From: Chloroflexi bacterium CSP1-4
GTDB taxonomy: Bacteria; Chloroflexota; Limnocylindria; Limnocylindrales; CSP1-4
Length of the DNA: 64,000 nucleotides
Direction of reading: 5' to 3'
Assembly (NCBI GenBank): GCA_001443375.1
Contig: LDXM01000003.1
Location: 76,931-140,930 of the forward strand
The stretch's first letter is position 1; each line of letters opens with the position of its first letter. A program made the translations under genes and the position numbers. The notes under the pieces were generated by a model. The model searched no databases. It saw only the letters and a list, made by a program, of their open reading frames with translations, and was not told where the DNA came from. This document shows positions 1 through 64,000 of this stretch, one piece after another.

Positions 1-2
1 GG

Positions 3-1955
3 GAGGGCGACGGCTACCGGCCGGCCGGCGAGCTCGGGGAGTTGGCCGTTCCCGACACCCTCCGCTCGCTCATCGCCAGCCGGCTCGATTCCCTGGATCC
101 GGTCGACCGGAGCCTCGTCGCCGACGCGTCGGTCCTGGGACAGACGTTCGGCCTCGCCGGACTCACCGCGGTGAGCGGCCAGACCGCGGAGGCGCTCGAG
201 CCCAGGCTCAAGGTCCTCGTCCGGCGGGAGCTGTTCGACGTCGAGATCGATCCGCGCAGCCCCGAGCGAGGCCTGTACCGATTCGTCCAGTCGCTCATCC
301 GCGAGGTCGCCTACGGCACGTTGGCGAAACGCGAGCGGCGCGCCCGCCACCTGGCCGCTGCCCGCTACTTCGAGGCGCTCGGCGACGACGAGCTTGCCGG
401 GCTCCTCGCCTCCCACTACGTCGCGGCCCACGAAGCGTCGGCCGAGGGCGCCGAGGCCGACGCCGTCGCGATCCAGGCCCGCCTCGCCCTGTCGGGGGCC
501 GCCGAGCGGGCCGCCACGCTCGGTGGGCACGACCAGGCCGTGTCGTACCTCCGCCAGGCGATCGCGATCACCGCCGACCCCGGGGAGCGCGCCGGACTGC
601 ACCTCCGGGCGGCAAGGTCGGCGAACGTGGCCGCGCTCCACGCGGATGCCCAGGCGCTCGTCCGCGCGGGGATCGACCTCGCCCAGGCGGCAGGGGATCC
701 GCAGGCGGTCGGCGCAGGCGAGGCGCTCCTGGGCGAGATCCTCATCGACTCGGGCCAGCCGCGGGAGGCGGTGGAGCTCCTTGAGGCCGCCATCGCCGCG
801 TTCCCCGATACCGGAGGCGGCGAGGTCCGGGCCACCATGCTGGCGAACCTGTCACGCGCCTTGATGCGGACCAGCCAGCCAGCGCGGGCGATCCAGGCGG
901 CCGACCTGGCCCTGGACCTGGCGGAACACCTGGGGCTCGAGCGGATCGTCGCGGAGACATTCAACAACAAGGGCTCGTCGCTCGGGCAGCTGGGCCGGCT
1001 GCGGGAGGGGCTGGCCCTGCTCCGGGCCGCCATCGACGTGGCGCACGGCGGCGGCTTCGTCGCGGCCGAGATCCGCGCCACGAGTAACCTCGGCGCCTCG
1101 ATCGAGGATCCACGGCAGGCACGCGACGCGTATCGGGCAGCGGAGGAGCTGGCCCGCCGGGTCGGCAACCGGAACCTGGCGAGATGGTCTGCAGAGCAGG
1201 CACGCTACCAGGACTACGTCCTCGCCGATGACTGGGATGCTGCCCTGGTCGAGGGTGCCGGCGACCGTGCCGACGACGCAGGGAGCCTGCTCGACGAGGT
1301 CCGGAGGATCTCCATCTCGGCCTTGTTCCAGGTGGCGAGGGGCGACTCGACGGACGCCACGCTGGCGCGTCTCGAGGTCCTGTCGACCCAGGTCTCCGAC
1401 CCATTCGCCGACGCGGCGATGCACGCCTTGCGCTCGGATCGGGCGCTGCATGCGGGCGACTACGCCCTGGCCGGGGACGAGGCGATACTCGCGGCCGCGG
1501 ATGATGAGCTCGCCGCGTACTACCTCGCCGACGCGATGCGCGCCGCCATCTGGGGCGGCGACCTCGCCCGGGCTCGAGAGGTGGCCCGGCGGCTCGAGGC
1601 CATCCCGCAGATCGGGATCGGCATCGCGGCCGATCGGATCGCCGCCCAGGCTGCGATGGCCGCGCTCGAAGGGCGACCCGGCGACGCGATCGCCGGCTAT
1701 CGTGACGCCCTGTCCCGGCATCGATCCATCGGCGCGGCCTTCGATCTCGCGCGCATGGCACTCGACTTCGTCATCCTCATCGGTGGGGACCATCCGGCCA
1801 CACGCGAGGCGGGGGCCGAGGCGCGGGCGATCTTCGAGCGGGTCAAGGCGCGGCCCTACCTCGAGCGGCTCGACGCGGCCACGGCCCGGCACGCGCCGGA
1901 TGCCCCGGTGACTCTGGCGAGGGATAGCACGGCGGTGTCGGGGACTCCAGACTGA
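3..1955 (+). CDS. C-terminal part of a cyclase/AAA-ATPase/TPR-type regulator (5' end outside window)
   Basis: The reading frame is already open at the left edge of the window, so the protein is N-terminally truncated here; about 650 codons are visible. The first 60 residues match the winged-helix-like segment that follows the AAA domain in large cyclase-ATPase regulators (LIASRLDSLDPVDRSLVADA, then VLGQTF). The rest is Ala/Leu/Arg-rich helical repeats of TPR type, such as the GRLREGLALLRAAI unit. Two similar full-length proteins lie at 14.3-17.2 kb and 35.9-39.0 kb. By family analogy this is a cytoplasmic signal-responsive ATPase, but no catalytic domain is visible here. An unrelated hydrolase remnant begins 4 nt after the stop codon. 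Confidence 0.75.
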   Translation, partial: EGDGYRPAGELGELAVPDTLRSLIASRLDSLDPVDRSLVADASVLGQTFGLAGLTAVSGQTAEALEPRLKVLVRRELFDVEIDPRSPERGLYRFVQSLIREVAYGTLAKRERRARHLAAARYFEALGDDELAGLLASHYVAAHEASAEGAEADAVAIQARLALSGAAERAATLGGHDQAVSYLRQAIAITADPGERAGLHLRAARSANVAALHADAQALVRAGIDLAQAAGDPQAVGAGEALLGEILIDSGQPREAVELLEAAIAAFPDTGGGEVRATMLANLSRALMRTSQPARAIQAADLALDLAEHLGLERIVAETFNNKGSSLGQLGRLREGLALLRAAIDVAHGGGFVAAEIRATSNLGASIEDPRQARDAYRAAEELARRVGNRNLARWSAEQARYQDYVLADDWDAALVEGAGDRADDAGSLLDEVRRISISALFQVARGDSTDATLARLEVLSTQVSDPFADAAMHALRSDRALHAGDYALAGDEAILAAADDELAAYYLADAMRAAIWGGDLARAREVARRLEAIPQIGIGIAADRIAAQAAMAALEGRPGDAIAGYRDALSRHRSIGAAFDLARMALDFVILIGGDHPATREAGAEARAIFERVKARPYLERLDAATARHAPDAPVTLARDSTAVSGTPD

Positions 1956-1958
1956 CGC

Positions 1959-2198
1959 GTGGACGAGATCGAGGTAGGGGGGCTCGGCATCGCCTTCGAA
2001 CGGCGAGGTGAAGGGCCGCCCCTGGTCCTCCTGCACGGGTTCGTCGGCGATAGCCGGGAGTGGCGCCGCCAGATCGATGCCCTGTCCGACGAGTTCACGG
2101 TCGTGGCGTGGGATGCGCCGGGCTCCGGGCGATCATCGAGCAGCGCCTGCAGCAGACACTGCACGCAGCCGACGCCCCGCCCGATCAGCGGGTGCATA
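1959..2198 (+). pseudogene. Truncated alpha/beta hydrolase copy with internal deletion
   Basis: Positions 1960-2138 are identical, base for base, to 10573-10751, the 5' end of the intact alpha/beta hydrolase gene at 10572-11366. At the 8-base word gatcatcg (2131-2138) the copy jumps to the sequence following the second gatcatcg of the intact gene (10958-10965). This skips 214 bp, which is not a multiple of three and so causes a frameshift. The next ~60 bp are still recognisable but carry about six to eight mismatches, and homology ends near 2198. The oxyanion-region LLHGF motif remains; the nucleophile elbow and catalytic His are gone. It cannot encode a working enzyme. Confidence 0.8.
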
Positions 2199-2343
2199 GG
2201 CGCACCACATCGTGCCCACCGTCGTCGTGAGGATGGGCGAACTCGCCGTTGAGGCCGACGTGCTCGTCCCGGGTCTTGGGCGGTCCGGCCTTCTTGCGTT
2301 CCGCGATCCGAGGGCGGGGTCGATGCTCGAAGGTGGCGTTCAT
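2199..2343 (-). pseudogene. Frameshifted, truncated remnant of a small membrane protein gene
   Basis: Read from 2343 downward, the sequence encodes an N-terminus with IAERKKAGPPKTRDEHVGLN. This resembles an uncharacterised family of small bacterial membrane proteins whose members continue with an ITxxVGTMWCAY segment. The matching ILTTTVGTMWCAY is present but in another frame, so a one-base shift has occurred after GLNGEFA. The homology then stops at about 2199, exactly where the hydrolase remnant of the opposite strand ends. Two dead gene ends therefore abut. The family assignment is from memory of the motif and is moderately certain. Confidence 0.5.
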
Positions 2344-2710
2344 GATCGATCTCCCGCGAAGCCGTGACGGCTGCCGATCGCCGTGCCGGCGATACGACAC
2401 CGCCCATCATCAACCGCGGATCAACGGCACGCCCGTAGACCTCCCCCGAGCAGCCGGGCAGGCACGCCACGATCTCGCCCGGAAGGGTTACTGGCACACG
2501 ATGGCGAGCCCGCTCAGGCTCGACGACCCACCGTGGCTGGGTCGCCGCCAAAGAGGCCCGCCAGTTGAGCGGCCGCCAGTACCGCATGGCGGTGGTCGAG
2601 GTCGACGGTACGATGTGCGACCCGGCCGGGAGCGACCCGTCCGACCGGCCCGGGCACCCCGTCCTCCTGCCACCCGAGGCAGAACGGGCTCGACGTTCGG
2701 GCTTATCATT
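2344..2710. other. Intergenic stretch, no supported gene
   Basis: Between the membrane-protein remnant and the TetR operator I see no reading frame with family-like motifs, no hairpin followed by a T-tract and no repeat. The open frames here are GC-rich shadows. It may be decayed coding sequence like its left neighbour. Confidence 0.4.
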
Positions 2711-2712
2711 AG

Positions 2713-2725
2713 ACCGACGGTCGGT
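2713..2725. promoter_or_regulatory. Inverted repeat, probable TetR operator
   Basis: accgac-g-gtcggt is a perfect 6-bp inverted repeat with a one-base centre, 36 bp before the TetR start codon. It resembles the ACCGACCGGTCGGT-type operators of AcrR/TetR repressors that autoregulate with ABC exporters. Binding is an inference. Confidence 0.5.
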
Positions 2726-2760
2726 TGGTTATTCCGAACGGTGATATTCCGAGTGGCCGA

Positions 2761-3444
2761 ATGCCCCGCACGTTGAACCCCGAAGCCCACGCGCTCCGGC
2801 GTGACGCGTTCGTCGACGTCGCCCAGCGCCTTCTCCAGACCAAGGGCTACGAGCAGATGAGCATCCAGGACGTCCTTGACGAGCTGGACGCGTCCCGGGG
2901 CGCCTTCTACCACTACTTCGACTCGAAGGAGGCCCTGCTCGAAGCGGTCGTGGAGCGCTTCGCCGACTCAGCGGCGGCATCGGTAGCGCCCATCGCGACC
3001 GATCCGGGCCTGCCCGCCCTCGAGAAGCTCGGGCGCGTCTTCTCCGGCTTCGCCCGCTGGGACGAGGAACGGAGAGAGCTGCTAACGGCGCTCCTTCGCG
3101 TCTGGTACTCGGACGACAACGCGATCGTGCGCGAGAAGTACCGAAACAGCATGGTGCGCCGCGTCGCGCCCCTCCTGGCGACGATCATCCGGCAGGGAAG
3201 GGCGGAGGGCCTCGTCACGGCGAGCTCCCCCGACCACGTCGCGCGCGTCCTCGCGACCCTCATCCAGGGCTTCAGCGACGCGGGCGGCGAGCTCTTCGTG
3301 GCCCGCCAGGCCAACACCGTCGCGTTCGAGGTCGTTGAGCGCACAGTAGCGGCCTACACGGAGGCCTTCGAACGGATCCTGGGGCTTCCTGCCGGGTCCT
3401 TGACGATCGTCGACGGCCCGACCCTGCGCCTCTGGTTCGACTGA
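2761..3444 (+). CDS. TetR/AcrR-family transcriptional repressor
   Basis: A 227-residue protein with an N-terminal helix-turn-helix at about residues 12-58: a LLQTKGYEQMSIQDVLDEL helix pair followed by SRGAFYHYFDSKEALLE, the TetR recognition-helix signature. The C-terminal two thirds are helical and divergent, as expected of the ligand and dimer domain. The ATG at 2761 is preferred over upstream GTG codons because the palindrome at 2713-2725 would otherwise nearly touch the coding region. The gene lies 27 bp upstream of an ABC ATPase and permease in the same direction, so it probably represses its own operon and responds to an exporter substrate. The ligand is unknown. Confidence 0.9.
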   Translation: MPRTLNPEAHALRRDAFVDVAQRLLQTKGYEQMSIQDVLDELDASRGAFYHYFDSKEALLEAVVERFADSAAASVAPIATDPGLPALEKLGRVFSGFARWDEERRELLTALLRVWYSDDNAIVREKYRNSMVRRVAPLLATIIRQGRAEGLVTASSPDHVARVLATLIQGFSDAGGELFVARQANTVAFEVVERTVAAYTEAFERILGLPAGSLTIVDGPTLRLWFD

Positions 3445-3471
3445 CGACAGATCCTGCGAAGGGAGGCCCGT

Positions 3472-4386
3472 ATGACCACGATCATCGAGACCGAGAAGCT
3501 CACGAAGTCCTACGGCTCGCACCGCGGCATCGTCGATGTCGACCTGTCGGTGGAGCAGGGTGAGGTCTTCGGCTTCCTCGGACCCAACGGCGCCGGCAAG
3601 ACGACCACCATCCGGACCCTGCTCGACCTCATCCGGCCGACGTCGGGCGTCGCCCGCGTCTTCGGCATCGAGTCGACCGCCGATCCCGTCGCCATCCACC
3701 GCCGGATCGGCTACCTCCCCGGCGAGTTCACCCTCTACGACAGGCTCACCGGGGCCCAGACGCTCGAGTACTTCGCCAACCTCCGCGGTGGCGTGGACCG
3801 CGCCTACCAGGCGTCGCTGATCGAGCGCTTCGACCTCGACACGTCGCGCCGGTTCAAGGAGTACTCGAAGGGCAACAAGCAGAAGGTCGGCCTCGTGGTC
3901 GCCCTCCAGCACCGGCCCGATCTGCTCCTGCTCGACGAACCGACGGCCGGCCTCGACCCGCTCATCCAGCAGAGCTTCTTCGGGGCCCTCCGCGAGCTCA
4001 TCGCCGAGGGTCGGACGGCCTTCATCTCCAGCCATATCCTCAGCGAGGTCGAGAAGTCCTGTACCCGGGTCGCGATCATCCGCGAGGGACGGCTTGTGAA
4101 GGTCGGCACCGTCGACGCCCTGCGGGATCTCGCCCACCACCAGGTCGAGCTGCGCTTCACCGGCGCCGTCCCGGCCGCCGCCTTCGAGGCCCTCCCGGGC
4201 GTCAGCGACGTGCGAGTCGACGACCACATCCTGCGGCTTCGAGTCAGCGGGGCGATCACGCCGGTCGTCCAGGCCGCCGCCCGCTACGAGCTGCTCGACT
4301 TCGTGAGCCGCGAGCCGAGCCTCGAGGAGACGTTCCTCGCCCAGTACGGCCAGCAGGCCGTCGAGGTGAATGATCATCGCCATTGA
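3472..4386 (+). CDS. ABC-2 type exporter, ATP-binding subunit
   Basis: 304 residues. Walker A is GPNGAGKTTT near residue 38, the Q-loop/LPGEF region follows, the signature motif is the variant YSKGNKQK, and Walker B is LLLLDEPTAGLD with a switch His in ISSHIL. The last ~90 residues form the accessory domain usual in DrrA/CcmA-like ATPases. A GGGAGG ribosome-binding site lies 7 nt before the ATG. It hydrolyses ATP to drive the permease encoded next, with which it overlaps by 17 nt. Together with the TetR gene this forms a three-gene efflux unit; drug or lipid export is likely but the substrate cannot be read from sequence. Confidence 0.93.
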   Translation: MTTIIETEKLTKSYGSHRGIVDVDLSVEQGEVFGFLGPNGAGKTTTIRTLLDLIRPTSGVARVFGIESTADPVAIHRRIGYLPGEFTLYDRLTGAQTLEYFANLRGGVDRAYQASLIERFDLDTSRRFKEYSKGNKQKVGLVVALQHRPDLLLLDEPTAGLDPLIQQSFFGALRELIAEGRTAFISSHILSEVEKSCTRVAIIREGRLVKVGTVDALRDLAHHQVELRFTGAVPAAAFEALPGVSDVRVDDHILRLRVSGAITPVVQAAARYELLDFVSREPSLEETFLAQYGQQAVEVNDHRH

Positions 4387-6058
4387 AGCCGGTGCGCCGC
4401 TCCGGGCGGCGCCACTCCCCGCGATCCCGCTCCGCCACCGCGTCTACGGGTTCGGCAGCATCTACGGCAAGACCATCCGCGACTCGCGGCTCGCCTTCAT
4501 CATCGCCGCCGGCCTGCTCGGCGGGATGGCGCTCGTCATGGGCGTCGCCGTGTCGAGCGTCTTCCCGACGCCGGAAGCACGCAAGGCGGTCAACGATCTC
4601 GTCGGGAGCATCCCCGCCTCGATGGTCGACCTCTTCGGGAAGGTCCCCCCGGCGAAGCTCGGGACGCTGGGGGGCTACATGACCTTCAAGTACGGGGCGA
4701 TCTTCGCCCTCGGAACCGCGCTCTGGTCGATCCTCGCCCTCTCCGGGACCCTCGCCGGCGAGGCGAGCCGCGGCAGCCTCGACTTCGTCGCGGCGGCACC
4801 GTTCGGCAAGCGCCGGATCGCGCTCGAGAAGCTCGCGGCGCACCTCACGATGCTGGGCTTGGCGATGGCCATCCTCGCCGCCTTCACCACAATCAGCTCG
4901 ACGCTCTTCGGCGACGCCGCGCTCGGCGACCAGGTCCCGCTCCTGTCGTCGGTCGGCTTCGCCCTCTGGGCCGGCTTCCTCGCCGTCTTCTTCGGCGGCC
5001 TCGCGTTGGCCCTGGCACCCGTCCTCGGCCGCGCCGGTTCGACGGGTGTCGCCGGCCTCGCGATGGTCGTCCTGTGGGTCATGAACGGCCTGAACCTCGG
5101 CGGTCCCCTCGCCGTCCTCAGCCCGTTTCGCTGGACGGCGGACCACATCGCCCTGATCGGCCAGTACGACTGGGCACCCCTCGCGCTCGTCGGGGTCGCC
5201 GGCGCCGTCTTCCTCGCGATCGGCGTCGAGCTGTTCGGCCGCCGCGACCTCGGCGTCACGGCCGGCCTCTCCCTCCCGGGCGTCCCGGCCGCGGTCCTCG
5301 GCGTCCGCGGCCCCGTCGGCCGCGCCTTCGGCGACCAGCTGCCGCGGGCGCTCTCGTGGGGGATCGGGCTCGGCCTCATGGGTGCGCTGGTCGCGTCCCT
5401 GGTGGGCACGATGTCCGCCCTCGGGAACGATCCCACTCTCGTGAAGACGTTCGCCGGGATCTTCCCCGGCTTCGATCTCAAATCGGCCGGCGGCTGGCTG
5501 CAGCTGTACGCGCAGCTGCTGTTCATCGCGGCCGGGTTCGGCGCGGCCACGTTCGTCTCCAAGTGGGCGTCGGACGAGACGGACGGCCGCCTCGAGATGG
5601 TCCTGACGACCCCGACGGCGCGCGCCGCGTGGGCGATCGCCGGCGGGGTCGCCGCGATCCTCGCGATCGCGGTGATGACCGTGCTGTTCGCGCTGGGAAT
5701 CGGACTCGGCGCGGCGTCCGGGGGCGTGGCCGCCGGCGAGCCCATGGTCGGATCGATCGCCCTCGGCCTCTACGCCGCCGCGATCGCCGGCGTGGGCGTC
5801 GCGGTCGGCGGCCTGTGGCGGACGTCGCTGGCGGCCGAGATCACGGCACTGGTCGTCGTCGCGACCTATCTCATCGACCTCGTCGCGCCTCCCCTCAAGC
5901 TGCCGGACTGGGTTCACCAGCTAGCCCTCACGGCCCACTTCGGTCAGCCGATGCTCGGCATCTGGGATCCTGTCGGCATCGTCGCCTGCCTGGTCATCGC
6001 CGTCGGGGGCATCGCGCTCGGAGCCTGGGGGATCGCCCGGCGCGACATCGGGCGCTGA
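4370..6058 (+). CDS. ABC-2 type exporter, large permease subunit
   Basis: 562 residues with roughly twelve hydrophobic segments arranged as two homologous halves, each starting with a cytoplasmic stretch followed by a membrane helix (LAFIIAAGLLGGMALVMGVA; later SWGIGLGLMGALVASLVG). Two elements, GEASRGSLDFVAAAPFGKRR and SDETDGRLEMVLTTPTARA, occupy the same place in each half and resemble the coupling region of ABC-2 permeases. It is thus a fused two-copy permease that would need only the ATPase dimer to make a complete transporter. The start codon lies inside the ATPase gene, indicating translational coupling. Confidence 0.85.
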   Translation: MIIAIEAGAPLRAAPLPAIPLRHRVYGFGSIYGKTIRDSRLAFIIAAGLLGGMALVMGVAVSSVFPTPEARKAVNDLVGSIPASMVDLFGKVPPAKLGTLGGYMTFKYGAIFALGTALWSILALSGTLAGEASRGSLDFVAAAPFGKRRIALEKLAAHLTMLGLAMAILAAFTTISSTLFGDAALGDQVPLLSSVGFALWAGFLAVFFGGLALALAPVLGRAGSTGVAGLAMVVLWVMNGLNLGGPLAVLSPFRWTADHIALIGQYDWAPLALVGVAGAVFLAIGVELFGRRDLGVTAGLSLPGVPAAVLGVRGPVGRAFGDQLPRALSWGIGLGLMGALVASLVGTMSALGNDPTLVKTFAGIFPGFDLKSAGGWLQLYAQLLFIAAGFGAATFVSKWASDETDGRLEMVLTTPTARAAWAIAGGVAAILAIAVMTVLFALGIGLGAASGGVAAGEPMVGSIALGLYAAAIAGVGVAVGGLWRTSLAAEITALVVVATYLIDLVAPPLKLPDWVHQLALTAHFGQPMLGIWDPVGIVACLVIAVGGIALGAWGIARRDIGR

Positions 6059-6214
6059 CCGTCGACCGGCCCGCACGCAGATGGGCCGAACGTCTCTTGC
6101 GCCCCTCCTGCCACCGGCCGCACCGTGGCGCATGGACGCGGGCGCGCCGGCGGGGAGAGGCCGTCAGGCTTCAACGCCGAGACGCTCCTCAGCTCGAGAG
6201 GAGACAAAGCTTCG

Positions 6215-7534
<1,320 letters not shown>

Positions 7535-7629
7535 TGGAGACGGTCGCCCTGGACCTGCACAGCGGGATCTTGTGGTCGAAGCTCGCGGTCCTGGGCGTCG
7601 CTCGAAGGAGCGGTCTCGAGGCTCCATAG

Positions 7630-7827
7630 CGCCTCGATACCGACGTCCGCATCCTCCTTCGGCGCTTCAAGCCGGCTCCGTCGGGGACCCGCGCCGATCC
7701 CATCGTGGGCTCCGCCGTTGGGGCGCCGGAGTGGGAGGCCCGCGTGGCCGCGGTCGCCCTGCGCGTGATGCGGACCGAGCTCGAGGCCCGCGCCCTGGGC
7801 GAACCTCCAGTCCGACCCCGCGGGTGA
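7630..7827 (+). pseudogene. Orphan coding-like fragment after gltA
   Basis: A 65-codon frame between two stops reads like ordinary protein (DTDVRILLRRFKPAPSGTRA, later PEWEARVAAVALRVMRTELE) rather than shadow translation, but has no plausible start codon. It may be the C-terminus of a gene whose front was lost by recombination next to the tRNA-derived site at 7.9 kb. I do not recognise the family. Confidence 0.3.
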
Positions 7828-7852
7828 GTGGCGCAAACGACGTCGTGGGCGA

Positions 7853-7923
7853 CGCAGTCAGGGTGTCGTCCCGAGATCAGACGAAGGAAGTGGAGCGGGA
7901 GACGGGATCCTAACCCGCGACAT
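7853..7923 (-). repeat. Decayed tRNA-Gly 3' fragment, attachment-site-like (copy A)
   Basis: Positions 7891-7923 reproduce the 3' end, acceptor strand and T-arm of tRNA-Gly(CCC) in minus orientation, with ttcga changed to tccta in the T-loop. The preceding ~38 bp (gcagtcagggtgtcgt to gaaggaag) align with the sequence just outside the 3' end of the intact tRNA at 31.1 kb. Homology stops at the anticodon-stem side. It is the most remote member of the array. Confidence 0.55.
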
Positions 7924-7979
7924 CGCCGAGCAGCCGAGGGGCCCGCACGACCGGGCTCACGACGAACGGAGGCACGAAG

Positions 7980-8648
7980 GTGGACAAGGCACTCGTCGAC
8001 GAGGTGTTGGGCGCCGCCGCCCGCGTGGTCGGCAGCGGGGCCATCTCGGCTAACGGGCACGGCAACGTCAGCCTGCGGGTCCCAGGCGCTGAGGAGATGT
8101 ACTTCACGGCTGCCCCGTCGCTGAAGGGGCTCGGGCCGGACGGCGTGGTCCGCGTCGGTCTGGACGGAAGGCTGTTGGAGGGAGCGCTGCCACCGATCCA
8201 GGCCGCCGTGGTGGCGATGCACACGGCGATGTACCAGGACCATCCTGATGTGGGCTGCGTCGTGCACACGCATTCGCCGTATGCCACCGCCTATGCCGTC
8301 GCTAACCGGCCGATCGCCTGCTGGATCGAAGCGCTCGCCATGTTCGGCCTGGCCGACGGCGTCCCGGTCGCTGGGTACGGGCCGCGGGGTTCCGAGCAGG
8401 CGGTCGCCAATATCCGCGCGGCCGTGAAGCCAGGCATCCCTGCTGTGCTGTTGGCCAACCATGGGGTGCTGGTGTTCCACCGCACACCGGAGCTGGCCGT
8501 CCTGGTCGGCGGGGTCGTCGAAGAGGCGGCGCAGGCGGCCATCAACGCACAGGTGCTGGGTGGTCCGGTCGAGATCCCGGGCGACATGCGGGCCGCTGCC
8601 CTGCAGCGGGCGATGGTGTTCGACGCCGCAGGGACGATAAACGCCTGA
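7980..8648 (+). CDS. Class II aldolase/adducin-family protein
   Basis: 222 residues, typical of L-fuculose-phosphate/ribulose-phosphate aldolases and related sugar-acid aldolases. The zinc ligands are visible as HTHSPYATAY (two His near residue 93) and NHGVLVF (third His near residue 160), and the N-terminal SANGHGNVSLR matches the phosphate-binding turn. A GGAGG ribosome-binding site precedes the GTG start. It catalyses retro-aldol cleavage of a small phosphorylated sugar or a related decarboxylation; the exact substrate cannot be set without pathway neighbours, and none are present. It begins 57 bp after the tRNA-derived fragment at 7.9 kb, so it may be cargo of that site. Confidence 0.85.
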   Translation: MDKALVDEVLGAAARVVGSGAISANGHGNVSLRVPGAEEMYFTAAPSLKGLGPDGVVRVGLDGRLLEGALPPIQAAVVAMHTAMYQDHPDVGCVVHTHSPYATAYAVANRPIACWIEALAMFGLADGVPVAGYGPRGSEQAVANIRAAVKPGIPAVLLANHGVLVFHRTPELAVLVGGVVEEAAQAAINAQVLGGPVEIPGDMRAAALQRAMVFDAAGTINA

Positions 8649-8802
8649 GGGTCCTCTCCGACCCGACGCGGTGTCCGTTCGGCGAGTGCCATCGTCGTGG
8701 TTCCTTCGGCCGTATGCCGCCGGTTCTCACCGGGGCCTTCGGCCTCGTGACGCTACTCTGCAGCAGAGGCCGTCGCCGGTGCGACCATGAGGACGGCCTC
8801 GC

Positions 8803-9579
8803 TCACAGCATGCCCTGCCGCGCCTGCAGGTCGATGGGCTGGACGATGACCCACATCCCGCTCAGGACGCCCGACCAGCTGCCCCGGCGTGGCACGAAGG
8901 CTTGGCCGAGCCTGGCCGGCGTGAGGCTCGAGCCCGGCGCCGGGCTGCGGCCCCAGGTCGTGCTATCGAGCGGGTACAGCGGGTCGAGGACGATGGCGTG
9001 GGTGACGCGGAAGTCGTCGGTCACGGCCGGGTCCGCCGTGGCCCGGAAGCCGCTCATGACCCAGGCGTGGCGGCCGCCCCAGGCGAGCAGGCCGACCGGC
9101 CGGCCCGTGCGGCGCATCGAGCGGGCGGCGGCGTACAGGGCGTCGGCCAGGCTCGGGTAGCCCACGACCGCGTAGGGTCCCTGATCCAACCGGTTCAGGC
9201 CGGCCGCCCAGCCCTGCACGGACGCGCCGCGCCGGGGTGGCCGATCCGGCGGCCGGGGCGGGCCCAGCTGGCGGGCCAGCTGCCAGAGCCGGCGCTGCGT
9301 GGCGGCGCTGCGGTCGTCCCGGGCCGAGACGAGGTTGATCATCATCTGCATGCTGGCGCCGACGCACTGCACGAGGTTCGTCTGCGCCACGAAATCGCCC
9401 GGTCGGTAGAGGTCGAACTCGTAGACCCGTGCCGCCTGGACCGGCTGGGGGCCGCCGGCGAGGGCCGACCCCAGGCCGAGGACGAAGGCCAGGCCGATGG
9501 CGCCCAGGTCGATGCGGCGACGGCCGGTCGGGCTCATCCGCTGAACCCATCGCGCAGCCAAGTGCTCGGGGAACGCCAT
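8803..9579 (-). CDS. Exported C39-like cysteine-peptidase-fold protein
   Basis: 258 residues from the ATG at 9579, which is supported by a TATCAT box ending 9 nt upstream; an internal ATG at 9537 is the alternative. A signal peptide is visible (RRRIDLGAIGLAFVLGLG then SALA). The mature part starts with a D-x-Y-RPGDFVAQTNLVQCVGAS segment, in which the Cys sits in the context of the C39-like nucleophile (QCVGASMQMMIN), followed by GGRHAWVMSGF and VTHAIVLDPLY, which supply candidate His and Asp. Such proteins are probably secreted peptidases or peptidase-like binding proteins. No substrate can be named. Confidence 0.6.
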   Translation of the reverse strand: MAFPEHLAARWVQRMSPTGRRRIDLGAIGLAFVLGLGSALAGGPQPVQAARVYEFDLYRPGDFVAQTNLVQCVGASMQMMINLVSARDDRSAATQRRLWQLARQLGPPRPPDRPPRRGASVQGWAAGLNRLDQGPYAVVGYPSLADALYAAARSMRRTGRPVGLLAWGGRHAWVMSGFRATADPAVTDDFRVTHAIVLDPLYPLDSTTWGRSPAPGSSLTPARLGQAFVPRRGSWSGVLSGMWVIVQPIDLQARQGML

Positions 9580-9587
9580 GGTTGCGC

Positions 9588-9593
9588 ATGATA
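9588..9593 (-). promoter_or_regulatory. -10 box of exported C39-like gene
   Basis: TATCAT on the minus strand lies 8 nt before the ATG at 9579. That spacing would put transcription start at or next to the start codon, as at several other genes in this window. No convincing -35 is visible. Confidence 0.4.
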
Positions 9594-9676
9594 CGCACAA
9601 CCGCCCGATCCGGACCACGGGCGGGCGACCGCAGCAACGGGTCGCGAGAGGCGTCGCGCCGTGCGCCCATCGCAGG

Positions 9677-9704
9677 GAGGCCGCCCGCCGAAGCGAGCGG
9701 CCTC
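9677..9704 (-). terminator. UUCG-tetraloop hairpin terminator
   Basis: On the minus strand the RNA folds as a 12-bp stem (one G-U pair) closed by a UUCG tetraloop, 30 nt after the stop codon of the gene at 9734-10093. No U-tract follows, so it would be a hairpin-only terminator or a 3' stabiliser. Confidence 0.55.
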
Positions 9705-9733
9705 TCGGTGCGAGCCGGAGACGCGGTCTCCGG

Positions 9734-10093
9734 TTACCTGGCCAGTACGGCCACCGGGTCCGAGTCCACGACAAGTTCGGACGGCGACCCGGTCATCGGC
9801 GCGGTCAGGTCGACGCCGTGGATGGCCTGCACGCGCTCGAGGAACCAGGTGGTGAACGCGTCCGTGGCGCTCATCATCTGCCCGAACGCCTGCCCCGGAT
9901 CGTCGCCTTCGAGCGTCACGATCACGAGGTCACCCATGGGGGTCGGCTGCAGGAACGTTCGCTCGTGGACGCCGGCCCGTCGTCGGGAGTCGGCGAACTC
10001 CTGGCGACGCGGGCCGTTCAGCTCCTCCATCCACGTGCGCCACTCAGCGGTTTTTCCGGGGAGGATCGGGAACGCGACTGCCATCAACGGCAT
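9734..10093 (-). CDS. Small ferredoxin-like-fold (dimeric alpha/beta barrel) protein
   Basis: 119 residues. The start at 10093 is fixed by a GGAGG ribosome-binding site 5 nt upstream. The pattern of VAFPILPGKTAEWRTWMEEL, helix, GVHERTFLQPTPMGDLVIVT, helix, FTTWFLERV resembles the small dimeric barrel families (DUF6176 or antibiotic-biosynthesis-monooxygenase-like) often found singly in soil bacteria. No catalytic residue can be assigned. It is followed by a strong hairpin at 9677-9704 and preceded by the decayed attachment site at 10.3 kb. Confidence 0.6.
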   Translation of the reverse strand: MPLMAVAFPILPGKTAEWRTWMEELNGPRRQEFADSRRRAGVHERTFLQPTPMGDLVIVTLEGDDPGQAFGQMMSATDAFTTWFLERVQAIHGVDLTAPMTGSPSELVVDSDPVAVLAR

Positions 10094-10320
10094 GGGAACC
10101 TCCAGGAGCACCTGCGTGCCCGGCGACGGAAGGGTCGGACTCGCCATTGGCCCTGCGCGACGGTCTAGGCGACCGTGTGGGGACGCCGCGCTGGTGGGAA
10201 CCCGCGAGCTCCCGTGCCTCCCTCTCGAGGAGCGGAGTATGGGCGCTCCGGCGCCGAATAGATAGGGGACCCGCGTCGGGTTCGACGGGTCGTACCGCAC
10301 GATCACCTCGACCCCGGGCC
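10094..10320. other. Gene-free stretch with a DUF3592-like remnant
   Basis: On the minus strand from about 10327 to 10255 the sequence reads FRPGVEVIVRYDPSNPTRV, which matches the conserved C-terminal strand pair of DUF3592 membrane-associated proteins. No start or membrane segments remain. The remnant begins exactly at the edge of the tRNA-derived site at 10321-10411, so the rest of the gene was probably lost by recombination there. Nothing else is recognisable. Confidence 0.4.
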
Positions 10321-10411
10321 TGAACTGCTGTGGAAGTCCTGACCTCGTGGGCGCTGTAGCGTGAGCGCGGAAGGACAAGCGAATCGGGCGCAGTTAGAGT
10401 GTCGTGACGGG
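10321..10411 (-). repeat. tRNA-Gly attachment-site repeat (copy B, arm only)
   Basis: From 10331 the sequence follows the same ~75 bp arm found next to the tRNA 3' halves at 23.3, 25.5, 28.5 and 30.1 kb (tcctgacctcg, agcg, gtagcgtgagcg, cagttagagtgtcgt, in order). Only a few core bases of the tRNA part (ctgctgtggaag) are left; beyond them lies the DUF3592-like remnant. The hydrolase gene begins about 160 bp beyond the arm. Confidence 0.65.
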
Positions 10412-10571
10412 CGCGCTTCGACGACGCCCATGGCCAGCGGCGGGACCCGGACCGGCTCGCCACGGGTGGTCCCAACTGGTCCGGGCACCGCTCCACGACA
10501 TGGCAACCGCGCCGGCCCGTGGCGGGGACGAGGTCGGTGTCCTGAGCCCGCGATCTTCGGCAGGGGGCGAA

Positions 10572-11366
10572 ATGGACGAGATCGAGGTAGGGGGGCTCGG
10601 CATCGCCTTCGAACGGCGAGGTGAAGGGCCGCCCCTGGTCCTCCTGCACGGGTTCGTCGGCGATAGCCGGGAGTGGCGCCGCCAGATCGATGCCCTGTCC
10701 GACGAGTTCACGGTCGTGGCGTGGGATGCGCCGGGCTCCGGGCGATCATCGGATCCGCCCGAAACGTTTCGCCTTGCCGACTACGCCGACTGCCTTGCCG
10801 CGTTCATCGACGCGCTCGGCTTGGCGCGACCACACGTCGTCGGGCTGTCGTTCGGTGGTGCGCTTGCGCTCGAGCTCTACCGTCGGCATCCCACGATCCC
10901 TATGAGCCTCGTGCTCGCATCGGCCTATGCAGGGTGGGCCGGCTCCCTCCTCGACGAGATCATCGAGCAGCGCCTAGAGCAGACATTGCAGGCAGCAGAC
11001 TCGCCGCCCGATCAGCGGGTGCGCTCGATGATCCCGACGATGTTCTCGGGATCGCCGCCGGCGGAGCCGGTCGAGGCATTCCAAGCGATCATGTTGGAGA
11101 TCCATCCAGCCGGGCTTCGGGCGATGGCGCGCTCATTAGCCGAAGCCGATCTCCGCGACATACTCCCGCGTATCGCCGTGCCGACACTGCTGCTGTACGG
11201 CGACGAAGATGTGCGTGCTCCACTGACGGTCGCCCAGGACCTGCACACCAGGATCCCGGCGTCGAGGCTCGTGGTCATGCCGGGAGTAGGTCATATGAGC
11301 AGCGTCGAGGCGGCGGAGACCTTCAGCGCCCAGGTCCGCAGCTTCCTTCGGTCAGTGCAGAACTGA
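10572..11366 (+). CDS. Alpha/beta hydrolase
   Basis: 264 residues with the canonical fold and triad: oxyanion region LLHGFVGDSREW, nucleophile elbow GLSFGG, acid in LLYGDEDVRAP and catalytic His in MPGVGHMSS. The size and lid pattern suit a small esterase, C-C hydrolase or haloperoxidase-type enzyme; the substrate is unknown. The ATG at 10572 is chosen because homology with the duplicate at 1.96 kb starts at this codon. The first 179 bp after the start are identical to that broken duplicate. It begins 160 bp after an attachment-site arm, consistent with being cassette cargo. Confidence 0.9.
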   Translation: MDEIEVGGLGIAFERRGEGPPLVLLHGFVGDSREWRRQIDALSDEFTVVAWDAPGSGRSSDPPETFRLADYADCLAAFIDALGLARPHVVGLSFGGALALELYRRHPTIPMSLVLASAYAGWAGSLLDEIIEQRLEQTLQAADSPPDQRVRSMIPTMFSGSPPAEPVEAFQAIMLEIHPAGLRAMARSLAEADLRDILPRIAVPTLLLYGDEDVRAPLTVAQDLHTRIPASRLVVMPGVGHMSSVEAAETFSAQVRSFLRSVQN

Positions 11367-11388
11367 GCCGCCGGGCTCGCGGCCGGTG

Positions 11389-12084
11389 ATGGCAGACACG
11401 GTCGTCGGCCTGCGCGACCTCGTGCTCGCGCTGGGCGGCCGGTACTCGACCGAGATGGGCATCGACGTCGACCGCGATGACCAGGAGGTCGAGCGCTGGT
11501 TCCTGGCGGCGACCCTCTTCGGCCACCGCATCTCGGCGCGGACGGTGGTCCGGACCTACGCGGCGCTGGGCCGAACCGGGATCCGGGTGATCGCCGACGT
11601 CGCAGGTTCGTCCTGGGAGGCGCTGGTCGAGCGGCTCGACGAGGGCGGGTACGTCCGCTATGACTTCGGCACGGCGACCCGTCTCCAGGTGCTGGCGGCC
11701 GCCGTGGGCGAACGGTTCGGAGGCCAGGTCGCCGGTCTCGGCCGGCTGACCGGCGATCCGGCCGAGCTGGAGGCCACGCTCGATGCCCTGCCGGGATGGG
11801 GACCAACGACGGTCCGGGTCTTCCTACGCGAGCTCCGTGGCCGCTGGCCGGCGGCACGCTCGCCCCTCGACCCACGGGCTCGCTGGGCGGCCGGCCATCT
11901 CGGGTTGCCGGTGCCGTCCGACGCGCCGGATCCTCGCGCGCTCACCGGTCTCGAGGCCATGGCGGCCGACGCAGGCTTGGACGTCCGCGACGCGGAGGCC
12001 GCCCTGATCCGCCTGGCGCTCGCGCATGCCCGCCGCAGTCGCACCTGCCCGGGTGGTACGGCCTGTCTAGCCCTGCGAAGCTGA
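11389..12084 (+). CDS. Helix-hairpin-helix protein related to DNA glycosylases
   Basis: 231 residues. The fold-defining element is LDALPGWGPTTVRVFLRELR (HhH at about residues 128-148), preceded by FLAATLFGHRISARTVVRTY, which matches the first helices of the endonuclease III superfamily. The Lys that AP-lyase glycosylases carry after the hairpin is replaced here (GPTTV), and only two Cys occur at the C-terminus instead of the four of the iron-sulfur loop, so it is not a standard Nth. It may be a monofunctional or non-catalytic DNA-binding relative. It is convergent with the Mut7-C gene, with a 9-nt gap. Confidence 0.6.
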   Translation: MADTVVGLRDLVLALGGRYSTEMGIDVDRDDQEVERWFLAATLFGHRISARTVVRTYAALGRTGIRVIADVAGSSWEALVERLDEGGYVRYDFGTATRLQVLAAAVGERFGGQVAGLGRLTGDPAELEATLDALPGWGPTTVRVFLRELRGRWPAARSPLDPRARWAAGHLGLPVPSDAPDPRALTGLEAMAADAGLDVRDAEAALIRLALAHARRSRTCPGGTACLALRS

Positions 12085-12093
12085 CGGTGGCGG

Positions 12094-12882
12094 TCAGCGC
12101 TCGGCCGACCTCGGGATGCTGGCCCGCACCCGGTCGACGAGGCGCTCCATCCGGGCGTGGTGGGACCCCTTCCAGTAGATGGCCCCGCAACCGGGACACC
12201 GGCGAAAGTCGTCGTAGTAGATCCGCGTCAGCGGCTGGAGCCGGTGCAGGACCTCCTCGCGGCTCACCGAGACCAGGAGTGTGTTGCAGCGAAGGCAGCG
12301 CCCGAAGGGCCGCCAACGGTCGACCGGGCCGAAGCGCAACGCCACCTCGACGAGCTGTTCGACCGGCTGGTCCGAGCGGAGGTAGGCGCCGCGCCGCACG
12401 ACGCTTCGCTTGAGGAGGCCGCGGTCGCGGGTCAGCAGGATCCGCCCCTCCGCGGCGGCGACAGCCGCCAGCTGGTCGTCATCCGCATCGTTGCGGTACC
12501 AGGTGTCAAAGCCGAGCATCCGCAGGTACGTGGCCAGACGGCCCAGGTGGGCATCGACGACGAAGCGCGGATCGGCCAAGTCCTCGGGCGCCGCGGGCAG
12601 GACGGGGACCAGCCCCCACTCAGCGGCCTCGGCGGCCGGCCAGACCTCCACGCGAGCGCCGTCGTCCAGGCGGTGGTCGAAGCCGGCTGGCGCGCCGTTC
12701 ACCGTGATGGCCGCGATCTCCGGGTGGGGAATCCCGAGGGCTTCCAGGAGGTCCTTGACCGCCGGGCGCCCGACGAAGCGCCGGTGCACCACGTCGCCCC
12801 GGCGGTGCGCCACGCCGCCCCGGCGGTGCGAGAGCGGGAAGTCGTTCAGATCCCCATGAAGAACGACCGTAGCCCAGGCCAT
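12094..12882 (-). CDS. Mut7-C RNase-domain protein with N-terminal ubiquitin-like domain
   Basis: 262 residues. Residues ~1-85 form the Mut7-C ubiquitin-like domain (VKDLLEALGIPHPEIAAITV, GVARVEVWP-type strands). Residues ~105-250 form the Mut7-C PIN-like RNase domain: FVVDAHLGRLATYLRMLGFD, then ILLTRDRGLL with the conserved acidic residues, and a zinc ribbon RCLRCN...RCPGCGAIYWKGSH. Proteins of this architecture occur in many bacteria and are predicted ribonucleases of unknown target. An odd short repeat HRRGGVAHRRGDVVHRR near residue 20 may be a recent in-frame expansion. Confidence 0.85.
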   Translation of the reverse strand: MAWATVVLHGDLNDFPLSHRRGGVAHRRGDVVHRRFVGRPAVKDLLEALGIPHPEIAAITVNGAPAGFDHRLDDGARVEVWPAAEAAEWGLVPVLPAAPEDLADPRFVVDAHLGRLATYLRMLGFDTWYRNDADDDQLAAVAAAEGRILLTRDRGLLKRSVVRRGAYLRSDQPVEQLVEVALRFGPVDRWRPFGRCLRCNTLLVSVSREEVLHRLQPLTRIYYDDFRRCPGCGAIYWKGSHHARMERLVDRVRASIPRSAER

Positions 12883-13169
12883 GGCGAATGGCTCACGGAC
12901 CGCGCCGTCGATAAGGGCCGAGGCTCACCGCGGGTGACCCACCGGGATGAGACAGCTGCTGGCGCGACATAGCCACCACCTCCGGGCTCCATGGTCGACT
13001 CCGCGCGTGCCGGACGGTAGGGTCACTTGGTCGCTCCGGGGCGGGTCGGCCGGCAGGGTCCGGCGGTGGTCTCGACCTCGTGCCGCCGACGCGAGGATCG
13101 TGCCAGTGGCCTCTTGGGGAAGCGGAAGGAACCGAGATACGCTGTCGTGGGACCACTGGAGGGCCGCCC

Positions 13170-14096
13170 GTGACCGCCGTTGTTGGCACCGAACCGGCGT
13201 ATCTCGCGCTCCACCGCAGCGGCGAGCTTGCCGATCGCGCGAGCCTCGCGCTCGGTCGGCTGACGAGCTGCGACCTGTGTGCGCGTTACTGCCGGGTGGA
13301 TCGGCTCAGCGGCACCAAGGGTGCCGTGTGCCGGACCGGCAGGTGGGCGCGCGTCGCGAGCTACGGGCCGCACCACGGCGAGGAGCGACCGATCAGCGGC
13401 CGGCGCGGGTCGGGGACGATCTTCTTCGCCTGGTGCAACCTGCGCTGCGTCTTCTGCCAGAACTGGGAGCTCAGCCAGCGCGGGGATGGGTCGGAGGTCC
13501 AGGCGGAGGGCCTCGCCGCGATGATGCTCGAGCTCCAGGAGATGGGATGCCACAACGTGAACCTCGTGACGCCGAGTCACGTCGTGGCCCAGATCCTCGA
13601 GGCGCTGGTCATCGCGGCCGCGGCCGGCCTCCGTCTTCCGCTCGTCTACAACACGGGCGGGTACGACAGTCCGGAGGCCCTCGCCCTGCTGGACGGCGTG
13701 GTCGACATCTACATGCCGGACATGAAGTACGGCGACAGCGACCTCGCGCGTCGCTACTCGCACGTGCGCGAGTACGTCCAGGCCGATCGCCGGGCGGTGC
13801 GCGAGATGCATCGCCAGGTCGGCGACCTGGTCCTCGACGAGCACGGCGTGGCCGTGCGCGGGCTCCTCGTCCGTCATCTGGTGCTGCCCGGGAACATTGC
13901 CGGAACCGATCAGGTCCTCGCGTGGATCGCCTCGGAGGTCTCTCCCGACACGTACGTCAACCTGATGGCCCAGTACCGGCCGTGCTATCGGGCGTGGGAG
14001 CATCCGACGCTCGACCGCCGGTTGACGCGCGCGGAGTACCGCCGCGCCTGCGAGCTTGCGGGACGCGTCGGGCTCGTTCGCCTGGATCCGGGCTAG
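13170..14096 (+). CDS. Radical SAM protein, PflA/PflX-like
   Basis: 308 residues from a GTG with a GGAGG ribosome-binding site. The radical SAM cluster motif is CNLRCVFC in FFAWCNLRCVFCQNWE. An N-terminal cysteine set (CDLCARYC and a later GAVC) matches the PflX-type activases annotated as putative pyruvate-formate-lyase activating enzymes in aerobes. The substrate-side segments NLVTPSH, YMPDMKYGD and RHLVLPGN are conserved in this group. It would cleave SAM to a 5'-deoxyadenosyl radical; the target protein is unknown and no glycyl radical enzyme is encoded nearby. Confidence 0.85.
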   Translation: MTAVVGTEPAYLALHRSGELADRASLALGRLTSCDLCARYCRVDRLSGTKGAVCRTGRWARVASYGPHHGEERPISGRRGSGTIFFAWCNLRCVFCQNWELSQRGDGSEVQAEGLAAMMLELQEMGCHNVNLVTPSHVVAQILEALVIAAAAGLRLPLVYNTGGYDSPEALALLDGVVDIYMPDMKYGDSDLARRYSHVREYVQADRRAVREMHRQVGDLVLDEHGVAVRGLLVRHLVLPGNIAGTDQVLAWIASEVSPDTYVNLMAQYRPCYRAWEHPTLDRRLTRAEYRRACELAGRVGLVRLDPG

Positions 14097-14322
14097 AGGA
14101 TCATCGGCCCCGCTCGGCACGGCGTGCGGCGTCAGCGGCGATCCGCGGAATCCCGCGGCTGCTTCGGGGAACCACCGGCGTGCCTCGGGCAGGCGACCGG
14201 CGAAGCTGGCCGCCTGTCCGCGAGCCTGAGCCACGTTCGCGATCGCGTGCGGGTTGCCCGGCGTCGACACCCGGCCGCCGGGATCATCGCGACCTTGTCG
14301 TTCCGTGGTTCGTGAAGCGACG

Positions 14323-17163
14323 ATGTCCGCTCGACAGGGCGCCACGCCCGACGCATCATCGTCGTCAGCGATGATCAGCCTGCTGCCGACCGGTGTGGTC
14401 ACCCTCCTGTTCACCGACATCGAGGGTTCGACGAGGCTGCTGCGCGATCTCGGCGACGCCTACGACGAGGCTCTGGCGGAGCATCGTCGGATCGTCCGCG
14501 GGGCCGTCACCGCTCACGGCGGGGTCGAGGTCGATACCCAGGGCGATGCCTTCTTCGTCGCCTTCGCTCGGGCCTCCGACGCCGTCGGGGCGGCCGTAGA
14601 CGCCCAGCGGGCGCTGGCCGGCGGCCCGATCAAGGTCCGGATGGGGCTCCATACGGGCGAGCCGCACTTGACCGCGGAAGGCTACGTCGGGGTCGACGTC
14701 CACCGCGCCGCCCGCATCGCGGCCGTCGGGCACGGCGGCCAGGTGCTGCTCTCGCAGGCGACGCGGGCTCTCGTCGATTTGCCCGCGCGGGACCTCGGAC
14801 CGCACCGGCTGAAGGACCTCAGCGTCCCCGAACGGATCTTCCAACTCGAGACCGACGGCCTGCCGCGCGAGTTCCCGCCGCTGCGGACCCTCGAAGCCGG
14901 CAGCTCCAACCTCCCCGCCCCACGGACCTCGTTCGTCGGCCGGACGGAGGAGCTGGCCTCGATCGACCGTCTCCTCGACGACCCGGCCTGCCGCCTTCTC
15001 ACTCTCGTCGGCCCGGGCGGGGTCGGCAAGACGCGCCTGGCCCTCGAGGCGGCGGGGCGCCGGCTGGACCGCTACCAGCACGGGGTCCACTTCGTCCCGC
15101 TCGCAGCGGTGGAATCACCCGACATCCTGCCTGCGGCGGTGGCCGAGTCACTCCAGTTCCGTATCGATACGCAGTTCAGTGGCTTTCAGGCCCGGGAGCA
15201 GCTCGTGGACTTCCTGCGCGAGCGGGACGCCCTCCTCGTCCTCGACAACTTCGAGCACCTCGTGGAGGGCTCGGGACTCCTGGACGAGGTCGTCGCCGAG
15301 GCGCCCGGAGTGGAGCTGCTGGCCACCTCGCGCGAGCGCCTCGGCATCCAGGCGGAGTGGGTCCTCGACGTCGACGGGCTGGATGCCTCCGGGAACGGCA
15401 GGAGGGGCGACGGCGCCGTCCGGCTCTTTGTCGAGCGAGCCCGCCAGGCCAATTCCACCTTCGCTCTCACCGAGGACGTGCGACCGCAGGTTGCCCGCAT
15501 CTGTCGCATCGTCGAGGGCATGCCCCTGGGGATCGAGCTTGCGGCCGCCTGGACGTCGGTGCTCCGATGCGCGGAGATCGCCGACGAGATCGAGCGCGGC
15601 CTCGACTTCCTCTCGACCTCCGCCCGCGACGTCCCCGAGCGGCACCGAAGCCTGCGGGCAGCATGCGGCCACTCGTGGCGCCTGCTAACCGATGAACAGC
15701 GCGACGTCTTCGCGCGGCTGTCCGTCTTCCGCGGGAGCTTCACCCGCGAGGCCGCCGCGGCGGTGGCCGGGGCTGACCTGCGGGCGCTCTCCGACCTCGT
15801 GGGGAAGTCGCTGGTGCGACGGCTGGAGCTGGGCCGCTTCGACATCCACGAGTTCCTGCGCCAGTACGCCGCCGGGCAGCTGGCCGAGGACCCCGGGAGG
15901 CAGCGTCGGGCATTCGAGGACCACGCCGCCTACTACCTCGGCCGGCTGCGGTCGCGTCGGGCGGACCTACTGGGTCCCCGGGTGGCCGAGGCCCGCGACG
16001 AGCTGCGCGGCGAACTCTCGGACCTCCGGGCCGCGGCCGAGTGGGCCGCCATCCACTGGGAGGACGATGCGGCCAGGGAGGCCTTCGCGGCCCTGTCTGT
16101 GTTCTTCTTCGTGCACGGCGAGTACGAGGGCGGCGAAACGCTCGAGCGCATCGTCGCCGCCCTGCGGCAGGGGGGTACCACCGGCGGCAAGCTGCGGAGC
16201 GCTCTCGCCTACCGCGTGCGGAGCGCCGCCTGGCTCGGCTACGACGAGCGATACGAGCAGATCGCACGCGAGTGCCTGTCGCAGGTCCGCGAGACGGGGC
16301 TCGCAGCCGAGATCGGCTCGTGCCTCTTGGCGCTCGGGACATTCGCCTGCCACCGCGACGACTACCCCGCGGCCGAGACCTGTCTGGAGGAGGCCGCCGA
16401 GGTGTTCAAGGCGTTGGGCGATCCGCTTGGCAGCGCGGCGTCATTCGCATGGCTCGGGTGGGCCCGGCTACAGCTGAACGACCTCGCCGGCGCCCGGGCG
16501 GCCTATGAGGCCGGCTACGCGACGGCGGACAAGTCCGGGAACCCACTGTTCCGCGCGTACCTCCTCAGCAAGCTCGGGCTGCTGGCCGATGCCGAGGGGG
16601 ACTACCGGACGGCGCTCCGCGTTCACCTCAGCGCCCAGGAGCTGTTCACCGGCGTCGGCGAGATCGGCGGGACGGGCTACACGTACAGCCGGTCGAGCAT
16701 GAGCGCGTTCTGCCTGGGCGACCACGCGGAGGCGCTCCGGCTCGCCCGCGCCGGCTACGGGGCGTTCAGCAGCGTCAACCACCGCTGGGGCGTCATCGCT
16801 TCGCTCTGCCGGCTGGGCTTCGCGGCCGCAGCGCTGGGCGATACGGAGGCTGCCCGTCGAGATCTCGGCCGGGCCCTCGAGCTGGCAACGCGGAGCCAGG
16901 CGCTGAGCCTGGTCCTCCACGCCCTAAGCGGCGTCGGCGTGCTGCTCGCTCGGCAGGGCGACGACGCGCGAGCGGCCGAAGTGCTCATCGCCTCGCTCGA
17001 GCATCCCGGCATGCCCGCGTGGTACCGGATGGTCGCCCAGCCCACCCTCGACGCGCTCGCGGAGCGGCTGCCCCCGGAGGTCATGCGGGCGGCCCGGGAG
17101 GCGGCCGCGTCGACCGACCTGGAGACCCTGATCGACGCCGTCCGGCGGGACCTGGCGTCGTAG
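14323..17163 (+). CDS. Adenylate/guanylate cyclase-domain, AAA-ATPase, TPR regulator
   Basis: 946 residues. A class III cyclase domain occupies about residues 20-180 (LLFTDIEGSTRLLRDLG with the first metal Asp, then TQGDAFFVAF with the second). Next is an NB-ARC/AfsR-like ATPase with Walker A GPGGVGKTRLA and Walker B LLVLDNFEHL, a winged helix, and about 400 residues of TPR helices. The cyclase domain ends after ~160 residues and lacks clear substrate-specifying Lys/Asp signatures, so activity is uncertain. ATG 14323 and ATG 14371 are both possible starts. It is a paralogue of the genes at 0-2 kb and 35.9-39 kb. It probably couples a signal to NTP-dependent oligomerisation. Confidence 0.85.
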   Translation: MSARQGATPDASSSSAMISLLPTGVVTLLFTDIEGSTRLLRDLGDAYDEALAEHRRIVRGAVTAHGGVEVDTQGDAFFVAFARASDAVGAAVDAQRALAGGPIKVRMGLHTGEPHLTAEGYVGVDVHRAARIAAVGHGGQVLLSQATRALVDLPARDLGPHRLKDLSVPERIFQLETDGLPREFPPLRTLEAGSSNLPAPRTSFVGRTEELASIDRLLDDPACRLLTLVGPGGVGKTRLALEAAGRRLDRYQHGVHFVPLAAVESPDILPAAVAESLQFRIDTQFSGFQAREQLVDFLRERDALLVLDNFEHLVEGSGLLDEVVAEAPGVELLATSRERLGIQAEWVLDVDGLDASGNGRRGDGAVRLFVERARQANSTFALTEDVRPQVARICRIVEGMPLGIELAAAWTSVLRCAEIADEIERGLDFLSTSARDVPERHRSLRAACGHSWRLLTDEQRDVFARLSVFRGSFTREAAAAVAGADLRALSDLVGKSLVRRLELGRFDIHEFLRQYAAGQLAEDPGRQRRAFEDHAAYYLGRLRSRRADLLGPRVAEARDELRGELSDLRAAAEWAAIHWEDDAAREAFAALSVFFFVHGEYEGGETLERIVAALRQGGTTGGKLRSALAYRVRSAAWLGYDERYEQIARECLSQVRETGLAAEIGSCLLALGTFACHRDDYPAAETCLEEAAEVFKALGDPLGSAASFAWLGWARLQLNDLAGARAAYEAGYATADKSGNPLFRAYLLSKLGLLADAEGDYRTALRVHLSAQELFTGVGEIGGTGYTYSRSSMSAFCLGDHAEALRLARAGYGAFSSVNHRWGVIASLCRLGFAAAALGDTEAARRDLGRALELATRSQALSLVLHALSGVGVLLARQGDDARAAEVLIASLEHPGMPAWYRMVAQPTLDALAERLPPEVMRAAREAAASTDLETLIDAVRRDLAS

Positions 17164-17210
17164 GACGCCGCGTTCGGACCTCGAGGTCGATTGCACCTCG
17201 TGGGGATGGA

Positions 17211-19040
17211 TCACCTGCGGCTTGACACGGGCGATGCCGTCGCCGTGCGGAATCCCCTCAGGACGACTTCATGCCGGACGCCCAGGGAATCGATCGTGAT
17301 GACGGGCTGCCCGGACATCGCGACGTAGCGGTCGACTCGGTCGGTCACCTCGAAGCGGTCACCACCCCGATACCGAACGCGGACCTCTGCGCTCCGACTC
17401 CGATCGGCCACGATCCCGGTGACCGGTCCGCGTGGCCGGGCGCGGACGAATCCGATCCCCAGCCTCGATCCATATCCGAGATTCGCGGTGTGAACGACGT
17501 CGACGACGGCGACCACGTACCCGCGAGTTCGCTCGCGATACAGCGCGAGGAGCGCCGCGAGGATCCCTGCGAGTGACAGGAACCCGAGAAGTCCGAGGAT
17601 CGGAGGAATGACCGGGTTGCACTCGAGGAGTGATCCGCATGGCCGCACGGCGTCCGACACCTCTGACGGGTCGCTGAGGCCGGCGGCATTCGCGGCGAAT
17701 GCCCGGCACACGTACTCCACGCCGTTCGTCAGGTTCCTGATCTCGGCCGTCGTGATCCCGGATGAGGCGACATCGATTCGGACAGGCCACGTACGACCCT
17801 GGTCGCCCGAGCATTCGTACCGATAGTCGGACACGAGCGACGCATCTTCGGCCGGCAGCTGGATCCGCACCGCGCGGTCCAGGGCCTCAACGGCCGGCTT
17901 CCCGGGCGCCGCCGGGCGCCCGACGGGCGTGGCGGTCGTGGTCGCGGCCGTCCACGAGCCCTCCGTGGTCGCGTCGACGGCCGCCACCGCGCATTCGTAG
18001 GCCGCGCCGTTCGTGAGTCCATCGACAACGGCCGATGTCGTGAGCGACGCGCCCTCGTCCGATTCCGTCCACTCGCCCTCGCCCGAGCGGCAGCGGACCC
18101 GGTAGTCGACGATCGGCGCAGGCGTCGTGGCAGGAGCGGTCCACGCCACCTCGATCCGGCCGTCGCCGGGCGTGAGCGTGACACTGCGGACCGCGCCCGG
18201 TGTCGGTACCGGGGTGGGTGTCGGCAAGGGCGTCGGCGTCGGTGCGACCGTGAAAGTGCAGGTGACGTCCTGGAGCGCGACGGCGACAGCGTTGCCGGCA
18301 TCATCAGGTGACTCGAACACGACCTGCGGCCAATCGAACTGCGTCCCGCTGACGCAGGCGGGCATCTCGCGGATGATCCGCAGTTTGACGAGACCGCTTT
18401 CGAGCGCGTCGCGCTCCGTCGAGCTGAGGCCCATGCCGACCGGCAGCAGCGCGAACGGCGACCGGCTCCCGAAGAGCCTGTCGCGCGTCGGTTGCACCTC
18501 GCTGACGGGCACCCCTTGGACGTCGTGCTTTCCGTCGGTGAACAGGATCAGCGCCGGCCGGACGGCGTCCCCGGCAAGGTGCCGGGCCGCCTGCTCCATT
18601 GCGGCGACATAGTTCGTGTCGACGCCGATCTTCCGGGTGAGAGCGGGGTCCAGACCCTTCCGGTACGCCTTGGCGACGTTTCTGAGGCAATCGGCGAAGC
18701 GTGCGACGGTCTGAGGGCTTTCGATCAGCTTCAGATCTACGCAGCCGGCATAGTCGGCGGCGCTCGTCGCGAACTGGACGATCGTCACGCTGGCGTCGCC
18801 GGCAATGAGGTCCGACGACGTCGCGTCGATGCGATCCGCGATCCGGTCCAGGGCGGCGGCGAAACGGTCCCGGTTCGCGACGTCCTCGAGGATCGAAGCG
18901 GAGAAATCAAGGACGAGGACGACCTCGGATCGATCCGGGGGTGTTTGCGCGAGCGAGACCGGCGCAAGGCGGCCCGCAAACAGCAGCGCCCCTAGGACGA
19001 GCATGACGACGGTGAGCGCCGCCGACCCGAGGCGGCTCAT
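17211..19040 (-). CDS. Exported von Willebrand factor A / fibronectin III membrane protein
   Basis: 609 residues; ATG 19040 with an AGGAGG ribosome-binding site. Signal or anchor segment at residues 3-25, then a VWA domain with MIDAS motif DFSAS (DxSxS) and a later TDGKHD. A short Pro/Thr linker precedes two FnIII-like domains at about 290-470 (LTPGDGRIEVAWTAP; NLTNGVEYVCRAF). A second membrane helix (PPILGLLGFLSLAGILAALLALY) follows, with a basic C-terminal cytoplasmic part of about 90 residues. It likely displays a metal-dependent adhesion domain outside the membrane. Two in-plane anchors with a C-terminal inside domain suggest a sensory or structural role rather than a simple adhesin. Confidence 0.75.
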   Translation of the reverse strand: MSRLGSAALTVVMLVLGALLFAGRLAPVSLAQTPPDRSEVVLVLDFSASILEDVANRDRFAAALDRIADRIDATSSDLIAGDASVTIVQFATSAADYAGCVDLKLIESPQTVARFADCLRNVAKAYRKGLDPALTRKIGVDTNYVAAMEQAARHLAGDAVRPALILFTDGKHDVQGVPVSEVQPTRDRLFGSRSPFALLPVGMGLSSTERDALESGLVKLRIIREMPACVSGTQFDWPQVVFESPDDAGNAVAVALQDVTCTFTVAPTPTPLPTPTPVPTPGAVRSVTLTPGDGRIEVAWTAPATTPAPIVDYRVRCRSGEGEWTESDEGASLTTSAVVDGLTNGAAYECAVAAVDATTEGSWTAATTTATPVGRPAAPGKPAVEALDRAVRIQLPAEDASLVSDYRYECSGDQGRTWPVRIDVASSGITTAEIRNLTNGVEYVCRAFAANAAGLSDPSEVSDAVRPCGSLLECNPVIPPILGLLGFLSLAGILAALLALYRERTRGYVVAVVDVVHTANLGYGSRLGIGFVRARPRGPVTGIVADRSRSAEVRVRYRGGDRFEVTDRVDRYVAMSGQPVITIDSLGVRHEVVLRGFRTATASPVSSRR

Positions 19041-19403
19041 GTCTCCTCCTCTGCTCCCGATTCCCCCAAGGTCCCCAATGGTAGGGAGGCATCGACCGCC
19101 GTCAACGGGCAAGAGCTCTACTCGCGATCGGTGGCGTCCTCGTCATCGGATGCGATGAACGGCGTGCTTCGCGGTCTCCTCTTGTCGAGCGACACGGCGA
19201 CCTTCGAGGCGCTGGCGAACCGCTCCGCGATGACTGATGTCAATCTCGGCCCGTGGCGGCGAGTAGGTCCGCGCTACGCTACCACCACGGACGCGCCGGC
19301 CCACACCGGTGCACATCCGGCTCACCCGACCCGCCTCACCTCTGGTGACGGCCCAGCTTTCGTGCAGCCCACGCCGGAGATCGCGTCGGTCATACGCCGG
19401 CCG
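19041..19403. other. Intergenic stretch, nothing recognised
   Basis: This 363 bp lies between the VWA gene and the MerR gene. Open frames here have shadow-like composition. I find no tRNA-derived fragment, promoter-like pair or strong hairpin. Confidence 0.4.
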
Positions 19404-19871
19404 TCAGTTCCCGGCCGGCGCGCAGCAGGTGCAGGCGCCCTCCGCGCTGCCGACGACCGCCGCCGCAGCGTCGCAACAGGGCGTTGCATCGAGGACGGCG
19501 AGGATCGGCCGCGAGGGTCGGGTCAGGGCGAGGTGTCGCTCGAGCTCGGCGAGGCGCGCATCGAGCTCCTGGAGCCGGCCGATCCGCTCGGCGACATCGG
19601 CGCGCCGCAGCGCGATCAGGGACGGCAGCGCCGTGCGACTATCCGCGCAGTGGCCGGAGTGGCACCACGAGGCGATCTTGGCGGCATCCTCGAGCGGGAT
19701 GTCGAGCCGGCGGAGGTCGATGAGGAGGCGCAGGTGCTCGGCGTCCGACTCGCGATAGTCGCGGTACGCGTTTGCCCGTCGCGACGCCCGCGGGAGCCAG
19801 CCCGAGCGTTCGTAGAACCGGACCGTGTCCGTCGAGACGCCGACTCGTCGGGCCAGCTCGCCGATCTGCAC
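19404..19871 (-). CDS. MerR-family regulator, probably metal-responsive
   Basis: 155 residues from a GTG start. The N-terminal DNA-binding domain is typical: MQIGELARRVGVSTDTVRFY then ERSGWLPRASR. A long dimerisation helix follows (residues ~75-115). Cysteines occur as WCHSGHC after the DNA-binding domain, as TPCCDA near residue 132 and as CTCC at the end, a metal-binding pattern close to that of CadR/PbrR/ZntR-type sensors. No metal exporter or chaperone is encoded next to it. It lies 31 bp after an SRPBCC gene on the same strand, so it could be the last gene of that unit or have its own promoter. Confidence 0.8.
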   Translation of the reverse strand: MQIGELARRVGVSTDTVRFYERSGWLPRASRRANAYRDYRESDAEHLRLLIDLRRLDIPLEDAAKIASWCHSGHCADSRTALPSLIALRRADVAERIGRLQELDARLAELERHLALTRPSRPILAVLDATPCCDAAAAVVGSAEGACTCCAPAGN

Positions 19872-19875
19872 CGGC

Positions 19876-19906
19876 GCAGCAAACCTTGGCGCGGTTCGAA
19901 TGTCAA
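19876..19906 (-). promoter_or_regulatory. Candidate MerR autoregulated promoter
   Basis: On the minus strand TTGACA (19906-19901) overlaps the stop codon of the SRPBCC gene and is followed by an AACC-N7-GGTT dyad. Such a dyad inside the spacer is typical of MerR promoters. The -10 is poor (TGCTGC at a 19-nt spacing). Confidence 0.3.
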
Positions 19907-20376
19907 GCGGTGCCTCGACCCCCGGTCGGCATGGTCGCGGCGGCAGGGCCGCCCTCGAGCAGCGCCTTCAGGCGCTGCGCCTCCCGAGCCTCGCCGCCCC
20001 GGACCTCGGCGGCGGCGAGCGGCTCGAGCAGCCGCCGCCAGCCGCGGAGCTGCACTTCGCCGGCATAGGTCATCCGCGTCCCGGTCCCAGTGGGCTCCAG
20101 CGTCGCGAACGATGTCCACTCGACGCCCGGATGGCTGATCCGGATGACGAGCCGGCGGTCGGCTTCCAGCTCCGTCAGCTCGAAGTCCAGCATCCCCTTG
20201 ATCGGTCCCTTGGCGAGCCGGAACTGACCGCGGGTTCCCACGCTCGGCTGGCCTGCGGTGTCGAATCGCATGTCGACCATGTCGGTCCACTGCCCATAGC
20301 GCGCCGGATCCAGGAGCGCCTCGAAGACCTCGTGCGGCGGTCGTTCGATCGTCACCTCGGACGAGTACCGGATCAT
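19903..20376 (-). CDS. SRPBCC (polyketide cyclase/START-like) protein
   Basis: 157 residues with the SRPBCC opening VTIERPPHEVFEALLDPARY and the later strands FELTELEADRRLVIRI and TRMTYAGEVQLRGWRRLLEP. It is a hydrophobic-cavity fold protein; ligand unknown. Its ATG overlaps the stop codon of the DUF2652 gene by 4 nt, so the two are translationally coupled, and the partner itself ends in a second SRPBCC domain. The final ~20 residues (GGRGTA region) are low complexity. Confidence 0.8.
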   Translation of the reverse strand: MIRYSSEVTIERPPHEVFEALLDPARYGQWTDMVDMRFDTAGQPSVGTRGQFRLAKGPIKGMLDFELTELEADRRLVIRISHPGVEWTSFATLEPTGTGTRMTYAGEVQLRGWRRLLEPLAAAEVRGGEAREAQRLKALLEGGPAAATMPTGGRGTA

Positions 20377-21476
20377 CTGCCCACCTCCTCGGCGACGGCC
20401 CGCATCCGCCCGGCGCCGAGCACGGCCGCCAAGCGGTCGAGGGCCGTCCGCTTCTCCCGCAAGAGCCGCCCGATCGTCGCCCTGTCGGCCGGCTGGGGAC
20501 CACCGGCCGCCCAGCGGAGTCGGACGTTCGTGCCGTCGTCGGTCTCCGCGAGGTCGTACGTGGCGTAGACCGGCCCGACGTCCGGAACGGCCAGGCGGTA
20601 GCCGACGTGGTCGTATGGCTGCCAGTCGACGATCTCTTCGAGCGTCGCGAGGCGACCCGTCACGCACTGCGCGGTCGTTCCGACGCCACGCCGGCCGTCG
20701 ACGGCGGACTCCGAGATGACGATCGGCCCCTCCCAGGTCGGCCGCAGGGCCGGTGCCGTGAGCTGGGCCCAGACCGCAGCGGGCTGCGCCCGAACCGTGA
20801 CGTCAAGCTCGAACAGCGCCTCGGTCTCGGCGATCGTGAGCCGCCGCCGCTCGGTCTCCGACTGCCAGCGCGCCTCGAGGTCCATCGTGTAGGTGACCAC
20901 CTCGCCGAGGTGCTCGATCGACTCCGAGCCGAACCGCAGGTTCGCCGCGCCTGGGTCGAGTCCGAGCTGGGCGAGCGCCTGGCCGGTGAACACGGCAAAC
21001 CCGGATGCGCGCCCGTCGTCGTCGTGGGCGGCCTGCGCGGTCACGCCTTTGAGCAGTCGATGGACGACGATGATCGCGCTGCCGGCCAACTCGTCGTGAC
21101 CGGCGATCCGGCTCCGGACGTACTGGCCGTGGTGGACGAAGAACTTCAGGTCCAGCCTCGGGGCCTGGCTGCACGCGTTGCAGTCGCACGTCGTGGCTTG
21201 CTCGATGCTCCGCAGGCGGCGTCGGAAGGCGACGTAGGACGCCTCGATCGAGTCGAGCAGGAGCGAGGCGTCCGCACGACCGTCTTCCGCGAACAGGAAC
21301 GCCGCATCGCCCTCGAACTTGGCCAGGCGGAACGGCGGTTCGAGCCGGCCGACGATCGTCTCCAGCAGGTCGCCGGCGATCGTCGGGGCATGCTCGAGCT
21401 CGCCGCGCGAGAGGTATGCGGTGTAGCCGGTCAGGTCGGCGATGAGGAGGGAGCCGCTCTCGGGTGTCGCTGCCAT
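20373..21476 (-). CDS. DUF2652 domain fused to SRPBCC domain
   Basis: 367 residues. Residues ~8-200 match DUF2652, a class III cyclase-like fold without known activity (LLIADLTGYTAYLSRGELEH, then KFEGDAAFLFAED). Residues ~215-365 form an SRPBCC domain (LFELDVTVRAQPAAVWAQLT, VGYRLAVPDVGPVYATYDL). The cluster CDCNAC at about residue 100 could bind a metal. The start at ATG 21476 is supported by a promoter with ideal spacing that would give a leaderless transcript. It is the first gene of a minus-strand unit with the SRPBCC and possibly MerR genes. Confidence 0.8.
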   Translation of the reverse strand: MAATPESGSLLIADLTGYTAYLSRGELEHAPTIAGDLLETIVGRLEPPFRLAKFEGDAAFLFAEDGRADASLLLDSIEASYVAFRRRLRSIEQATTCDCNACSQAPRLDLKFFVHHGQYVRSRIAGHDELAGSAIIVVHRLLKGVTAQAAHDDDGRASGFAVFTGQALAQLGLDPGAANLRFGSESIEHLGEVVTYTMDLEARWQSETERRRLTIAETEALFELDVTVRAQPAAVWAQLTAPALRPTWEGPIVISESAVDGRRGVGTTAQCVTGRLATLEEIVDWQPYDHVGYRLAVPDVGPVYATYDLAETDDGTNVRLRWAAGGPQPADRATIGRLLREKRTALDRLAAVLGAGRMRAVAEEVGR

Positions 21477-21485
21477 GGCCCGAAC

Positions 21486-21514
21486 GGTAGACCATGAAGT
21501 CGCTCCAATGTCAA
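21486..21514 (-). promoter_or_regulatory. Promoter of DUF2652 gene, leaderless type
   Basis: On the minus strand TTGACA (21514-21509), a 17-nt spacer, then TCTACC (21491-21486), with the ATG nine nt further. The transcript would start at or beside the start codon. It faces the FAD oxidase promoter on the plus strand. Confidence 0.5.
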
Positions 21515-21612
21515 GGGGTCCGGCTCGCTTCAAGATCGTTCCGACCTCCGACCGTCGGGCCTCGAAGGTGCCCGCCCGGCCGTCCACGCTGCCCTAGACT
21601 CTCCGGACCTCG

Positions 21613-23025
21613 ATGGCTCACACATCCGCCCCGGGCCCAGCACCGCGCCGCCGCACAGATCTCGTCGTGCCCGCGCGCCTGAGAGGTCGAGTGGTGCTTC
21701 CCGGAGACGCCTTGTATGACGCCGCGCGCCAGGTCGACAATGCCGCCATCGATCGCCGACCGGCGGCCATCATGGTGGCCCGCGACGTTGAGGACGTCCT
21801 GGCGACGCTGGCGCTGTCGCTGGCGAGTGGGAGGGCCCTGGCCGTGCGAGCCGGCGGCCACAGCACGCCCGGTCATGGGGTCGCGGAGGACGCGGTCGTG
21901 CTCGACATGTCGGGCATGCGCGGGATCGAGATCGACGCCGTGACCGGCACGGCCTGGGTCGAGGCCGGGGCGACTGCCGGAGAGGTCACCGCCGACGTGC
22001 ACCGTGCCGGCTTCGCGATCCCCTTCGGCGATTCCGGCACCGTCGGAGTCGCGGGGCTCACCCTGGGCGGTGGCATCGGTTGGCTCGTCCGTCGCCACGG
22101 CCTGACGATCGACAGCCTCCTGGCGGCGGAGGTGATCATCGCCGCCGGTGATCGACTGATCGCGAGTTCAACGGAGAACCCGGAGCTGTTCTGGGCGCTT
22201 CGCGGCGGCGGTGGCAACTTCGGCCTGGTCACCCGGTTTCGGTTCAACCTCCATCCGGTCGACACCGTCCTCGCCGGCAGGGTCCTCGTCCCAGCGACTC
22301 CGGGTGTGCTGCGCCGCCTCATCGGTGTCCTGAGCGGGGCGCCCGACGGCCTGACCGTCATCGCCGGTCTCTTTCCGGCACCGCTCATGCCGGAGATCCC
22401 CGACGCCTGGCACGGGCGACTCCTCGCCTCCTTGAGGTTCGCCCACTCGGGCCCGATCGCGGACGACCAATCGGTGCTCGACCTGCTCCGATCGATCGGC
22501 CCGTGCGTCGCGGATTCGGTGGGACGCAAGCCGTACCCGGCGCTGTTCCCGCCTCCGAGCGGCGCTCGAATGGCCTATGCGGTCCGGACCCTGTTCGTCG
22601 ACGATCTCGACGAGCGGGCGATCGAGATCGTCGAGGGCCGGATGGCTGCTCCGAGCTCGCCCGAGGCCTGGATCCAGCTGCGTGTCCTGGGCGGCGCCGC
22701 GGCGCGGGTGGCGAATGACGAGACGGCGTTCGGCCATCGAGATCGGCGGGCGACCGCAACGCTCATCGCGCCGTATGAGGATCTGACGGAGACAGCGCGC
22801 CACGAGGCCTGGACCGCCGACTTCGAGGCTGAGCTCCTCGCGGCGGGCTGTGGGTCGGGGGCCTACGTGAACTTCCTCGGCAGCGACGGCGAGGCCGCCC
22901 TCAACGCCGCCTATCCACCGGCGACCCTTGCGCGCCTCGCCGACGCGAAGCGCCGCTATGACCCGGGCAACCTCTTCCGCTCGAACCTCAACGTTCCGCC
23001 CGGTCCCGGCGGTGCATCCGGCTGA
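21613..23025 (+). CDS. FAD-linked oxidase (BBE-like, covalent flavin)
   Basis: 470 residues. The PCMH-type FAD-binding domain is at the N-terminus, with the His for 8-alpha flavinylation in AVRAGGHSTPGHG. The second attachment Cys of bicovalent BBE enzymes is absent (FGDSGTVGVAG), so a single covalent bond is expected. The C-terminal berberine-bridge-like tail YDPGNLFRSNLNVPP is present. Members oxidise sugars, alkaloids or secondary alcohols with O2. No ribosome-binding site is apparent; a TAGACT box ends 12 nt before the ATG. It is divergent from the DUF2652 unit and probably independent of it. Confidence 0.88.
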   Translation: MAHTSAPGPAPRRRTDLVVPARLRGRVVLPGDALYDAARQVDNAAIDRRPAAIMVARDVEDVLATLALSLASGRALAVRAGGHSTPGHGVAEDAVVLDMSGMRGIEIDAVTGTAWVEAGATAGEVTADVHRAGFAIPFGDSGTVGVAGLTLGGGIGWLVRRHGLTIDSLLAAEVIIAAGDRLIASSTENPELFWALRGGGGNFGLVTRFRFNLHPVDTVLAGRVLVPATPGVLRRLIGVLSGAPDGLTVIAGLFPAPLMPEIPDAWHGRLLASLRFAHSGPIADDQSVLDLLRSIGPCVADSVGRKPYPALFPPPSGARMAYAVRTLFVDDLDERAIEIVEGRMAAPSSPEAWIQLRVLGGAAARVANDETAFGHRDRRATATLIAPYEDLTETARHEAWTADFEAELLAAGCGSGAYVNFLGSDGEAALNAAYPPATLARLADAKRRYDPGNLFRSNLNVPPGPGGASG

Positions 23026-23299
23026 CCCCGCTCCTGGTGTGGTTCGCGGAACACCCGGACCGCCTCGAGGAGATGCGCGCCGACGCCATCCGGCCGCCGT
23101 AGACCCCGGAGCCTGCCCGCTCCGTCGGCCTGTTTCGAGCGTGGAGCGATCGATTTGCCAGAGCGCACGAGGATCCCGCGAAGACGGGCTCGCCGTGCGC
23201 CGCCGACAGCGGACTCGAGCCCATCGCCGACGCCAAACTGCGCGGATTCCCAGCCCCTCGCGACAGCGCCAGGCAGGGCCAGCCACGCCCAGGGAGAGT
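23026..23299. other. Gene-free stretch before attachment-site copy C
   Basis: Directly after the FAD oxidase stop, a short frame (about 23022-23105) reads LLVWFAEHPDRLEEMRADAI and ends at a stop, which looks like the tail of a lost gene. The remainder shows no recognisable coding or RNA feature. Confidence 0.35.
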
Positions 23300-23420
23300 T
23301 GGAGCGGGAGACGGGATTCGAACCCGCGACATTCTGCTTGGGAAGTCCTGACCTCGCGAGCGTTGTAGCATGAGCGTGGAAGGGCGAGCGAATCACCGGT
23401 AGTTATGGTGTCGTAACGGG
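23300..23420 (-). repeat. tRNA-Gly 3' half plus arm, attachment-site-like (copy C)
   Basis: Positions 23300-23345 are identical to the 3' half of the intact tRNA-Gly(CCC), from CCA through acceptor strand, T-arm, variable loop and 3' anticodon stem. At the anticodon loop it switches to the ~75 bp arm shared with copies B, D, E and F (tcctgacctcg to tagttatggtgtcg). No 5' half exists, so no tRNA can be made. This is the best preserved core of the array after the tRNA itself. Confidence 0.8.
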
Positions 23421-23613
23421 CCCGGGCGCGCCGGGACAGATCGGCGCGGACCGCGTCTGCGGTGATCGTGGCTGCGACCGATGGCCGACGGCTGATCCCC
23501 GGCGCGCCGACCAGGACCCTGATCCCACCGCCGGACCGGCCACGTACGGCGACTGACGCCACCTGCAGGCTCTGCCGTCGCCGGGGTCCTCGACCGCCAG
23601 GGCGTGTCAGGCC

Positions 23614-23619
23614 TAGAAT
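23614..23619 (+). promoter_or_regulatory. -10 box of the cpaF-like gene
   Basis: TAGAAT lies 43 nt upstream of the ATG at 23663; the matching -35 is weak. A GGGAGG ribosome-binding site precedes the ATG, so this gene has a normal leader, unlike many of its neighbours. Confidence 0.35.
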
Positions 23620-23662
23620 CCCGCGGTACGGACCAAAGCACGATTCCTGGGAGGCGTAGGTC

Positions 23663-25456
23663 ATGTCCCTCCTCCGGCGCTTCGAGCAGGCGCGCACGGG
23701 AATCGCCGCTCAGCACGACGGCACCGCGACGCCGGTCCTGCGTCCGAGTTCGTCCTCCACCCACATCCTGGCCCGTGAGGACCTGCTCCACGACATCCGG
23801 CTCCGCCTGCAGGGCGAGATCGGGAACGTCTCCACCTCGCTGCTCGACTCATCGGCGACCGACGTCCAGGGCACGATCGAGGGGGTCGTGGACCGGTTCC
23901 TCCGGGCGAACGACTTCGCCCTCACCGGGGCCGAACGCCAGCACCTGGTGGACGAGCTCGTAGGGGAGGTCGAGGGCCTCGGGCCACTGGAACCGCTTCT
24001 CCACGACGGCTCGATCACGGAAATCATGGTCAACGGCCCGAACCAGATCTACATCGAGCGGGGCGGGAAGCTCGAGCGCGTCCCGCAGACCTTCCTGAAC
24101 AACGAGCACGTGCTCCGGATCATCAACCGGATCGTCAGCCCGCTTGGCCGCCGGATCGACATGGCCAGCCCGCGGGTCGATGCCCGCCTGGCCGACGGTT
24201 CGCGGGTCAACGCGATCATCCCGCCCCTGTCCCTGGTCGGGCCGACGATCACCATCCGGAAGTTCTCCACCTCGCCGTACACCGTGGACGACCTCGTCCG
24301 GTTCGGGACGGCCACCTCGGAGATGTTCGAGTTCCTGCGCGCGTGCGTCGAAGCCCGCCTGAACGTCTTCGTCTCGGGCGGCACCGGCTCGGGCAAGACG
24401 ACGACCCTCAACGTGATCTCGAGGTTCATTCCCGAGGAGGAGCGGATCATCACGATCGAGGATGCCGCCGAGCTGCAGCTCAACCAAGAGCACGTCATCA
24501 CGCTCGAGGCACGGCCGCCCAACATCGAGGGCCTTGGCGAGATCACGATCCGTGAACTGCTGCGCAACGCCCTGCACATGCGCCCGGACCGGATCGTCGT
24601 CGGTGAGTGCCGCTCGGGCGAGGCCCTCGACATGATCCAGGCGATGACGATCGGTCAAGACGGGTCGATGTCCACCGGGCACGCGAACAGCCCGCCGGAC
24701 ATGCTCCGCCGTCTGGAGACGATGGTGCTCATGGCCGGCATGGACCTGCCGCTGCTCTCGATCCGGGAGCAGATCGCGTCCGCGGTCGACCTGATCGTCC
24801 ATACCGCCCGCCTCAAGGACGGCTCCCGGAAGATCGTCAGGATCACGGAAGTGTTCGGGATCGAGGACGAGAAGATCTTGACCCAGGACATCTTCGAGTT
24901 CGAGCAGACGGGCGTCCGCGATAAACGGATCGAAGGCGTCCTCAAGCCAACCGGCATCCGGCCGACCTTCATGGGCCGGTTCCCGGCGCGCGGGATCCAG
25001 CTCCCGCCGGGCGAGTTCGGGATCCCGCCCGAGGACCCCGAGAAGCCGTCCCGCCAGCCGAAGGGACGCTGGACCACGGGCGAGGCGCCGCTGGCCGACG
25101 CCTCCCGCCTGGTCGTCGGGCACGGTCGTGCGGTCAAGGCCGGAGGGATGATCTACATCACCTCGATGGGCCCGGTCGATCCCGAGACGGGGCGCGCCAT
25201 CCCGGGCGGCATCAAGGAGCACGCCCACCAGTGCCTGCGCAACCTGCAGGCGAAGCTGGAGGCGGAGGGAAGCTCGCTGGAGAAGATCGTCTGGGCGAGC
25301 TGGTCCCTGCGCGATCCGGCCGAGTTCGAGACGTTCAACGAGGAGTGGGTGCGCTGGTTCCCGGGCGACACCCCGGTCGGCCAGGGCACGCTGATGCCCT
25401 CACTCCAGCGCCGGGCCGGCTTCCGGGTCTCGATCGGGGTGATCGCCGAGGCCTAG
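23663..25456 (+). CDS. CpaF/TadA-type secretion ATPase fused to a RidA-like domain
   Basis: 597 residues in one uninterrupted frame. Residues 1-455 are a typical CpaF/TadA ATPase of type II/IV-pilus (Tad) systems: N-terminal domain, Walker A GGTGSGKTTT at 239-248, the VVGECRSGEALDM box and MSTGHANSP. Normal CpaF proteins end near LPPGEFG (residue 453). Here a 20-residue Pro/Lys linker leads to residues 475-597, which have the RidA/YjgF/UK114 fold pattern (GGMIYITSMGPVDPETG, HAHQCLRNLQAKLEAEGSSL). The Arg used by active RidA enzymes to bind substrate carboxylate is missing (PVGQGTLMP). No other Tad genes are present. It fills the interval between attachment-site copies C and D. Confidence 0.85.
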   Translation: MSLLRRFEQARTGIAAQHDGTATPVLRPSSSSTHILAREDLLHDIRLRLQGEIGNVSTSLLDSSATDVQGTIEGVVDRFLRANDFALTGAERQHLVDELVGEVEGLGPLEPLLHDGSITEIMVNGPNQIYIERGGKLERVPQTFLNNEHVLRIINRIVSPLGRRIDMASPRVDARLADGSRVNAIIPPLSLVGPTITIRKFSTSPYTVDDLVRFGTATSEMFEFLRACVEARLNVFVSGGTGSGKTTTLNVISRFIPEEERIITIEDAAELQLNQEHVITLEARPPNIEGLGEITIRELLRNALHMRPDRIVVGECRSGEALDMIQAMTIGQDGSMSTGHANSPPDMLRRLETMVLMAGMDLPLLSIREQIASAVDLIVHTARLKDGSRKIVRITEVFGIEDEKILTQDIFEFEQTGVRDKRIEGVLKPTGIRPTFMGRFPARGIQLPPGEFGIPPEDPEKPSRQPKGRWTTGEAPLADASRLVVGHGRAVKAGGMIYITSMGPVDPETGRAIPGGIKEHAHQCLRNLQAKLEAEGSSLEKIVWASWSLRDPAEFETFNEEWVRWFPGDTPVGQGTLMPSLQRRAGFRVSIGVIAEA

Positions 25457-25467
25457 CGACCGAGCAG

Positions 25468-25502
25468 CCCAGGCTCGACCGGTCGGGCGTCGGGAGCCTG
25501 GG
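25468..25502 (+). terminator. Hairpin after the CpaF-RidA gene
   Basis: cccaggctc and gagcctggg form a perfect 9-bp stem with a 17-nt loop, 12 nt after the stop codon. No T-tract follows. Confidence 0.4.
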
Positions 25503-25512
25503 GCCAAGGGAG

Positions 25513-25626
25513 TGGAGCGGGAGACGGGAAACGAACCCGCGACATTCTGCTTGGGAAGTCCCGAGCTCGCTAGCACCGTGGCGTGAGCGTGGAGGGCGAG
25601 CGTAACGGGCGTAGTTAGGGTGTCGC
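25513..25626 (-). repeat. tRNA-Gly 3' half plus arm, attachment-site-like (copy D)
   Basis: Positions 25513-25558 match the 3' half of tRNA-Gly(CCC) with only the T-loop changed (ttcga to aacga). At the anticodon loop the sequence continues into the arm (cccgagctcgc, gcgtgagcgtggag, gtagttagggtgtcg). It follows the CpaF-RidA gene and precedes the ArsR promoter. Confidence 0.78.
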
Positions 25627-25709
25627 CGCGAGCGCGGCCCGTGGCTTGGGCCGCGACCGGCCGTCCCGACTGCCGGCGGGCGGCGGATGGCGGCTCGGTG
25701 CCCGTTCGC

Positions 25710-25737
25710 TTGACAAGCCGATGGATGAGGCTATATT
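25710..25737 (+). promoter_or_regulatory. Strong sigma70-type promoter of arsR-like operon
   Basis: TTGACA (25710-25715), 16-nt spacer, TATATT (25732-25737). It is nearly consensus and the most AT-rich stretch nearby. Transcription would start near 25744, within the operator described next. Confidence 0.65.
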
Positions 25738-25738
25738 C

Positions 25739-25750
25739 AACCTAATGGTT
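25739..25750. promoter_or_regulatory. AACC-N4-GGTT dyad, probable ArsR operator
   Basis: An inverted repeat AACC-taat-GGTT lies immediately after the -10 box and over the expected transcription start, where a repressor would block initiation. Similar AACC/GGTT dyads are seen before ArsR-SRPBCC gene pairs; this is recalled rather than looked up. Confidence 0.5.
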
Positions 25751-25760
25751 ACGAAACCGG

Positions 25761-26192
25761 ATGGTGCAATACATAGCGACGATGAGTGCTTCTGCCGATC
25801 CCCTGAGTGCGACGTTCTCGGCGCTGGCTGATCCGACGCGACGGGCGATTCTGGCGCGGCTGGTGGACGGTGAGGCGCCGGTGACCGAGCTGGCGGCGCC
25901 GTTCGAGATGAGCATGCCGGCGGTATCGAAGCATCTGAAGGTGCTGGAGCGGGCGGGACTGATCGAGCGAAGCCGTCACGCGCAGTGGCGGCCGTGCCGG
26001 CTGGCGCCCGCGCCGTTGAAGGAGGTGGCGGACTGGGTGGAACGCTACCGCCAGCTCTGGGAAGAACGCCTCGATCGGCTGGACGATTACCTGAGCGAAT
26101 TGCAGCTGGGGGCGTCGACCGATCGCGGGCATGAGGATCGACTGGAAAGACGAGATGGTATCGAGGAGGCGCACGATGGCAGCAGGCGATAG
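25761..26192 (+). CDS. ArsR/SmtB-family repressor
   Basis: 143 residues from ATG 25761 (136 from ATG 25782, which fits the family start MSASADPLSATFSALADPTR better). The winged-helix motif is complete: ALADPTRRAILARLVDGEAP, then EMSMPAVSKHLKVLERAGLI. No metal-binding Cys pair is present, placing it in the metal-independent SdpR-like group that usually pairs with an AHSA1 gene. It overlaps the downstream gene by 17 nt. Autorepression through the dyad at 25739-25750 is likely; what relieves it is unknown. Confidence 0.88.
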   Translation: MVQYIATMSASADPLSATFSALADPTRRAILARLVDGEAPVTELAAPFEMSMPAVSKHLKVLERAGLIERSRHAQWRPCRLAPAPLKEVADWVERYRQLWEERLDRLDDYLSELQLGASTDRGHEDRLERRDGIEEAHDGSRR

Positions 26193-26685
26193 CACGCCGG
26201 TGGGTACGGCGGATGAGGGGGTGGTGATCGAGCGGGTGTTCGACGCTCCTCGTGAGCTGGTGTGGCGGGCATGGACGGAGCCGGAGCATTTCATGCGCTG
26301 GTACGGGCCGGCGGGGATGACGTCGCACGCTTGTGAGATCGATCTGCAGGTGGGCGGGCGCCGCTTGATCGGCATGCAGTCGCCGGACGGGCAGGAGTAC
26401 CACACGACGGGTGTGTATCGGGAGATCGTGCCGCTGGAGCGGTTCGTCGCGACGGAGTCGCCCTCGGATGCGGACGGCAATGCGGTACCGCCGTCGCAAT
26501 ACGGGATGCCCGAGGGGATGTCGATGGAGACGATCGTTACGGTGACCCTCGAGGATCTGGACGGCGGCAGGACGAAGATGACGCTGAACCAGACCGGCTT
26601 CCCGAGCGAGGACTGGGCCGCGGGTGCACGCGGCGGCTGGAACCAGGCGTTCGACAAGCTGGTCGCGGTCTTCGTGGATGCCTGA
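26176..26685 (+). CDS. AHSA1/SRPBCC-domain protein
   Basis: 169 residues; ATG 26176 has a GAGGAGG ribosome-binding site. Typical AHSA1 features are VIERVFDAPRELVWRAWTEP, FMRWYGPAGMT, and LNQTGFPSED before a final helix. These small START-like proteins are nearly always encoded with an ArsR repressor, as here, and are thought to bind hydrophobic ligands or assist folding; no biochemical role is firmly known. It is translated from the same message as the overlapping arsR gene. Confidence 0.88.
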   Translation: MAAGDSTPVGTADEGVVIERVFDAPRELVWRAWTEPEHFMRWYGPAGMTSHACEIDLQVGGRRLIGMQSPDGQEYHTTGVYREIVPLERFVATESPSDADGNAVPPSQYGMPEGMSMETIVTVTLEDLDGGRTKMTLNQTGFPSEDWAAGARGGWNQAFDKLVAVFVDA

Positions 26686-26730
26686 CGGCTCTCCGAGCCC
26701 CCTGTGTCGCCCGAAGCCGGATCGCCCGGT

Positions 26731-27453
26731 CTACTCGGAAACTGCGAACACCACGGCCTCATCCGCCGTCAGCTGACGCCCCTCGGCCCACGCGGACCTG
26801 AGGGCTCCCTCATCGAGCGCCTCGCGCAATCGGAGGATCTCGGCGTCGTACTCCTCGCGTTCGAGCGCGGTCATCGCGGCCTCGGCGACCTCGCGGAGGG
26901 CCTCGGCCGCCCCGAACAGGCGCGCCGCCCGAACGCCGTGTCCCCTGGCCACCGCCAGGAACGCGAACGACTCGAGCTGGTTGGCGACCGCCCCGCGATT
27001 CCCGCTGCGCTGCCAGCCGTGGATCGAGTGGCGATACTCGGCCGCGGCCTCGTCGATCCGGCCGTCACGCCGCAGGGCATGGCCGAGCTCGCTCTGGGCG
27101 GAGAGCTCGAAGCGATGGTCGTCCATCGCGTGGAACTGGGCCTGGGCTTCGCGGAACAATCGCTGTGCATCCACCAGCCGGCCCGCGAGGCTGGCCACGC
27201 GGCCGCGAACCTGGGCGAGATATGCGATGTCCTGTGGGTTGCCCGAACGTTGGGCCGCCTCGCTCGCCCGCTCCAGCCAGCGCTCGGCGGAGGCCGGGTC
27301 GAGTGGGGCCTCGATCATCGCCAAGGACAACTCGATGCGGCCGAGGCGGCCCCAATCCCCGAGATCGGTGACTTCGCTCTCAATCCTGTGTCGATCAACG
27401 ACGTGGATCAGATCGCGATCCGGGTCAGGCTGTCGAACGACATGCAGTACGTT
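26731..27453 (-). pseudogene. C-terminal fragment of a cyclase/LuxR-type ATPase-TPR regulator
   Basis: The frame is open for 241 codons but has a stop at 27454-27456 and no convincing start codon. The sequence is the TPR tail of the large regulators elsewhere in this window and ends with the family-typical AARLFGAAEALREVA, a helix, then LRSAWAEGRQLTADEAV. The N-terminal cyclase and ATPase domains are missing. It lies on the opposite strand to its neighbours and ends 45 bp from the AHSA1 gene, which looks like a fragment carried in by a recombination event. Confidence 0.65.
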
Positions 27454-27511
27454 CTACGGGCGGATCCGATCAAGTAGTGCGCTCCTCCGCTCTCGAGGGC
27501 CCGTCAGGCGT

Positions 27512-27517
27512 GTAAGG
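27512..27517 (+). promoter_or_regulatory. -10 box of the membrane protein gene
   Basis: TAAGGT lies 8 nt before the ATG at 27526, which would give a leaderless transcript. There is no clear -35. Confidence 0.35.
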
Positions 27518-27525
27518 TTCGCCGC

Positions 27526-28353
27526 ATGTCCGCGGCCGCGTCCCCCGCGCCCACCAGGTCGGTGATCCTCGTCCGGATCGTCGACGTGCTGCGCGACATC
27601 GCCCGTGGCGGCCTTGCCGCGGCACTCGCCGGCATCGTCGTCCTCGGCCTCGGCGGACGGGTCGTCATGCGCATCGCCGCGGCCGTCAACCCGGATGCGA
27701 CCGGCCTCCGGACCGAGGCCGGCGAGGTGGTCGGCGTGGTCACTGCCCAGGGCTCGCTGGGACTGCTGGTTTTCGGCGGGCTCGCCAGCGGGATCGTCGC
27801 GGGCATCGTCTGGGTCGTCGTCTCGCCGTGGATCCCGGGGACCGGCCCGCGCCGGTGGCTCCTCGCGATGCTGGTGACCGTCGCGCTCGGGGGCTCCTTC
27901 CTCGTGCAGTCGGGCAACCCTGACTTCGTCATCCTGGGCCCGGACCTGCCGATCGTCGCCATGCTCCTGGGGCTCGTCGCTCTGTTCGGGGCCGCGGTCG
28001 CCTGGTTGGACGAGCGTATAGAGCGGAGGTTGCCCAGACCCGGTGGGAACCGGATCGTCCTGCTGCTGATCTACGGGGCGATCGCGGCCTTCGGGTTCCT
28101 GGCGGTCCCGGTCGCGCTCAGCTTCTACCTCTCGACCAGCGGGTTCGGGAGCGTGAGGCCGGGGCTCACCGGCTGGGCGCTCATCGTGGTTGGCGCGGCG
28201 ACGATGACCTGGTGGGCGGCCCGCATCGCGATGGGGCGATCTGATCGGCCGCCTGCGCTGCTCGCCATCGGCCGGATCGGCCTCGTGGCGGCGGTGCTCC
28301 TCGGCTTCGCCCACCTTGGCCCCGAGGTGGCGAAGATCGTCGCGGGGAGCTGA
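27526..28353 (+). CDS. Polytopic membrane protein of unknown function
   Basis: 275 residues with about six to seven transmembrane segments (GLAAALAGIVVLGLGGRVVM; LLVFGGLASGIVAGIVWVVV; IVAMLLGLVALFGAAVAWL; LIVVGAATMTWW). Similar hypothetical membrane proteins begin with a short cytoplasmic N-terminus and a GGRVVMRIAA segment and are common in soil Actinobacteria and Chloroflexi. No catalytic or transport motif is visible. It is the last gene before attachment-site copy E. Confidence 0.7.
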   Translation: MSAAASPAPTRSVILVRIVDVLRDIARGGLAAALAGIVVLGLGGRVVMRIAAAVNPDATGLRTEAGEVVGVVTAQGSLGLLVFGGLASGIVAGIVWVVVSPWIPGTGPRRWLLAMLVTVALGGSFLVQSGNPDFVILGPDLPIVAMLLGLVALFGAAVAWLDERIERRLPRPGGNRIVLLLIYGAIAAFGFLAVPVALSFYLSTSGFGSVRPGLTGWALIVVGAATMTWWAARIAMGRSDRPPALLAIGRIGLVAAVLLGFAHLGPEVAKIVAGS

Positions 28354-28354
28354 G

Positions 28355-28381
28355 CCGGCGGCAGACGAACGCACCCGCCGG
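28355..28381 (+). terminator. Hairpin after the membrane protein gene
   Basis: ccggcgg and ccgccgg form a perfect 7-bp stem with a 13-nt loop just after the stop codon. No T-tract is present. Confidence 0.35.
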
Positions 28382-28382
28382 G

Positions 28383-28576
28383 GAGCGTTGTGGCACGGCG
28401 TCCTTCAGGCTGGCGAGCCTTCAGGCAGGCAGCCGGGGGCCTTCGTGAGCTCAGAAGGGGAAGTGGAGCGGGAGACGGGATTCGAAACCGCGACATTCTG
28501 CTTGGGAAGTCCCGACCTCGTGAGCGTTGTAGCGTGAGCGTGGAACGGCGAGCGAAGCAGCGATAGTTAGGAGCGG
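28383..28576 (-). repeat. tRNA-Gly 3' half with both arms, attachment-site-like (copy E)
   Basis: Core 28464-28509 matches the tRNA-Gly(CCC) 3' half with one change. The plus-strand right arm (28510-28573) has the shared sequence and contains the 9-mer cgtgagcgt twice (28519-28527 and 28533-28541). On the other side gagcgttgtggcac (28383-28396) lies 81 bp from the core. The same 14-mer lies 91 and 93 bp from the cores of copy F and the intact tRNA. Confidence 0.78.
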
Positions 28577-28693
28577 CCCCGCGCCGGCGATCGCGTTGCC
28601 TTCGAGCGCCTCCTGGAGCGCTGGCTGGAGCCGTCGCTCCGGACGGCCTGCGCGATCATCGGCGACAAGGCCGACGCGCGGGACGCCACGCAG
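28571..28693 (+). pseudogene. ECF sigma-factor region 2 fragment
   Basis: In one frame the sequence reads GDRVAFERLLERWLEPSLRT then ACAIIGDKADARDATQ, the unmistakable start of sigma region 2 in ECF sigma factors. There is no start codon, and after DATQ the similarity ends, so core-binding and DNA-binding parts are absent. It starts exactly at the outer end of attachment-site copy E, which probably truncated it. Confidence 0.6.
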
Positions 28694-28894
28694 AAGGTCA
28701 AGACAGCTGAGGCGGCCTCGTCCGCTCAGGCAACGGGACCGCGTCCCTGCGCCGGCCGAAGTGCCTCGCCCGGGCTCGCAGCTCGGTGACGCTCATACCG
28801 CGTGTAGCATGGTGGCCCTGCAGGCGCTCGCCTGCCGCGGCGAACCTGGTGGAGGGCTGGCGCGGTTGACGTACCTGAAGGCGCGGTCCGGTCG
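28694..28894. other. Short gene-free stretch
   Basis: Between the sigma fragment and the P-loop gene nothing is recognised. A second copy of sequence like cgtgtagcat near 28800 is too short to interpret. Confidence 0.3.
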
Positions 28895-29566
28895 ATGACG
28901 CATGGGGCCACCGAGTCTCGGGCTGGTGACGGGCAGACGGTCGCCGTTCACGCGCATCCCGACGAGGCCGCGACGAAGCGACCGCGGCGCGATCCGATGC
29001 ACACGCTCGCCGGCTGCGAGCGGATCGTTGTCGTCGGCCGGACCGGATCAGGCAAGACAACGCTCGCTCGCGAGCTTGCCGCCGCCCTTCGAGTACCCCA
29101 CGTGGAGCTCGACTCGCTGTACTTCGGCCCGCAGTTCAGCACGGCACCCTTGGCTCTCCTGCGCGAGCGGACGAGCGCTGCGATCGCCGGCGATCGATGG
29201 GTGACCGACGGCAACAAGCGGGCGGTGCGCGACCTGGTCTGGCCCCGGGCTGACACGATCGTCTGGCTCGACTACTCCTTGGGCGTCAGCTTGTGGAGGC
29301 TCGGCAAGAGGGCTCGCTGGCGCACGTCGGAGCTCAGAGCCGAGGCGGCCAGGACCGGCCGGCGCGCCGGGCTACCCAAGCAGCTTCTGGCCGCTGCGAA
29401 AGGGGTCCTCACCGCGCTCCGATCGCACGCGGGCCAGCGCCGCGAGTACAAGCGGCTGTTCGCCGAGCCGGCGAACGAGCATCTCGCGGTGGTGCGCCTC
29501 CAGTCGCCGCGTGCCGCCCGCGAGTGGCTGGCTTGCGTCACCGCGGAGTCCACCTCGGCCTCGTAG
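28895..29566 (+). CDS. P-loop kinase-like protein (FlaR/adenylate-kinase-like)
   Basis: 223 residues from ATG 28895; an internal ATG at 28997 (MHTLAGCERIVVVG) better matches the family start. Walker A is GRTGSGKTTLA, followed by HVELDSLYFGP and DRWVTDGNKR and then VWLDYSL, a pattern shared by small adenylate-kinase-like proteins annotated as DNA topology modulation protein FlaR. A basic helical lid and C-terminal TPR-less tail follow. It presumably phosphorylates a nucleotide or small molecule; the substrate is unknown. It is the only intact gene between attachment-site copies E and F. Confidence 0.75.
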   Translation: MTHGATESRAGDGQTVAVHAHPDEAATKRPRRDPMHTLAGCERIVVVGRTGSGKTTLARELAAALRVPHVELDSLYFGPQFSTAPLALLRERTSAAIAGDRWVTDGNKRAVRDLVWPRADTIVWLDYSLGVSLWRLGKRARWRTSELRAEAARTGRRAGLPKQLLAAAKGVLTALRSHAGQRREYKRLFAEPANEHLAVVRLQSPRAAREWLACVTAESTSAS

Positions 29567-29871
29567 GTGGACGCCCCGAAGCCGCATAGCCGCCGAGCTG
29601 GATCCGCGTGCGAGGGTGATCCTGGCAGGTCGGGCGGATGCCCGCTGGCAGCCGAGGAGCATGCCCGGGCGCTCGTGGAGACGCTTCGCTCGACGCGCCC
29701 GGCGCGGCGGGGCTGACGTCGACCTCGGGCGGCGCGCCACCCAAGGCACGGCCTACGACTGACGGATCGGAGGGTGACCGATCTTGCCCAGATCCGAGGC
29801 TGCGACCCGGGTCCGCCGTGCATCAAAGACCCTTCGTCACGACGGCATCCGCGTCGCGGCAGGTCAGTCGC
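29567..29871. other. Gene-free stretch in the cassette array
   Basis: No supported gene in these 305 bp. Translation in all frames has shadow-like Arg/Pro/Ala composition. It precedes the ~264-bp repeat block that ends at attachment-site copy F. Confidence 0.35.
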
Positions 29872-30135
29872 CTGGCGCGCCCGGAGGGCCCTTGGCCCCC
29901 GACACGAACGCAGCGCAATGGACCGCGTCGCCAGTAGCTCGGGGGTCGTCGCGCGGCAGCTCACGCCCCGTGATCGCGGTCACCGCTGTCGCTGCAGGGC
30001 GAGCGGCCTCGGCTTCCTCTCTCCGCCCGATCGCCCGTCAACCCGAGCGTTGTGGCACTCGCGCGAGGCGATCCTGTACGACCACCGGGACGCCGCACCC
30101 GCAAGCAGAGCGTCGCGCTGAGCACAGAGGGGAGT
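29872..30135 (-). repeat. ~264-bp repeat block adjoining copy F (second arm)
   Basis: This block aligns over its length with 30833-31098, the sequence just outside the 3' end of the intact tRNA-Gly, at roughly 80 % identity by eye. Shared words include ctggcgcgcccggagg, gctcgggggtcgtc, gcggcagctcacgcccc and gagcgttgtggcac (30045-30058). It has no coding potential and is best read as the element-side arm of an attachment site. Confidence 0.75.
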
Positions 30136-30250
30136 TGGGAGTTGGAGACGGGAAACGAACCCGCGACATTCTGCTTGGGAAGTGCTGACCTCGTTAGCGT
30201 AGTAGCACGAGCCCGGAAGCGCGAGCGAAACTCGAGTAGTTAGAGTGTCC
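30136..30250 (-). repeat. tRNA-Gly 3' half plus arm, attachment-site-like (copy F)
   Basis: The core 30136-30182 is the tRNA-Gly(CCC) 3' half with a changed T-loop (aacga) and a slightly altered acceptor strand. It continues into the shared arm (tgctgacctcgttagcg, gagcgaaactcgagtagttagagtgtcc, read in two parts). It is the first tandem copy downstream of the intact tRNA, about 0.96 kb away. Confidence 0.78.
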
Positions 30251-30455
30251 TGATGCGTCATTCTCACCGGGTCTTCGCCGGCCCAGGTCTGGATCGGCCC
30301 GAGTTGTTGACGCCTCGTTGGACAGTCCGGGACGATGACGATCGGCGAGTCCAGGTGCCTTGACGCTGCTCAGGGGCCCCGCCCAGAATCGGGCCCTGCA
30401 CTGGGTCGGCGTCTTGGCCATAGGGCTTCGAGGCGCGCTTCCCGAAGGAGACGGC
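30251..30455. promoter_or_regulatory. Upstream region of the small barrel gene
   Basis: A TTGACG at 30360 and CAGAAT at about 30384 could form a weak promoter. No other feature is visible in these 205 bp. Confidence 0.25.
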
Positions 30456-30722
30456 ATGCCGAGGATAGTGGTTACTGCGGCGGTCAAGGATGTCGAGGCG
30501 TGGCTGAAGTTCAAGCCGGAGCTCATCGCCCAGATGTCCGCCGTCGCGTCGGACGGGACCAGTTATGTCGCGATGGATGGCAGCAACCGCGTCGCCAGCA
30601 CATGGGACGTCCCCGACATGGAGGCCTTCCAGGCGGCCCAGACCGCGGCCTCTGCCGAGATGGCGGAGGCGATGGAGCGGTATGGGATGATCCCGCCTGC
30701 GACGGTCTACATCGAGAAGTAG
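30456..30722 (+). CDS. Small dimeric alpha/beta-barrel protein
   Basis: 88 residues with an AAGGAGA ribosome-binding site. The sequence (MPRIVVTAAVKDVEAWLKFK, later YVAMDGSNRVAS and AMERYGMIPPATVYIEK) belongs to a family of short soil-bacterial proteins of ferredoxin-like fold with no proven role. A candidate for ligand binding or a stress-related monooxygenase fold, but no catalytic residues are evident. It is the only gene in the cassette between copy F and the intact tRNA, a single-gene unit about 0.6 kb long. Confidence 0.75.
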   Translation: MPRIVVTAAVKDVEAWLKFKPELIAQMSAVASDGTSYVAMDGSNRVASTWDVPDMEAFQAAQTAASAEMAEAMERYGMIPPATVYIEK

Positions 30723-30832
30723 CCGGACCCCCGGCCGGTCGCGCGGGTGCGACGACGTGTTCAGGCGACGATCGAGCCGTCACTGAGGACAAGGCCCGGC
30801 GGGCGTCGAAGCCGTTCGTGAGCGTTGTCGTT

Positions 30833-31098
30833 CTGGCGCGCCCGGAGGACTCGGGCCCACGACACCAGCGCAGCGCGCTGGACCGCGCCGTTAGTCGCTC
30901 GGGGGTCGTCACGCGGCAGCTCACGCCCCCGTCATCGCGGTCACCGCGCTCGCTGCGGGGCGAGCGGCCATGGCTTCCACTCTCCGCCCGATCGCCCCTC
31001 AACCTGAGCGTTGTGGCACGCGCGCGGAGCGGATCCTGCACGACCACTGAGATGTCGTGCGCGCAAGCAGAGTGTCGCGCTGAGCACGAAAGAGGAAG
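30833..31098 (-). repeat. ~266-bp repeat block adjoining the intact tRNA-Gly
   Basis: Homologous to 29872-30135. The motif gagcgttgtggcac occurs at 31006-31019, 93 bp from the tRNA 3' end, at almost the same distance as in copy F (91 bp) and copy E (81 bp). An additional gtgagcgttgt lies just outside at 30819-30829. These short repeated words, also present in the opposite arm, resemble arm-type recombinase-binding sites. Confidence 0.75.
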
Positions 31099-31174
31099 TG
31101 GAGCGGGAGACGGGATTCGAACCCGCGACATTCTGCTTGGGAAGCAGACACTCTGCCAGCTGAGTTACTCCCGC
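31099..31174 (-). tRNA. tRNA-Gly (anticodon CCC)
   Basis: 76 nt on the minus strand including an encoded CCA. Acceptor stem GCGGGAG/CTCCCGC, D-stem ACTC/GAGT, anticodon stem TCTGC/GCAGA with loop TTCCCAA (CCC reads GGG codons), and T-arm GCGGG-TTCGAAT-CCCGT. All stems pair. It is the only complete copy; six partial copies of its 3' half lie downstream on the same strand, which marks it as the target of repeated integration. Confidence 0.95.
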
Positions 31175-31187
31175 TCGGGAGGCCTCG

Positions 31188-31216
31188 ATACTACCATCGG
31201 TCCGACGGCGGTCCAA
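31188..31216 (-). promoter_or_regulatory. Promoter of tRNA-Gly
   Basis: On the minus strand TTGGAC (31216-31211), 17-nt spacer, TAGTAT (31193-31188), placing the transcript start about 7 nt before the tRNA 5' end. Confidence 0.6.
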
Positions 31217-31273
31217 CGCGGGACGACCGCGCGGCAACGTCCTGACACCGCCACGAAGGCGCGACGGAGCACG

Positions 31274-31627
31274 ATGCAGATACACCTCATCGAGTTCGGC
31301 CTGGTCGAGATCGACGGGCAGCGGTACGACCACGACGTCGTCGTCGAGCGGGGGCGCGTGAACCGGCGCAAGAAGAAGGCGTCGCGGCCGCTCCGCGACC
31401 GCTACGGGCACACGCCGCTCAGCCTCCTGGAGCCCATCCCCTGGGCGTGCCGCCGGCTGGTGGTCGGGACCGGCCTCGACGGCGCTTTGCCCATCGACGA
31501 GGCGGTCGTCGCGGAAGCGGCCCGTCGGGGGGTGGAGCTGGTCGCCCTGCCGACGGACGAGGCCTGCGTCCTGCTCTCGGGTGCCGATCTCCATGACACG
31601 GCAGCGATCCTGCACGTCAGCTGCTAG
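31274..31627 (+). CDS. Mth938-like domain protein
   Basis: 117 residues: IHLIEFGLVEIDGQRYDHDV, then LVVGTGLDGALPIDEAVVAEA and a GVELVALPTDEACVLL strand-helix, matching the Mth938/NDUFAF3-type fold. Bacterial members are small soluble proteins of unknown function; the eukaryotic relative is a complex I assembly factor, which should not be transferred here. It begins 100 bp after the tRNA-Gly gene on the other strand and marks the return to non-cassette DNA. Confidence 0.8.
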   Translation: MQIHLIEFGLVEIDGQRYDHDVVVERGRVNRRKKKASRPLRDRYGHTPLSLLEPIPWACRRLVVGTGLDGALPIDEAVVAEAARRGVELVALPTDEACVLLSGADLHDTAAILHVSC

Positions 31628-32152
31628 CGCCTTCCCCTGTCACGCTTACCGGCGCGTGAGATCTCGTTCGAACAGATCCCAGCGGCGACCCGCGAGGTCG
31701 CGACAATCCCGGAGCCAAGAGGATCAGAGGTGGTCGGGTACGTCACCGGTCCATCGTCGGCGCGATAGCCAAACAGACGGCGTCCACCGGGGCCGGACAG
31801 CAAAGCGCCCGCAGGAACCGGCTGTCTGCCGACTGCCGATCGGCCATCGCGATTGCTCGCGATCGTCGATCCGCCGCCGGGCCCGTGGCCGGCGGCCTTG
31901 CGGTCGTCGGTCCGGTCTCCCGGGACCGCCCCAGGGATTGCTCCCCAGGCCGGTTCGACAGTGAATGTCGGCCCCTTCGGGCAAGATTTAGAATGGACGT
32001 TCGAAGCCACCCGCACAAGGGACTTGTCCACCAACGGACGGTCCAGCCTGTCGAGTTGTCCACGAAACAAGCGGCGGGGGGGACGGAATGTGGAGAAGCC
32101 GGACTCGACGCCTTGCCGTACCGGCCCCCGGCCAACGGGTAGCGCGCGCCGA
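31628..32152. other. Intergenic stretch, nothing recognised
   Basis: 525 bp without a supported gene. Local composition is less GC-biased near 31960-32060 (a gcaagatttagaatgg segment could contain a TAGAAT box at about 31989-31994, but no gene follows it). No tRNA-derived repeat is present on this side of the tRNA. Confidence 0.4.
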
Positions 32153-32356
32153 CTACTTCGCGCGCCGCTTCGGGGCGGGGATGACCCGGGCGCTCCCGGC
32201 GGTGGGCCAGAGCGTGCTCTCGTGCCCGTCGTCCCAGAGCACCCGATAGTGCGTCCCGTAGGGGGCCACGATGACCTCGAGGATGTCGCCTTCCCGGGCG
32301 GGCTGGCCCACCTTCTCCGACTCGACGACGATCCGGTCGCGGGTCTTGCCGACCAT
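32153..32356 (-). CDS. DUF1918 domain protein
   Basis: 67 residues. The start at 32356 is fixed by a near-perfect GGAGGTGAT ribosome-binding site. The single small beta-barrel shows the DUF1918 pattern: GDILEVI, YRVLWDDGHESTLWP. Such proteins are stand-alone or C-terminal to other domains in Actinobacteria and Chloroflexi; the function is unknown. The basic tail (PAPKRRAK) is compatible with nucleic-acid binding but this is speculation. Confidence 0.88.
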   Translation of the reverse strand: MVGKTRDRIVVESEKVGQPAREGDILEVIVAPYGTHYRVLWDDGHESTLWPTAGSARVIPAPKRRAK

Positions 32357-32638
32357 CCCGATCACCTCCCTGCCCGGCATCTCGCCCCGGACCACCGCGG
32401 GCGCTCACCCGCGTGAGGTCGAGACACCGCCGAATCGTGCCACCGATGACGGCATCCGGCCAGTGCCGGCCGGCCCAGACCGATCGCGGCCAGCCGCCGC
32501 GGAAGGCGACCCCCGGCTCGCGCTCAGGCGCTGCGTGGTGGGATGAGCTGGAACCCGCTCTGGTCCTCGCGTTCGCGGTCTGCCGCGGACTCGGCTCACG
32601 GCTCGAGGCCCTACGCTGGGCCCGTGCGAGGATCCCGG

Positions 32639-34162
32639 ATGGCTCGGCGATGGATCGGCGCAGCGGCGCTGGCTGCGGCCGCCATCGCCTGCACGACGGC
32701 GACCCCGACCCCGGCCCCGACACACCAACCCTCGCCACGCGCCACCACCGCCCCCGCGCCGAGCTCCACGCTCACGGCGACGTCGAGCCCGGCCCCGTCG
32801 CCCGAACTCGTCGCGCTCGTGCCGGTCGTGGGCTTCTGGTCCACGAGGTCCACCATCGCGCGGACCGAGCTGGACGCGGCGATGGCCGGGACGAGTCGCA
32901 GCTACGTGCGGGTGCTCGTCGCCGGCACGCTGCCGGGAGCGACGGCCGCGAGCCCCGACGCGATCCGCGCCGCCGTGAACGCCGATCCACGGACGCTGGG
33001 CCTGCTCCCGGCCGGCGAAGTGACGCCGGACGTGCGTGCCCTCGCCATGGACGGCGTCGACCTGTTCGGAAACGGGCGGATTCACGAGGTCGCCGCTTGG
33101 CCGCTGCTCGTGCCGGCGGCGCCCGGCACCGACCCGCCGTCCTTCGACCCGGCCACGACGTGGACCCTGGTCGCCGGCGGCGACGTGATGCTCGACCGAT
33201 CGATCTACCGGCGCAGCGTCCTGCAGGGCAAGGGCGCGGGCTACCCCTGGGACGGGGGCTTCGCGGAGATCACGGGGCGGCGCTGCTGCACCGCGGCCGG
33301 CTACCGGCTGCCGGTCGTGCGGCGGACGGGCCACGCCGGTGCCGTGCGGGCCCTGTTCCGGGACGCCGACCTGGCCCTGGTCAACCTCGAGGGGCCGGCC
33401 GTCGAAGCCTTCCGCTGGCACCCGCATGGGCTCGTCTTCACCTTCGATCCGGCGCTCCTCGGCGGCCTGAGGGAGGCCGGCATCGACGCCGTCACGATCG
33501 GCAACAACCACATCGGCAACGCGGGCCCGAGTGGCGTCGTCGAGACGGTCCGCCACCTGGACGAGCTGGGCATCGCCCACGTCGGCGCGGGCAGGGACCG
33601 GGCAGCCGCCCATGCCCCCGCCTGGTTCGAGGTTGCCGGACAGCGGGTCGCGGTCCTCGGCTACGACGCGGTCCGGCCCTCGGGCCGCGCCGCGACGCAG
33701 CGCGCCGGCACGGCCGGTCTCGTTGCGGCCCGTTACCGGGGCGACATCGCCGCTGCCCGGAATGCCGGCGCGGACATCGTCGTGGTCCTCCCTCACTGGG
33801 GCGTGGAGTACACGGCGACTCCGACGCGGACCCAGCGGGACCACGCCCGGGCGCTCGTCGAGGCCGGTGCCACGCTCGTCCTGGGCAGCCACAGCCACTG
33901 GGCTGGCGCGATGGAGCTGATCGACGGGAGCCCGGTCCTCTATTCGCTGGGCAACCTCGTCTTCGACCTCACGCGCTCCGAGGAGACGGTCGAGGGCCTC
34001 ATCGTGGAGATCACCTTCGTGGGCGCGCGACCGGCCCAGGTCCGCCTGCACCCGACGGTCATGGTCGACCTCGTTCAGCCCAACCTGCTCGAGGCGGCCG
34101 GTGATGGCGCGGTCGTGATCGAGCGGATGCGCGAGGCCTCGGAGGCGCTCCCGAGGCGCTGA
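32639..34162 (+). CDS. CapA-family lipoprotein (poly-gamma-glutamate synthesis-like metallophosphatase fold)
   Basis: 507 residues. Lipoprotein signal AAAIAC with Cys near residue 18, then a Pro/Thr/Ser-rich linker. The CapA domain fills the second half: GGDVMLDR, ALVNLEGP, IGNNHIGNAG, VVLPHWGVEYT and LGSHSHW carry the metal-binding Asp, Asn and His residues of the calcineurin-like fold. Family members are tied to poly-gamma-glutamate or other surface-polymer synthesis, but no capB/capC is present, so a role in wall or surface-polymer turnover is the better guess. It is followed at 70 bp by an LCP gene, which also acts on surface polymers. Confidence 0.88.
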   Translation: MARRWIGAAALAAAAIACTTATPTPAPTHQPSPRATTAPAPSSTLTATSSPAPSPELVALVPVVGFWSTRSTIARTELDAAMAGTSRSYVRVLVAGTLPGATAASPDAIRAAVNADPRTLGLLPAGEVTPDVRALAMDGVDLFGNGRIHEVAAWPLLVPAAPGTDPPSFDPATTWTLVAGGDVMLDRSIYRRSVLQGKGAGYPWDGGFAEITGRRCCTAAGYRLPVVRRTGHAGAVRALFRDADLALVNLEGPAVEAFRWHPHGLVFTFDPALLGGLREAGIDAVTIGNNHIGNAGPSGVVETVRHLDELGIAHVGAGRDRAAAHAPAWFEVAGQRVAVLGYDAVRPSGRAATQRAGTAGLVAARYRGDIAAARNAGADIVVVLPHWGVEYTATPTRTQRDHARALVEAGATLVLGSHSHWAGAMELIDGSPVLYSLGNLVFDLTRSEETVEGLIVEITFVGARPAQVRLHPTVMVDLVQPNLLEAAGDGAVVIERMREASEALPRR

Positions 34163-34217
34163 CGCGGGCCGCTGCTCGCTCCCGCGCACGCCGGAGGCCC
34201 CGGTCGGGTCCCTCTGC

Positions 34218-34223
34218 TACCCT
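34218..34223 (+). promoter_or_regulatory. -10 box of LCP gene
   Basis: TACCCT lies 8 nt before the GTG start at 34232, a spacing that gives a leaderless message. No ribosome-binding site is present. Confidence 0.35.
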
Positions 34224-34231
34224 TCGCGCCC

Positions 34232-35848
34232 GTGATCGACACACCCGGCGGCGACACGCCCGACGAGGCTGCCGCCCCGATCCCCGCTCCCCTGAGACCC
34301 CGCCGGCGCTGGATCGCGGCTGTCCTCTCGTCCCTGGTCCCCGGCCTGGGCCACCTCGTGGCCGGACGGCGGCGGCTGGCGGCCCTCTTCGGCCTGCCCG
34401 TCGTGGCCCTCGTGGTCGGCGCGGCGGTCGCGCTCGCTGCCCTGGGCCCCGTGCGCTTCGCGGCCTCGTTCGTCGAGCCCGAGGTCCTATGGGCGCTGCT
34501 CGGCGTCCAGGCCGCGCTCATCGCCTGGCGCCTGGCGGCGATGGCCTCCAGCGTCCTCGATCCGCTCCTGCCTCGCCCGGGGCGGCGGGACCTGCTCCCC
34601 ATCGCGCTGCTCGTCGCCTTCATCGTGGCGCCGCAGGGCTGGGCGCTGGCGGTGACGAACGCCGTGCGGGAAACGGCCGACGCGGTCTTCGTCGGCGATG
34701 ACGTGCCGTCGGGCGCCTGGGTCCCGCCCTCGCCCAGCCCCGGGGCCACCGCCGTCCCCGGCCTCACGCCGCCGGCGGGCGCGTCGCCGTCGCCCACCCC
34801 CGGCCCCGAGCGCATCACGGTCCTCGTCATCGGCGTGGACGCGGGCGTGGGCCGCCGGACCTTCCTGACCGACACGATGGTGGTGGCCTCGCTCGACCCG
34901 GTCGCGGGCACCGTCTCGCTCGTCTCGGTGCCGCGCGACACGGTGGACGTGCCGCTGCCCGGCGGCGGCACGTTCGCCGAGAAGATCAACTCGCTCGTCT
35001 CGTACGCGCGCCGCAACCCGGCACAGTTCCCCGGCTCCAGCGCCGAGGGCCAGGACGTGCTGATGGCGGCCCTCGGCGAGCTGCTCCAGGTGAGGATCGA
35101 CTACTACGCCCAGGTCTCGCTGGGCGGCTTCGTCTACGTCATCGACAAGCTCGGCGGCATCGACGTCAACGTGGCCCGCGGCTTCTGCGACGCCAGCTAC
35201 GACGAGTACGGCTACACGCGCGGCTTCTCCATCACGAAGGGGCGGCACCACCTCGATGGCAGCGCCGCGCTGGCCTACGCCCGCGTTCGCCATCCGGCCG
35301 GCGAGTCGGACTTCACGCGCGCGGCGCGCCAGCAGGAGATCCTCTCCGGCGTCCGAGACGCCGTCGTCAAGGGTCGTTTCCTCGACGATCCGATCGGGCT
35401 GCTGGAGGCGCTCAGCCGGGCCGTCAAGACCGACATCCCACGCAGCATGGTGCCGGATCTCGCCGTCTGGGCCAGCCGGGTCGGTCGCGATCAGACGTAT
35501 CGGGCGGTCATCGCCCACCCCCTGGTGCGCAGCGGCTTCGACGGCCGCGGCTCCATCCAGGTCCCGGACCTCGAGGCCATCGGGGCGCTGGCCGCGCGCC
35601 TCTTCACGGAGCCCGGCACGCTCCCCCCGGACGACCTGAAGGCCCCGGCGCCGCTGCCGGGCAAGGCCACGACGGGCGGTGTGGGCGGCTGCCGCCCGAA
35701 CCCCACGCCGCAGCCGACCCCGAAGCCGACGGCGACGCCGACCGGTGGGGCGACGCCGACGCCATCCCCAACGGACCCGACGCCGACGGCGCCGCCACCG
35801 ACACCGGAACCCACGCCGACCCCAACGGACCCGACGCCTGCGCCGTGA
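34232..35848 (+). CDS. LytR-CpsA-Psr (LCP) family phosphotransferase
   Basis: 538 residues. The N-terminal ~150 residues hold four to five membrane segments, more than the single helix usual for LCP proteins, with a short Pro-rich linker. The LCP domain (about 190-420) has the phosphate-binding motifs VSLVSVPRDTVDVPL, EKINSLVSYA and YARVRHPAGESDFTRAARQQ. The last 60 residues are a Pro/Thr repeat (TPTPSPTDPTPT type), likely to span or contact the cell wall. LCP enzymes transfer polymer from a lipid carrier to peptidoglycan. It is encoded next to a CapA lipoprotein; both act at the surface. Confidence 0.9.
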   Translation: MIDTPGGDTPDEAAAPIPAPLRPRRRWIAAVLSSLVPGLGHLVAGRRRLAALFGLPVVALVVGAAVALAALGPVRFAASFVEPEVLWALLGVQAALIAWRLAAMASSVLDPLLPRPGRRDLLPIALLVAFIVAPQGWALAVTNAVRETADAVFVGDDVPSGAWVPPSPSPGATAVPGLTPPAGASPSPTPGPERITVLVIGVDAGVGRRTFLTDTMVVASLDPVAGTVSLVSVPRDTVDVPLPGGGTFAEKINSLVSYARRNPAQFPGSSAEGQDVLMAALGELLQVRIDYYAQVSLGGFVYVIDKLGGIDVNVARGFCDASYDEYGYTRGFSITKGRHHLDGSAALAYARVRHPAGESDFTRAARQQEILSGVRDAVVKGRFLDDPIGLLEALSRAVKTDIPRSMVPDLAVWASRVGRDQTYRAVIAHPLVRSGFDGRGSIQVPDLEAIGALAARLFTEPGTLPPDDLKAPAPLPGKATTGGVGGCRPNPTPQPTPKPTATPTGGATPTPSPTDPTPTAPPPTPEPTPTPTDPTPAP

Positions 35849-35860
35849 CCGACCGTCCCC

Positions 35861-38800
35861 TCAGGCGGATCCGGCGAGGCGCTCCCGGGCCACCCCGACG
35901 CCGACAAGGCTGCCCTTCTGCTCGTAGAGGGCGAGCGCCGCGCGGTACGCGGCTTGAGCCTCCGTCCGGCGGCCGGCTGTGGCGAGCACGTCCCCGTGCG
36001 TCAGCTCGGCATCGGCATGGAAGGTGATGAAGTCGGTCGCCGCCAGGATCTCGACCGCCGATCGGGCCTGAGCCTCGGCCTGGTCCAGCTCGCCCGCCGC
36101 GGCGCGGGCGAGCGCAACGGCGCGCGCGGTGTTCGCCCGCGCGACCGGATCGGACTCCCGCGCCGTGATCTCGAGCAACCGTTCGAGATCCACGGTGCGC
36201 CCCAGCGCGAGTCGGGAGAGCGCGCGGAACTTCTCGTGCATCGCGCTCGGCCTACCCATCGCCGCGAGCTCGTCGCGGCCTTCCGTGATGGCCCGCTCCG
36301 CGGCGTCATGATCGCCCGCCAGCATCTCGACGTCCCAGCTCACCTCGGTCATCATGGCGGCCGTGACCCGCTCCCCACCCTCGACGGCGATCTCCCGGCA
36401 TCGCGCGGCCAGCGGCCGCGCTGACTCGAACTGGCCAAGCCGGGCATGGAGGTGGGCGAGGGCATGGCTCATGGCCAGCTCGATCCCCCGGTCGTCCGGA
36501 GCCTCGGCCAGGATCTCCTGGCAGCGTCGGATCCCCTCGGCCACCGGCGTCGGGCCCTGGACCAGGTCCGCGCTGAGGTCGCCGGCGATGATCGCCTCCT
36601 CGCGACGGTCGCCGGCGCGGCGGGCGTGCCCCAGCGCACGGGCGGCCGCGGCCGCATCCCCGGCCGCCTTCCCCTCCTCCCATGAGGCATAACCGCGAAG
36701 CCTCCAGCAGAGCGCCAGCCCGCGATCGTCCCCGAGGCGCTCGAAGACCGCGGCCGACTCGTCAGCGATCCGGCGGCGGTCCTCCGGCGTCGCGTCGGGG
36801 CCGAGATCCAGCAAGCTGCTGAGGACCCGCGCGATCGCGAGCGTCCGCTCGTCTCGGGCTGCCTCCGAGCGTTCGAGCGCCTCGGTGAAGCAGGCCTGGG
36901 CGTCCTCGAAGCGGCCGATCGCATTCAGAACGCGACCCAGGTCCGGCAGGATCGCCACGCGCACGGGATCGGCCGGCTCCAGCAACGCCGCGCTGCGGCC
37001 CAGCAGGTTCGCCGTGGCCGATGTGTCGGACCGCTCGAACGCTCGCCGACCGGCGGCGATCAACCGTTCGGCGGCGCGTCGGGCGACCGCCCGCGCTCGC
37101 TCGTCGACCGGACCGAGCTCCTGGCGGTAGCGAAACGCCTGTTCGAGGTGATAGCCCACCATGGGCTCGACCTCGCCCAGCCGGTCGCCGGCGGCGACTT
37201 CGAGCCAGTCCGCGAAGCGCTCGTGCAGCTCCGCGCGCTCCGCCTTCGGCAGCCGGTCGTATGCCGCGTCTCGGATGAGGAGGTGACGGAACCGGAACGC
37301 CTCGCCCTGGGACAACCCCGAGCGGTCGGGACGGATGAGCTCCTTGCGGACGAGCGCCTCGAGCCTCCGCGGAACATCGGCCCGATCGGCGGGGGGCGAG
37401 AGCGCGACGAGCGAGGACTGCTCGAAGACGCGGCCGACCACGGACGCCCGCTCGGCCGCGGCGCGCTCATCCGAGGCCAAGCGGTCGAGACGCGCCGAGA
37501 GCATCGCCTGGATCGTCGGCGGCACCGCGATCGAATCGAGGTCGCCTGTGGCCGTCCAGCCGTCGGCCTCGGCGACCAACAGCCCATCGTCGATGAGCAT
37601 GCCCAGGAACTCCTCGACGTACAGCGGATTGCCTTCGGCCGCGTCCGCGATCCGGACGCGCACCCCTTCAGCCAAGGCTCGACCCGGCGCGAGCGCGTCG
37701 ATGAGCTCGAGCGCAGAGCCCGCCTCGAGCGGCTCGAGGAGGACGGTCGTCGCGTTGGCCTTGCCGCCGCCCCAGCCCGCTCGGGCGTCGAGGAGCTCGG
37801 GTCGCGCCGGGCAGACGAGAAGCATGGGCGTTTGACTCGCCAGATCCGCCACCGTGGCAAGCAGATCCAGCAGGACCGACTCGGCCCAGTGGATGTCGTC
37901 GACCATGACGACGAGCGGCCGCTCGTCGGCGACGCGCTCGAGCGCCCGACGGAACGCCCACGTGATCTCATCCTGCGCTACCGATGCATCGAGCCCGACG
38001 ATCCCGGCGAGCCCGCGCGCGATCGCCCCGGCCTCTGGCAGTCCGGCCGCGAAGGCATCGATCCTTGCCCGCGCCTGGTCGGCCGAGTCGCCGTCCGCGA
38101 TGCCGGCGACCTGGCGGATGATCTCCGCGGCGGGCCAGTACGTGATGCCCTCGCCGTACGACAGGCACCGTCCACGGACGACCCGCGCCCGATCCCGGAC
38201 GACACCGAAGAACTCGGCCACGAGGCGGCTCTTCCCGACCCCGGCCGCCCCGATGATCGTGATGAGTTGGCATGAACGCGTTTCGACAGCACGCTCGAAC
38301 GCCTGGCGGAGTGCCACGAGCTCGCGCTCTCGACCGATCATCGGGGCGTCGAGGCGGCGGAGGCGGCCCTCGGCGCCTGCGGCCACGTGAAGCAGTCGAA
38401 ACGCGGTGACCGGGCCCGACTTGCCCTTCAGCTCGTGGGACTCAGCCGGGCCGACTTCGACCGCGTCTCGGACCAGCTCGAGCGTCGCTTCACCGATCAG
38501 GATCCCGCCGGGCGCCGCGGACGACTGCAGACGGGCCGCGACGTTGACGGCATCTCCGACCACGATCGCCTCGCCCGGACCGCCGGGACCGACGACCACG
38601 GAGCCGGTGTTGATGCCCGTCCGCGTCTCGAGCGTCACGCCGCGCCTGCTGCGGAGGTCGTCGTTGAGACGCTCGAGGGCCATGCGCATCTCGGTCGCTG
38701 CGCGGACGGCGCGAAGGGCGTCCTCCTCGTGGAGGATCGGCACGCCGAAGACGGCCATGATCGCGTCGCCGATGTACTTCTCGACGGTGCCGCCGTGGCG

Positions 38801-39028
38801 CTCGATGACCTCGCGCATGCTGGCGAAGTAGCGGCCCATCACGTCGCGCAGCGACTCAGGGTCGAGCCGCTCGCCGAGCGTCGTGGAGTCGCTGACATCC
38901 GTGAACAGGATCGTCACCGTCTTGCGCGTCTCGCGAGCGGGAGGCGCCGACGAGAGGGCCGCGCCGCAGTATCCGCAGTGCCGGAAGCGCTCCGGGTTCT
39001 CCTCGCCACAGGACGAGCAGCGCAGCAT
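35861..39028 (-). CDS. Zinc-ribbon, adenylate/guanylate cyclase, AAA-ATPase, TPR regulator
   Basis: 1055 residues from ATG 39028. Order: double zinc ribbon at residues 3-25 (CSSCGEENPERFRHCGYCG), class III cyclase domain ~36-215 (ILFTDVSDSTTLGERLD and KYIGDAIMAVFGVP supply both metal Asp), AAA ATPase from ~235 (Walker A GAAGVGKSRLV), winged helix (LSARLDRLASDERAAAERAS), then ~400 residues of TPR. It is the paralogue of the 14.3 kb gene but adds the zinc ribbon. The cyclase may make cAMP/cGMP or act only as a sensor; the substrate-specifying residues cannot be judged safely by eye. Convergent with the LCP gene (12-nt gap). Confidence 0.88.
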   Translation of the reverse strand: MLRCSSCGEENPERFRHCGYCGAALSSAPPARETRKTVTILFTDVSDSTTLGERLDPESLRDVMGRYFASMREVIERHGGTVEKYIGDAIMAVFGVPILHEEDALRAVRAATEMRMALERLNDDLRSRRGVTLETRTGINTGSVVVGPGGPGEAIVVGDAVNVAARLQSSAAPGGILIGEATLELVRDAVEVGPAESHELKGKSGPVTAFRLLHVAAGAEGRLRRLDAPMIGRERELVALRQAFERAVETRSCQLITIIGAAGVGKSRLVAEFFGVVRDRARVVRGRCLSYGEGITYWPAAEIIRQVAGIADGDSADQARARIDAFAAGLPEAGAIARGLAGIVGLDASVAQDEITWAFRRALERVADERPLVVMVDDIHWAESVLLDLLATVADLASQTPMLLVCPARPELLDARAGWGGGKANATTVLLEPLEAGSALELIDALAPGRALAEGVRVRIADAAEGNPLYVEEFLGMLIDDGLLVAEADGWTATGDLDSIAVPPTIQAMLSARLDRLASDERAAAERASVVGRVFEQSSLVALSPPADRADVPRRLEALVRKELIRPDRSGLSQGEAFRFRHLLIRDAAYDRLPKAERAELHERFADWLEVAAGDRLGEVEPMVGYHLEQAFRYRQELGPVDERARAVARRAAERLIAAGRRAFERSDTSATANLLGRSAALLEPADPVRVAILPDLGRVLNAIGRFEDAQACFTEALERSEAARDERTLAIARVLSSLLDLGPDATPEDRRRIADESAAVFERLGDDRGLALCWRLRGYASWEEGKAAGDAAAAARALGHARRAGDRREEAIIAGDLSADLVQGPTPVAEGIRRCQEILAEAPDDRGIELAMSHALAHLHARLGQFESARPLAARCREIAVEGGERVTAAMMTEVSWDVEMLAGDHDAAERAITEGRDELAAMGRPSAMHEKFRALSRLALGRTVDLERLLEITARESDPVARANTARAVALARAAAGELDQAEAQARSAVEILAATDFITFHADAELTHGDVLATAGRRTEAQAAYRAALALYEQKGSLVGVGVARERLAGSA

Positions 39029-39474
39029 CCGTGGAGTGTATTCGGGCGACGGCTGGCGGGGAACCGCTGGAACTCGGTCATGACGTCCGATACCCCAACT
39101 GGCCATGGCGGCCGGCCCGCCCATGACATACGCCACTCGCGGAAGCCGTAGCCGGCGGGACGGGTGGTCCGGGCCAGCAGGCCCCTGACCAACGTCACGG
39201 TGCGTACGCGACCGTCACGCGTCCGGCCGCACCGGCCTCCGTTCGCGCCGGCTACCGCTGCGGGCATTCGCGAAGGTCAGGGGCCACGCAGCTGGGCTTC
39301 CCCTCGGGCTGGCCTCCATGGCCTTCAGGCGCCAGGGGTTCCACGCCTGGCGGCTCGGTGCCGGCAGCCTCGTGGCCGGCGGCGGCCGCGGCGCTGGCGG
39401 CGGTGTTGCTCACTAGGCACACAACGCGCCTGGCCGGGAACCGCCCGCCAACCGGACGCTGGTATCGTGACCGC
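39029..39474. promoter_or_regulatory. Gene-free stretch containing the lipB promoter
   Basis: 446 bp with no supported gene. A TATCGT box at 39463-39468 ends 7 nt before the lipB GTG, predicting a leaderless transcript. No repeat or terminator is recognised in the rest. Confidence 0.4.
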
Positions 39475-40173
39475 GTGGACCTCGCGGTCGAGTGGCTGGG
39501 GCGGATCGACTACCGGGCGGCCTGGGAGCGCCAGCACGCCCTCGTCGCGGCGCGCGCCGCGGGCGAGGTCCCGGACACGCTCCTGCTGCTCGAGCACCCG
39601 CCGGTGCTCACGCTCGGCCGCCAGTCCGACCCGGCCCACGTCCGCGCCTCGCCCGAGGAGCTCGCCGCGCGCGGCATCGAGCTGATCCGCGTGGAACGCG
39701 GCGGGGAGGTGACGTACCACGGACCGGGCCAGCTCGTGGCCTACCCCATCGTCCGCCTGGCCGACCGGGGCATCCTCCTGCGGCCGTTCGTGCGCTCCCT
39801 GGAGGCGGCCATGGCCGACACGTGCGCCACCTACGGAGTCCGGGCCGGGCGTCGCGAGGGCGCCCCCGGCTGCTGGGTCGACCCGGAGGGCCCGGCGCCG
39901 CGCAAGATCGGCGCGCTGGGCATCCGCATCGAGCGGGGCGTGACCTACCACGGCATCGCCCTCAATGTCACCACGCGCCTGGCCGACTTCGAGCTGATCG
40001 ACCCCTGCGGCTTGCCCGAGGCCGAGGTCACCTCGATCGCCCGCGAGGCCCGCTGGCCCATCGAGGCCCCGACGACCGCGAGCGTGCGCGACGCCGCCGA
40101 GCGCTTCGCCCCGGCGCTGGCCCGTGCGCTCGAGGCCGCGAGCGCTCCCGTCCTCGTCGGCGCGGAGGCCTGA
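39475..40173 (+). CDS. lipB: Lipoyl(octanoyl) transferase LipB
   Basis: 232 residues from GTG 39475. It transfers octanoate from acyl-carrier protein to the lipoyl domains of 2-oxoacid dehydrogenases. The motifs are all present: LLLLEHPPVLTLGRQSD, RVERGGEVTYHGPGQLVAYP, catalytic Cys in EGAPGCWVD, and catalytic Lys in RKIGALGIR followed by YHGIALNV. The longer upstream frame is not needed, since homology starts at this GTG and a TATCGT box lies 6 nt before it. lipA is not in the window. The next gene starts 4 nt after the stop. Confidence 0.95.
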   Translation: MDLAVEWLGRIDYRAAWERQHALVAARAAGEVPDTLLLLEHPPVLTLGRQSDPAHVRASPEELAARGIELIRVERGGEVTYHGPGQLVAYPIVRLADRGILLRPFVRSLEAAMADTCATYGVRAGRREGAPGCWVDPEGPAPRKIGALGIRIERGVTYHGIALNVTTRLADFELIDPCGLPEAEVTSIAREARWPIEAPTTASVRDAAERFAPALARALEAASAPVLVGAEA

Positions 40174-40177
40174 ACAG

Positions 40178-41188
40178 ATGGCCGGCGGCATGTTCGAGCT
40201 GCGACGGGACGCCATCACCGGCTGGTGGGTGGCCGTGGTGGTGGATCGCGACTTCCAGCGCTCGCGGTTCACGCGCGCGGCCGAGCCGGTCCGGGACAGG
40301 GAGACGTGCGGCAACTGCGTCGAGCCAGCGGGGGGCGGCGTCCGTCACCGGCTCCTCAAGACCAACGCCTTCACCGTCGCGGGCACGGAGAAGGAGGCGC
40401 GTGAGGCCGGGATCGACGCGCGCCAGCCGGGCCTCGGGCTGGTCGCCGATGTCGGTTCCTGGGGCACGATCGTCGCCCCGCCCGAGCACCACGGCCCCCT
40501 CGCCCACGAGTCCGCGGCCATCGTCGTGGAGATGCTGCGCGGGGCCCGGGACGCCATCGTGGCCGCCAGCGCGGCCGCCCAGACCGAGTACTTCCAGGTC
40601 GTGCAGAACCACGGGCGGCAGGCCGGCGCGCTGACTAACCACCTCTGCTTCGACACGTACGACCTGCCGCAGATCCCGCACCGCATCGGGGAGGAGCTGG
40701 GCGGCGCCGCGCGCTACCTCATCCGCGAGGGCGTCTGTCCCTTCTGCCGCCTGGTGAAGGACGAGGTGGCCGGCCGCGAGCGGCTCGTCTTCGAGGATGC
40801 CGCGAGCGTCGCCTTCGCACCGTACGCCTCGCGCTCGCCGTTCGAGATCTGGGTCGTGCCCCGCCACCACGAGGCCGATTTCGGACGCGCCACGGATGCC
40901 CAGCTGACGAGCGCCGCCGAGACGTTGCAGAAGGTGCTGCGGCTGCTCGACGCGCTCGAGGGTCCGCCCTACAACCTCGTCCTGCACACGGCGCCACTGC
41001 GGGAACGCGTGGATGACACCTACCACTGGCACTGGGAGATCCACCCGCGCTTGCGCGAGATCGCCGGCCTGGAGCTGGGCACCGGGCTGCCGGTCAACCC
41101 GGTCAGCCCGGAGGCGGCGGTCGAGGTGCTCCTGGAGGCAGCCGGCCTGCGCGAGCCGGCGGCCAGCTGGGACGCGCCGCGGCGCTGA
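40178..41188 (+). CDS. GalT-like HIT-superfamily nucleotidyltransferase
   Basis: 336 residues. Overall architecture is that of galactose-1-phosphate uridylyltransferase relatives: N-terminal MFELRRDAITGWWVAVVVDR, a Cys pair CGNC, a second Cys pair CPFC, and the C-terminal active-site string YHWHWEIHPRL carrying the catalytic His-x-His. The first-half HPHGQ motif of true GalT is replaced by TNHLCFDTYDLPQIP, so the substrate probably differs (ADP-glucose phosphorylase-like enzymes and Ap4A phosphorylases share this divergence). It lies directly behind lipB and is probably co-transcribed, though no functional link is obvious. Confidence 0.8.
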   Translation: MAGGMFELRRDAITGWWVAVVVDRDFQRSRFTRAAEPVRDRETCGNCVEPAGGGVRHRLLKTNAFTVAGTEKEAREAGIDARQPGLGLVADVGSWGTIVAPPEHHGPLAHESAAIVVEMLRGARDAIVAASAAAQTEYFQVVQNHGRQAGALTNHLCFDTYDLPQIPHRIGEELGGAARYLIREGVCPFCRLVKDEVAGRERLVFEDAASVAFAPYASRSPFEIWVVPRHHEADFGRATDAQLTSAAETLQKVLRLLDALEGPPYNLVLHTAPLRERVDDTYHWHWEIHPRLREIAGLELGTGLPVNPVSPEAAVEVLLEAAGLREPAASWDAPRR

Positions 41189-41366
41189 GGAAGAGCGTGC
41201 CCGTGTCAGCGGCGTCACAGCGCCGCTCCCCCGCCCGTCACAGGCCGTTGGAGCGCGCACCCGATCCATGCGACCTCCGGTCGAGCGGCCCGATCCTGGC
41301 CGCCGACCATCGCCGACGGGAGGACCGTTGCTCGCACGAAGCGTCGCCCTGCGGGGGCAGGCAGAC

Positions 41367-41938
41367 ATGACCCGGGACCGGGCGACCGCGCGGGCCGTCG
41401 TCGAGGAGCTGTTCCGGCTCCACGGCGGCGAGATCTACTCGTACCTGGCACGCATGGTGCGCGACGACGAGCTGGCCGCCGACCTGGCGCAGGAGACATT
41501 CGTGAAGGCCTATCGCGCCTTCGACTCGCTCGAGGAACCGTCCCGTGCGCGCGCCTGGCTCTACCAGATCGCCAACCGCACCGCCCTCGACGAGCTGCGC
41601 CGGCGCAAGATCGTGCGCTTCGTGCCCTGGACCGGCGAGTCGCGCGGCTCGGCCCGTTCGGCCGAGGAGATCGCTCTCCACGGCCGGCTCTCGGCCGAGA
41701 TGGAGCGGGCCCTGGCGGCCATCCCCGAGCGGCAGCGCGGCGCGCTGCTCCTCGCCGAGGTGCACGACCTGACCGGCCTCGAGCTGGCGGCCGCGCTGGG
41801 TGTCTCCCACGTCGCGGCACGCGCGCTCCTCACGCGCGCCCGCGAGTCGCTGCGCCAGGCGCTCGCCCTGGAACGTGCCCGCTCCGCCGAGCGCGATGCG
41901 GCGAAGACGGCCCGGCCCGAGCGTGCGGAGGACGACCG

Positions 41939-41942
<4 letters not shown>
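41367..41942 (+). CDS. ECF-type RNA polymerase sigma factor
   Basis: 191 residues from ATG 41367. Region 2: IYSYLARMVRDDELAADLAQ then ETFVKAYRAFD; region 4: LAAIPERQRGALLLAEVHDL then LAAALGVSHVAARALLTRAR. It directs RNA polymerase to a small regulon. The next gene is its cognate zinc-finger anti-sigma factor, overlapping by 4 nt (GTGA), so the pair is translationally coupled and stoichiometric. The signal is presumably sensed by the membrane-anchored partner. Confidence 0.93.
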
Positions 41943-45524
<3,582 letters not shown>

Positions 45525-45538
<14 letters not shown>

Positions 45539-46973
45539 CGCGGTCGGCGGGCTTGACGATCCGCGCGCCGGCGAGCGCTGCCAGCGGCTGGAGCTCGAAC
45601 GCGCCTGGCTGGTCGACCCGTGGACGGGTCGGGAGGGCGTCGGCTCGCTCCTCGTCGAGGACGGCCGCATCGCCGACCTGCGCTGGGCCGGCGGCCGTGT
45701 CGCGCCAGGCACGCGGCCGGAACTGCTCGTGCTGCCCGGACTGACCGACCTCCACGCGCACTTCCGGGAGCCGGGCGACGAGGATGCGGAGACGATCGCG
45801 ACCGGGCTCGCCGCGGCGGCGCACGGCGGCTTCACGCGCGTCTGCCTGATGCCCAACACGACCCCGCCGGTGGACGGCCCCGGCGTCCTGCGGCAGGTCC
45901 TCGCCGCGGCGGCTGCCAGCGGTTCGCCGGTCCGCGTGGACGTCTACGGCACGACCTCGGCCGGTCGCGGGGGCTTGGGGCTCTCGGCCATGGGCGAGCT
46001 GGCCGACGCGGGCGCCGCCGGCTTCAGCGACGACGGCTCCCCGGTCGCCGATGCGGCCCTCTTCCGCAACGCCCTTGCCTACGCCGGCGCGCTCGATCGG
46101 GTCGTCGTCGAGCATGCGCAGGACCCGCTGCTGACCGCCGGTGCGGAGATGCACGAGGGACTCGTGGCCACGATCCTCGGCCTGCGCGGCTGGCCGAGGG
46201 CGGGCGAGGAGGCAGCCGTGGCGCGCGCCCTGGCGATCCTCGACGAGGTCTGCCGCGCGGCTCCGACCGGGGCGCGTCCGCGGCTTCACCTCACGCACCT
46301 CTCCACGGCCGGCTCGCTCGACCTGATCCGCCGGGCGAAGTCGACCGGCCTGCCGGTCACCTGCGACGTGACCCCGCACCACCTCGCGCTCCACGACGGC
46401 TGGGTGGCCGGCGACCGCCGCTGGGCCTGGGACGCCGCCGCCGCACCGTGGGCCGGGAGCGCGGTCGAGGCCGCGCCCTACGACACCGCCACGCGCGTCA
46501 ACCCGCCGCTGCGCACGCCGGCCGACGCCGCAGCCCTCGCCGCCGGCCTCCGCGACGGGACGGTGGACGCGATCGCCACGGACCATGCGCCACACACCGC
46601 GGTGGCCAAGGCGGTCGAATACGGCGAGGCCGCGAACGGCATCTCGGGCATCGAGACCGGGCTCGGCCTGCTGCTCGCCGCCGTGGACGCCGGCGTCCTG
46701 GACCTGCCCACCGCGACGCGTGCGCTGACGGTCGGGCCGGAGCGAGTGCTCGGGTCGGCGCCCGGCGCCGGAGGGCCAGCGGGGTTCGAGATCGGGGCTC
46801 CGGCCGACGTCGTGCTGGTGGATCGGAGCGAAGGCTGGATGGTCAGCGCAGAGGGCCTGCTTTCGAAGGGCAAGAACAGCCCGCTGCTCGGCCGCGAGCT
46901 GGGCGGTCGCGTCCTTCTGACGGTCGCCGGCGGGCGCTTCGCGTACCTCGACCCAGGGCTCGACGCCGGCTAG
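45525..46973 (+). CDS. pyrC: Dihydroorotase
   Basis: 482 residues from ATG 45525. It cyclises carbamoyl-aspartate to dihydroorotate. The metal-binding motif DLHAHFREPG, a Cys/Asn segment LMPNTTPPVD, FSDDGSPV, HLTHLSTAGS and the catalytic Asp region IATDHAPHT are all in place, matching the multifunctional-type (class I) dihydroorotase. An N-terminal extension of ~25 residues overlaps pyrB. It is longer than the usual ~430 residues, mainly by insertions around residues 225-250 and 300-320. It is convergent with the following GNAT gene, overlapping by 4 nt at the stop codons. Confidence 0.93.
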
Positions 46974-47497
46974 CGCAGGGCCAGCCGGTAGCGGACCTCC
47001 TCGGTCGACCAGTGGCCGATCGTGCGCGTTCGCCGGCAGCCGTCCGGCTTCCAGCCGAGCGCCTCGGAGAAGTCACGGGCGGGCCGGTCGTCGGCCATCA
47101 CCCAGGTCGTCGCCTCCTCCCGTCCGAGGTGGCGCAGCAGGCGCACCTGGTGATCGACGAGCTTGCGCCCCACGCCGTGCGCCCAGCAGTCGGGATCCAC
47201 CGATACCGTCAGCTCCGAATCACGCCGGGCGTCGGAGTCCGCGCTGGGCAGCGCACCGATGAAGCCCACGATCCGTCCCTCGACCTCCGCCACCGTCGGT
47301 CGCACCTCCTCGGGCAGGAGGAGGATCTCGCGGCGCCAGGCGCGCTCGCGCTCCGCTTCGGTCATGGCCGCCAGCAGCTCGTCCGGCAGCAGGCCACGGT
47401 AGGCGACGCGGGAGGCGCAGACCTGGATGCGCGCCATGGCTGCGGCGTCGGCCTCGGTGGCGCGTCGCAGGTGGACGGCGCCGGTGCAGGGAGGCAT
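46970..47497 (-). CDS. GNAT-family N-acetyltransferase
   Basis: 175 residues from ATG 47497 with a GGAGGAAG ribosome-binding site. GNAT features: VHLRRATEADAAAMARIQV, a central beta strand VAEVEGRIVGFIGA, acetyl-CoA pyrophosphate loop HGVGRKLVDHQVR and the C-terminal FSEALGWKPDG. The substrate is not predictable. It is the only gene on the minus strand within the pyrimidine region and splits pyrRBC from pyrKDE. Confidence 0.88.
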   Translation of the reverse strand: MPPCTGAVHLRRATEADAAAMARIQVCASRVAYRGLLPDELLAAMTEAERERAWRREILLLPEEVRPTVAEVEGRIVGFIGALPSADSDARRDSELTVSVDPDCWAHGVGRKLVDHQVRLLRHLGREEATTWVMADDRPARDFSEALGWKPDGCRRTRTIGHWSTEEVRYRLALR

Positions 47498-47635
47498 GCG
47501 CGACTTCCTCCGTGAGCGGTTTGCGCCATGATTCTCCGGCCACCGGCAGCGCTTGTCACGGGCGCTCCGGCCCGCTCCCGACGTGACCGCGGGTACCATC
47601 CGCGGCCGTCGAGATGCCTCACGCTCCGCAGGCGG

Positions 47636-47641
47636 TACCAT
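47636..47641 (+). promoter_or_regulatory. -10 box for the small membrane gene
   Basis: TACCAT lies 8 nt before the in-frame GTG at 47650. It favours that codon as the true start and a leaderless message for this gene and perhaps the rest of pyrKDE. Confidence 0.35.
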
Positions 47642-47649
47642 CCCGGCTC

Positions 47650-48054
47650 GTGATCGACGAGCCGCCCCCGACCTCCCCCGAACCGCGTCGCCCCGAGTAC
47701 AAGGGGGCGCCGCTCGACCCCGTGCGCGGACCGGGGCTGGGCTGCTTCTGGACCCAGGCGGTCTTGCTGCTCACCCTGTTCGTGCTGACGCCCTTCGGCG
47801 TCGTCAACGCCTGGCCCGCCTGGCTCACCACGGCCATGCTCGCGGCCACGCTGATCCTGACGCTCTTCACCGGCCAGACGGTCATCTTCCTGCTGCGCCT
47901 GGTGGCCGCCGACCGCCGCTCGCGCCGCCGTCCGCTGCGCTCCGGCACGACGAAGACCGTGGGCGAGATCGTGAACGCGGCCACGGGCGCCGACGCGACC
48001 CCGGAAGCGGCCGAACCGCCCCCGGCGGACGCTCCGCCGAGCGTGCGACAATAG
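47650..48054 (+). CDS. Small two-helix membrane protein, unknown function
   Basis: 134 residues from GTG 47650 (146 from ATG 47614). Pro-rich N-terminus, then LGCFWTQAVLLLTLFVLTP and AWLTTAMLAATLILTLFTGQ as two membrane helices, and an Arg-rich cytoplasmic tail with a Pro/Ala end. No family is recognised. It heads a plus-strand run of four genes leading into pyrK and so may be co-expressed with pyrimidine genes without taking part in the pathway. Confidence 0.6.
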   Translation: MIDEPPPTSPEPRRPEYKGAPLDPVRGPGLGCFWTQAVLLLTLFVLTPFGVVNAWPAWLTTAMLAATLILTLFTGQTVIFLLRLVAADRRSRRRPLRSGTTKTVGEIVNAATGADATPEAAEPPPADAPPSVRQ

Positions 48055-48092
48055 GGACACCCACCCCAGCCTTCCGAGGAGGCCCCGCGACC

Positions 48093-48419
48093 GTGCCCGT
48101 GCTGGCCACCTTCTTCTCGATCCGCCGCGGCCGCGACGCGTTCTTCAAGTTCTTCATGCGCGAGGTCTTCCCGCGCCAGGTCCGTGACTACGAGAGGAAG
48201 TTCGGCATCACGTTCCTCGGTTGGTACAACGTCGCGTACGGGTGGGACTTCGACAACGTCATGCTCTACGAGCTGCCCGACTACGCCGCCATCGACAAGC
48301 TCGAGGCGGATGAGGGCACGCGCGCGCTCGGTCATCGCGCCGGCGAGTGGCTGTTCGAACGCCACCACTCGATGTTCCTCCGGGAACGGATGGGCTCCGA
48401 CCTTGAATACCACCCGTAG
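48093..48419 (+). CDS. Small NIPSNAP-like/dimeric-barrel protein
   Basis: 108 residues from GTG 48093 (GAGGAGG site upstream). The pattern FFSIRRGRDAFFKFFMREVF, then GWYNVAYGWDFDNVMLYELP and a final His/Arg-rich helix fits a ferredoxin-like barrel family of small proteins annotated as hypothetical or NIPSNAP-like. No active-site residues can be assigned. The start follows the membrane gene by 38 bp. Confidence 0.6.
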   Translation: MPVLATFFSIRRGRDAFFKFFMREVFPRQVRDYERKFGITFLGWYNVAYGWDFDNVMLYELPDYAAIDKLEADEGTRALGHRAGEWLFERHHSMFLRERMGSDLEYHP

Positions 48420-48428
48420 GAGGACGTC

Positions 48429-49268
48429 ATGAGCGGCTCCAACCCGGTCCTCGGTGAGATCGCCAACGAGGCCGCCATCGAACGCAGCAGCTTCCTCGTC
48501 GACGCTGCGCGGCAGCTGGACGGCTTCCTCAAGGCCAATGCCGGGCGGATCGCCGAGGTCGGTGGCCTCGTCCTGATCGACGACGACCCCGACTACCTCT
48601 CGGTCGCCCCGGACGGATCGTTCCGCAGCCGCACGCGCTACCAGGACGAGGCGACGGGCGAATGGGTCTCGGAGACCGAGGTCATCGAATCTGCCGCGGA
48701 GCTCGTCGAGCTCTACAACGCGGCGGAGATCTACGCCGCCTTCGCCGATGCCGCTCGCGAGGCGGCGGGCCTTCCGGCCGAGCCGACGGGCACGGACGAG
48801 CTCATGGAGGCGGCCGGCATCGCGCCCGAGGAGCGCAGCGACCCGTACGCCGGCGCGGCCGACGATTGGGCCGCGGCACGCGAGGGCGCCGGGCCCCCGA
48901 CCACCAGGGAGGAGGCGGCCGCCCGCCTCTACGACCTCGCGCTGTCGTTCCAGGAGCGGAGCCAGGACTCGGAGTCGCGGCTCATCGAGCGGTTCGAGGC
49001 CGCCGCGGCGGACCTCGCCGGCCAGCTCGGCGACCTCATCATCGTCGACGACGATGATGAGCGACTGACGTTCCGCGACAACGGCCACTTCCACGCCGAG
49101 GTGCTCCCCGAAGAGGACCCGGACAACTGGCGCCAGCTCGACGATCCCGAGGAGCTGGTCCAGTTCTACGACCCGACCGACGTCTTCGGCGACCTCGCCG
49201 AGTCGATCGCGGAGGCCTTCCCGGGCGTGGCGCCCGAGCTCGACCAGGACGGGGACAGCCCCGCCTGA
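48429..49268 (+). CDS. Acidic protein with two internal repeats, unknown function
   Basis: 279 residues, very rich in Asp and Glu. Two related ~85-residue units are visible. The first (about 20-105) has ANAGRIAEVGGLVLIDDDPD and SAAELVELYNAAEIYAAFA; the second (about 185-270) has AQLGDLIIVDDDDERLTF and EELVQFYDPTDVFGDLAES. Each contains a short strand, an acidic turn, a basic middle and a terminal amphipathic helix. I do not recognise a family. The linker between the repeats is Ala/Glu-rich. It lies 20 bp before pyrK and could be a nucleic-acid or cation mimic, but there is no direct evidence. Confidence 0.7.
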   Translation: MSGSNPVLGEIANEAAIERSSFLVDAARQLDGFLKANAGRIAEVGGLVLIDDDPDYLSVAPDGSFRSRTRYQDEATGEWVSETEVIESAAELVELYNAAEIYAAFADAAREAAGLPAEPTGTDELMEAAGIAPEERSDPYAGAADDWAAAREGAGPPTTREEAAARLYDLALSFQERSQDSESRLIERFEAAAADLAGQLGDLIIVDDDDERLTFRDNGHFHAEVLPEEDPDNWRQLDDPEELVQFYDPTDVFGDLAESIAEAFPGVAPELDQDGDSPA

Positions 49269-49288
49269 CCCGACACCGGGCTCGCGGC

Positions 49289-50149
49289 ATGCGCCTCCTC
49301 GACGCCGAGCTCATCTCGAGCCGGGAGATCCTGCCCGCGCAGTGGCTGCAGGCCTACCACGCACCCTCGCTGGCGGGAAGCGTCCGCGCCGGTCAGTTCA
49401 TCCACGTGCGCACGCCCGACTACTCGGGCCTCGTGCTGCGGCGTCCGTTCAGCGTCAACACCGTGGATCGCGCCACGGGCACCGTCACCATCCACTTCCG
49501 GGTCACCGGGAAGGGCACCGAATGGATGTCCCGTGCCCGCCAGGGCGAGCGGCTGGACATCCTCGGCCCGCTCGGGCGGCCGTTCGAGGTGAACCCCCGA
49601 ACGCGCCATGTCCTGCTCGTCGCCGGCGGGCTGGGCATGGCCGGCGTGCGAGCGCTGGCCGACGAGGCGCTCGAGGCCGGCCGGCGCGTGACGCTCCTCT
49701 TCGGCGCAGCGAGCGCGGCCGAGGTCTACCCCACCTCGCTGCTGCCCGACGAGGTCGAGTACGTGGTCGCCACCGATGACGGCTCCCTAGGGCACCGCGG
49801 CTACGTGACCGACCTCGTGGCGGACTACGAGGCCTGGGCCGACCAGGCCTTCGCCTGCGGTCCCGAGCCGATGCTCGCCACCCTCGCCCGGCTGGCTCGT
49901 GGCCGCGACGAGCGGCTCGGCGTGGCGCACCTCGGGCGCAAGGGGGGTCGGACCCGCAGTTCGGCGGCTTCCGGCTCGGCGCAGGCGCGTCGCCGAGCCT
50001 GGCTGCAGGTCTCGATGGAGCAGAACATGGGCTGCGCCGTCGGCGCCTGCCTGGGCTGCGTCATCCACGGCGTGGACGGTCCCGTGCGCGTCTGCCGCGA
50101 AGGCCCCGTCTTCGCGGCCGAGGAGATCGCCTGGGGAGAGCCGGCGTGA
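49289..50149 (+). CDS. pyrK: Dihydroorotate dehydrogenase electron-transfer subunit
   Basis: 286 residues. It holds FAD and a [2Fe-2S] cluster and passes electrons from dihydroorotate dehydrogenase type 1B to NAD. FAD-binding RRPFSVNTV, NAD-binding VLLVAGGLGMAGVRAL and the terminal cluster motif GCAVGACLGC with a later VCREGPVF Cys are all present. It overlaps pyrD by 4 nt, as in other PyrDB/PyrK pairs. A 20-residue insertion before the cluster (KGGRTRSSAA region) is unusual. Confidence 0.93.
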   Translation: MRLLDAELISSREILPAQWLQAYHAPSLAGSVRAGQFIHVRTPDYSGLVLRRPFSVNTVDRATGTVTIHFRVTGKGTEWMSRARQGERLDILGPLGRPFEVNPRTRHVLLVAGGLGMAGVRALADEALEAGRRVTLLFGAASAAEVYPTSLLPDEVEYVVATDDGSLGHRGYVTDLVADYEAWADQAFACGPEPMLATLARLARGRDERLGVAHLGRKGGRTRSSAASGSAQARRRAWLQVSMEQNMGCAVGACLGCVIHGVDGPVRVCREGPVFAAEEIAWGEPA

Positions 50150-51276
50150 AGCCGAAGAAGCGGGTCGTCACGAACCGCTCCACGGCGGCCGACCCCTACG
50201 CTGCGCCGCGTCGCAGACCCGCGCTGGCCGGGCCAGTGCAGGCGCGCCCGCGCGGACCGGCCCGGAGCGACGCTCCAGCCATCCCGGTCCCGTCTCGCGT
50301 CGCCGACGTGGACCTCAGCGTCGACCTGGCGCCGGCACGGCCCGGGGCGCTCGCGCTGCGCAACCCGATCCTGGTCGCCTCGGGCACCTTCGGTTACGGC
50401 GTCGAGTACGGCGAGGTGGCCGATGTCCAGCGCCTGGGCGCGATCTGCTGCAAGGGCACGACCCTCCGGCCGCGCTTCGGCAACGAGCCGCCGCGGGTGA
50501 CCGAGACGCCGGCGGGGATGCTCAACTCCATCGGCCTGCAGAACCCCGGCGTCGACGCGGTCATCGAGAAGTACGCGGGCCTGTGGGCCACCTGGCAGAC
50601 GCCGGTCATCGTCAACGTGGCCGGCGAGTCGATCGAGGACTACGTCACGGTCGTGCGCCGGCTCGACGGCGTGCCCGGCGTGGCCGGCATCGAGCTGAAC
50701 ATCTCCTGCCCCAATGTCGGCAAGGGCGGCCTCCAGTTCGCCGTGGATCGCGAGGCCGCGAGCGCCGTGACCGCCGCCGTGCGGCGTGCCACCGACCTGC
50801 CGCTGATGGTCAAGCTCTCACCCAACGTGGCCGACGTTCGAGCCATCGCCAAGGCCATCGAGGATGCCGGGGCCGACGCGATCAGCGCCATCAACACCCT
50901 CTCGGGCATGGCCATCGACAGGCGCAGGCGCCGTCCGCTGCTGGGCAACACGTACGGCGGGCTCTCCGGGCCGGCCATCAAGCCGGTGGCGCTGCGCATC
51001 GTCTACGAGGTGGCGCAGACCGTGCGCGTGCCGGTCGTCGCCATCGGCGGCGTGAGCGGCCTCGACGACGTGCTCGACTTCCTCATGGCCGGGGCGAGCG
51101 CGGTGCAGGTGGGGACGGCCATCTTCGCCGACCCGCTCCTGCCCGAGCGCCTCATCGATGAGCTCGCCGCGTACTGTGCGGAGCACGGGCTGGCCTCGTT
51201 CCGTGAGCTGGTGGGCGTGGCGCTGCCGAAGGGCAGGGACCGGCCCAGCGTCAAGGGCGTGGAGTACCGGCCATGA
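50146..51276 (+). CDS. pyrD: Dihydroorotate dehydrogenase, type 1B catalytic subunit
   Basis: 376 residues. It oxidises dihydroorotate to orotate using FMN. NPILVASGTFGYGVEY, NSIGLQNPGVD, catalytic Cys in LNISCPNVGKGG, KLSPNV and AIGGVSGLDDVLDFLMAGAS match the class 1B enzymes that need PyrK. An N-terminal extension of about 50 residues, rich in Arg, Pro and Ala, precedes the usual start (DLSVDLAPARPG); a GTG or later start is possible but the 4-nt overlap with pyrK supports the annotated one. It overlaps pyrE by 4 nt. Confidence 0.95.
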   Translation: MKPKKRVVTNRSTAADPYAAPRRRPALAGPVQARPRGPARSDAPAIPVPSRVADVDLSVDLAPARPGALALRNPILVASGTFGYGVEYGEVADVQRLGAICCKGTTLRPRFGNEPPRVTETPAGMLNSIGLQNPGVDAVIEKYAGLWATWQTPVIVNVAGESIEDYVTVVRRLDGVPGVAGIELNISCPNVGKGGLQFAVDREAASAVTAAVRRATDLPLMVKLSPNVADVRAIAKAIEDAGADAISAINTLSGMAIDRRRRRPLLGNTYGGLSGPAIKPVALRIVYEVAQTVRVPVVAIGGVSGLDDVLDFLMAGASAVQVGTAIFADPLLPERLIDELAAYCAEHGLASFRELVGVALPKGRDRPSVKGVEYRP

Positions 51277-51914
51277 GCTTGTCCGCGGCGCGCGTCGAGG
51301 CGCTCTTCCTGGAGTCCGGGGCGCTCCGGGCCGGCCACTTCGCGCTCAAGAGCGGCCGCCACGGCGACCGCTACGTGGAGAAGTTCCAGGTGCTCCAGTT
51401 CCCCCGCGCGGTGAGCGAGCTGTGTGCGGCCTTCGCCGACCGGGTGCGTGGTCCGGACGGGCGCCCGCTGGTCGATCTCGTGGTGGGCCCGACCACCGGC
51501 GGCGTCATCCTCGCCTTCGAGACGGCCCGCCAGCTCGGTCTGCGCGGCATCTTCGCCGAGGAGGTGAAGGACGCCTCCGGGGCCGCCCGGCGCGAGTTCC
51601 GGCGCGGCTTCCGGGTCGACCCCGGCTCGCGCGTGCTCCTCGTGGACGACATCCTCACCACCGGCGGCTCGCTGCTGGCGATGCTGTCGCCGATCGAGGC
51701 GGCAGGCGCCGAGCTGGTTCTCGCCGCCGTGATCGTGGACCGCTCCGGCGGCGCGACGCACGTCACGTCGCCGGTGACCGGCCACAGCTACCCGGTCGAG
51801 GCACTCTGGTCGCTCGACCTCCCCACGTACGAGGCGGGAGCCGCGACCTGCCCCGGCTGCGCCGCCGGCCTCGCGGTCGAGGCCCCGGGCTCCAGCGGGA
51901 CGAAGGCCACCTGA
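51273..51914 (+). CDS. pyrE: Orotate phosphoribosyltransferase
   Basis: 213 residues. It makes OMP from orotate and PRPP. Orotate-binding loop FALKSGRHGDRYVEKF and PRPP motif VLLVDDILTTGGSLLAM are clear. A C-terminal extension after YEAGAATC contains CPGC and ends in low-complexity sequence, somewhat longer than the Escherichia enzyme but like the Thermus/Chloroflexus type. It is the last gene of the pyr run. OMP decarboxylase (pyrF) and carAB are not found in the window. Confidence 0.94.
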   Translation: MSLSAARVEALFLESGALRAGHFALKSGRHGDRYVEKFQVLQFPRAVSELCAAFADRVRGPDGRPLVDLVVGPTTGGVILAFETARQLGLRGIFAEEVKDASGAARREFRRGFRVDPGSRVLLVDDILTTGGSLLAMLSPIEAAGAELVLAAVIVDRSGGATHVTSPVTGHSYPVEALWSLDLPTYEAGAATCPGCAAGLAVEAPGSSGTKAT

Positions 51915-51932
51915 GCCGGCGCCGTCGGCTCA
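51912..51932. terminator. Bidirectional hairpin between convergent genes
   Basis: tgagccg and cggctca form a 7-bp stem with a 7-nt loop spanning the pyrE stop codon and the space to the lipoprotein stop at 51930. It could stop transcription in both directions. Confidence 0.45.
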
Positions 51933-52877
51933 GCCGTCGACGAGCGCGTTCAGCACCTCGCGCAGCTCGTCGGCGCCCACGGCGCCCTCGAACTTCGCGG
52001 CCAGGGTGCCGTCGGCGGCGACGACGAAGACCCACGGCTCGGTGGGCAGGCCCCACTCGGCGACGGCGGGCACGACCTGGAAGCCGCCGCTGGCGTCGAC
52101 GTAAAGCTGGAGCCCGCCGCTCACCTGCTCCAGCTTGTATGGCTCCACGTGGATGAAGTCGATGCGGTCCTTGTAGGGCGCGGCGATGCCCTTGACGTTA
52201 TCGAGCGTGGGGCCGCAGGTGCGGCTCGAACAGAAGAGCGGCGTGGCGAAGACGAGAACGAAGGGCCGGCCGGCGGCCAGGGCATCCGCCACCGAGACGC
52301 GGTAGAAGTCCGGGTCCGGATCGTCGTCGGTGGAGATGGCCGCGATCTCCTCGGGCGTGCCCGCGGTGAGCGTATCGGAAGAGGGCGCCTTCGATCCCAG
52401 CGCGGGCGTCGTGCCCGTGTCGCGAACGTCGAAGACCACTCGCGCGGCCAGGTCGGGCCCGCCGGCCTTCGCGGCCACGACCTCGACGCCCCAGGGTCCC
52501 GCGCGGGTGAAGGTGACCGCTGCGTGGTAGAGGCCGATCTCGTCGGGCACGGTCCAGATGAAGACGCCGTCGGTCTCCGTCACGGGCGTGGCCGGATCCG
52601 CGGCGAGGTCATAGAAACGGACCGTCGTGGCCAGGTCGGGGGCGGCGATGAGCGCGTTCTTCGCATCGGTCAGCGAGAACAGGAAGCGGTTGGGACCCGA
52701 CACCAGCTCCGAGCTGACGATGAGCGGCACCATCGAGGCGTTCGGGTCGGGGCCGATCGGCCAGCCGGAGTAGCCGCTCGCCGGGGGGCCCTGGGTCGGG
52801 GCTGGAGGGGCGGTCGCGCCGCACGCGGCAAGGACGATCGCGACGGCGAGGAGGCCGAGGGCGGAAGGCGTGCGCAT
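51930..52877 (-). CDS. Sco/thioredoxin-like lipoprotein
   Basis: 315 residues from ATG 52877. Signal with lipobox AIVLAAC (Cys at ~residue 19), a Pro/Gly linker and an immunoglobulin-like middle domain (VTFTRAGPWGVEVVAA). The C-terminal thioredoxin-fold domain has LVFATPLFCSSRTCGP, a C-x4-C spacing instead of C-x2-C or the Sco C-x3-C. A nearby cytochrome oxidase cluster suggests a role in copper or disulfide handling during oxidase assembly. Divergent from ctaA-ctaB with a 62-bp gap. Confidence 0.7.
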   Translation of the reverse strand: MRTPSALGLLAVAIVLAACGATAPPAPTQGPPASGYSGWPIGPDPNASMVPLIVSSELVSGPNRFLFSLTDAKNALIAAPDLATTVRFYDLAADPATPVTETDGVFIWTVPDEIGLYHAAVTFTRAGPWGVEVVAAKAGGPDLAARVVFDVRDTGTTPALGSKAPSSDTLTAGTPEEIAAISTDDDPDPDFYRVSVADALAAGRPFVLVFATPLFCSSRTCGPTLDNVKGIAAPYKDRIDFIHVEPYKLEQVSGGLQLYVDASGGFQVVPAVAEWGLPTEPWVFVVAADGTLAAKFEGAVGADELREVLNALVDG

Positions 52878-52923
52878 CGAGCCGGACGATAGCTGGTGCG
52901 GGTGCATCGCGCCTGCGCGGCGG

Positions 52924-52929
52924 TAGAAT
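52924..52929 (+). promoter_or_regulatory. -10 box of ctaA-ctaB
   Basis: TAGAAT 10 nt before the ATG at 52940. This spacing predicts an essentially leaderless message; no ribosome-binding site is visible. Confidence 0.4.
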
Positions 52930-52939
52930 CCCCCGGCCC

Positions 52940-54820
<1,881 letters not shown>

Positions 54821-55800
54821 ACGGGGGGCGCACCGGACGTTCGCGGTCCAGCCGTTCGTCGTGGAGGCGGCCCTTCTCCTCCTCGGAGCGGAGCCAGGCC
54901 GCGGTCAGGAAGAGCAGCGGCACGAGGAACAGCATGTCGCCCACCGCCCACATGATGCCGCCGGCGATCTGCTGGTCCTCCAGCGGCGTGGGGCCCCAGG
55001 CGCGCGTCAGGGTCGCGTAGTGGGCGAACAGGACGGCCGGCGCGGAGAAGATGGCCAGGCCGAGGAACGAGTTCTGGGGCATGCTCAGCAGCACGTACCC
55101 GAAGCGCGTGCCGTACCCCATCCGGTGCGGGCTCGGGTCGGCCCCGACGACCGGCCACCAGAACATGACCGCGGCCGACAGGAAGAGCGCGTGCTCGAGG
55201 GCGTGCGCGCCGCCGTCCTCGAGTGCGGCGTCGAAGAGGGGGCTGAAGTGGGCGGCCCACATGACGCCGGCGAAGAACGTCCAGCCCACCACCGGGTGCG
55301 CCAGCAGGCGCAGCGGCGCGGACTCGAGGATCGGCATCGCCCGGCGCGTGCGCCAGCCGCGCGGCAGGGCGCGCAGCAGGAGCGTGACCGGCGCCCCGAG
55401 CACGAGCAGCGGGGCCGCCACCATCGTCAAGAGGATGTGCTGGACCATGTGCACGCTGAAGAGCTGCCCGGCGTAGACGTCGAGGAAGGAGAAGAGCGCC
55501 ACCGCGACCACCAGCAGCCCGGCCAGCCAGGCCGCCGTGCGCCGGCGCGGCACGGGGTTCAGGCGGTGCACGCGATCCACCCGACGCACCGCGGCGAGGT
55601 AGACCGCCGCCGCGGCCAGGATCCCCAGCAACGCCAGGGGCTCGAGCGTCCAGCTGGTCAGGGCCGAGAGGGTCGTGAGCTGGTCGGCGCCCGCGCCGTG
55701 GGCCCAGACTGCCCCGGGCGACACGCCCAGCAGGGTGGCGGCCAGGGTCGCTGCTGCTGCGGACGTGGCGAAGCGGCCGACGTGGACAGGCATCAGCCCG

Positions 55801-55862
55801 TATGATAGGCGCCTGCATGCCCACCTCCGCCCGGGGCGACTACGCCCCTCGTCCTAGGGGAG
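55801..55862 (+). promoter_or_regulatory. coxB promoter and structured leader
   Basis: A TATGAT box (55801-55806) precedes a leader with two mutually exclusive hairpins. One is ggggcg-acta-cgcccc (55833-55848). The other is cccct-cgtcct-agggg (55845-55860), whose 3' strand is the AGGGGAG ribosome-binding site for the GTG at 55873. Folding of the second hairpin would hide the site; folding of the first would free it. Confidence 0.4.
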
Positions 55863-55872
55863 ATAGCCGCGC

Positions 55873-56982
55873 GTGATTCGCGTCCCTCACCGCGCCCGGC
55901 GGTCGCTGAAGGTCTTCGCCGTCGCCGCGCTCGTGGCCCTGGTGGCCGGTGCCTGCCAGGCGGACAGTCCCGGCATCTTCCCGCCCGCGGCAGTGACGCA
56001 GCAGGGCACCCTGACCCAGGACCTGTACACCTTCGTCTTCGCCATCGCGACGGCGATCTTCATCCTCGTCGAGGGGCTCATCGTCTGGGCCGTCCTGCGC
56101 TACCGCCGCCGTGACGACCGGCTGCCGGTCCAGACGCACGGCAACCTCATCGCCGAGGCGGCATGGACCGTCATCCCGGCCCTGATCGTGATCGCCCTGT
56201 TCCTCCTGTCGATGCAGGCCCAGGACAAGATCGAGGCCAAGAGCGCCGCCCCGGACGTCGTGGTCGACGTCGTCGGCTTCCAGTGGCAGTGGACCATCGG
56301 CTACGGCTGCCCGGACTCCTACGAGAGCGCGACCAACGTGCAGCCCGGCCAGGACTGCGACTTCGCGCTCACCGGCGCGGGCAAGCAGGGCCCCGACCTG
56401 CACGTGCCGACCGGCCAGACGGTGCGCTTCCGCCTGCACGCGGCCGACGTCATCCACGCCTTCTACGTGCCGCGCTTCCTGTACAAGAAGGACGTCATCC
56501 CCGGGCGCGTGAACAGCTTCGAGGTCGTCGTCGAGCAGCCGGGCACGTACGCCGGCCAGTGCGCCGAGCTGTGCGGCCTCGGCCACGGCGAGATGTTCCT
56601 GAGCCTGACGGCGGAGGATCGCGGCGCCTACGACGCGTGGTACGCCGCGCAGGTGGAGGGGGCCAAGGCCACCCCGGCGCCCACCCAGGCCGGTGCCTAC
56701 GAAGTCCACATCAGCGCCACCACCGCGGCCGCTTTCGACCAGACCGAGGTCAGCGCCCCGGCCGACACGCCGTTGGCGATCGTCTTCGAGAACAGGGACC
56801 TCACGGTCCAGCACAACGTGACCGTGCTGAAGGCGAACCCCGATGGCAGCGACGCGATCGGCCTGCCGTTCGCCCAGCCGGGCGCGACGGTCACCTACCA
56901 GGTCCCGCCGCTCAAGGCGGGTGCGTACACCTACATCTGCACGATCCATCCGAACATGACCGGCACCCTCGCGGTCCAGTAG
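55873..56982 (+). CDS. coxB: Cytochrome c oxidase subunit II with extra C-terminal cupredoxin domain
   Basis: 369 residues. Lipoprotein-type signal with Cys28, two membrane helices (~50-75 and 97-115), then the CuA domain with ligands His195, Cys230, Cys234, His238 and Met241. Most subunit II proteins end near here or carry a heme c domain. Instead residues ~275-369 form a second cupredoxin with predicted copper ligands His314, Cys356, His359 and Met362, the blue type 1 copper set. It could relay electrons from an external donor to CuA. A GTG start with an AGGGGAG site is used. coxA follows after 8 bp. Confidence 0.95.
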   Translation: MIRVPHRARRSLKVFAVAALVALVAGACQADSPGIFPPAAVTQQGTLTQDLYTFVFAIATAIFILVEGLIVWAVLRYRRRDDRLPVQTHGNLIAEAAWTVIPALIVIALFLLSMQAQDKIEAKSAAPDVVVDVVGFQWQWTIGYGCPDSYESATNVQPGQDCDFALTGAGKQGPDLHVPTGQTVRFRLHAADVIHAFYVPRFLYKKDVIPGRVNSFEVVVEQPGTYAGQCAELCGLGHGEMFLSLTAEDRGAYDAWYAAQVEGAKATPAPTQAGAYEVHISATTAAAFDQTEVSAPADTPLAIVFENRDLTVQHNVTVLKANPDGSDAIGLPFAQPGATVTYQVPPLKAGAYTYICTIHPNMTGTLAVQ

Positions 56983-56990
56983 GAGGAGCG

Positions 56991-58646
56991 ATGGCCACGA
57001 CCGCCCTCTCCCCTCGCGCCGGCGCCTATCCCCGATCCCGCGTGTACGAGTGGCTGACGACCACCGATCACAAGAAGATCGGGATCATGTACATCACCAG
57101 CGCCTACATCTTCTTCCTCATCGGCGGGCTGATGGCGCTGGCCATCCGGACCGAGCTGGCGGCCCCCGGGACGCAGTTCCTGAACCCGGACATCTTCAAC
57201 CAGGCCTTCACGATGCACGGCACGACGATGGTCTTCTTCTTCGTCATGCCCATGCTGGCCGGCTTCGCCAACTACATCGTGCCGCTCCAGATCGGCGCGG
57301 CGGACATGGCCTTCCCGCGCATCAACGCGCTCTCCTTCTGGATCATCCCCGTCTCGGCGTTGCTGCTCTTCAGCAGCTTCGGGCTGGGCGGGGCGGCCGC
57401 GGGCGGCTGGACCTCGTACACGCCGCTCTCGGAAGCGAAGTACGCGGGCATCGGCCAGGACTTCTGGCTGGCCGGCCTGCTGCTCAACGGCGTCAGCTCG
57501 ATCCTCGGTGCGATCAACATCCTGGCCACGATCTTCAAGCTGCGCGCGCCCGGCCTGACCATGCTGCGCCTGCCGATCTTCGTGTGGACCGTGCTCGTGA
57601 CGAGCGTCCTGCTCATATTCGCGGTGCCGGTGCTCGCGAGCGGCCTGGTCATGCTCTTCATCGACCGCAACTACGGCGGGGCCTTCTTCGACCCCGCGGC
57701 CGGCGGCGACACCGTCCTCTGGCAGCACGTGTTCTGGTTCTTCGGCCACCCCGAGGTCTACATCCTGATCCTGCCGGCCTTCGGGATCATCAGCGAAGTC
57801 CTGCCCGTCTTCAGCCGCAAGCCGCTCTTCGGCTACAAGGCCTTCGTGCTGGCCACGGTGTCGATCGGCGTCCTCGGCTTCGGCGTGTGGGCCCACCACA
57901 TGTTCACCACCGGCGCCGTTTTCCTGCCCTTCTTCTCGATCACGACGTTCCTCATCTCGGTACCGACCGGCGTGAAGATGTTCAACTGGATCGCCACGAT
58001 GTGGCGGGGCAAGCTGCGCTTCACGACGGCGATGCTCTTCGCCGTGGGCTTCCTCGCGTCCTTCCTCATCGGCGGCCTGGACGGCGCCTTCAGCGCCTCG
58101 ACGCCCATCGACTTCGCCCTCCAGGACACGTACTGGATCGTCTCCCACCTGCACTACGTCCTCTTCGGCGGTTCCGCCTTCGGCATCATGGCCGCGACCT
58201 ACTACTGGTTCCCCAAGATGACCGGCCGCTTCCTCGACGAGCGCCTGGGCAAGGTGCAGTTCGTGATCATGTTCGTGGGCGCGCACCTGACCTTCTTCCC
58301 GATGCACCTGCTGGGCATCAGCGGCATGCCCCGACGCATCCAGGACTACGCCCCCAACGTCGGCTGGCAGGACCTCAACCTGCTGGCGACCATCGGCTCC
58401 TACCTCATCGGCTTCGGCACCCTCGTCCTGCTCTGGAACATGTTCGTCGCGCTGCGCGGGCCGCGCACCGCGGGCGACGACCCCTGGGACGCGAACACCC
58501 TGGAGTGGGCGACCACGAGCCCGCCGCCCTCGTACAACTTCGATCGCCTGCCCGAGATCCGCTCCGAGCGCCCCCTCTTCGACCTCAAGCACGGCGGCGC
58601 CGGCCACGCCCCGGCGCTCCCGTCCGGCGAGGGGTCGCAGCGATGA
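56991..58646 (+). CDS. coxA: Cytochrome c oxidase subunit I
   Basis: 551 residues; AGGAGGAG site before ATG 56991. Twelve or more membrane helices. Heme/copper ligands: FTMHGTTMV (heme a His), HPEVYILILPAFG (CuB His, cross-linked Tyr, and the E residue of the D-channel), WAHHMFTTG (CuB His pair) and SHLHYVLFGG (heme a3 and a His). The E in HPEV and the K-channel Lys region suggest an A1-type aa3 oxidase. It reduces O2 to water and pumps protons. It overlaps coxC by 4 nt. Confidence 0.97.
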   Translation: MATTALSPRAGAYPRSRVYEWLTTTDHKKIGIMYITSAYIFFLIGGLMALAIRTELAAPGTQFLNPDIFNQAFTMHGTTMVFFFVMPMLAGFANYIVPLQIGAADMAFPRINALSFWIIPVSALLLFSSFGLGGAAAGGWTSYTPLSEAKYAGIGQDFWLAGLLLNGVSSILGAINILATIFKLRAPGLTMLRLPIFVWTVLVTSVLLIFAVPVLASGLVMLFIDRNYGGAFFDPAAGGDTVLWQHVFWFFGHPEVYILILPAFGIISEVLPVFSRKPLFGYKAFVLATVSIGVLGFGVWAHHMFTTGAVFLPFFSITTFLISVPTGVKMFNWIATMWRGKLRFTTAMLFAVGFLASFLIGGLDGAFSASTPIDFALQDTYWIVSHLHYVLFGGSAFGIMAATYYWFPKMTGRFLDERLGKVQFVIMFVGAHLTFFPMHLLGISGMPRRIQDYAPNVGWQDLNLLATIGSYLIGFGTLVLLWNMFVALRGPRTAGDDPWDANTLEWATTSPPPSYNFDRLPEIRSERPLFDLKHGGAGHAPALPSGEGSQR

Positions 58647-59272
58647 CCGCGACGACCGACGTGCTCCCCACCGACCACCCCGTGGAGCTGGCGCACGGTC
58701 ATGGCGACGGCGGTATCAACACCGCGCTGCTGGGCATGCTGCTGTTCATCGCCAGCGAGATCATGTTCTTCGCCGGTCTCTTCGCGGCGTACTTCTCGGT
58801 GCGTGCGAAATACGGCAGCCACTGGCCGGCCCTGCCCGAGGGCGTCGAGTTCGCCATCAACCCCCTGGTGATCATCGCCACCCTGATCCTCGTCTCGAGC
58901 TCGGGCGTCATCCAATGGGGTCTCTGGCGCATCCGCAAGGGCGACCGCCGCGGTCTCAATCGCGCCTTCGCGCTGACCATGCTCATGGGCCTCACCTTCC
59001 TCGCCTTCCAGGCCACCGACTACGTGCTCCTGGCCGACGAGGGGATCAGCCTCAACGGCAGCATCTTCGGCTCGCTCTTCTTCACCATGACCGGCTTCCA
59101 CGGCGCCCACGTGCTGGGCGGCGTGATCGGCATCGGCATCATCCTGTCGCGCGGCATGACCGGCCAGTTCTCGGCCCGCAACCACGTCGCGGTCGAGGCG
59201 GTCAGCGCCTACTGGCACTTCGTGGACGTCGTCTGGATCTTCCTGTTCCTGACGCTCTACATCCTGAGGTAG
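58643..59272 (+). CDS. coxC: Cytochrome c oxidase subunit III
   Basis: 209 residues. Five membrane helices in the bacterial short form: LLGMLLFIASEIMFFAGLFA, LVIIATLILVSSSGVIQWG, MLMGLTFLAFQATDYVLL, HVLGGVIGIGIIL and AYWHFVDVVWIFLFLTLYIL. The conserved Glu in ASEIMFF and the HFVDVVW His are present. It stabilises proton uptake and turnover of subunit I. It overlaps coxA by 4 nt. Confidence 0.95.
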   Translation: MTATTDVLPTDHPVELAHGHGDGGINTALLGMLLFIASEIMFFAGLFAAYFSVRAKYGSHWPALPEGVEFAINPLVIIATLILVSSSGVIQWGLWRIRKGDRRGLNRAFALTMLMGLTFLAFQATDYVLLADEGISLNGSIFGSLFFTMTGFHGAHVLGGVIGIGIILSRGMTGQFSARNHVAVEAVSAYWHFVDVVWIFLFLTLYILR

Positions 59273-59282
59273 GAGGCGAGCG

Positions 59283-59468
59283 ATGCTCACCAAGGGTTAC
59301 GCCGCCTGGTTCCTCGGCGCGATCTTCGGCGTGGTGGGGATCGTCTATCTCCTGCTGAACACCGGGACCAGCGGCTTCGATCCCGCCGGGGCGACGATGC
59401 TCATCATCCTCGGCATCGCCATGACCTTCGCCTTCCTCATCATCCTGCGCGGCTCGCGCGAGCTGTGA
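59283..59468 (+). CDS. Small two-helix oxidase-associated membrane protein
   Basis: 61 residues, ATG 59283 with a GAGGCGAG site. Two membrane helices (YAAWFLGAIFGVVGIVYLLL and ATMLIILGIAMTFAFLIILR) and little else. Its position between subunit III and the cupredoxin protein and its size fit a subunit IV-like accessory chain of caa3 oxidases, but sequence alone does not establish homology. Confidence 0.6.
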   Translation: MLTKGYAAWFLGAIFGVVGIVYLLLNTGTSGFDPAGATMLIILGIAMTFAFLIILRGSREL

Positions 59469-59494
59469 GCCTCCGGCCCTAACGACCGGGACCG

Positions 59495-60658
59495 ATGATC
59501 GAGACGCTGCAGTCGCTCCTCCAGGGCTTCCTCGACTGGCTCGCCCAGGTCATCCTGCCCGACTGGAACGACGTCATCACGTGGATCCCGGCGCTGCTGC
59601 TGGGCCTCGTCGGGCTCATCCTCCTGTTCGTGGTCGCCGCCTGGTGGCGCAGCCGCGAGGTCAACCGGCCGCGCCTCATCGGTCGCGTCCGGGAGGGTGT
59701 CCCGCCCCCTGGCACGCACCTGCCTGGGCCCTCGAAGTGGCCGTTCGTCATCCCCGTCGGGGCGGTCGTGCTCTTCGCCTCGCTCGTCCTGCACCCCGAT
59801 CGCGCGCCGAACCCGGTCATCGATCCCGACACCGGGCAGATCGTCACGGGACCGACCCCTGACGTCGGGGGCCTGGTAAACCTGCCGCTGCTGGGCCTCG
59901 GCCTGGCCGTCGTCCTGGTGGGCATCGTGGGCTGGTACCTCGACGCGCGACGCGAGTGGCGGCGGGCCGAGGATCCGACGTGGTCCGCGGCTCCAGCCCT
60001 GGAACCGGGGCCCGAGCCCACGCCGCCGCCCGGCGTCCACCTGCCCGGCCCCAGCCCCTGGCCCTTCCTCGCGCCCATCGCCCTGGCGGTCTTCATGTTC
60101 GGCATCGTGTTCAGCCTCTGGTTCGTGCTGGGCGGCCTGGCCATGGCCATCGTCGCCATCGCCGGCTGGTACCGGGACGCGGGACGCGAGTGGCGCGGCA
60201 CCGAGGAGGGCCATGCGCCGCCGCACTACGAGGCGCGGAGCGCGATCTCGGGCCGGCTCGTCTCGCTGTACGCCCTCATCGCGGCCGTGAGCCTGGGGCT
60301 CTTCTTCGCCCCGAACTACATCGCCTGGGTCAACCCGGTCCCGACGCTCGCGCCCGCCGCCAGCCTCAGCGCGAACCTGAAGATCACCGCAGTCAGCGTG
60401 CTCGGCTTCGACACGCAGTCGCTCACCGTGCCGGCGGACACGCCCCTCACGGTGGAGTTCGACAACCCCGATGCCGGCGTCCAGCACAACTTCGCCATCT
60501 ACACCTCCAGCGACCTTGCGACGGCGCTGTTCGAGGGCGAGCGCATCACCGGGCCCGCGAAGGCCACCTACCAGGTCCCGCCGATCCCGAAGGGCACCTA
60601 CCACTTCGTCTGCGACGTCCACCCGCAGACGATGACCGGCACCCTGACCTCCCAGTGA
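59495..60658 (+). CDS. Membrane protein with internal duplication and C-terminal cupredoxin domain
   Basis: 387 residues. A TM helix at ~28-48 is followed by two copies of a unit: PPPGTHLPGPSKWPFVIPVG with GWYLDARREW, then PPPGVHLPGPSPWPFLAPIA with GWYRDAGREW. Each holds a soluble HLPGPS turn and helices. After another helix the last ~90 residues form a type 1 cupredoxin, with His331, Cys373, His376 and Met380 as probable ligands, similar to the extra domain of CoxB (PADTPL, VQHN, TYQVPP, MTGTL shared). It likely binds copper on the outer side and may give electrons to the oxidase. Confidence 0.8.
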   Translation: MIETLQSLLQGFLDWLAQVILPDWNDVITWIPALLLGLVGLILLFVVAAWWRSREVNRPRLIGRVREGVPPPGTHLPGPSKWPFVIPVGAVVLFASLVLHPDRAPNPVIDPDTGQIVTGPTPDVGGLVNLPLLGLGLAVVLVGIVGWYLDARREWRRAEDPTWSAAPALEPGPEPTPPPGVHLPGPSPWPFLAPIALAVFMFGIVFSLWFVLGGLAMAIVAIAGWYRDAGREWRGTEEGHAPPHYEARSAISGRLVSLYALIAAVSLGLFFAPNYIAWVNPVPTLAPAASLSANLKITAVSVLGFDTQSLTVPADTPLTVEFDNPDAGVQHNFAIYTSSDLATALFEGERITGPAKATYQVPPIPKGTYHFVCDVHPQTMTGTLTSQ

Positions 60659-60782
60659 GACCGCGACGCCGCCCTCGCTGACCCCGCGCCGCCTGCTGGC
60701 CCTGGCGCTCCTCGGCCTCGCGCTGCCGGCGGCCCTCCTCTTCGCCACGGCGAACCTCGGCGGGAGCGGCGACGACGTCATC

Positions 60783-61235
60783 GTGATCGGCGGCCATCCG
60801 CTGCAGGGCAAGCCGGCGCCGGACCTCGACCTGCTCGACCTCGACGGGCTCCCGGTACGGCTCGCGGACTTCCGGGGGCGGCCGCTGGTGGTCTACTTCT
60901 GGGCCTCGTGGTGCATCCCCTGCCGGACCGAGTTCCCGCTCCTCAAGGGCGCGCTCGAGGCCCACGCCGCCGACGGCCTGGCGGTGATCGGTGTCGTCTA
61001 CCGGGACAGCTCCGCGAACGCCAGCGCCTTCATGACCGACTACGAGGCGCCCTGGCCGGCCGTCATGGACCCCGGCGGGGCGACCGCGACGACCTGGTCG
61101 GTGCGCGCCGTGCCCACGAGCTTCTTCCTCGACGGGTCGGGCATCGTGCGCGCCATCTCGTTCGGGCCCCCACCCTCCGGCAGCCTCGAGGGGCTGCTGG
61201 CGAAGATCCTGCCACCCGCGAGCCCCTCGCCGTGA
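60783..61235 (+). CDS. TlpA/ResA-like thioredoxin (periplasmic-side)
   Basis: 150 residues from the first standard start (GTG 60783). The redox motif is SWCIPC; LDGLPVRLADFRGRPLVVYF and VRAVPTSFFLDGSG are family hallmarks. The frame is open upstream to 60648 and encodes an obvious membrane anchor (LLALALLGLALPAALLFATA) from a CTG at 60678, but no ATG, GTG or TTG lies there. Either CTG is the start, or a one-base error or frameshift near 60675 hides a GTG at 60655. It probably keeps apo-oxidase or cytochrome thiols reduced. The stop overlaps the next start by 4 nt. Confidence 0.85.
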   Translation: MIGGHPLQGKPAPDLDLLDLDGLPVRLADFRGRPLVVYFWASWCIPCRTEFPLLKGALEAHAADGLAVIGVVYRDSSANASAFMTDYEAPWPAVMDPGGATATTWSVRAVPTSFFLDGSGIVRAISFGPPPSGSLEGLLAKILPPASPSP

Positions 61236-62191
61236 GCGTCGATGCCCCGGCCCCCGCGGTCGAGATCGCCGGCCTCGTCAAGCGCTACGGCGGTCGTGCC
61301 GTGGTGGACGGGCTCGACCTGACCGTGCGGCAGGGCGAGATCATCGCCCTGTTGGGTCCCAACGGCGCCGGCAAGACGACGACCGTGGAGATCGTCGAGG
61401 GCTACCGAACGCCCGACGGCGGCGTGGTGCGCGTGCTCGGCCTCGACCCACGGCGCGACGCGAGCCGGCTGCGCGCGCGGGTCGGCGTCATGCTCCAACG
61501 CGCCGAGCTGTACAGCCAGATCCGCGTCCTCGAGGCGGTCCGCCTCTTCGCCGCCTTCTACGCGTCGGCGCTCCAGCCGGGCATGCTCGTCGAGCAGGTG
61601 GGGCTGGCGCCGCGCGCGAACGACCGCTACCGCACCCTTTCCGGCGGCGAGCGCCAGCGACTGGCGCTCGCCCTGGCCATCGTGGGCCGGCCGGAGCTGG
61701 CCATCCTCGACGAGCCGACGGCGGCCATGGACGTCACCGCGCGCCGCTCGACCTGGGAGCTCCTGCGCGCGCTGCGCAGCGAGGGGGCGACGATCCTGCT
61801 CACCACCCACCTGCTCGAGGAGGCCGAGGCGCTGGCCGACCGGGTGGCCATCATCGACGCCGGCCGGCTGGTCGGCCTGGGCACCCCTGCCGAGCTGCGC
61901 GCCCCGCCGGCCGGGCGGGAAGGCGCGACGCACCGCTCGGTCCGTCTCGAGCTGATCGGGCCGCTCTCGGAGACAGACGCGGCCGCGCTCGGCCGGCTGG
62001 TACACGTCGGCGGCGTGCGGCGCCTGCGCGACGGCGTCTACAGCCTCGCCACCGGCTCGCCCGGAGAGCTGCTGGTCGAGCTCAGCGCGTGGCTCTGGGC
62101 CAAGCGCCTCGAGCCGCTGGCCCTCGAGGTCGAACGCGAAAGCCTCGAGGAGGTCTTCCTGCGCCTCACCGGCGAGGAAGCCGCGACGTGA
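61232..62191 (+). CDS. ABC transporter ATP-binding protein
   Basis: 319 residues from GTG 61232. Walker A GPNGAGKTTT, signature LSGGERQRLAL, Walker B LAILDEPTAAMD, switch LTTHLLEEAEA and an accessory C-terminal domain. Typical ABC-2 exporter ATPase. It is coupled to the preceding TlpA gene and following permease by 4-nt overlaps, so the three form one message with the cox operon upstream. Export of a heme-, lipid- or drug-like compound is possible; co-location suggests a role in oxidase maturation (CcmA-like), but this is inference. Confidence 0.93.
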   Translation: MSVDAPAPAVEIAGLVKRYGGRAVVDGLDLTVRQGEIIALLGPNGAGKTTTVEIVEGYRTPDGGVVRVLGLDPRRDASRLRARVGVMLQRAELYSQIRVLEAVRLFAAFYASALQPGMLVEQVGLAPRANDRYRTLSGGERQRLALALAIVGRPELAILDEPTAAMDVTARRSTWELLRALRSEGATILLTTHLLEEAEALADRVAIIDAGRLVGLGTPAELRAPPAGREGATHRSVRLELIGPLSETDAAALGRLVHVGGVRRLRDGVYSLATGSPGELLVELSAWLWAKRLEPLALEVERESLEEVFLRLTGEEAAT

Positions 62192-62958
62192 CGCCCCGCC
62201 TGGCCTGGAACGCCTACCTCGCGCAAGCCCGCATGGAGCTGCTGCTCACGACACGCCGTGGCGAGAACCTCCTGGTGACCCTCATCGTGCCTGTCGCGCT
62301 GCTCGTCTTCCTCGCCCAGGTGCCGCTGCTGCCCGCCCCGGCAGGTGAGTCGATCCGCCGCATCGACGAGCTCGTGCCGGGCATCCTGGCCCTGGCGGTC
62401 ATCTCCACCGGGCTCGTGTCGCTGGGCATCGCCACGGCCTTCGAGCGCAGCTCCGGTGTCCTCAAGCGCCTCGCCGGGTCGCCGCTCCCACTCTGGGCGC
62501 TCGTGGCCGCCAAGGCCACGAGCGTGCTGGCCACGGTCGCCCTCCAGCTGCTGCTCGTGACGATCGCGGGCTGGTTCCTGGGCTGGGATCCGCAGGGCGG
62601 TGTCCCGGCCGCATTGCTGGCCGCAGCGCCGTGGCTGATCCTCGGCACCCTCGCCTTCGCCGGGCTGGGGCTCCTGCTCGCGGGCAGTCTGCGTGCCGAG
62701 ACGGTGCTCGCGCTCGCCAACGGCCTCTACCTGGCCTGCCTCCTCGTGGGCGGTGTCGTGGTCCCGCTCGAGCGGCTGCCCGCGCTCGTCGCCGTCCCGG
62801 CCTCCATCCTGCCGCCGGCGCTGCTGGCCGACCTGCTGCGGGGCACGCTGGTACCGGGCGGAGAGGTCGTCCCGCTCGAAGCGATGGCCCTCGCCGTCTG
62901 GGCGTTGGCGCTGGCGGCGCTCGCCGCGCGCTCGTTCCGCGTCTCCGACGAAGGCTGA
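62188..62958 (+). CDS. ABC-2 type transporter permease
   Basis: 256 residues. Six membrane segments after a cytoplasmic N-terminus (ENLLVTLIVPVALLVFLAQV; ELVPGILALAVISTGLVSLG; ALLAAAPWLILGTLAFAGLGL; LANGLYLACLLVGGVVVPLE). The central ERSSGVLKRLAGSPLPLW is the coupling/EAA-like region. It forms the pore for the ATPase encoded just upstream. It is the last gene before a strong terminator on the opposite strand. Confidence 0.88.
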   Translation: MTPRLAWNAYLAQARMELLLTTRRGENLLVTLIVPVALLVFLAQVPLLPAPAGESIRRIDELVPGILALAVISTGLVSLGIATAFERSSGVLKRLAGSPLPLWALVAAKATSVLATVALQLLLVTIAGWFLGWDPQGGVPAALLAAAPWLILGTLAFAGLGLLLAGSLRAETVLALANGLYLACLLVGGVVVPLERLPALVAVPASILPPALLADLLRGTLVPGGEVVPLEAMALAVWALALAALAARSFRVSDEG

Positions 62959-62972
62959 GACCCGCAAAGGAA

Positions 62973-63002
62973 ACGACCCTTGTGGGCGGGCACAAGGGTC
63001 GT
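62973..63002 (-). terminator. Intrinsic terminator of tRNA-Met
   Basis: A 12-bp perfect stem (acgacccttgtg with cacaagggtcgt) and a 6-nt loop. On the minus strand it is followed by TTTCCTTT, so it terminates the initiator tRNA transcript; it may also stop the exporter operon from the other side. Confidence 0.8.
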
Positions 63003-63020
63003 CTGGTCAGTAATCGGTGT

Positions 63021-63095
63021 TGGTTGCGGGGGACGGATTCGAACCGCCGACCTTCGGGTTATGAGCCCGACGAGCTGCCGCTGCTCCACCCCGCG
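63021..63095 (-). tRNA. Initiator tRNA-fMet (anticodon CAT)
   Basis: 75 nt with encoded CCA. Unpaired C1-A72 at the top of the acceptor stem and the CGGG-CTCATAA-CCCG anticodon arm with three consecutive G-C pairs are diagnostic of initiators. D-loop is short. It has its own promoter and terminator and stands alone. Confidence 0.95.
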
Positions 63096-63102
63096 ACTCC
63101 GG

Positions 63103-63131
63103 AGTCTACCCGAGACGGCCCGATCCTGCAA
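63103..63131 (-). promoter_or_regulatory. Promoter of tRNA-fMet
   Basis: On the minus strand TTGCAG (63131-63126), 17-nt spacer, TAGACT (63108-63103); the transcript would start a few nt before the tRNA. An 11-bp direct repeat (atgggggtctc) lies just upstream of it. Confidence 0.6.
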
Positions 63132-63354
63132 TGGGGGTCTCTCGAAATGGGGGTCTCCCCGCCCGTCTTGACGATCTCGTCCTCATCCGCACGCGGCAGG
63201 AACGCAAGAAGCCCGTCGCCGCCGCCATCGGCCCCGACGCCCCTCATGCGCTCACGGGCCGCGCGGATGAGCGATCGCGGCCCCATGGGCGCTTCCAAGG
63301 TTCCGTCCGCGTTCGTATGAGCACCAGAGCCGAGCCCTGCCGCCGACGGACGTG

Positions 63355-63828
63355 TCAGAAGCCCGGCTTGAAGACCATCAGGAAGACGAGAACGACGATC
63401 GCGACCGTCAGGAGCATGCCACCCTGCTGGACCTCCCTGATGGTCGCCAGCAGCTCGGCCGGCGGGCCGCCGGCGCCCGGGTCCGGCGGCCGGGAGGTCA
63501 ACTCGACGACCTTCTCGACGGCCGGCACCTGGACGCGGAGGACGAAGAGGATCGCGGCCGTGTAGACGACGATGCCGACGCTGAGCCAGGCCGATCTCGT
63601 GGACAGCAGGTCGACGTCGGCGAACCAGATCAGGCCGATGCCGCTGACGGGCATCGAGAGCGCGAAGGGCAGGACGAGCTTCTTCTCGATGGCCTCCGAG
63701 GCCCGCGTCGCGAAGTTCGCGAACATCGGCTCCTTGCCGCCCATGGCCCCGAGGATGGGGAAGGCGAACGTGGGGCCGAAGGCGATGATCGCCGCGCCCA
63801 CGTGCAGGAACATCAACAGCTGGACCAT
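63355..63828 (-). CDS. DUF2269-type membrane protein
   Basis: 157 residues with four membrane helices: LLMFLHVGAAIIAFGPTFAF, LVLPFALSMPVSGIGLIWF, SVGIVVYTAAILFVLRV and GGMLLTVAIVVLVFLMVFKP. The first helix His and the GPTFAF pattern fit the DUF2269/predicted integral membrane group. Function unknown. There is a Pro/Gly-rich loop at ~115-125. It is separate from its neighbours; the upstream region at 63829-63900 contains no clear promoter. Confidence 0.75.
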   Translation of the reverse strand: MVQLLMFLHVGAAIIAFGPTFAFPILGAMGGKEPMFANFATRASEAIEKKLVLPFALSMPVSGIGLIWFADVDLLSTRSAWLSVGIVVYTAAILFVLRVQVPAVEKVVELTSRPPDPGAGGPPAELLATIREVQQGGMLLTVAIVVLVFLMVFKPGF

Positions 63829-63910
63829 CGAACCCCTCCGCTGGAGCGGGCCCGGTGAGGACGCCCGAGCCGCGGCGCGAGGGTATCAGGCCGGCGATGT
63901 CGCGGTGCGG

Positions 63911-64000
63911 TCATCGCGCGCCGCGCGCTCGCAGTCCGTCCCGCCAGGCCTCCACGGCAAGGTCCCACCACCCGTCGAGCCCCTCGTCCGAGCCGTACCA
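63911..64000 (-). CDS. C-terminus of a gene continuing beyond the window
   Basis: Read on the minus strand, the last 29 codons before a TGA at 63913-63911 give ordinary protein (WYGSDEGLDGWWDLAVEAWR then DGLRARGAR). The 5' part lies outside the window. I do not recognise the family. Confidence 0.5.
   Translation of the reverse strand, partial: WYGSDEGLDGWWDLAVEAWRDGLRARGAR

Follow-up and report, generated by a model that had tools for sequence, protein, structure and literature searches.

Phased arm words beside tRNA-Gly half copies in a Chloroflexota genome: candidate att sites of an integrase-free cassette array

In the window, by which we mean the whole stretch of 64,000 nucleotides analysed here, the 14-mer GAGCGTTGTGGCAC lies beside three tRNA-Gly cores, and an earlier note on this DNA proposed it as a candidate arm-binding site of a phage-type integrase. 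Are such words the arms of recombination sites, and if so, what do these sites join? Our answer, to which we assign a probability of about 0.7, is that the motifs are arm sites of att sites joining small mobile cassettes that are stacked on the 3′ side of tRNA-Gly(CCC), with circular cassettes and a candidate integrase acting in trans.

The tRNA-Gly array and its repeated 14-mer

ARAGORN identified one intact tRNA-Gly(CCC) at 31099..31174 on the minus strand, which is the docking gene of the array (copy D). On the 3′ side of this gene, the 3′ half of the tRNA (anticodon loop through 3′ terminus) is directly repeated four times on the plus strand. Copies A (23300..23345), B (25513..25558), C (28464..28509) and E (30137..30182) show 0, 2, 1 and 5 mismatches to the tRNA in 45 positions. 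In each case, the identity to the true tRNA ends exactly at the anticodon loop, and the 5′ half is replaced by one common right arm of approximately 75 bp (23346..23427 in A, 25559..25640 in B, 28510..28590 in C and 30183..30265 in E, all plus strand). The right arm of copy E carries an AGTTA box at +55. Those of copies A and C contain AGCG words with a period of 14 bp, at +30, +44 and +58 relative to where the 17-bp core word ACATTCTGCTTGGGAAG starts.

Owing to two additional decayed sites starting at 10325 and 7886, the recognisable array covers approximately 23 kb beyond the tRNA 3′ end. The first of these (10325..10416, plus strand) consists of a core and a right arm without a tRNA half and is either decayed or has a core of a non-tRNA kind; the second (7886..7923, plus strand) is a degenerate copy of the tRNA-Gly 3′ half and forms the distal end. 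Copies B (25529-25532) and E (30153-30156) have the T loop change GATTCGAA to GAAACGAA (plus strand) in common, and both mismatches of copy B are located in this loop. The change should break a tRNA, and these two halves would therefore have decayed or never been used. Its occurrence in both copies may reflect independent decay or att sites with a common origin.

The 14-mer is present, letter for letter, at all three positions reported before, in the left arms of copies C (28383..28396), E (30045..30058) and D (31006..31019), each on the plus strand. No further exact copy exists in the 2.59 Mb assembly; from base composition, approximately 0.03 exact copies would be expected genome-wide, compared with the three found. 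With up to three mismatches allowed, 10 matches were detected in the whole window versus 9.8 expected, i.e. there is no enrichment. The left motif is missing from copies A and B. In the other three, it starts 81 bp (copy C), 92 bp (copy E) and 93 bp (copy D) from the tRNA 3′ end; the distances given earlier for C and D were right, while that of E had been put at 91 bp. Contrary to the constant spacing described earlier, the distance varies within the window, since 81 bp stands against 92–93 bp. The close variants of the motif described on the right of the core were also found, together with the 9 bp direct repeat. The left arm of copy E (29894..30182, plus strand) is a diverged duplicate of 30854-31144, the left arm of copy D, over approximately 280–310 bp with 80–89% identity. 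Because both lie within this duplicated arm, the motifs at 30045 and 31006 are not independent of each other, and independent support for the motif comes from the sites of other genomes.

Arm words at sites across the class

The composite site also occurs in related genomes on the 3′ side of intact tRNA-Gly. For the site search we used R1, a sequence-only model of the right arm, which at E ≤ 0.01 gave matches in 80 of the 177 class genomes, a number in which weak matches may include chance hits. Arrays of two to six cassettes were found at tRNA-Gly (TCC and CCC), tRNA-Arg (TCT) and tRNA-Thr (CGT), with six 3′-half copies at the tRNA-Gly(TCC) of G082:C26. Wherever the intact tRNA falls on the fetched stretch, the array is located on its 3′ side. 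An intact tRNA is accompanied by fragments in direct orientation on the correct side, as in tRNA-targeted elements. At three loci (L291 in G112, L241 and L289 in G158), 5′-half copies lie 5′ of the tRNA and 3′-half copies lie 3′ of it. Half copies on both sides of one tRNA point to insertions in both senses at one anticodon loop.

A site was also seen in an IMG/VR contig (L337:7250-7348, IMGVR_UViG_3300046505_000116), where it adjoins genes for a D5-like primase, a DNA methyltransferase/ParB and a small terminase. This context resembles a phage satellite or a prophage end and gives a hint that the site also serves phage satellites.

The left flank provides a fair test of the arm idea because it was not used in finding the sites. 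At 89 sites, including those of the window, we searched the 200 bp next to the tRNA 3′ end for GCGYTGTRGC with at most one mismatch. The motif was present at 20 of these sites, compared with 6.9% of background segments of 200 bp taken nearby (binomial P = 2 × 10−6). In the 20 cases the distance to the tRNA 3′ end was only ever 57, 70–71 (13 of 20), 81–84, 94 or 104 bp, with steps near 12 bp. Free drift of the motif, which the earlier note had named as the observation that would speak against arms, is thus absent from the 89 sites. The motif of copy C belongs to the 70 bp class, the commonest distance in the relatives, and that of copy D to the 82 bp class. The 13 sites at 70–71 bp, many of them from one genus, are 83% identical in the motif but only 37% identical in the spacer; with spacers this different, their agreement is not simply the result of recent copying. 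Many sites have GGCTGAGTGTCGTGCCAAGCACGAAA as a second left box directly adjoining the 3′ end of the tRNA. In the right arm, the distance between core and AGTTA box is 54–56 bp for 41 of 47 3′-type sites and 51–55 bp for most 5′-type sites. This count is partly circular, because a model of the right arm had served to find the sites. Conserved arm words are thus repeated on both sides of the core with phased spacing, as in lambda-type att sites. The P-arm/core/P′-arm anatomy proposed for the window holds in outline across genomes; that a recombinase binds these words is what we infer from it.

Cassettes between the sites and candidate recombinases

The sites of the window are the junctions of a cassette array, and its cassettes recur in other genomes. 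The intervals between copies A and D measure 1.0–3.0 kb and contain unrelated, ordinary genes. All are given here on the plus strand. Cassette E–D (30183..31143, 962 bp) holds a single ORF without Pfam match (30360-30722), and cassette C–E (28510..30181, 1673 bp) an ORF resembling P-loop NTPases/kinases (28895-29566). Cassette B–C (25559..28508, 2951 bp) comprises an AHSA1-like gene (26131-26685), a TPR-like gene on the minus strand (26731-27330) and an unmatched ORF (27526-28353). Cassette A–B (23346..25557, 2213 bp) encodes a T2SSE ATPase with an L-PSP/RidA domain (23663-25456), and the distal cassette (7936..10336, 2400 bp) includes a class II aldolase-like gene (7980-8648). None of the window cassettes contains an integrase, and PF00589 has no match in or near the array. 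As expected of elements that are cis-mobilisable by accretion, the cassettes are flanked by att sites, arranged in tandem and devoid of integration or transfer genes.

Over 65 intervals in genomes of the class, cassette size ranged from 0.55 to 7.9 kb (median 2.2 kb). Many intervals consist of a single predicted gene, and an orientation bias is absent. The cargo of the class arrays is diverse (MFS transporters, cyclases, TetR, peptidases, MTHFR and others). We also considered defence islands as cargo; PADLOC matches were scattered, and the Pfam matches were to ordinary metabolic, transport and regulatory genes, so this idea was rejected.

Single cassettes are shared between arrays. Cassettes of G091 and G096 are 94% identical over 1406 bp from base 1, G082 has one cassette of approximately 2.7 kb in its Gly-TCC array and again in its Gly-CCC array (83–85% identity), and the distal cassette of the window matches a cassette in the G014 array (82% over 683 bp). 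Further single-cassette sharing was detected for G082/G095, G084/G095 and G028/G082. The ends of the shared cassettes lie close to the sites.

The cassette A–B gene joins a type II/IV secretion ATPase and an L-PSP/RidA-like domain in one frame (window:23663-25456). Full-length relatives with 68–73% identity in other Chloroflexota MAGs suggest a genuine fusion. None of its homologues in other genomes was located between such sites in the five loci examined.

A candidate enzyme was found outside the window. In G028, a tyrosine integrase of 359 amino acids, encoded at L138:18839-19918, adjoins tRNA-Gly, and relatives of it at E ≤ 1e-30 are present in 51 of 177 genomes of the class. Counted over 40 fetched loci plus G002 and G028, members of this family lie just 5′ of a tRNA and divergent from it in 33 cases and just 3′ of it in six, at tRNAs with 12 anticodons. 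Several of the 5′-side integrase elements are bounded by tRNA 5′-half copies broken near the anticodon loop; the nearest such copy lies approximately 2.5–3.4 kb from the tRNA, and the bounded elements measure approximately 2–3.5 kb. In their arms, GCGCTGTGGC..GAGCGTG and GAGTTATCCGCTGT stand at the positions that the words occupy in the window, and the integrase-bearing elements on the 5′ side and the integrase-less cassettes on the 3′ side therefore belong to one att family. Sites occur in 34 of 51 integrase-positive genomes versus 46 of 126 others (Fisher P = 4 × 10−4, uncorrected for kinship). The array-rich G082 and G097 are among the genomes without a strong match to the family, and in G057 the only two PF00589 matches are Xer-like by score.

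On the 3′ side, G085 carries an element of 3.3 kb with an integrase. A broken second integrase was noticed in G028 (L138:17684-18603) just 3′ of tRNA-Gly, in the first interval, in addition to the intact one on the 5′ side.

In Pfam, five candidate integrases of relatives show only a SAM-like (core-binding) and a catalytic domain; the N-terminal arm-binding domain of lambda-type enzymes is absent from all five. For the one integrase compared, the nearest solved structure is XerD. Because the candidates lack an arm-binding domain, the 'phage-type' of the earlier note is doubtful in the lambda sense. Nor does the genome of the window (G000; assembly 92% complete) contain a member of the G028-type family. 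The assembly encodes two PF00589 proteins and one PF00239 protein, all on other contigs. Neighbourhood and sequence identify the PF00589 pair as a probable XerC, adjoining a topA-like gene, and a probable XerD-like protein. Absence of the enzyme suggests that the array is inactive, that the enzyme is encoded in missing sequence or that it is supplied by a passing element.

Proposed mechanism, alternatives and known systems

In the mechanism that we propose, a circular cassette would comprise the right arm, the anticodon-loop core, a tRNA 3′ half of its own, the left arm and, as a rule, a single gene or a small number of them. It would be inserted by recombination within the anticodon loop of the intact tRNA, which would be rebuilt with the incoming 3′ half; the 3′ half of 31099..31174 would then end the newest cassette. 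Older cassettes would be pushed outward, and tandem copies of the tRNA 3′ half would remain as the process was repeated over time. The catalyst would act in trans, and the tRNA-adjacent tyrosine integrases found across the class are the best candidate. Neither a circular form nor an empty site was seen. In the window's genome, the system probably either no longer operates or depends on an enzyme that the assembly lacks.

The cassettes might instead be immobile remnants, left after islands with integrases had accreted in tandem at one tRNA and the integrases had been deleted. Integrases do occur on elements of this att family and on the 3′-side element of G085; an integrase lies broken beside the tRNA in the first interval of G028, and some sites have decayed. 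We nevertheless consider this reading unlikely. Many cassettes are smaller than 1.7 kb and mostly consist of a single gene, and for several pairs the same compact units recur across genomes and arrays with their ends near the sites, which independent deletion would not explain.

It is much less probable that the sites are att sites of satellite phages or prophages and that phages using the same site package or move the cassettes. The IMG/VR contig L337 combines a degenerate tRNA-Gly half with a full right arm, but it is one contig alone, and no phage-family match was noticed for the window cassettes. A search of a plasmid collection yielded no match.

Homologous recombination near the tRNA, i.e. 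tandem duplication and gene conversion without site-specific recombination, would account for the duplicated left arms of E and D (80–89% identity). As an explanation of the array it is highly improbable, for the intervening genes are unrelated, every copy breaks exactly at the anticodon loop beside an arm that is not tRNA, the site recurs throughout the class and at other tRNA isotypes, and site-specific junctions common to different genera were observed. A true integron, or a CALIN with single-stranded attC hairpins, would fit the sharing and the arraying of mostly single-gene cassettes without an integrase inside, but it can hardly be the case here, given that the sites folded as single DNA strands no better than shuffles (z −0.9 to +2.3) with a weak consensus fold, that the core is a tRNA anticodon loop, that no integron integrase was noticed next to the arrays, that no tyrosine recombinase lies beside the window array and that the tRNA-adjacent integrases of relatives are Xer-like in domains and nearest structure.

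Mobile cassettes joined by arm-bearing att sites can be compared with several described systems. In Dehalococcoides, also of the Chloroflexota, ssrA islands are arranged in tandem downstream of the RNA gene, with 3′-end direct repeats and an adjacent conserved motif; they target the tmRNA at the T loop with a 20 bp repeat and a serine recombinase, DsiB, and many contain a six-gene module, while some lack an integration module and were read as cis-mobilisable (PMC3146451). Our arrays resemble them in the stacking at an RNA gene, the 3′-end repeats and the conserved neighbouring motif, but differ in the tRNA anticodon loop as target, a repeat of approximately 45 bp, two-sided arms and cassettes of mostly single genes without an integrase. 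The combination of a tmRNA target and a CcrB-like serine recombinase was not found in the window's genome, where the target is tRNA-Gly and the sole PF00239 match lies on another contig.

The tRNA islands compiled by Islander share with the arrays the restoration of the tRNA by an element fragment, the fragment orientation, the anticodon-loop crossover (class A) and the excess of 3′ over 5′ fragments. To be listed by Islander, an island needs an integrase and a length of at least 2 kb, and a tandem array is accepted only if each member has an integrase of its own; in 2168 genomes it listed only four arrays of three or more, and the main size peak was at 13.6 kb (PMC4383910). In the window array no element encloses an integrase. 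Since integrase and 2 kb are demanded, arrays of the window type would be filtered out, and the system is probably invisible to island finders of this kind (PMC4383910).

Integrons and CALINs agree with the arrays in small, mostly single-gene cassettes, a fixed docking site, an integrase outside the cassettes and sharing between arrays; unlike integrons, the arrays dock at a tRNA gene, have two-sided arms and non-uniform gene orientation, and lack an attC hairpin. Simple tyrosine recombinases are those without an arm-binding domain, and the candidate integrases are like these Xer-like enzymes in having core-binding SAM-like and catalytic domains only, with XerD as nearest structure (PMC8138268). 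Unlike the dif sites of Xer, the sites described here lie at tRNA anticodon loops and have long conserved arms.

In the literature searched, whose scope left out preprints and most subscription journals, this type of array is undescribed, and the combination of integrase-free minimal cassettes, phased arms, several tRNA isotypes and single-cassette sharing was not found there. On the best reading, tRNA-targeted integration here takes a new, integron-like form, with minimal cassettes that depend on an integrase elsewhere. A broader proposal, which we put forward as tentative, is that the sites form a class-wide platform for gene capture, an integron in function but of separate evolution, with tRNA genes as acquisition sites, Xer-like integrases beside tRNAs acting in trans and double-stranded arm-bearing sites by which cassettes are shuffled within and between genomes. 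Gene cassettes with a reserved docking site are regarded as the hallmark of integrons; a second such design on tRNA genes, if true, would broaden cassette-style capture and help to account for the gain of accessory genes by uncultured Chloroflexota. It would also raise the question of how long phased arm sites are used by recombinases without a recognisable arm-binding domain. The arms may be occupied by an accessory protein; alternatively, the integrase may bind them directly, as it does at the attI repeats of integrons.

A second family of tyrosine recombinases (L312-L327, e.g. L321:6985-7917) comprises proteins of 311–325 amino acids that are 68–93% identical between genomes, with several copies in many array-bearing genomes. 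Examined as a possible trans-acting enzyme, these proteins are not found beside tRNAs, and the right-arm model gave near-zero matches alongside them. Their conservation stops near the limits of the gene, as though the gene moved on its own.
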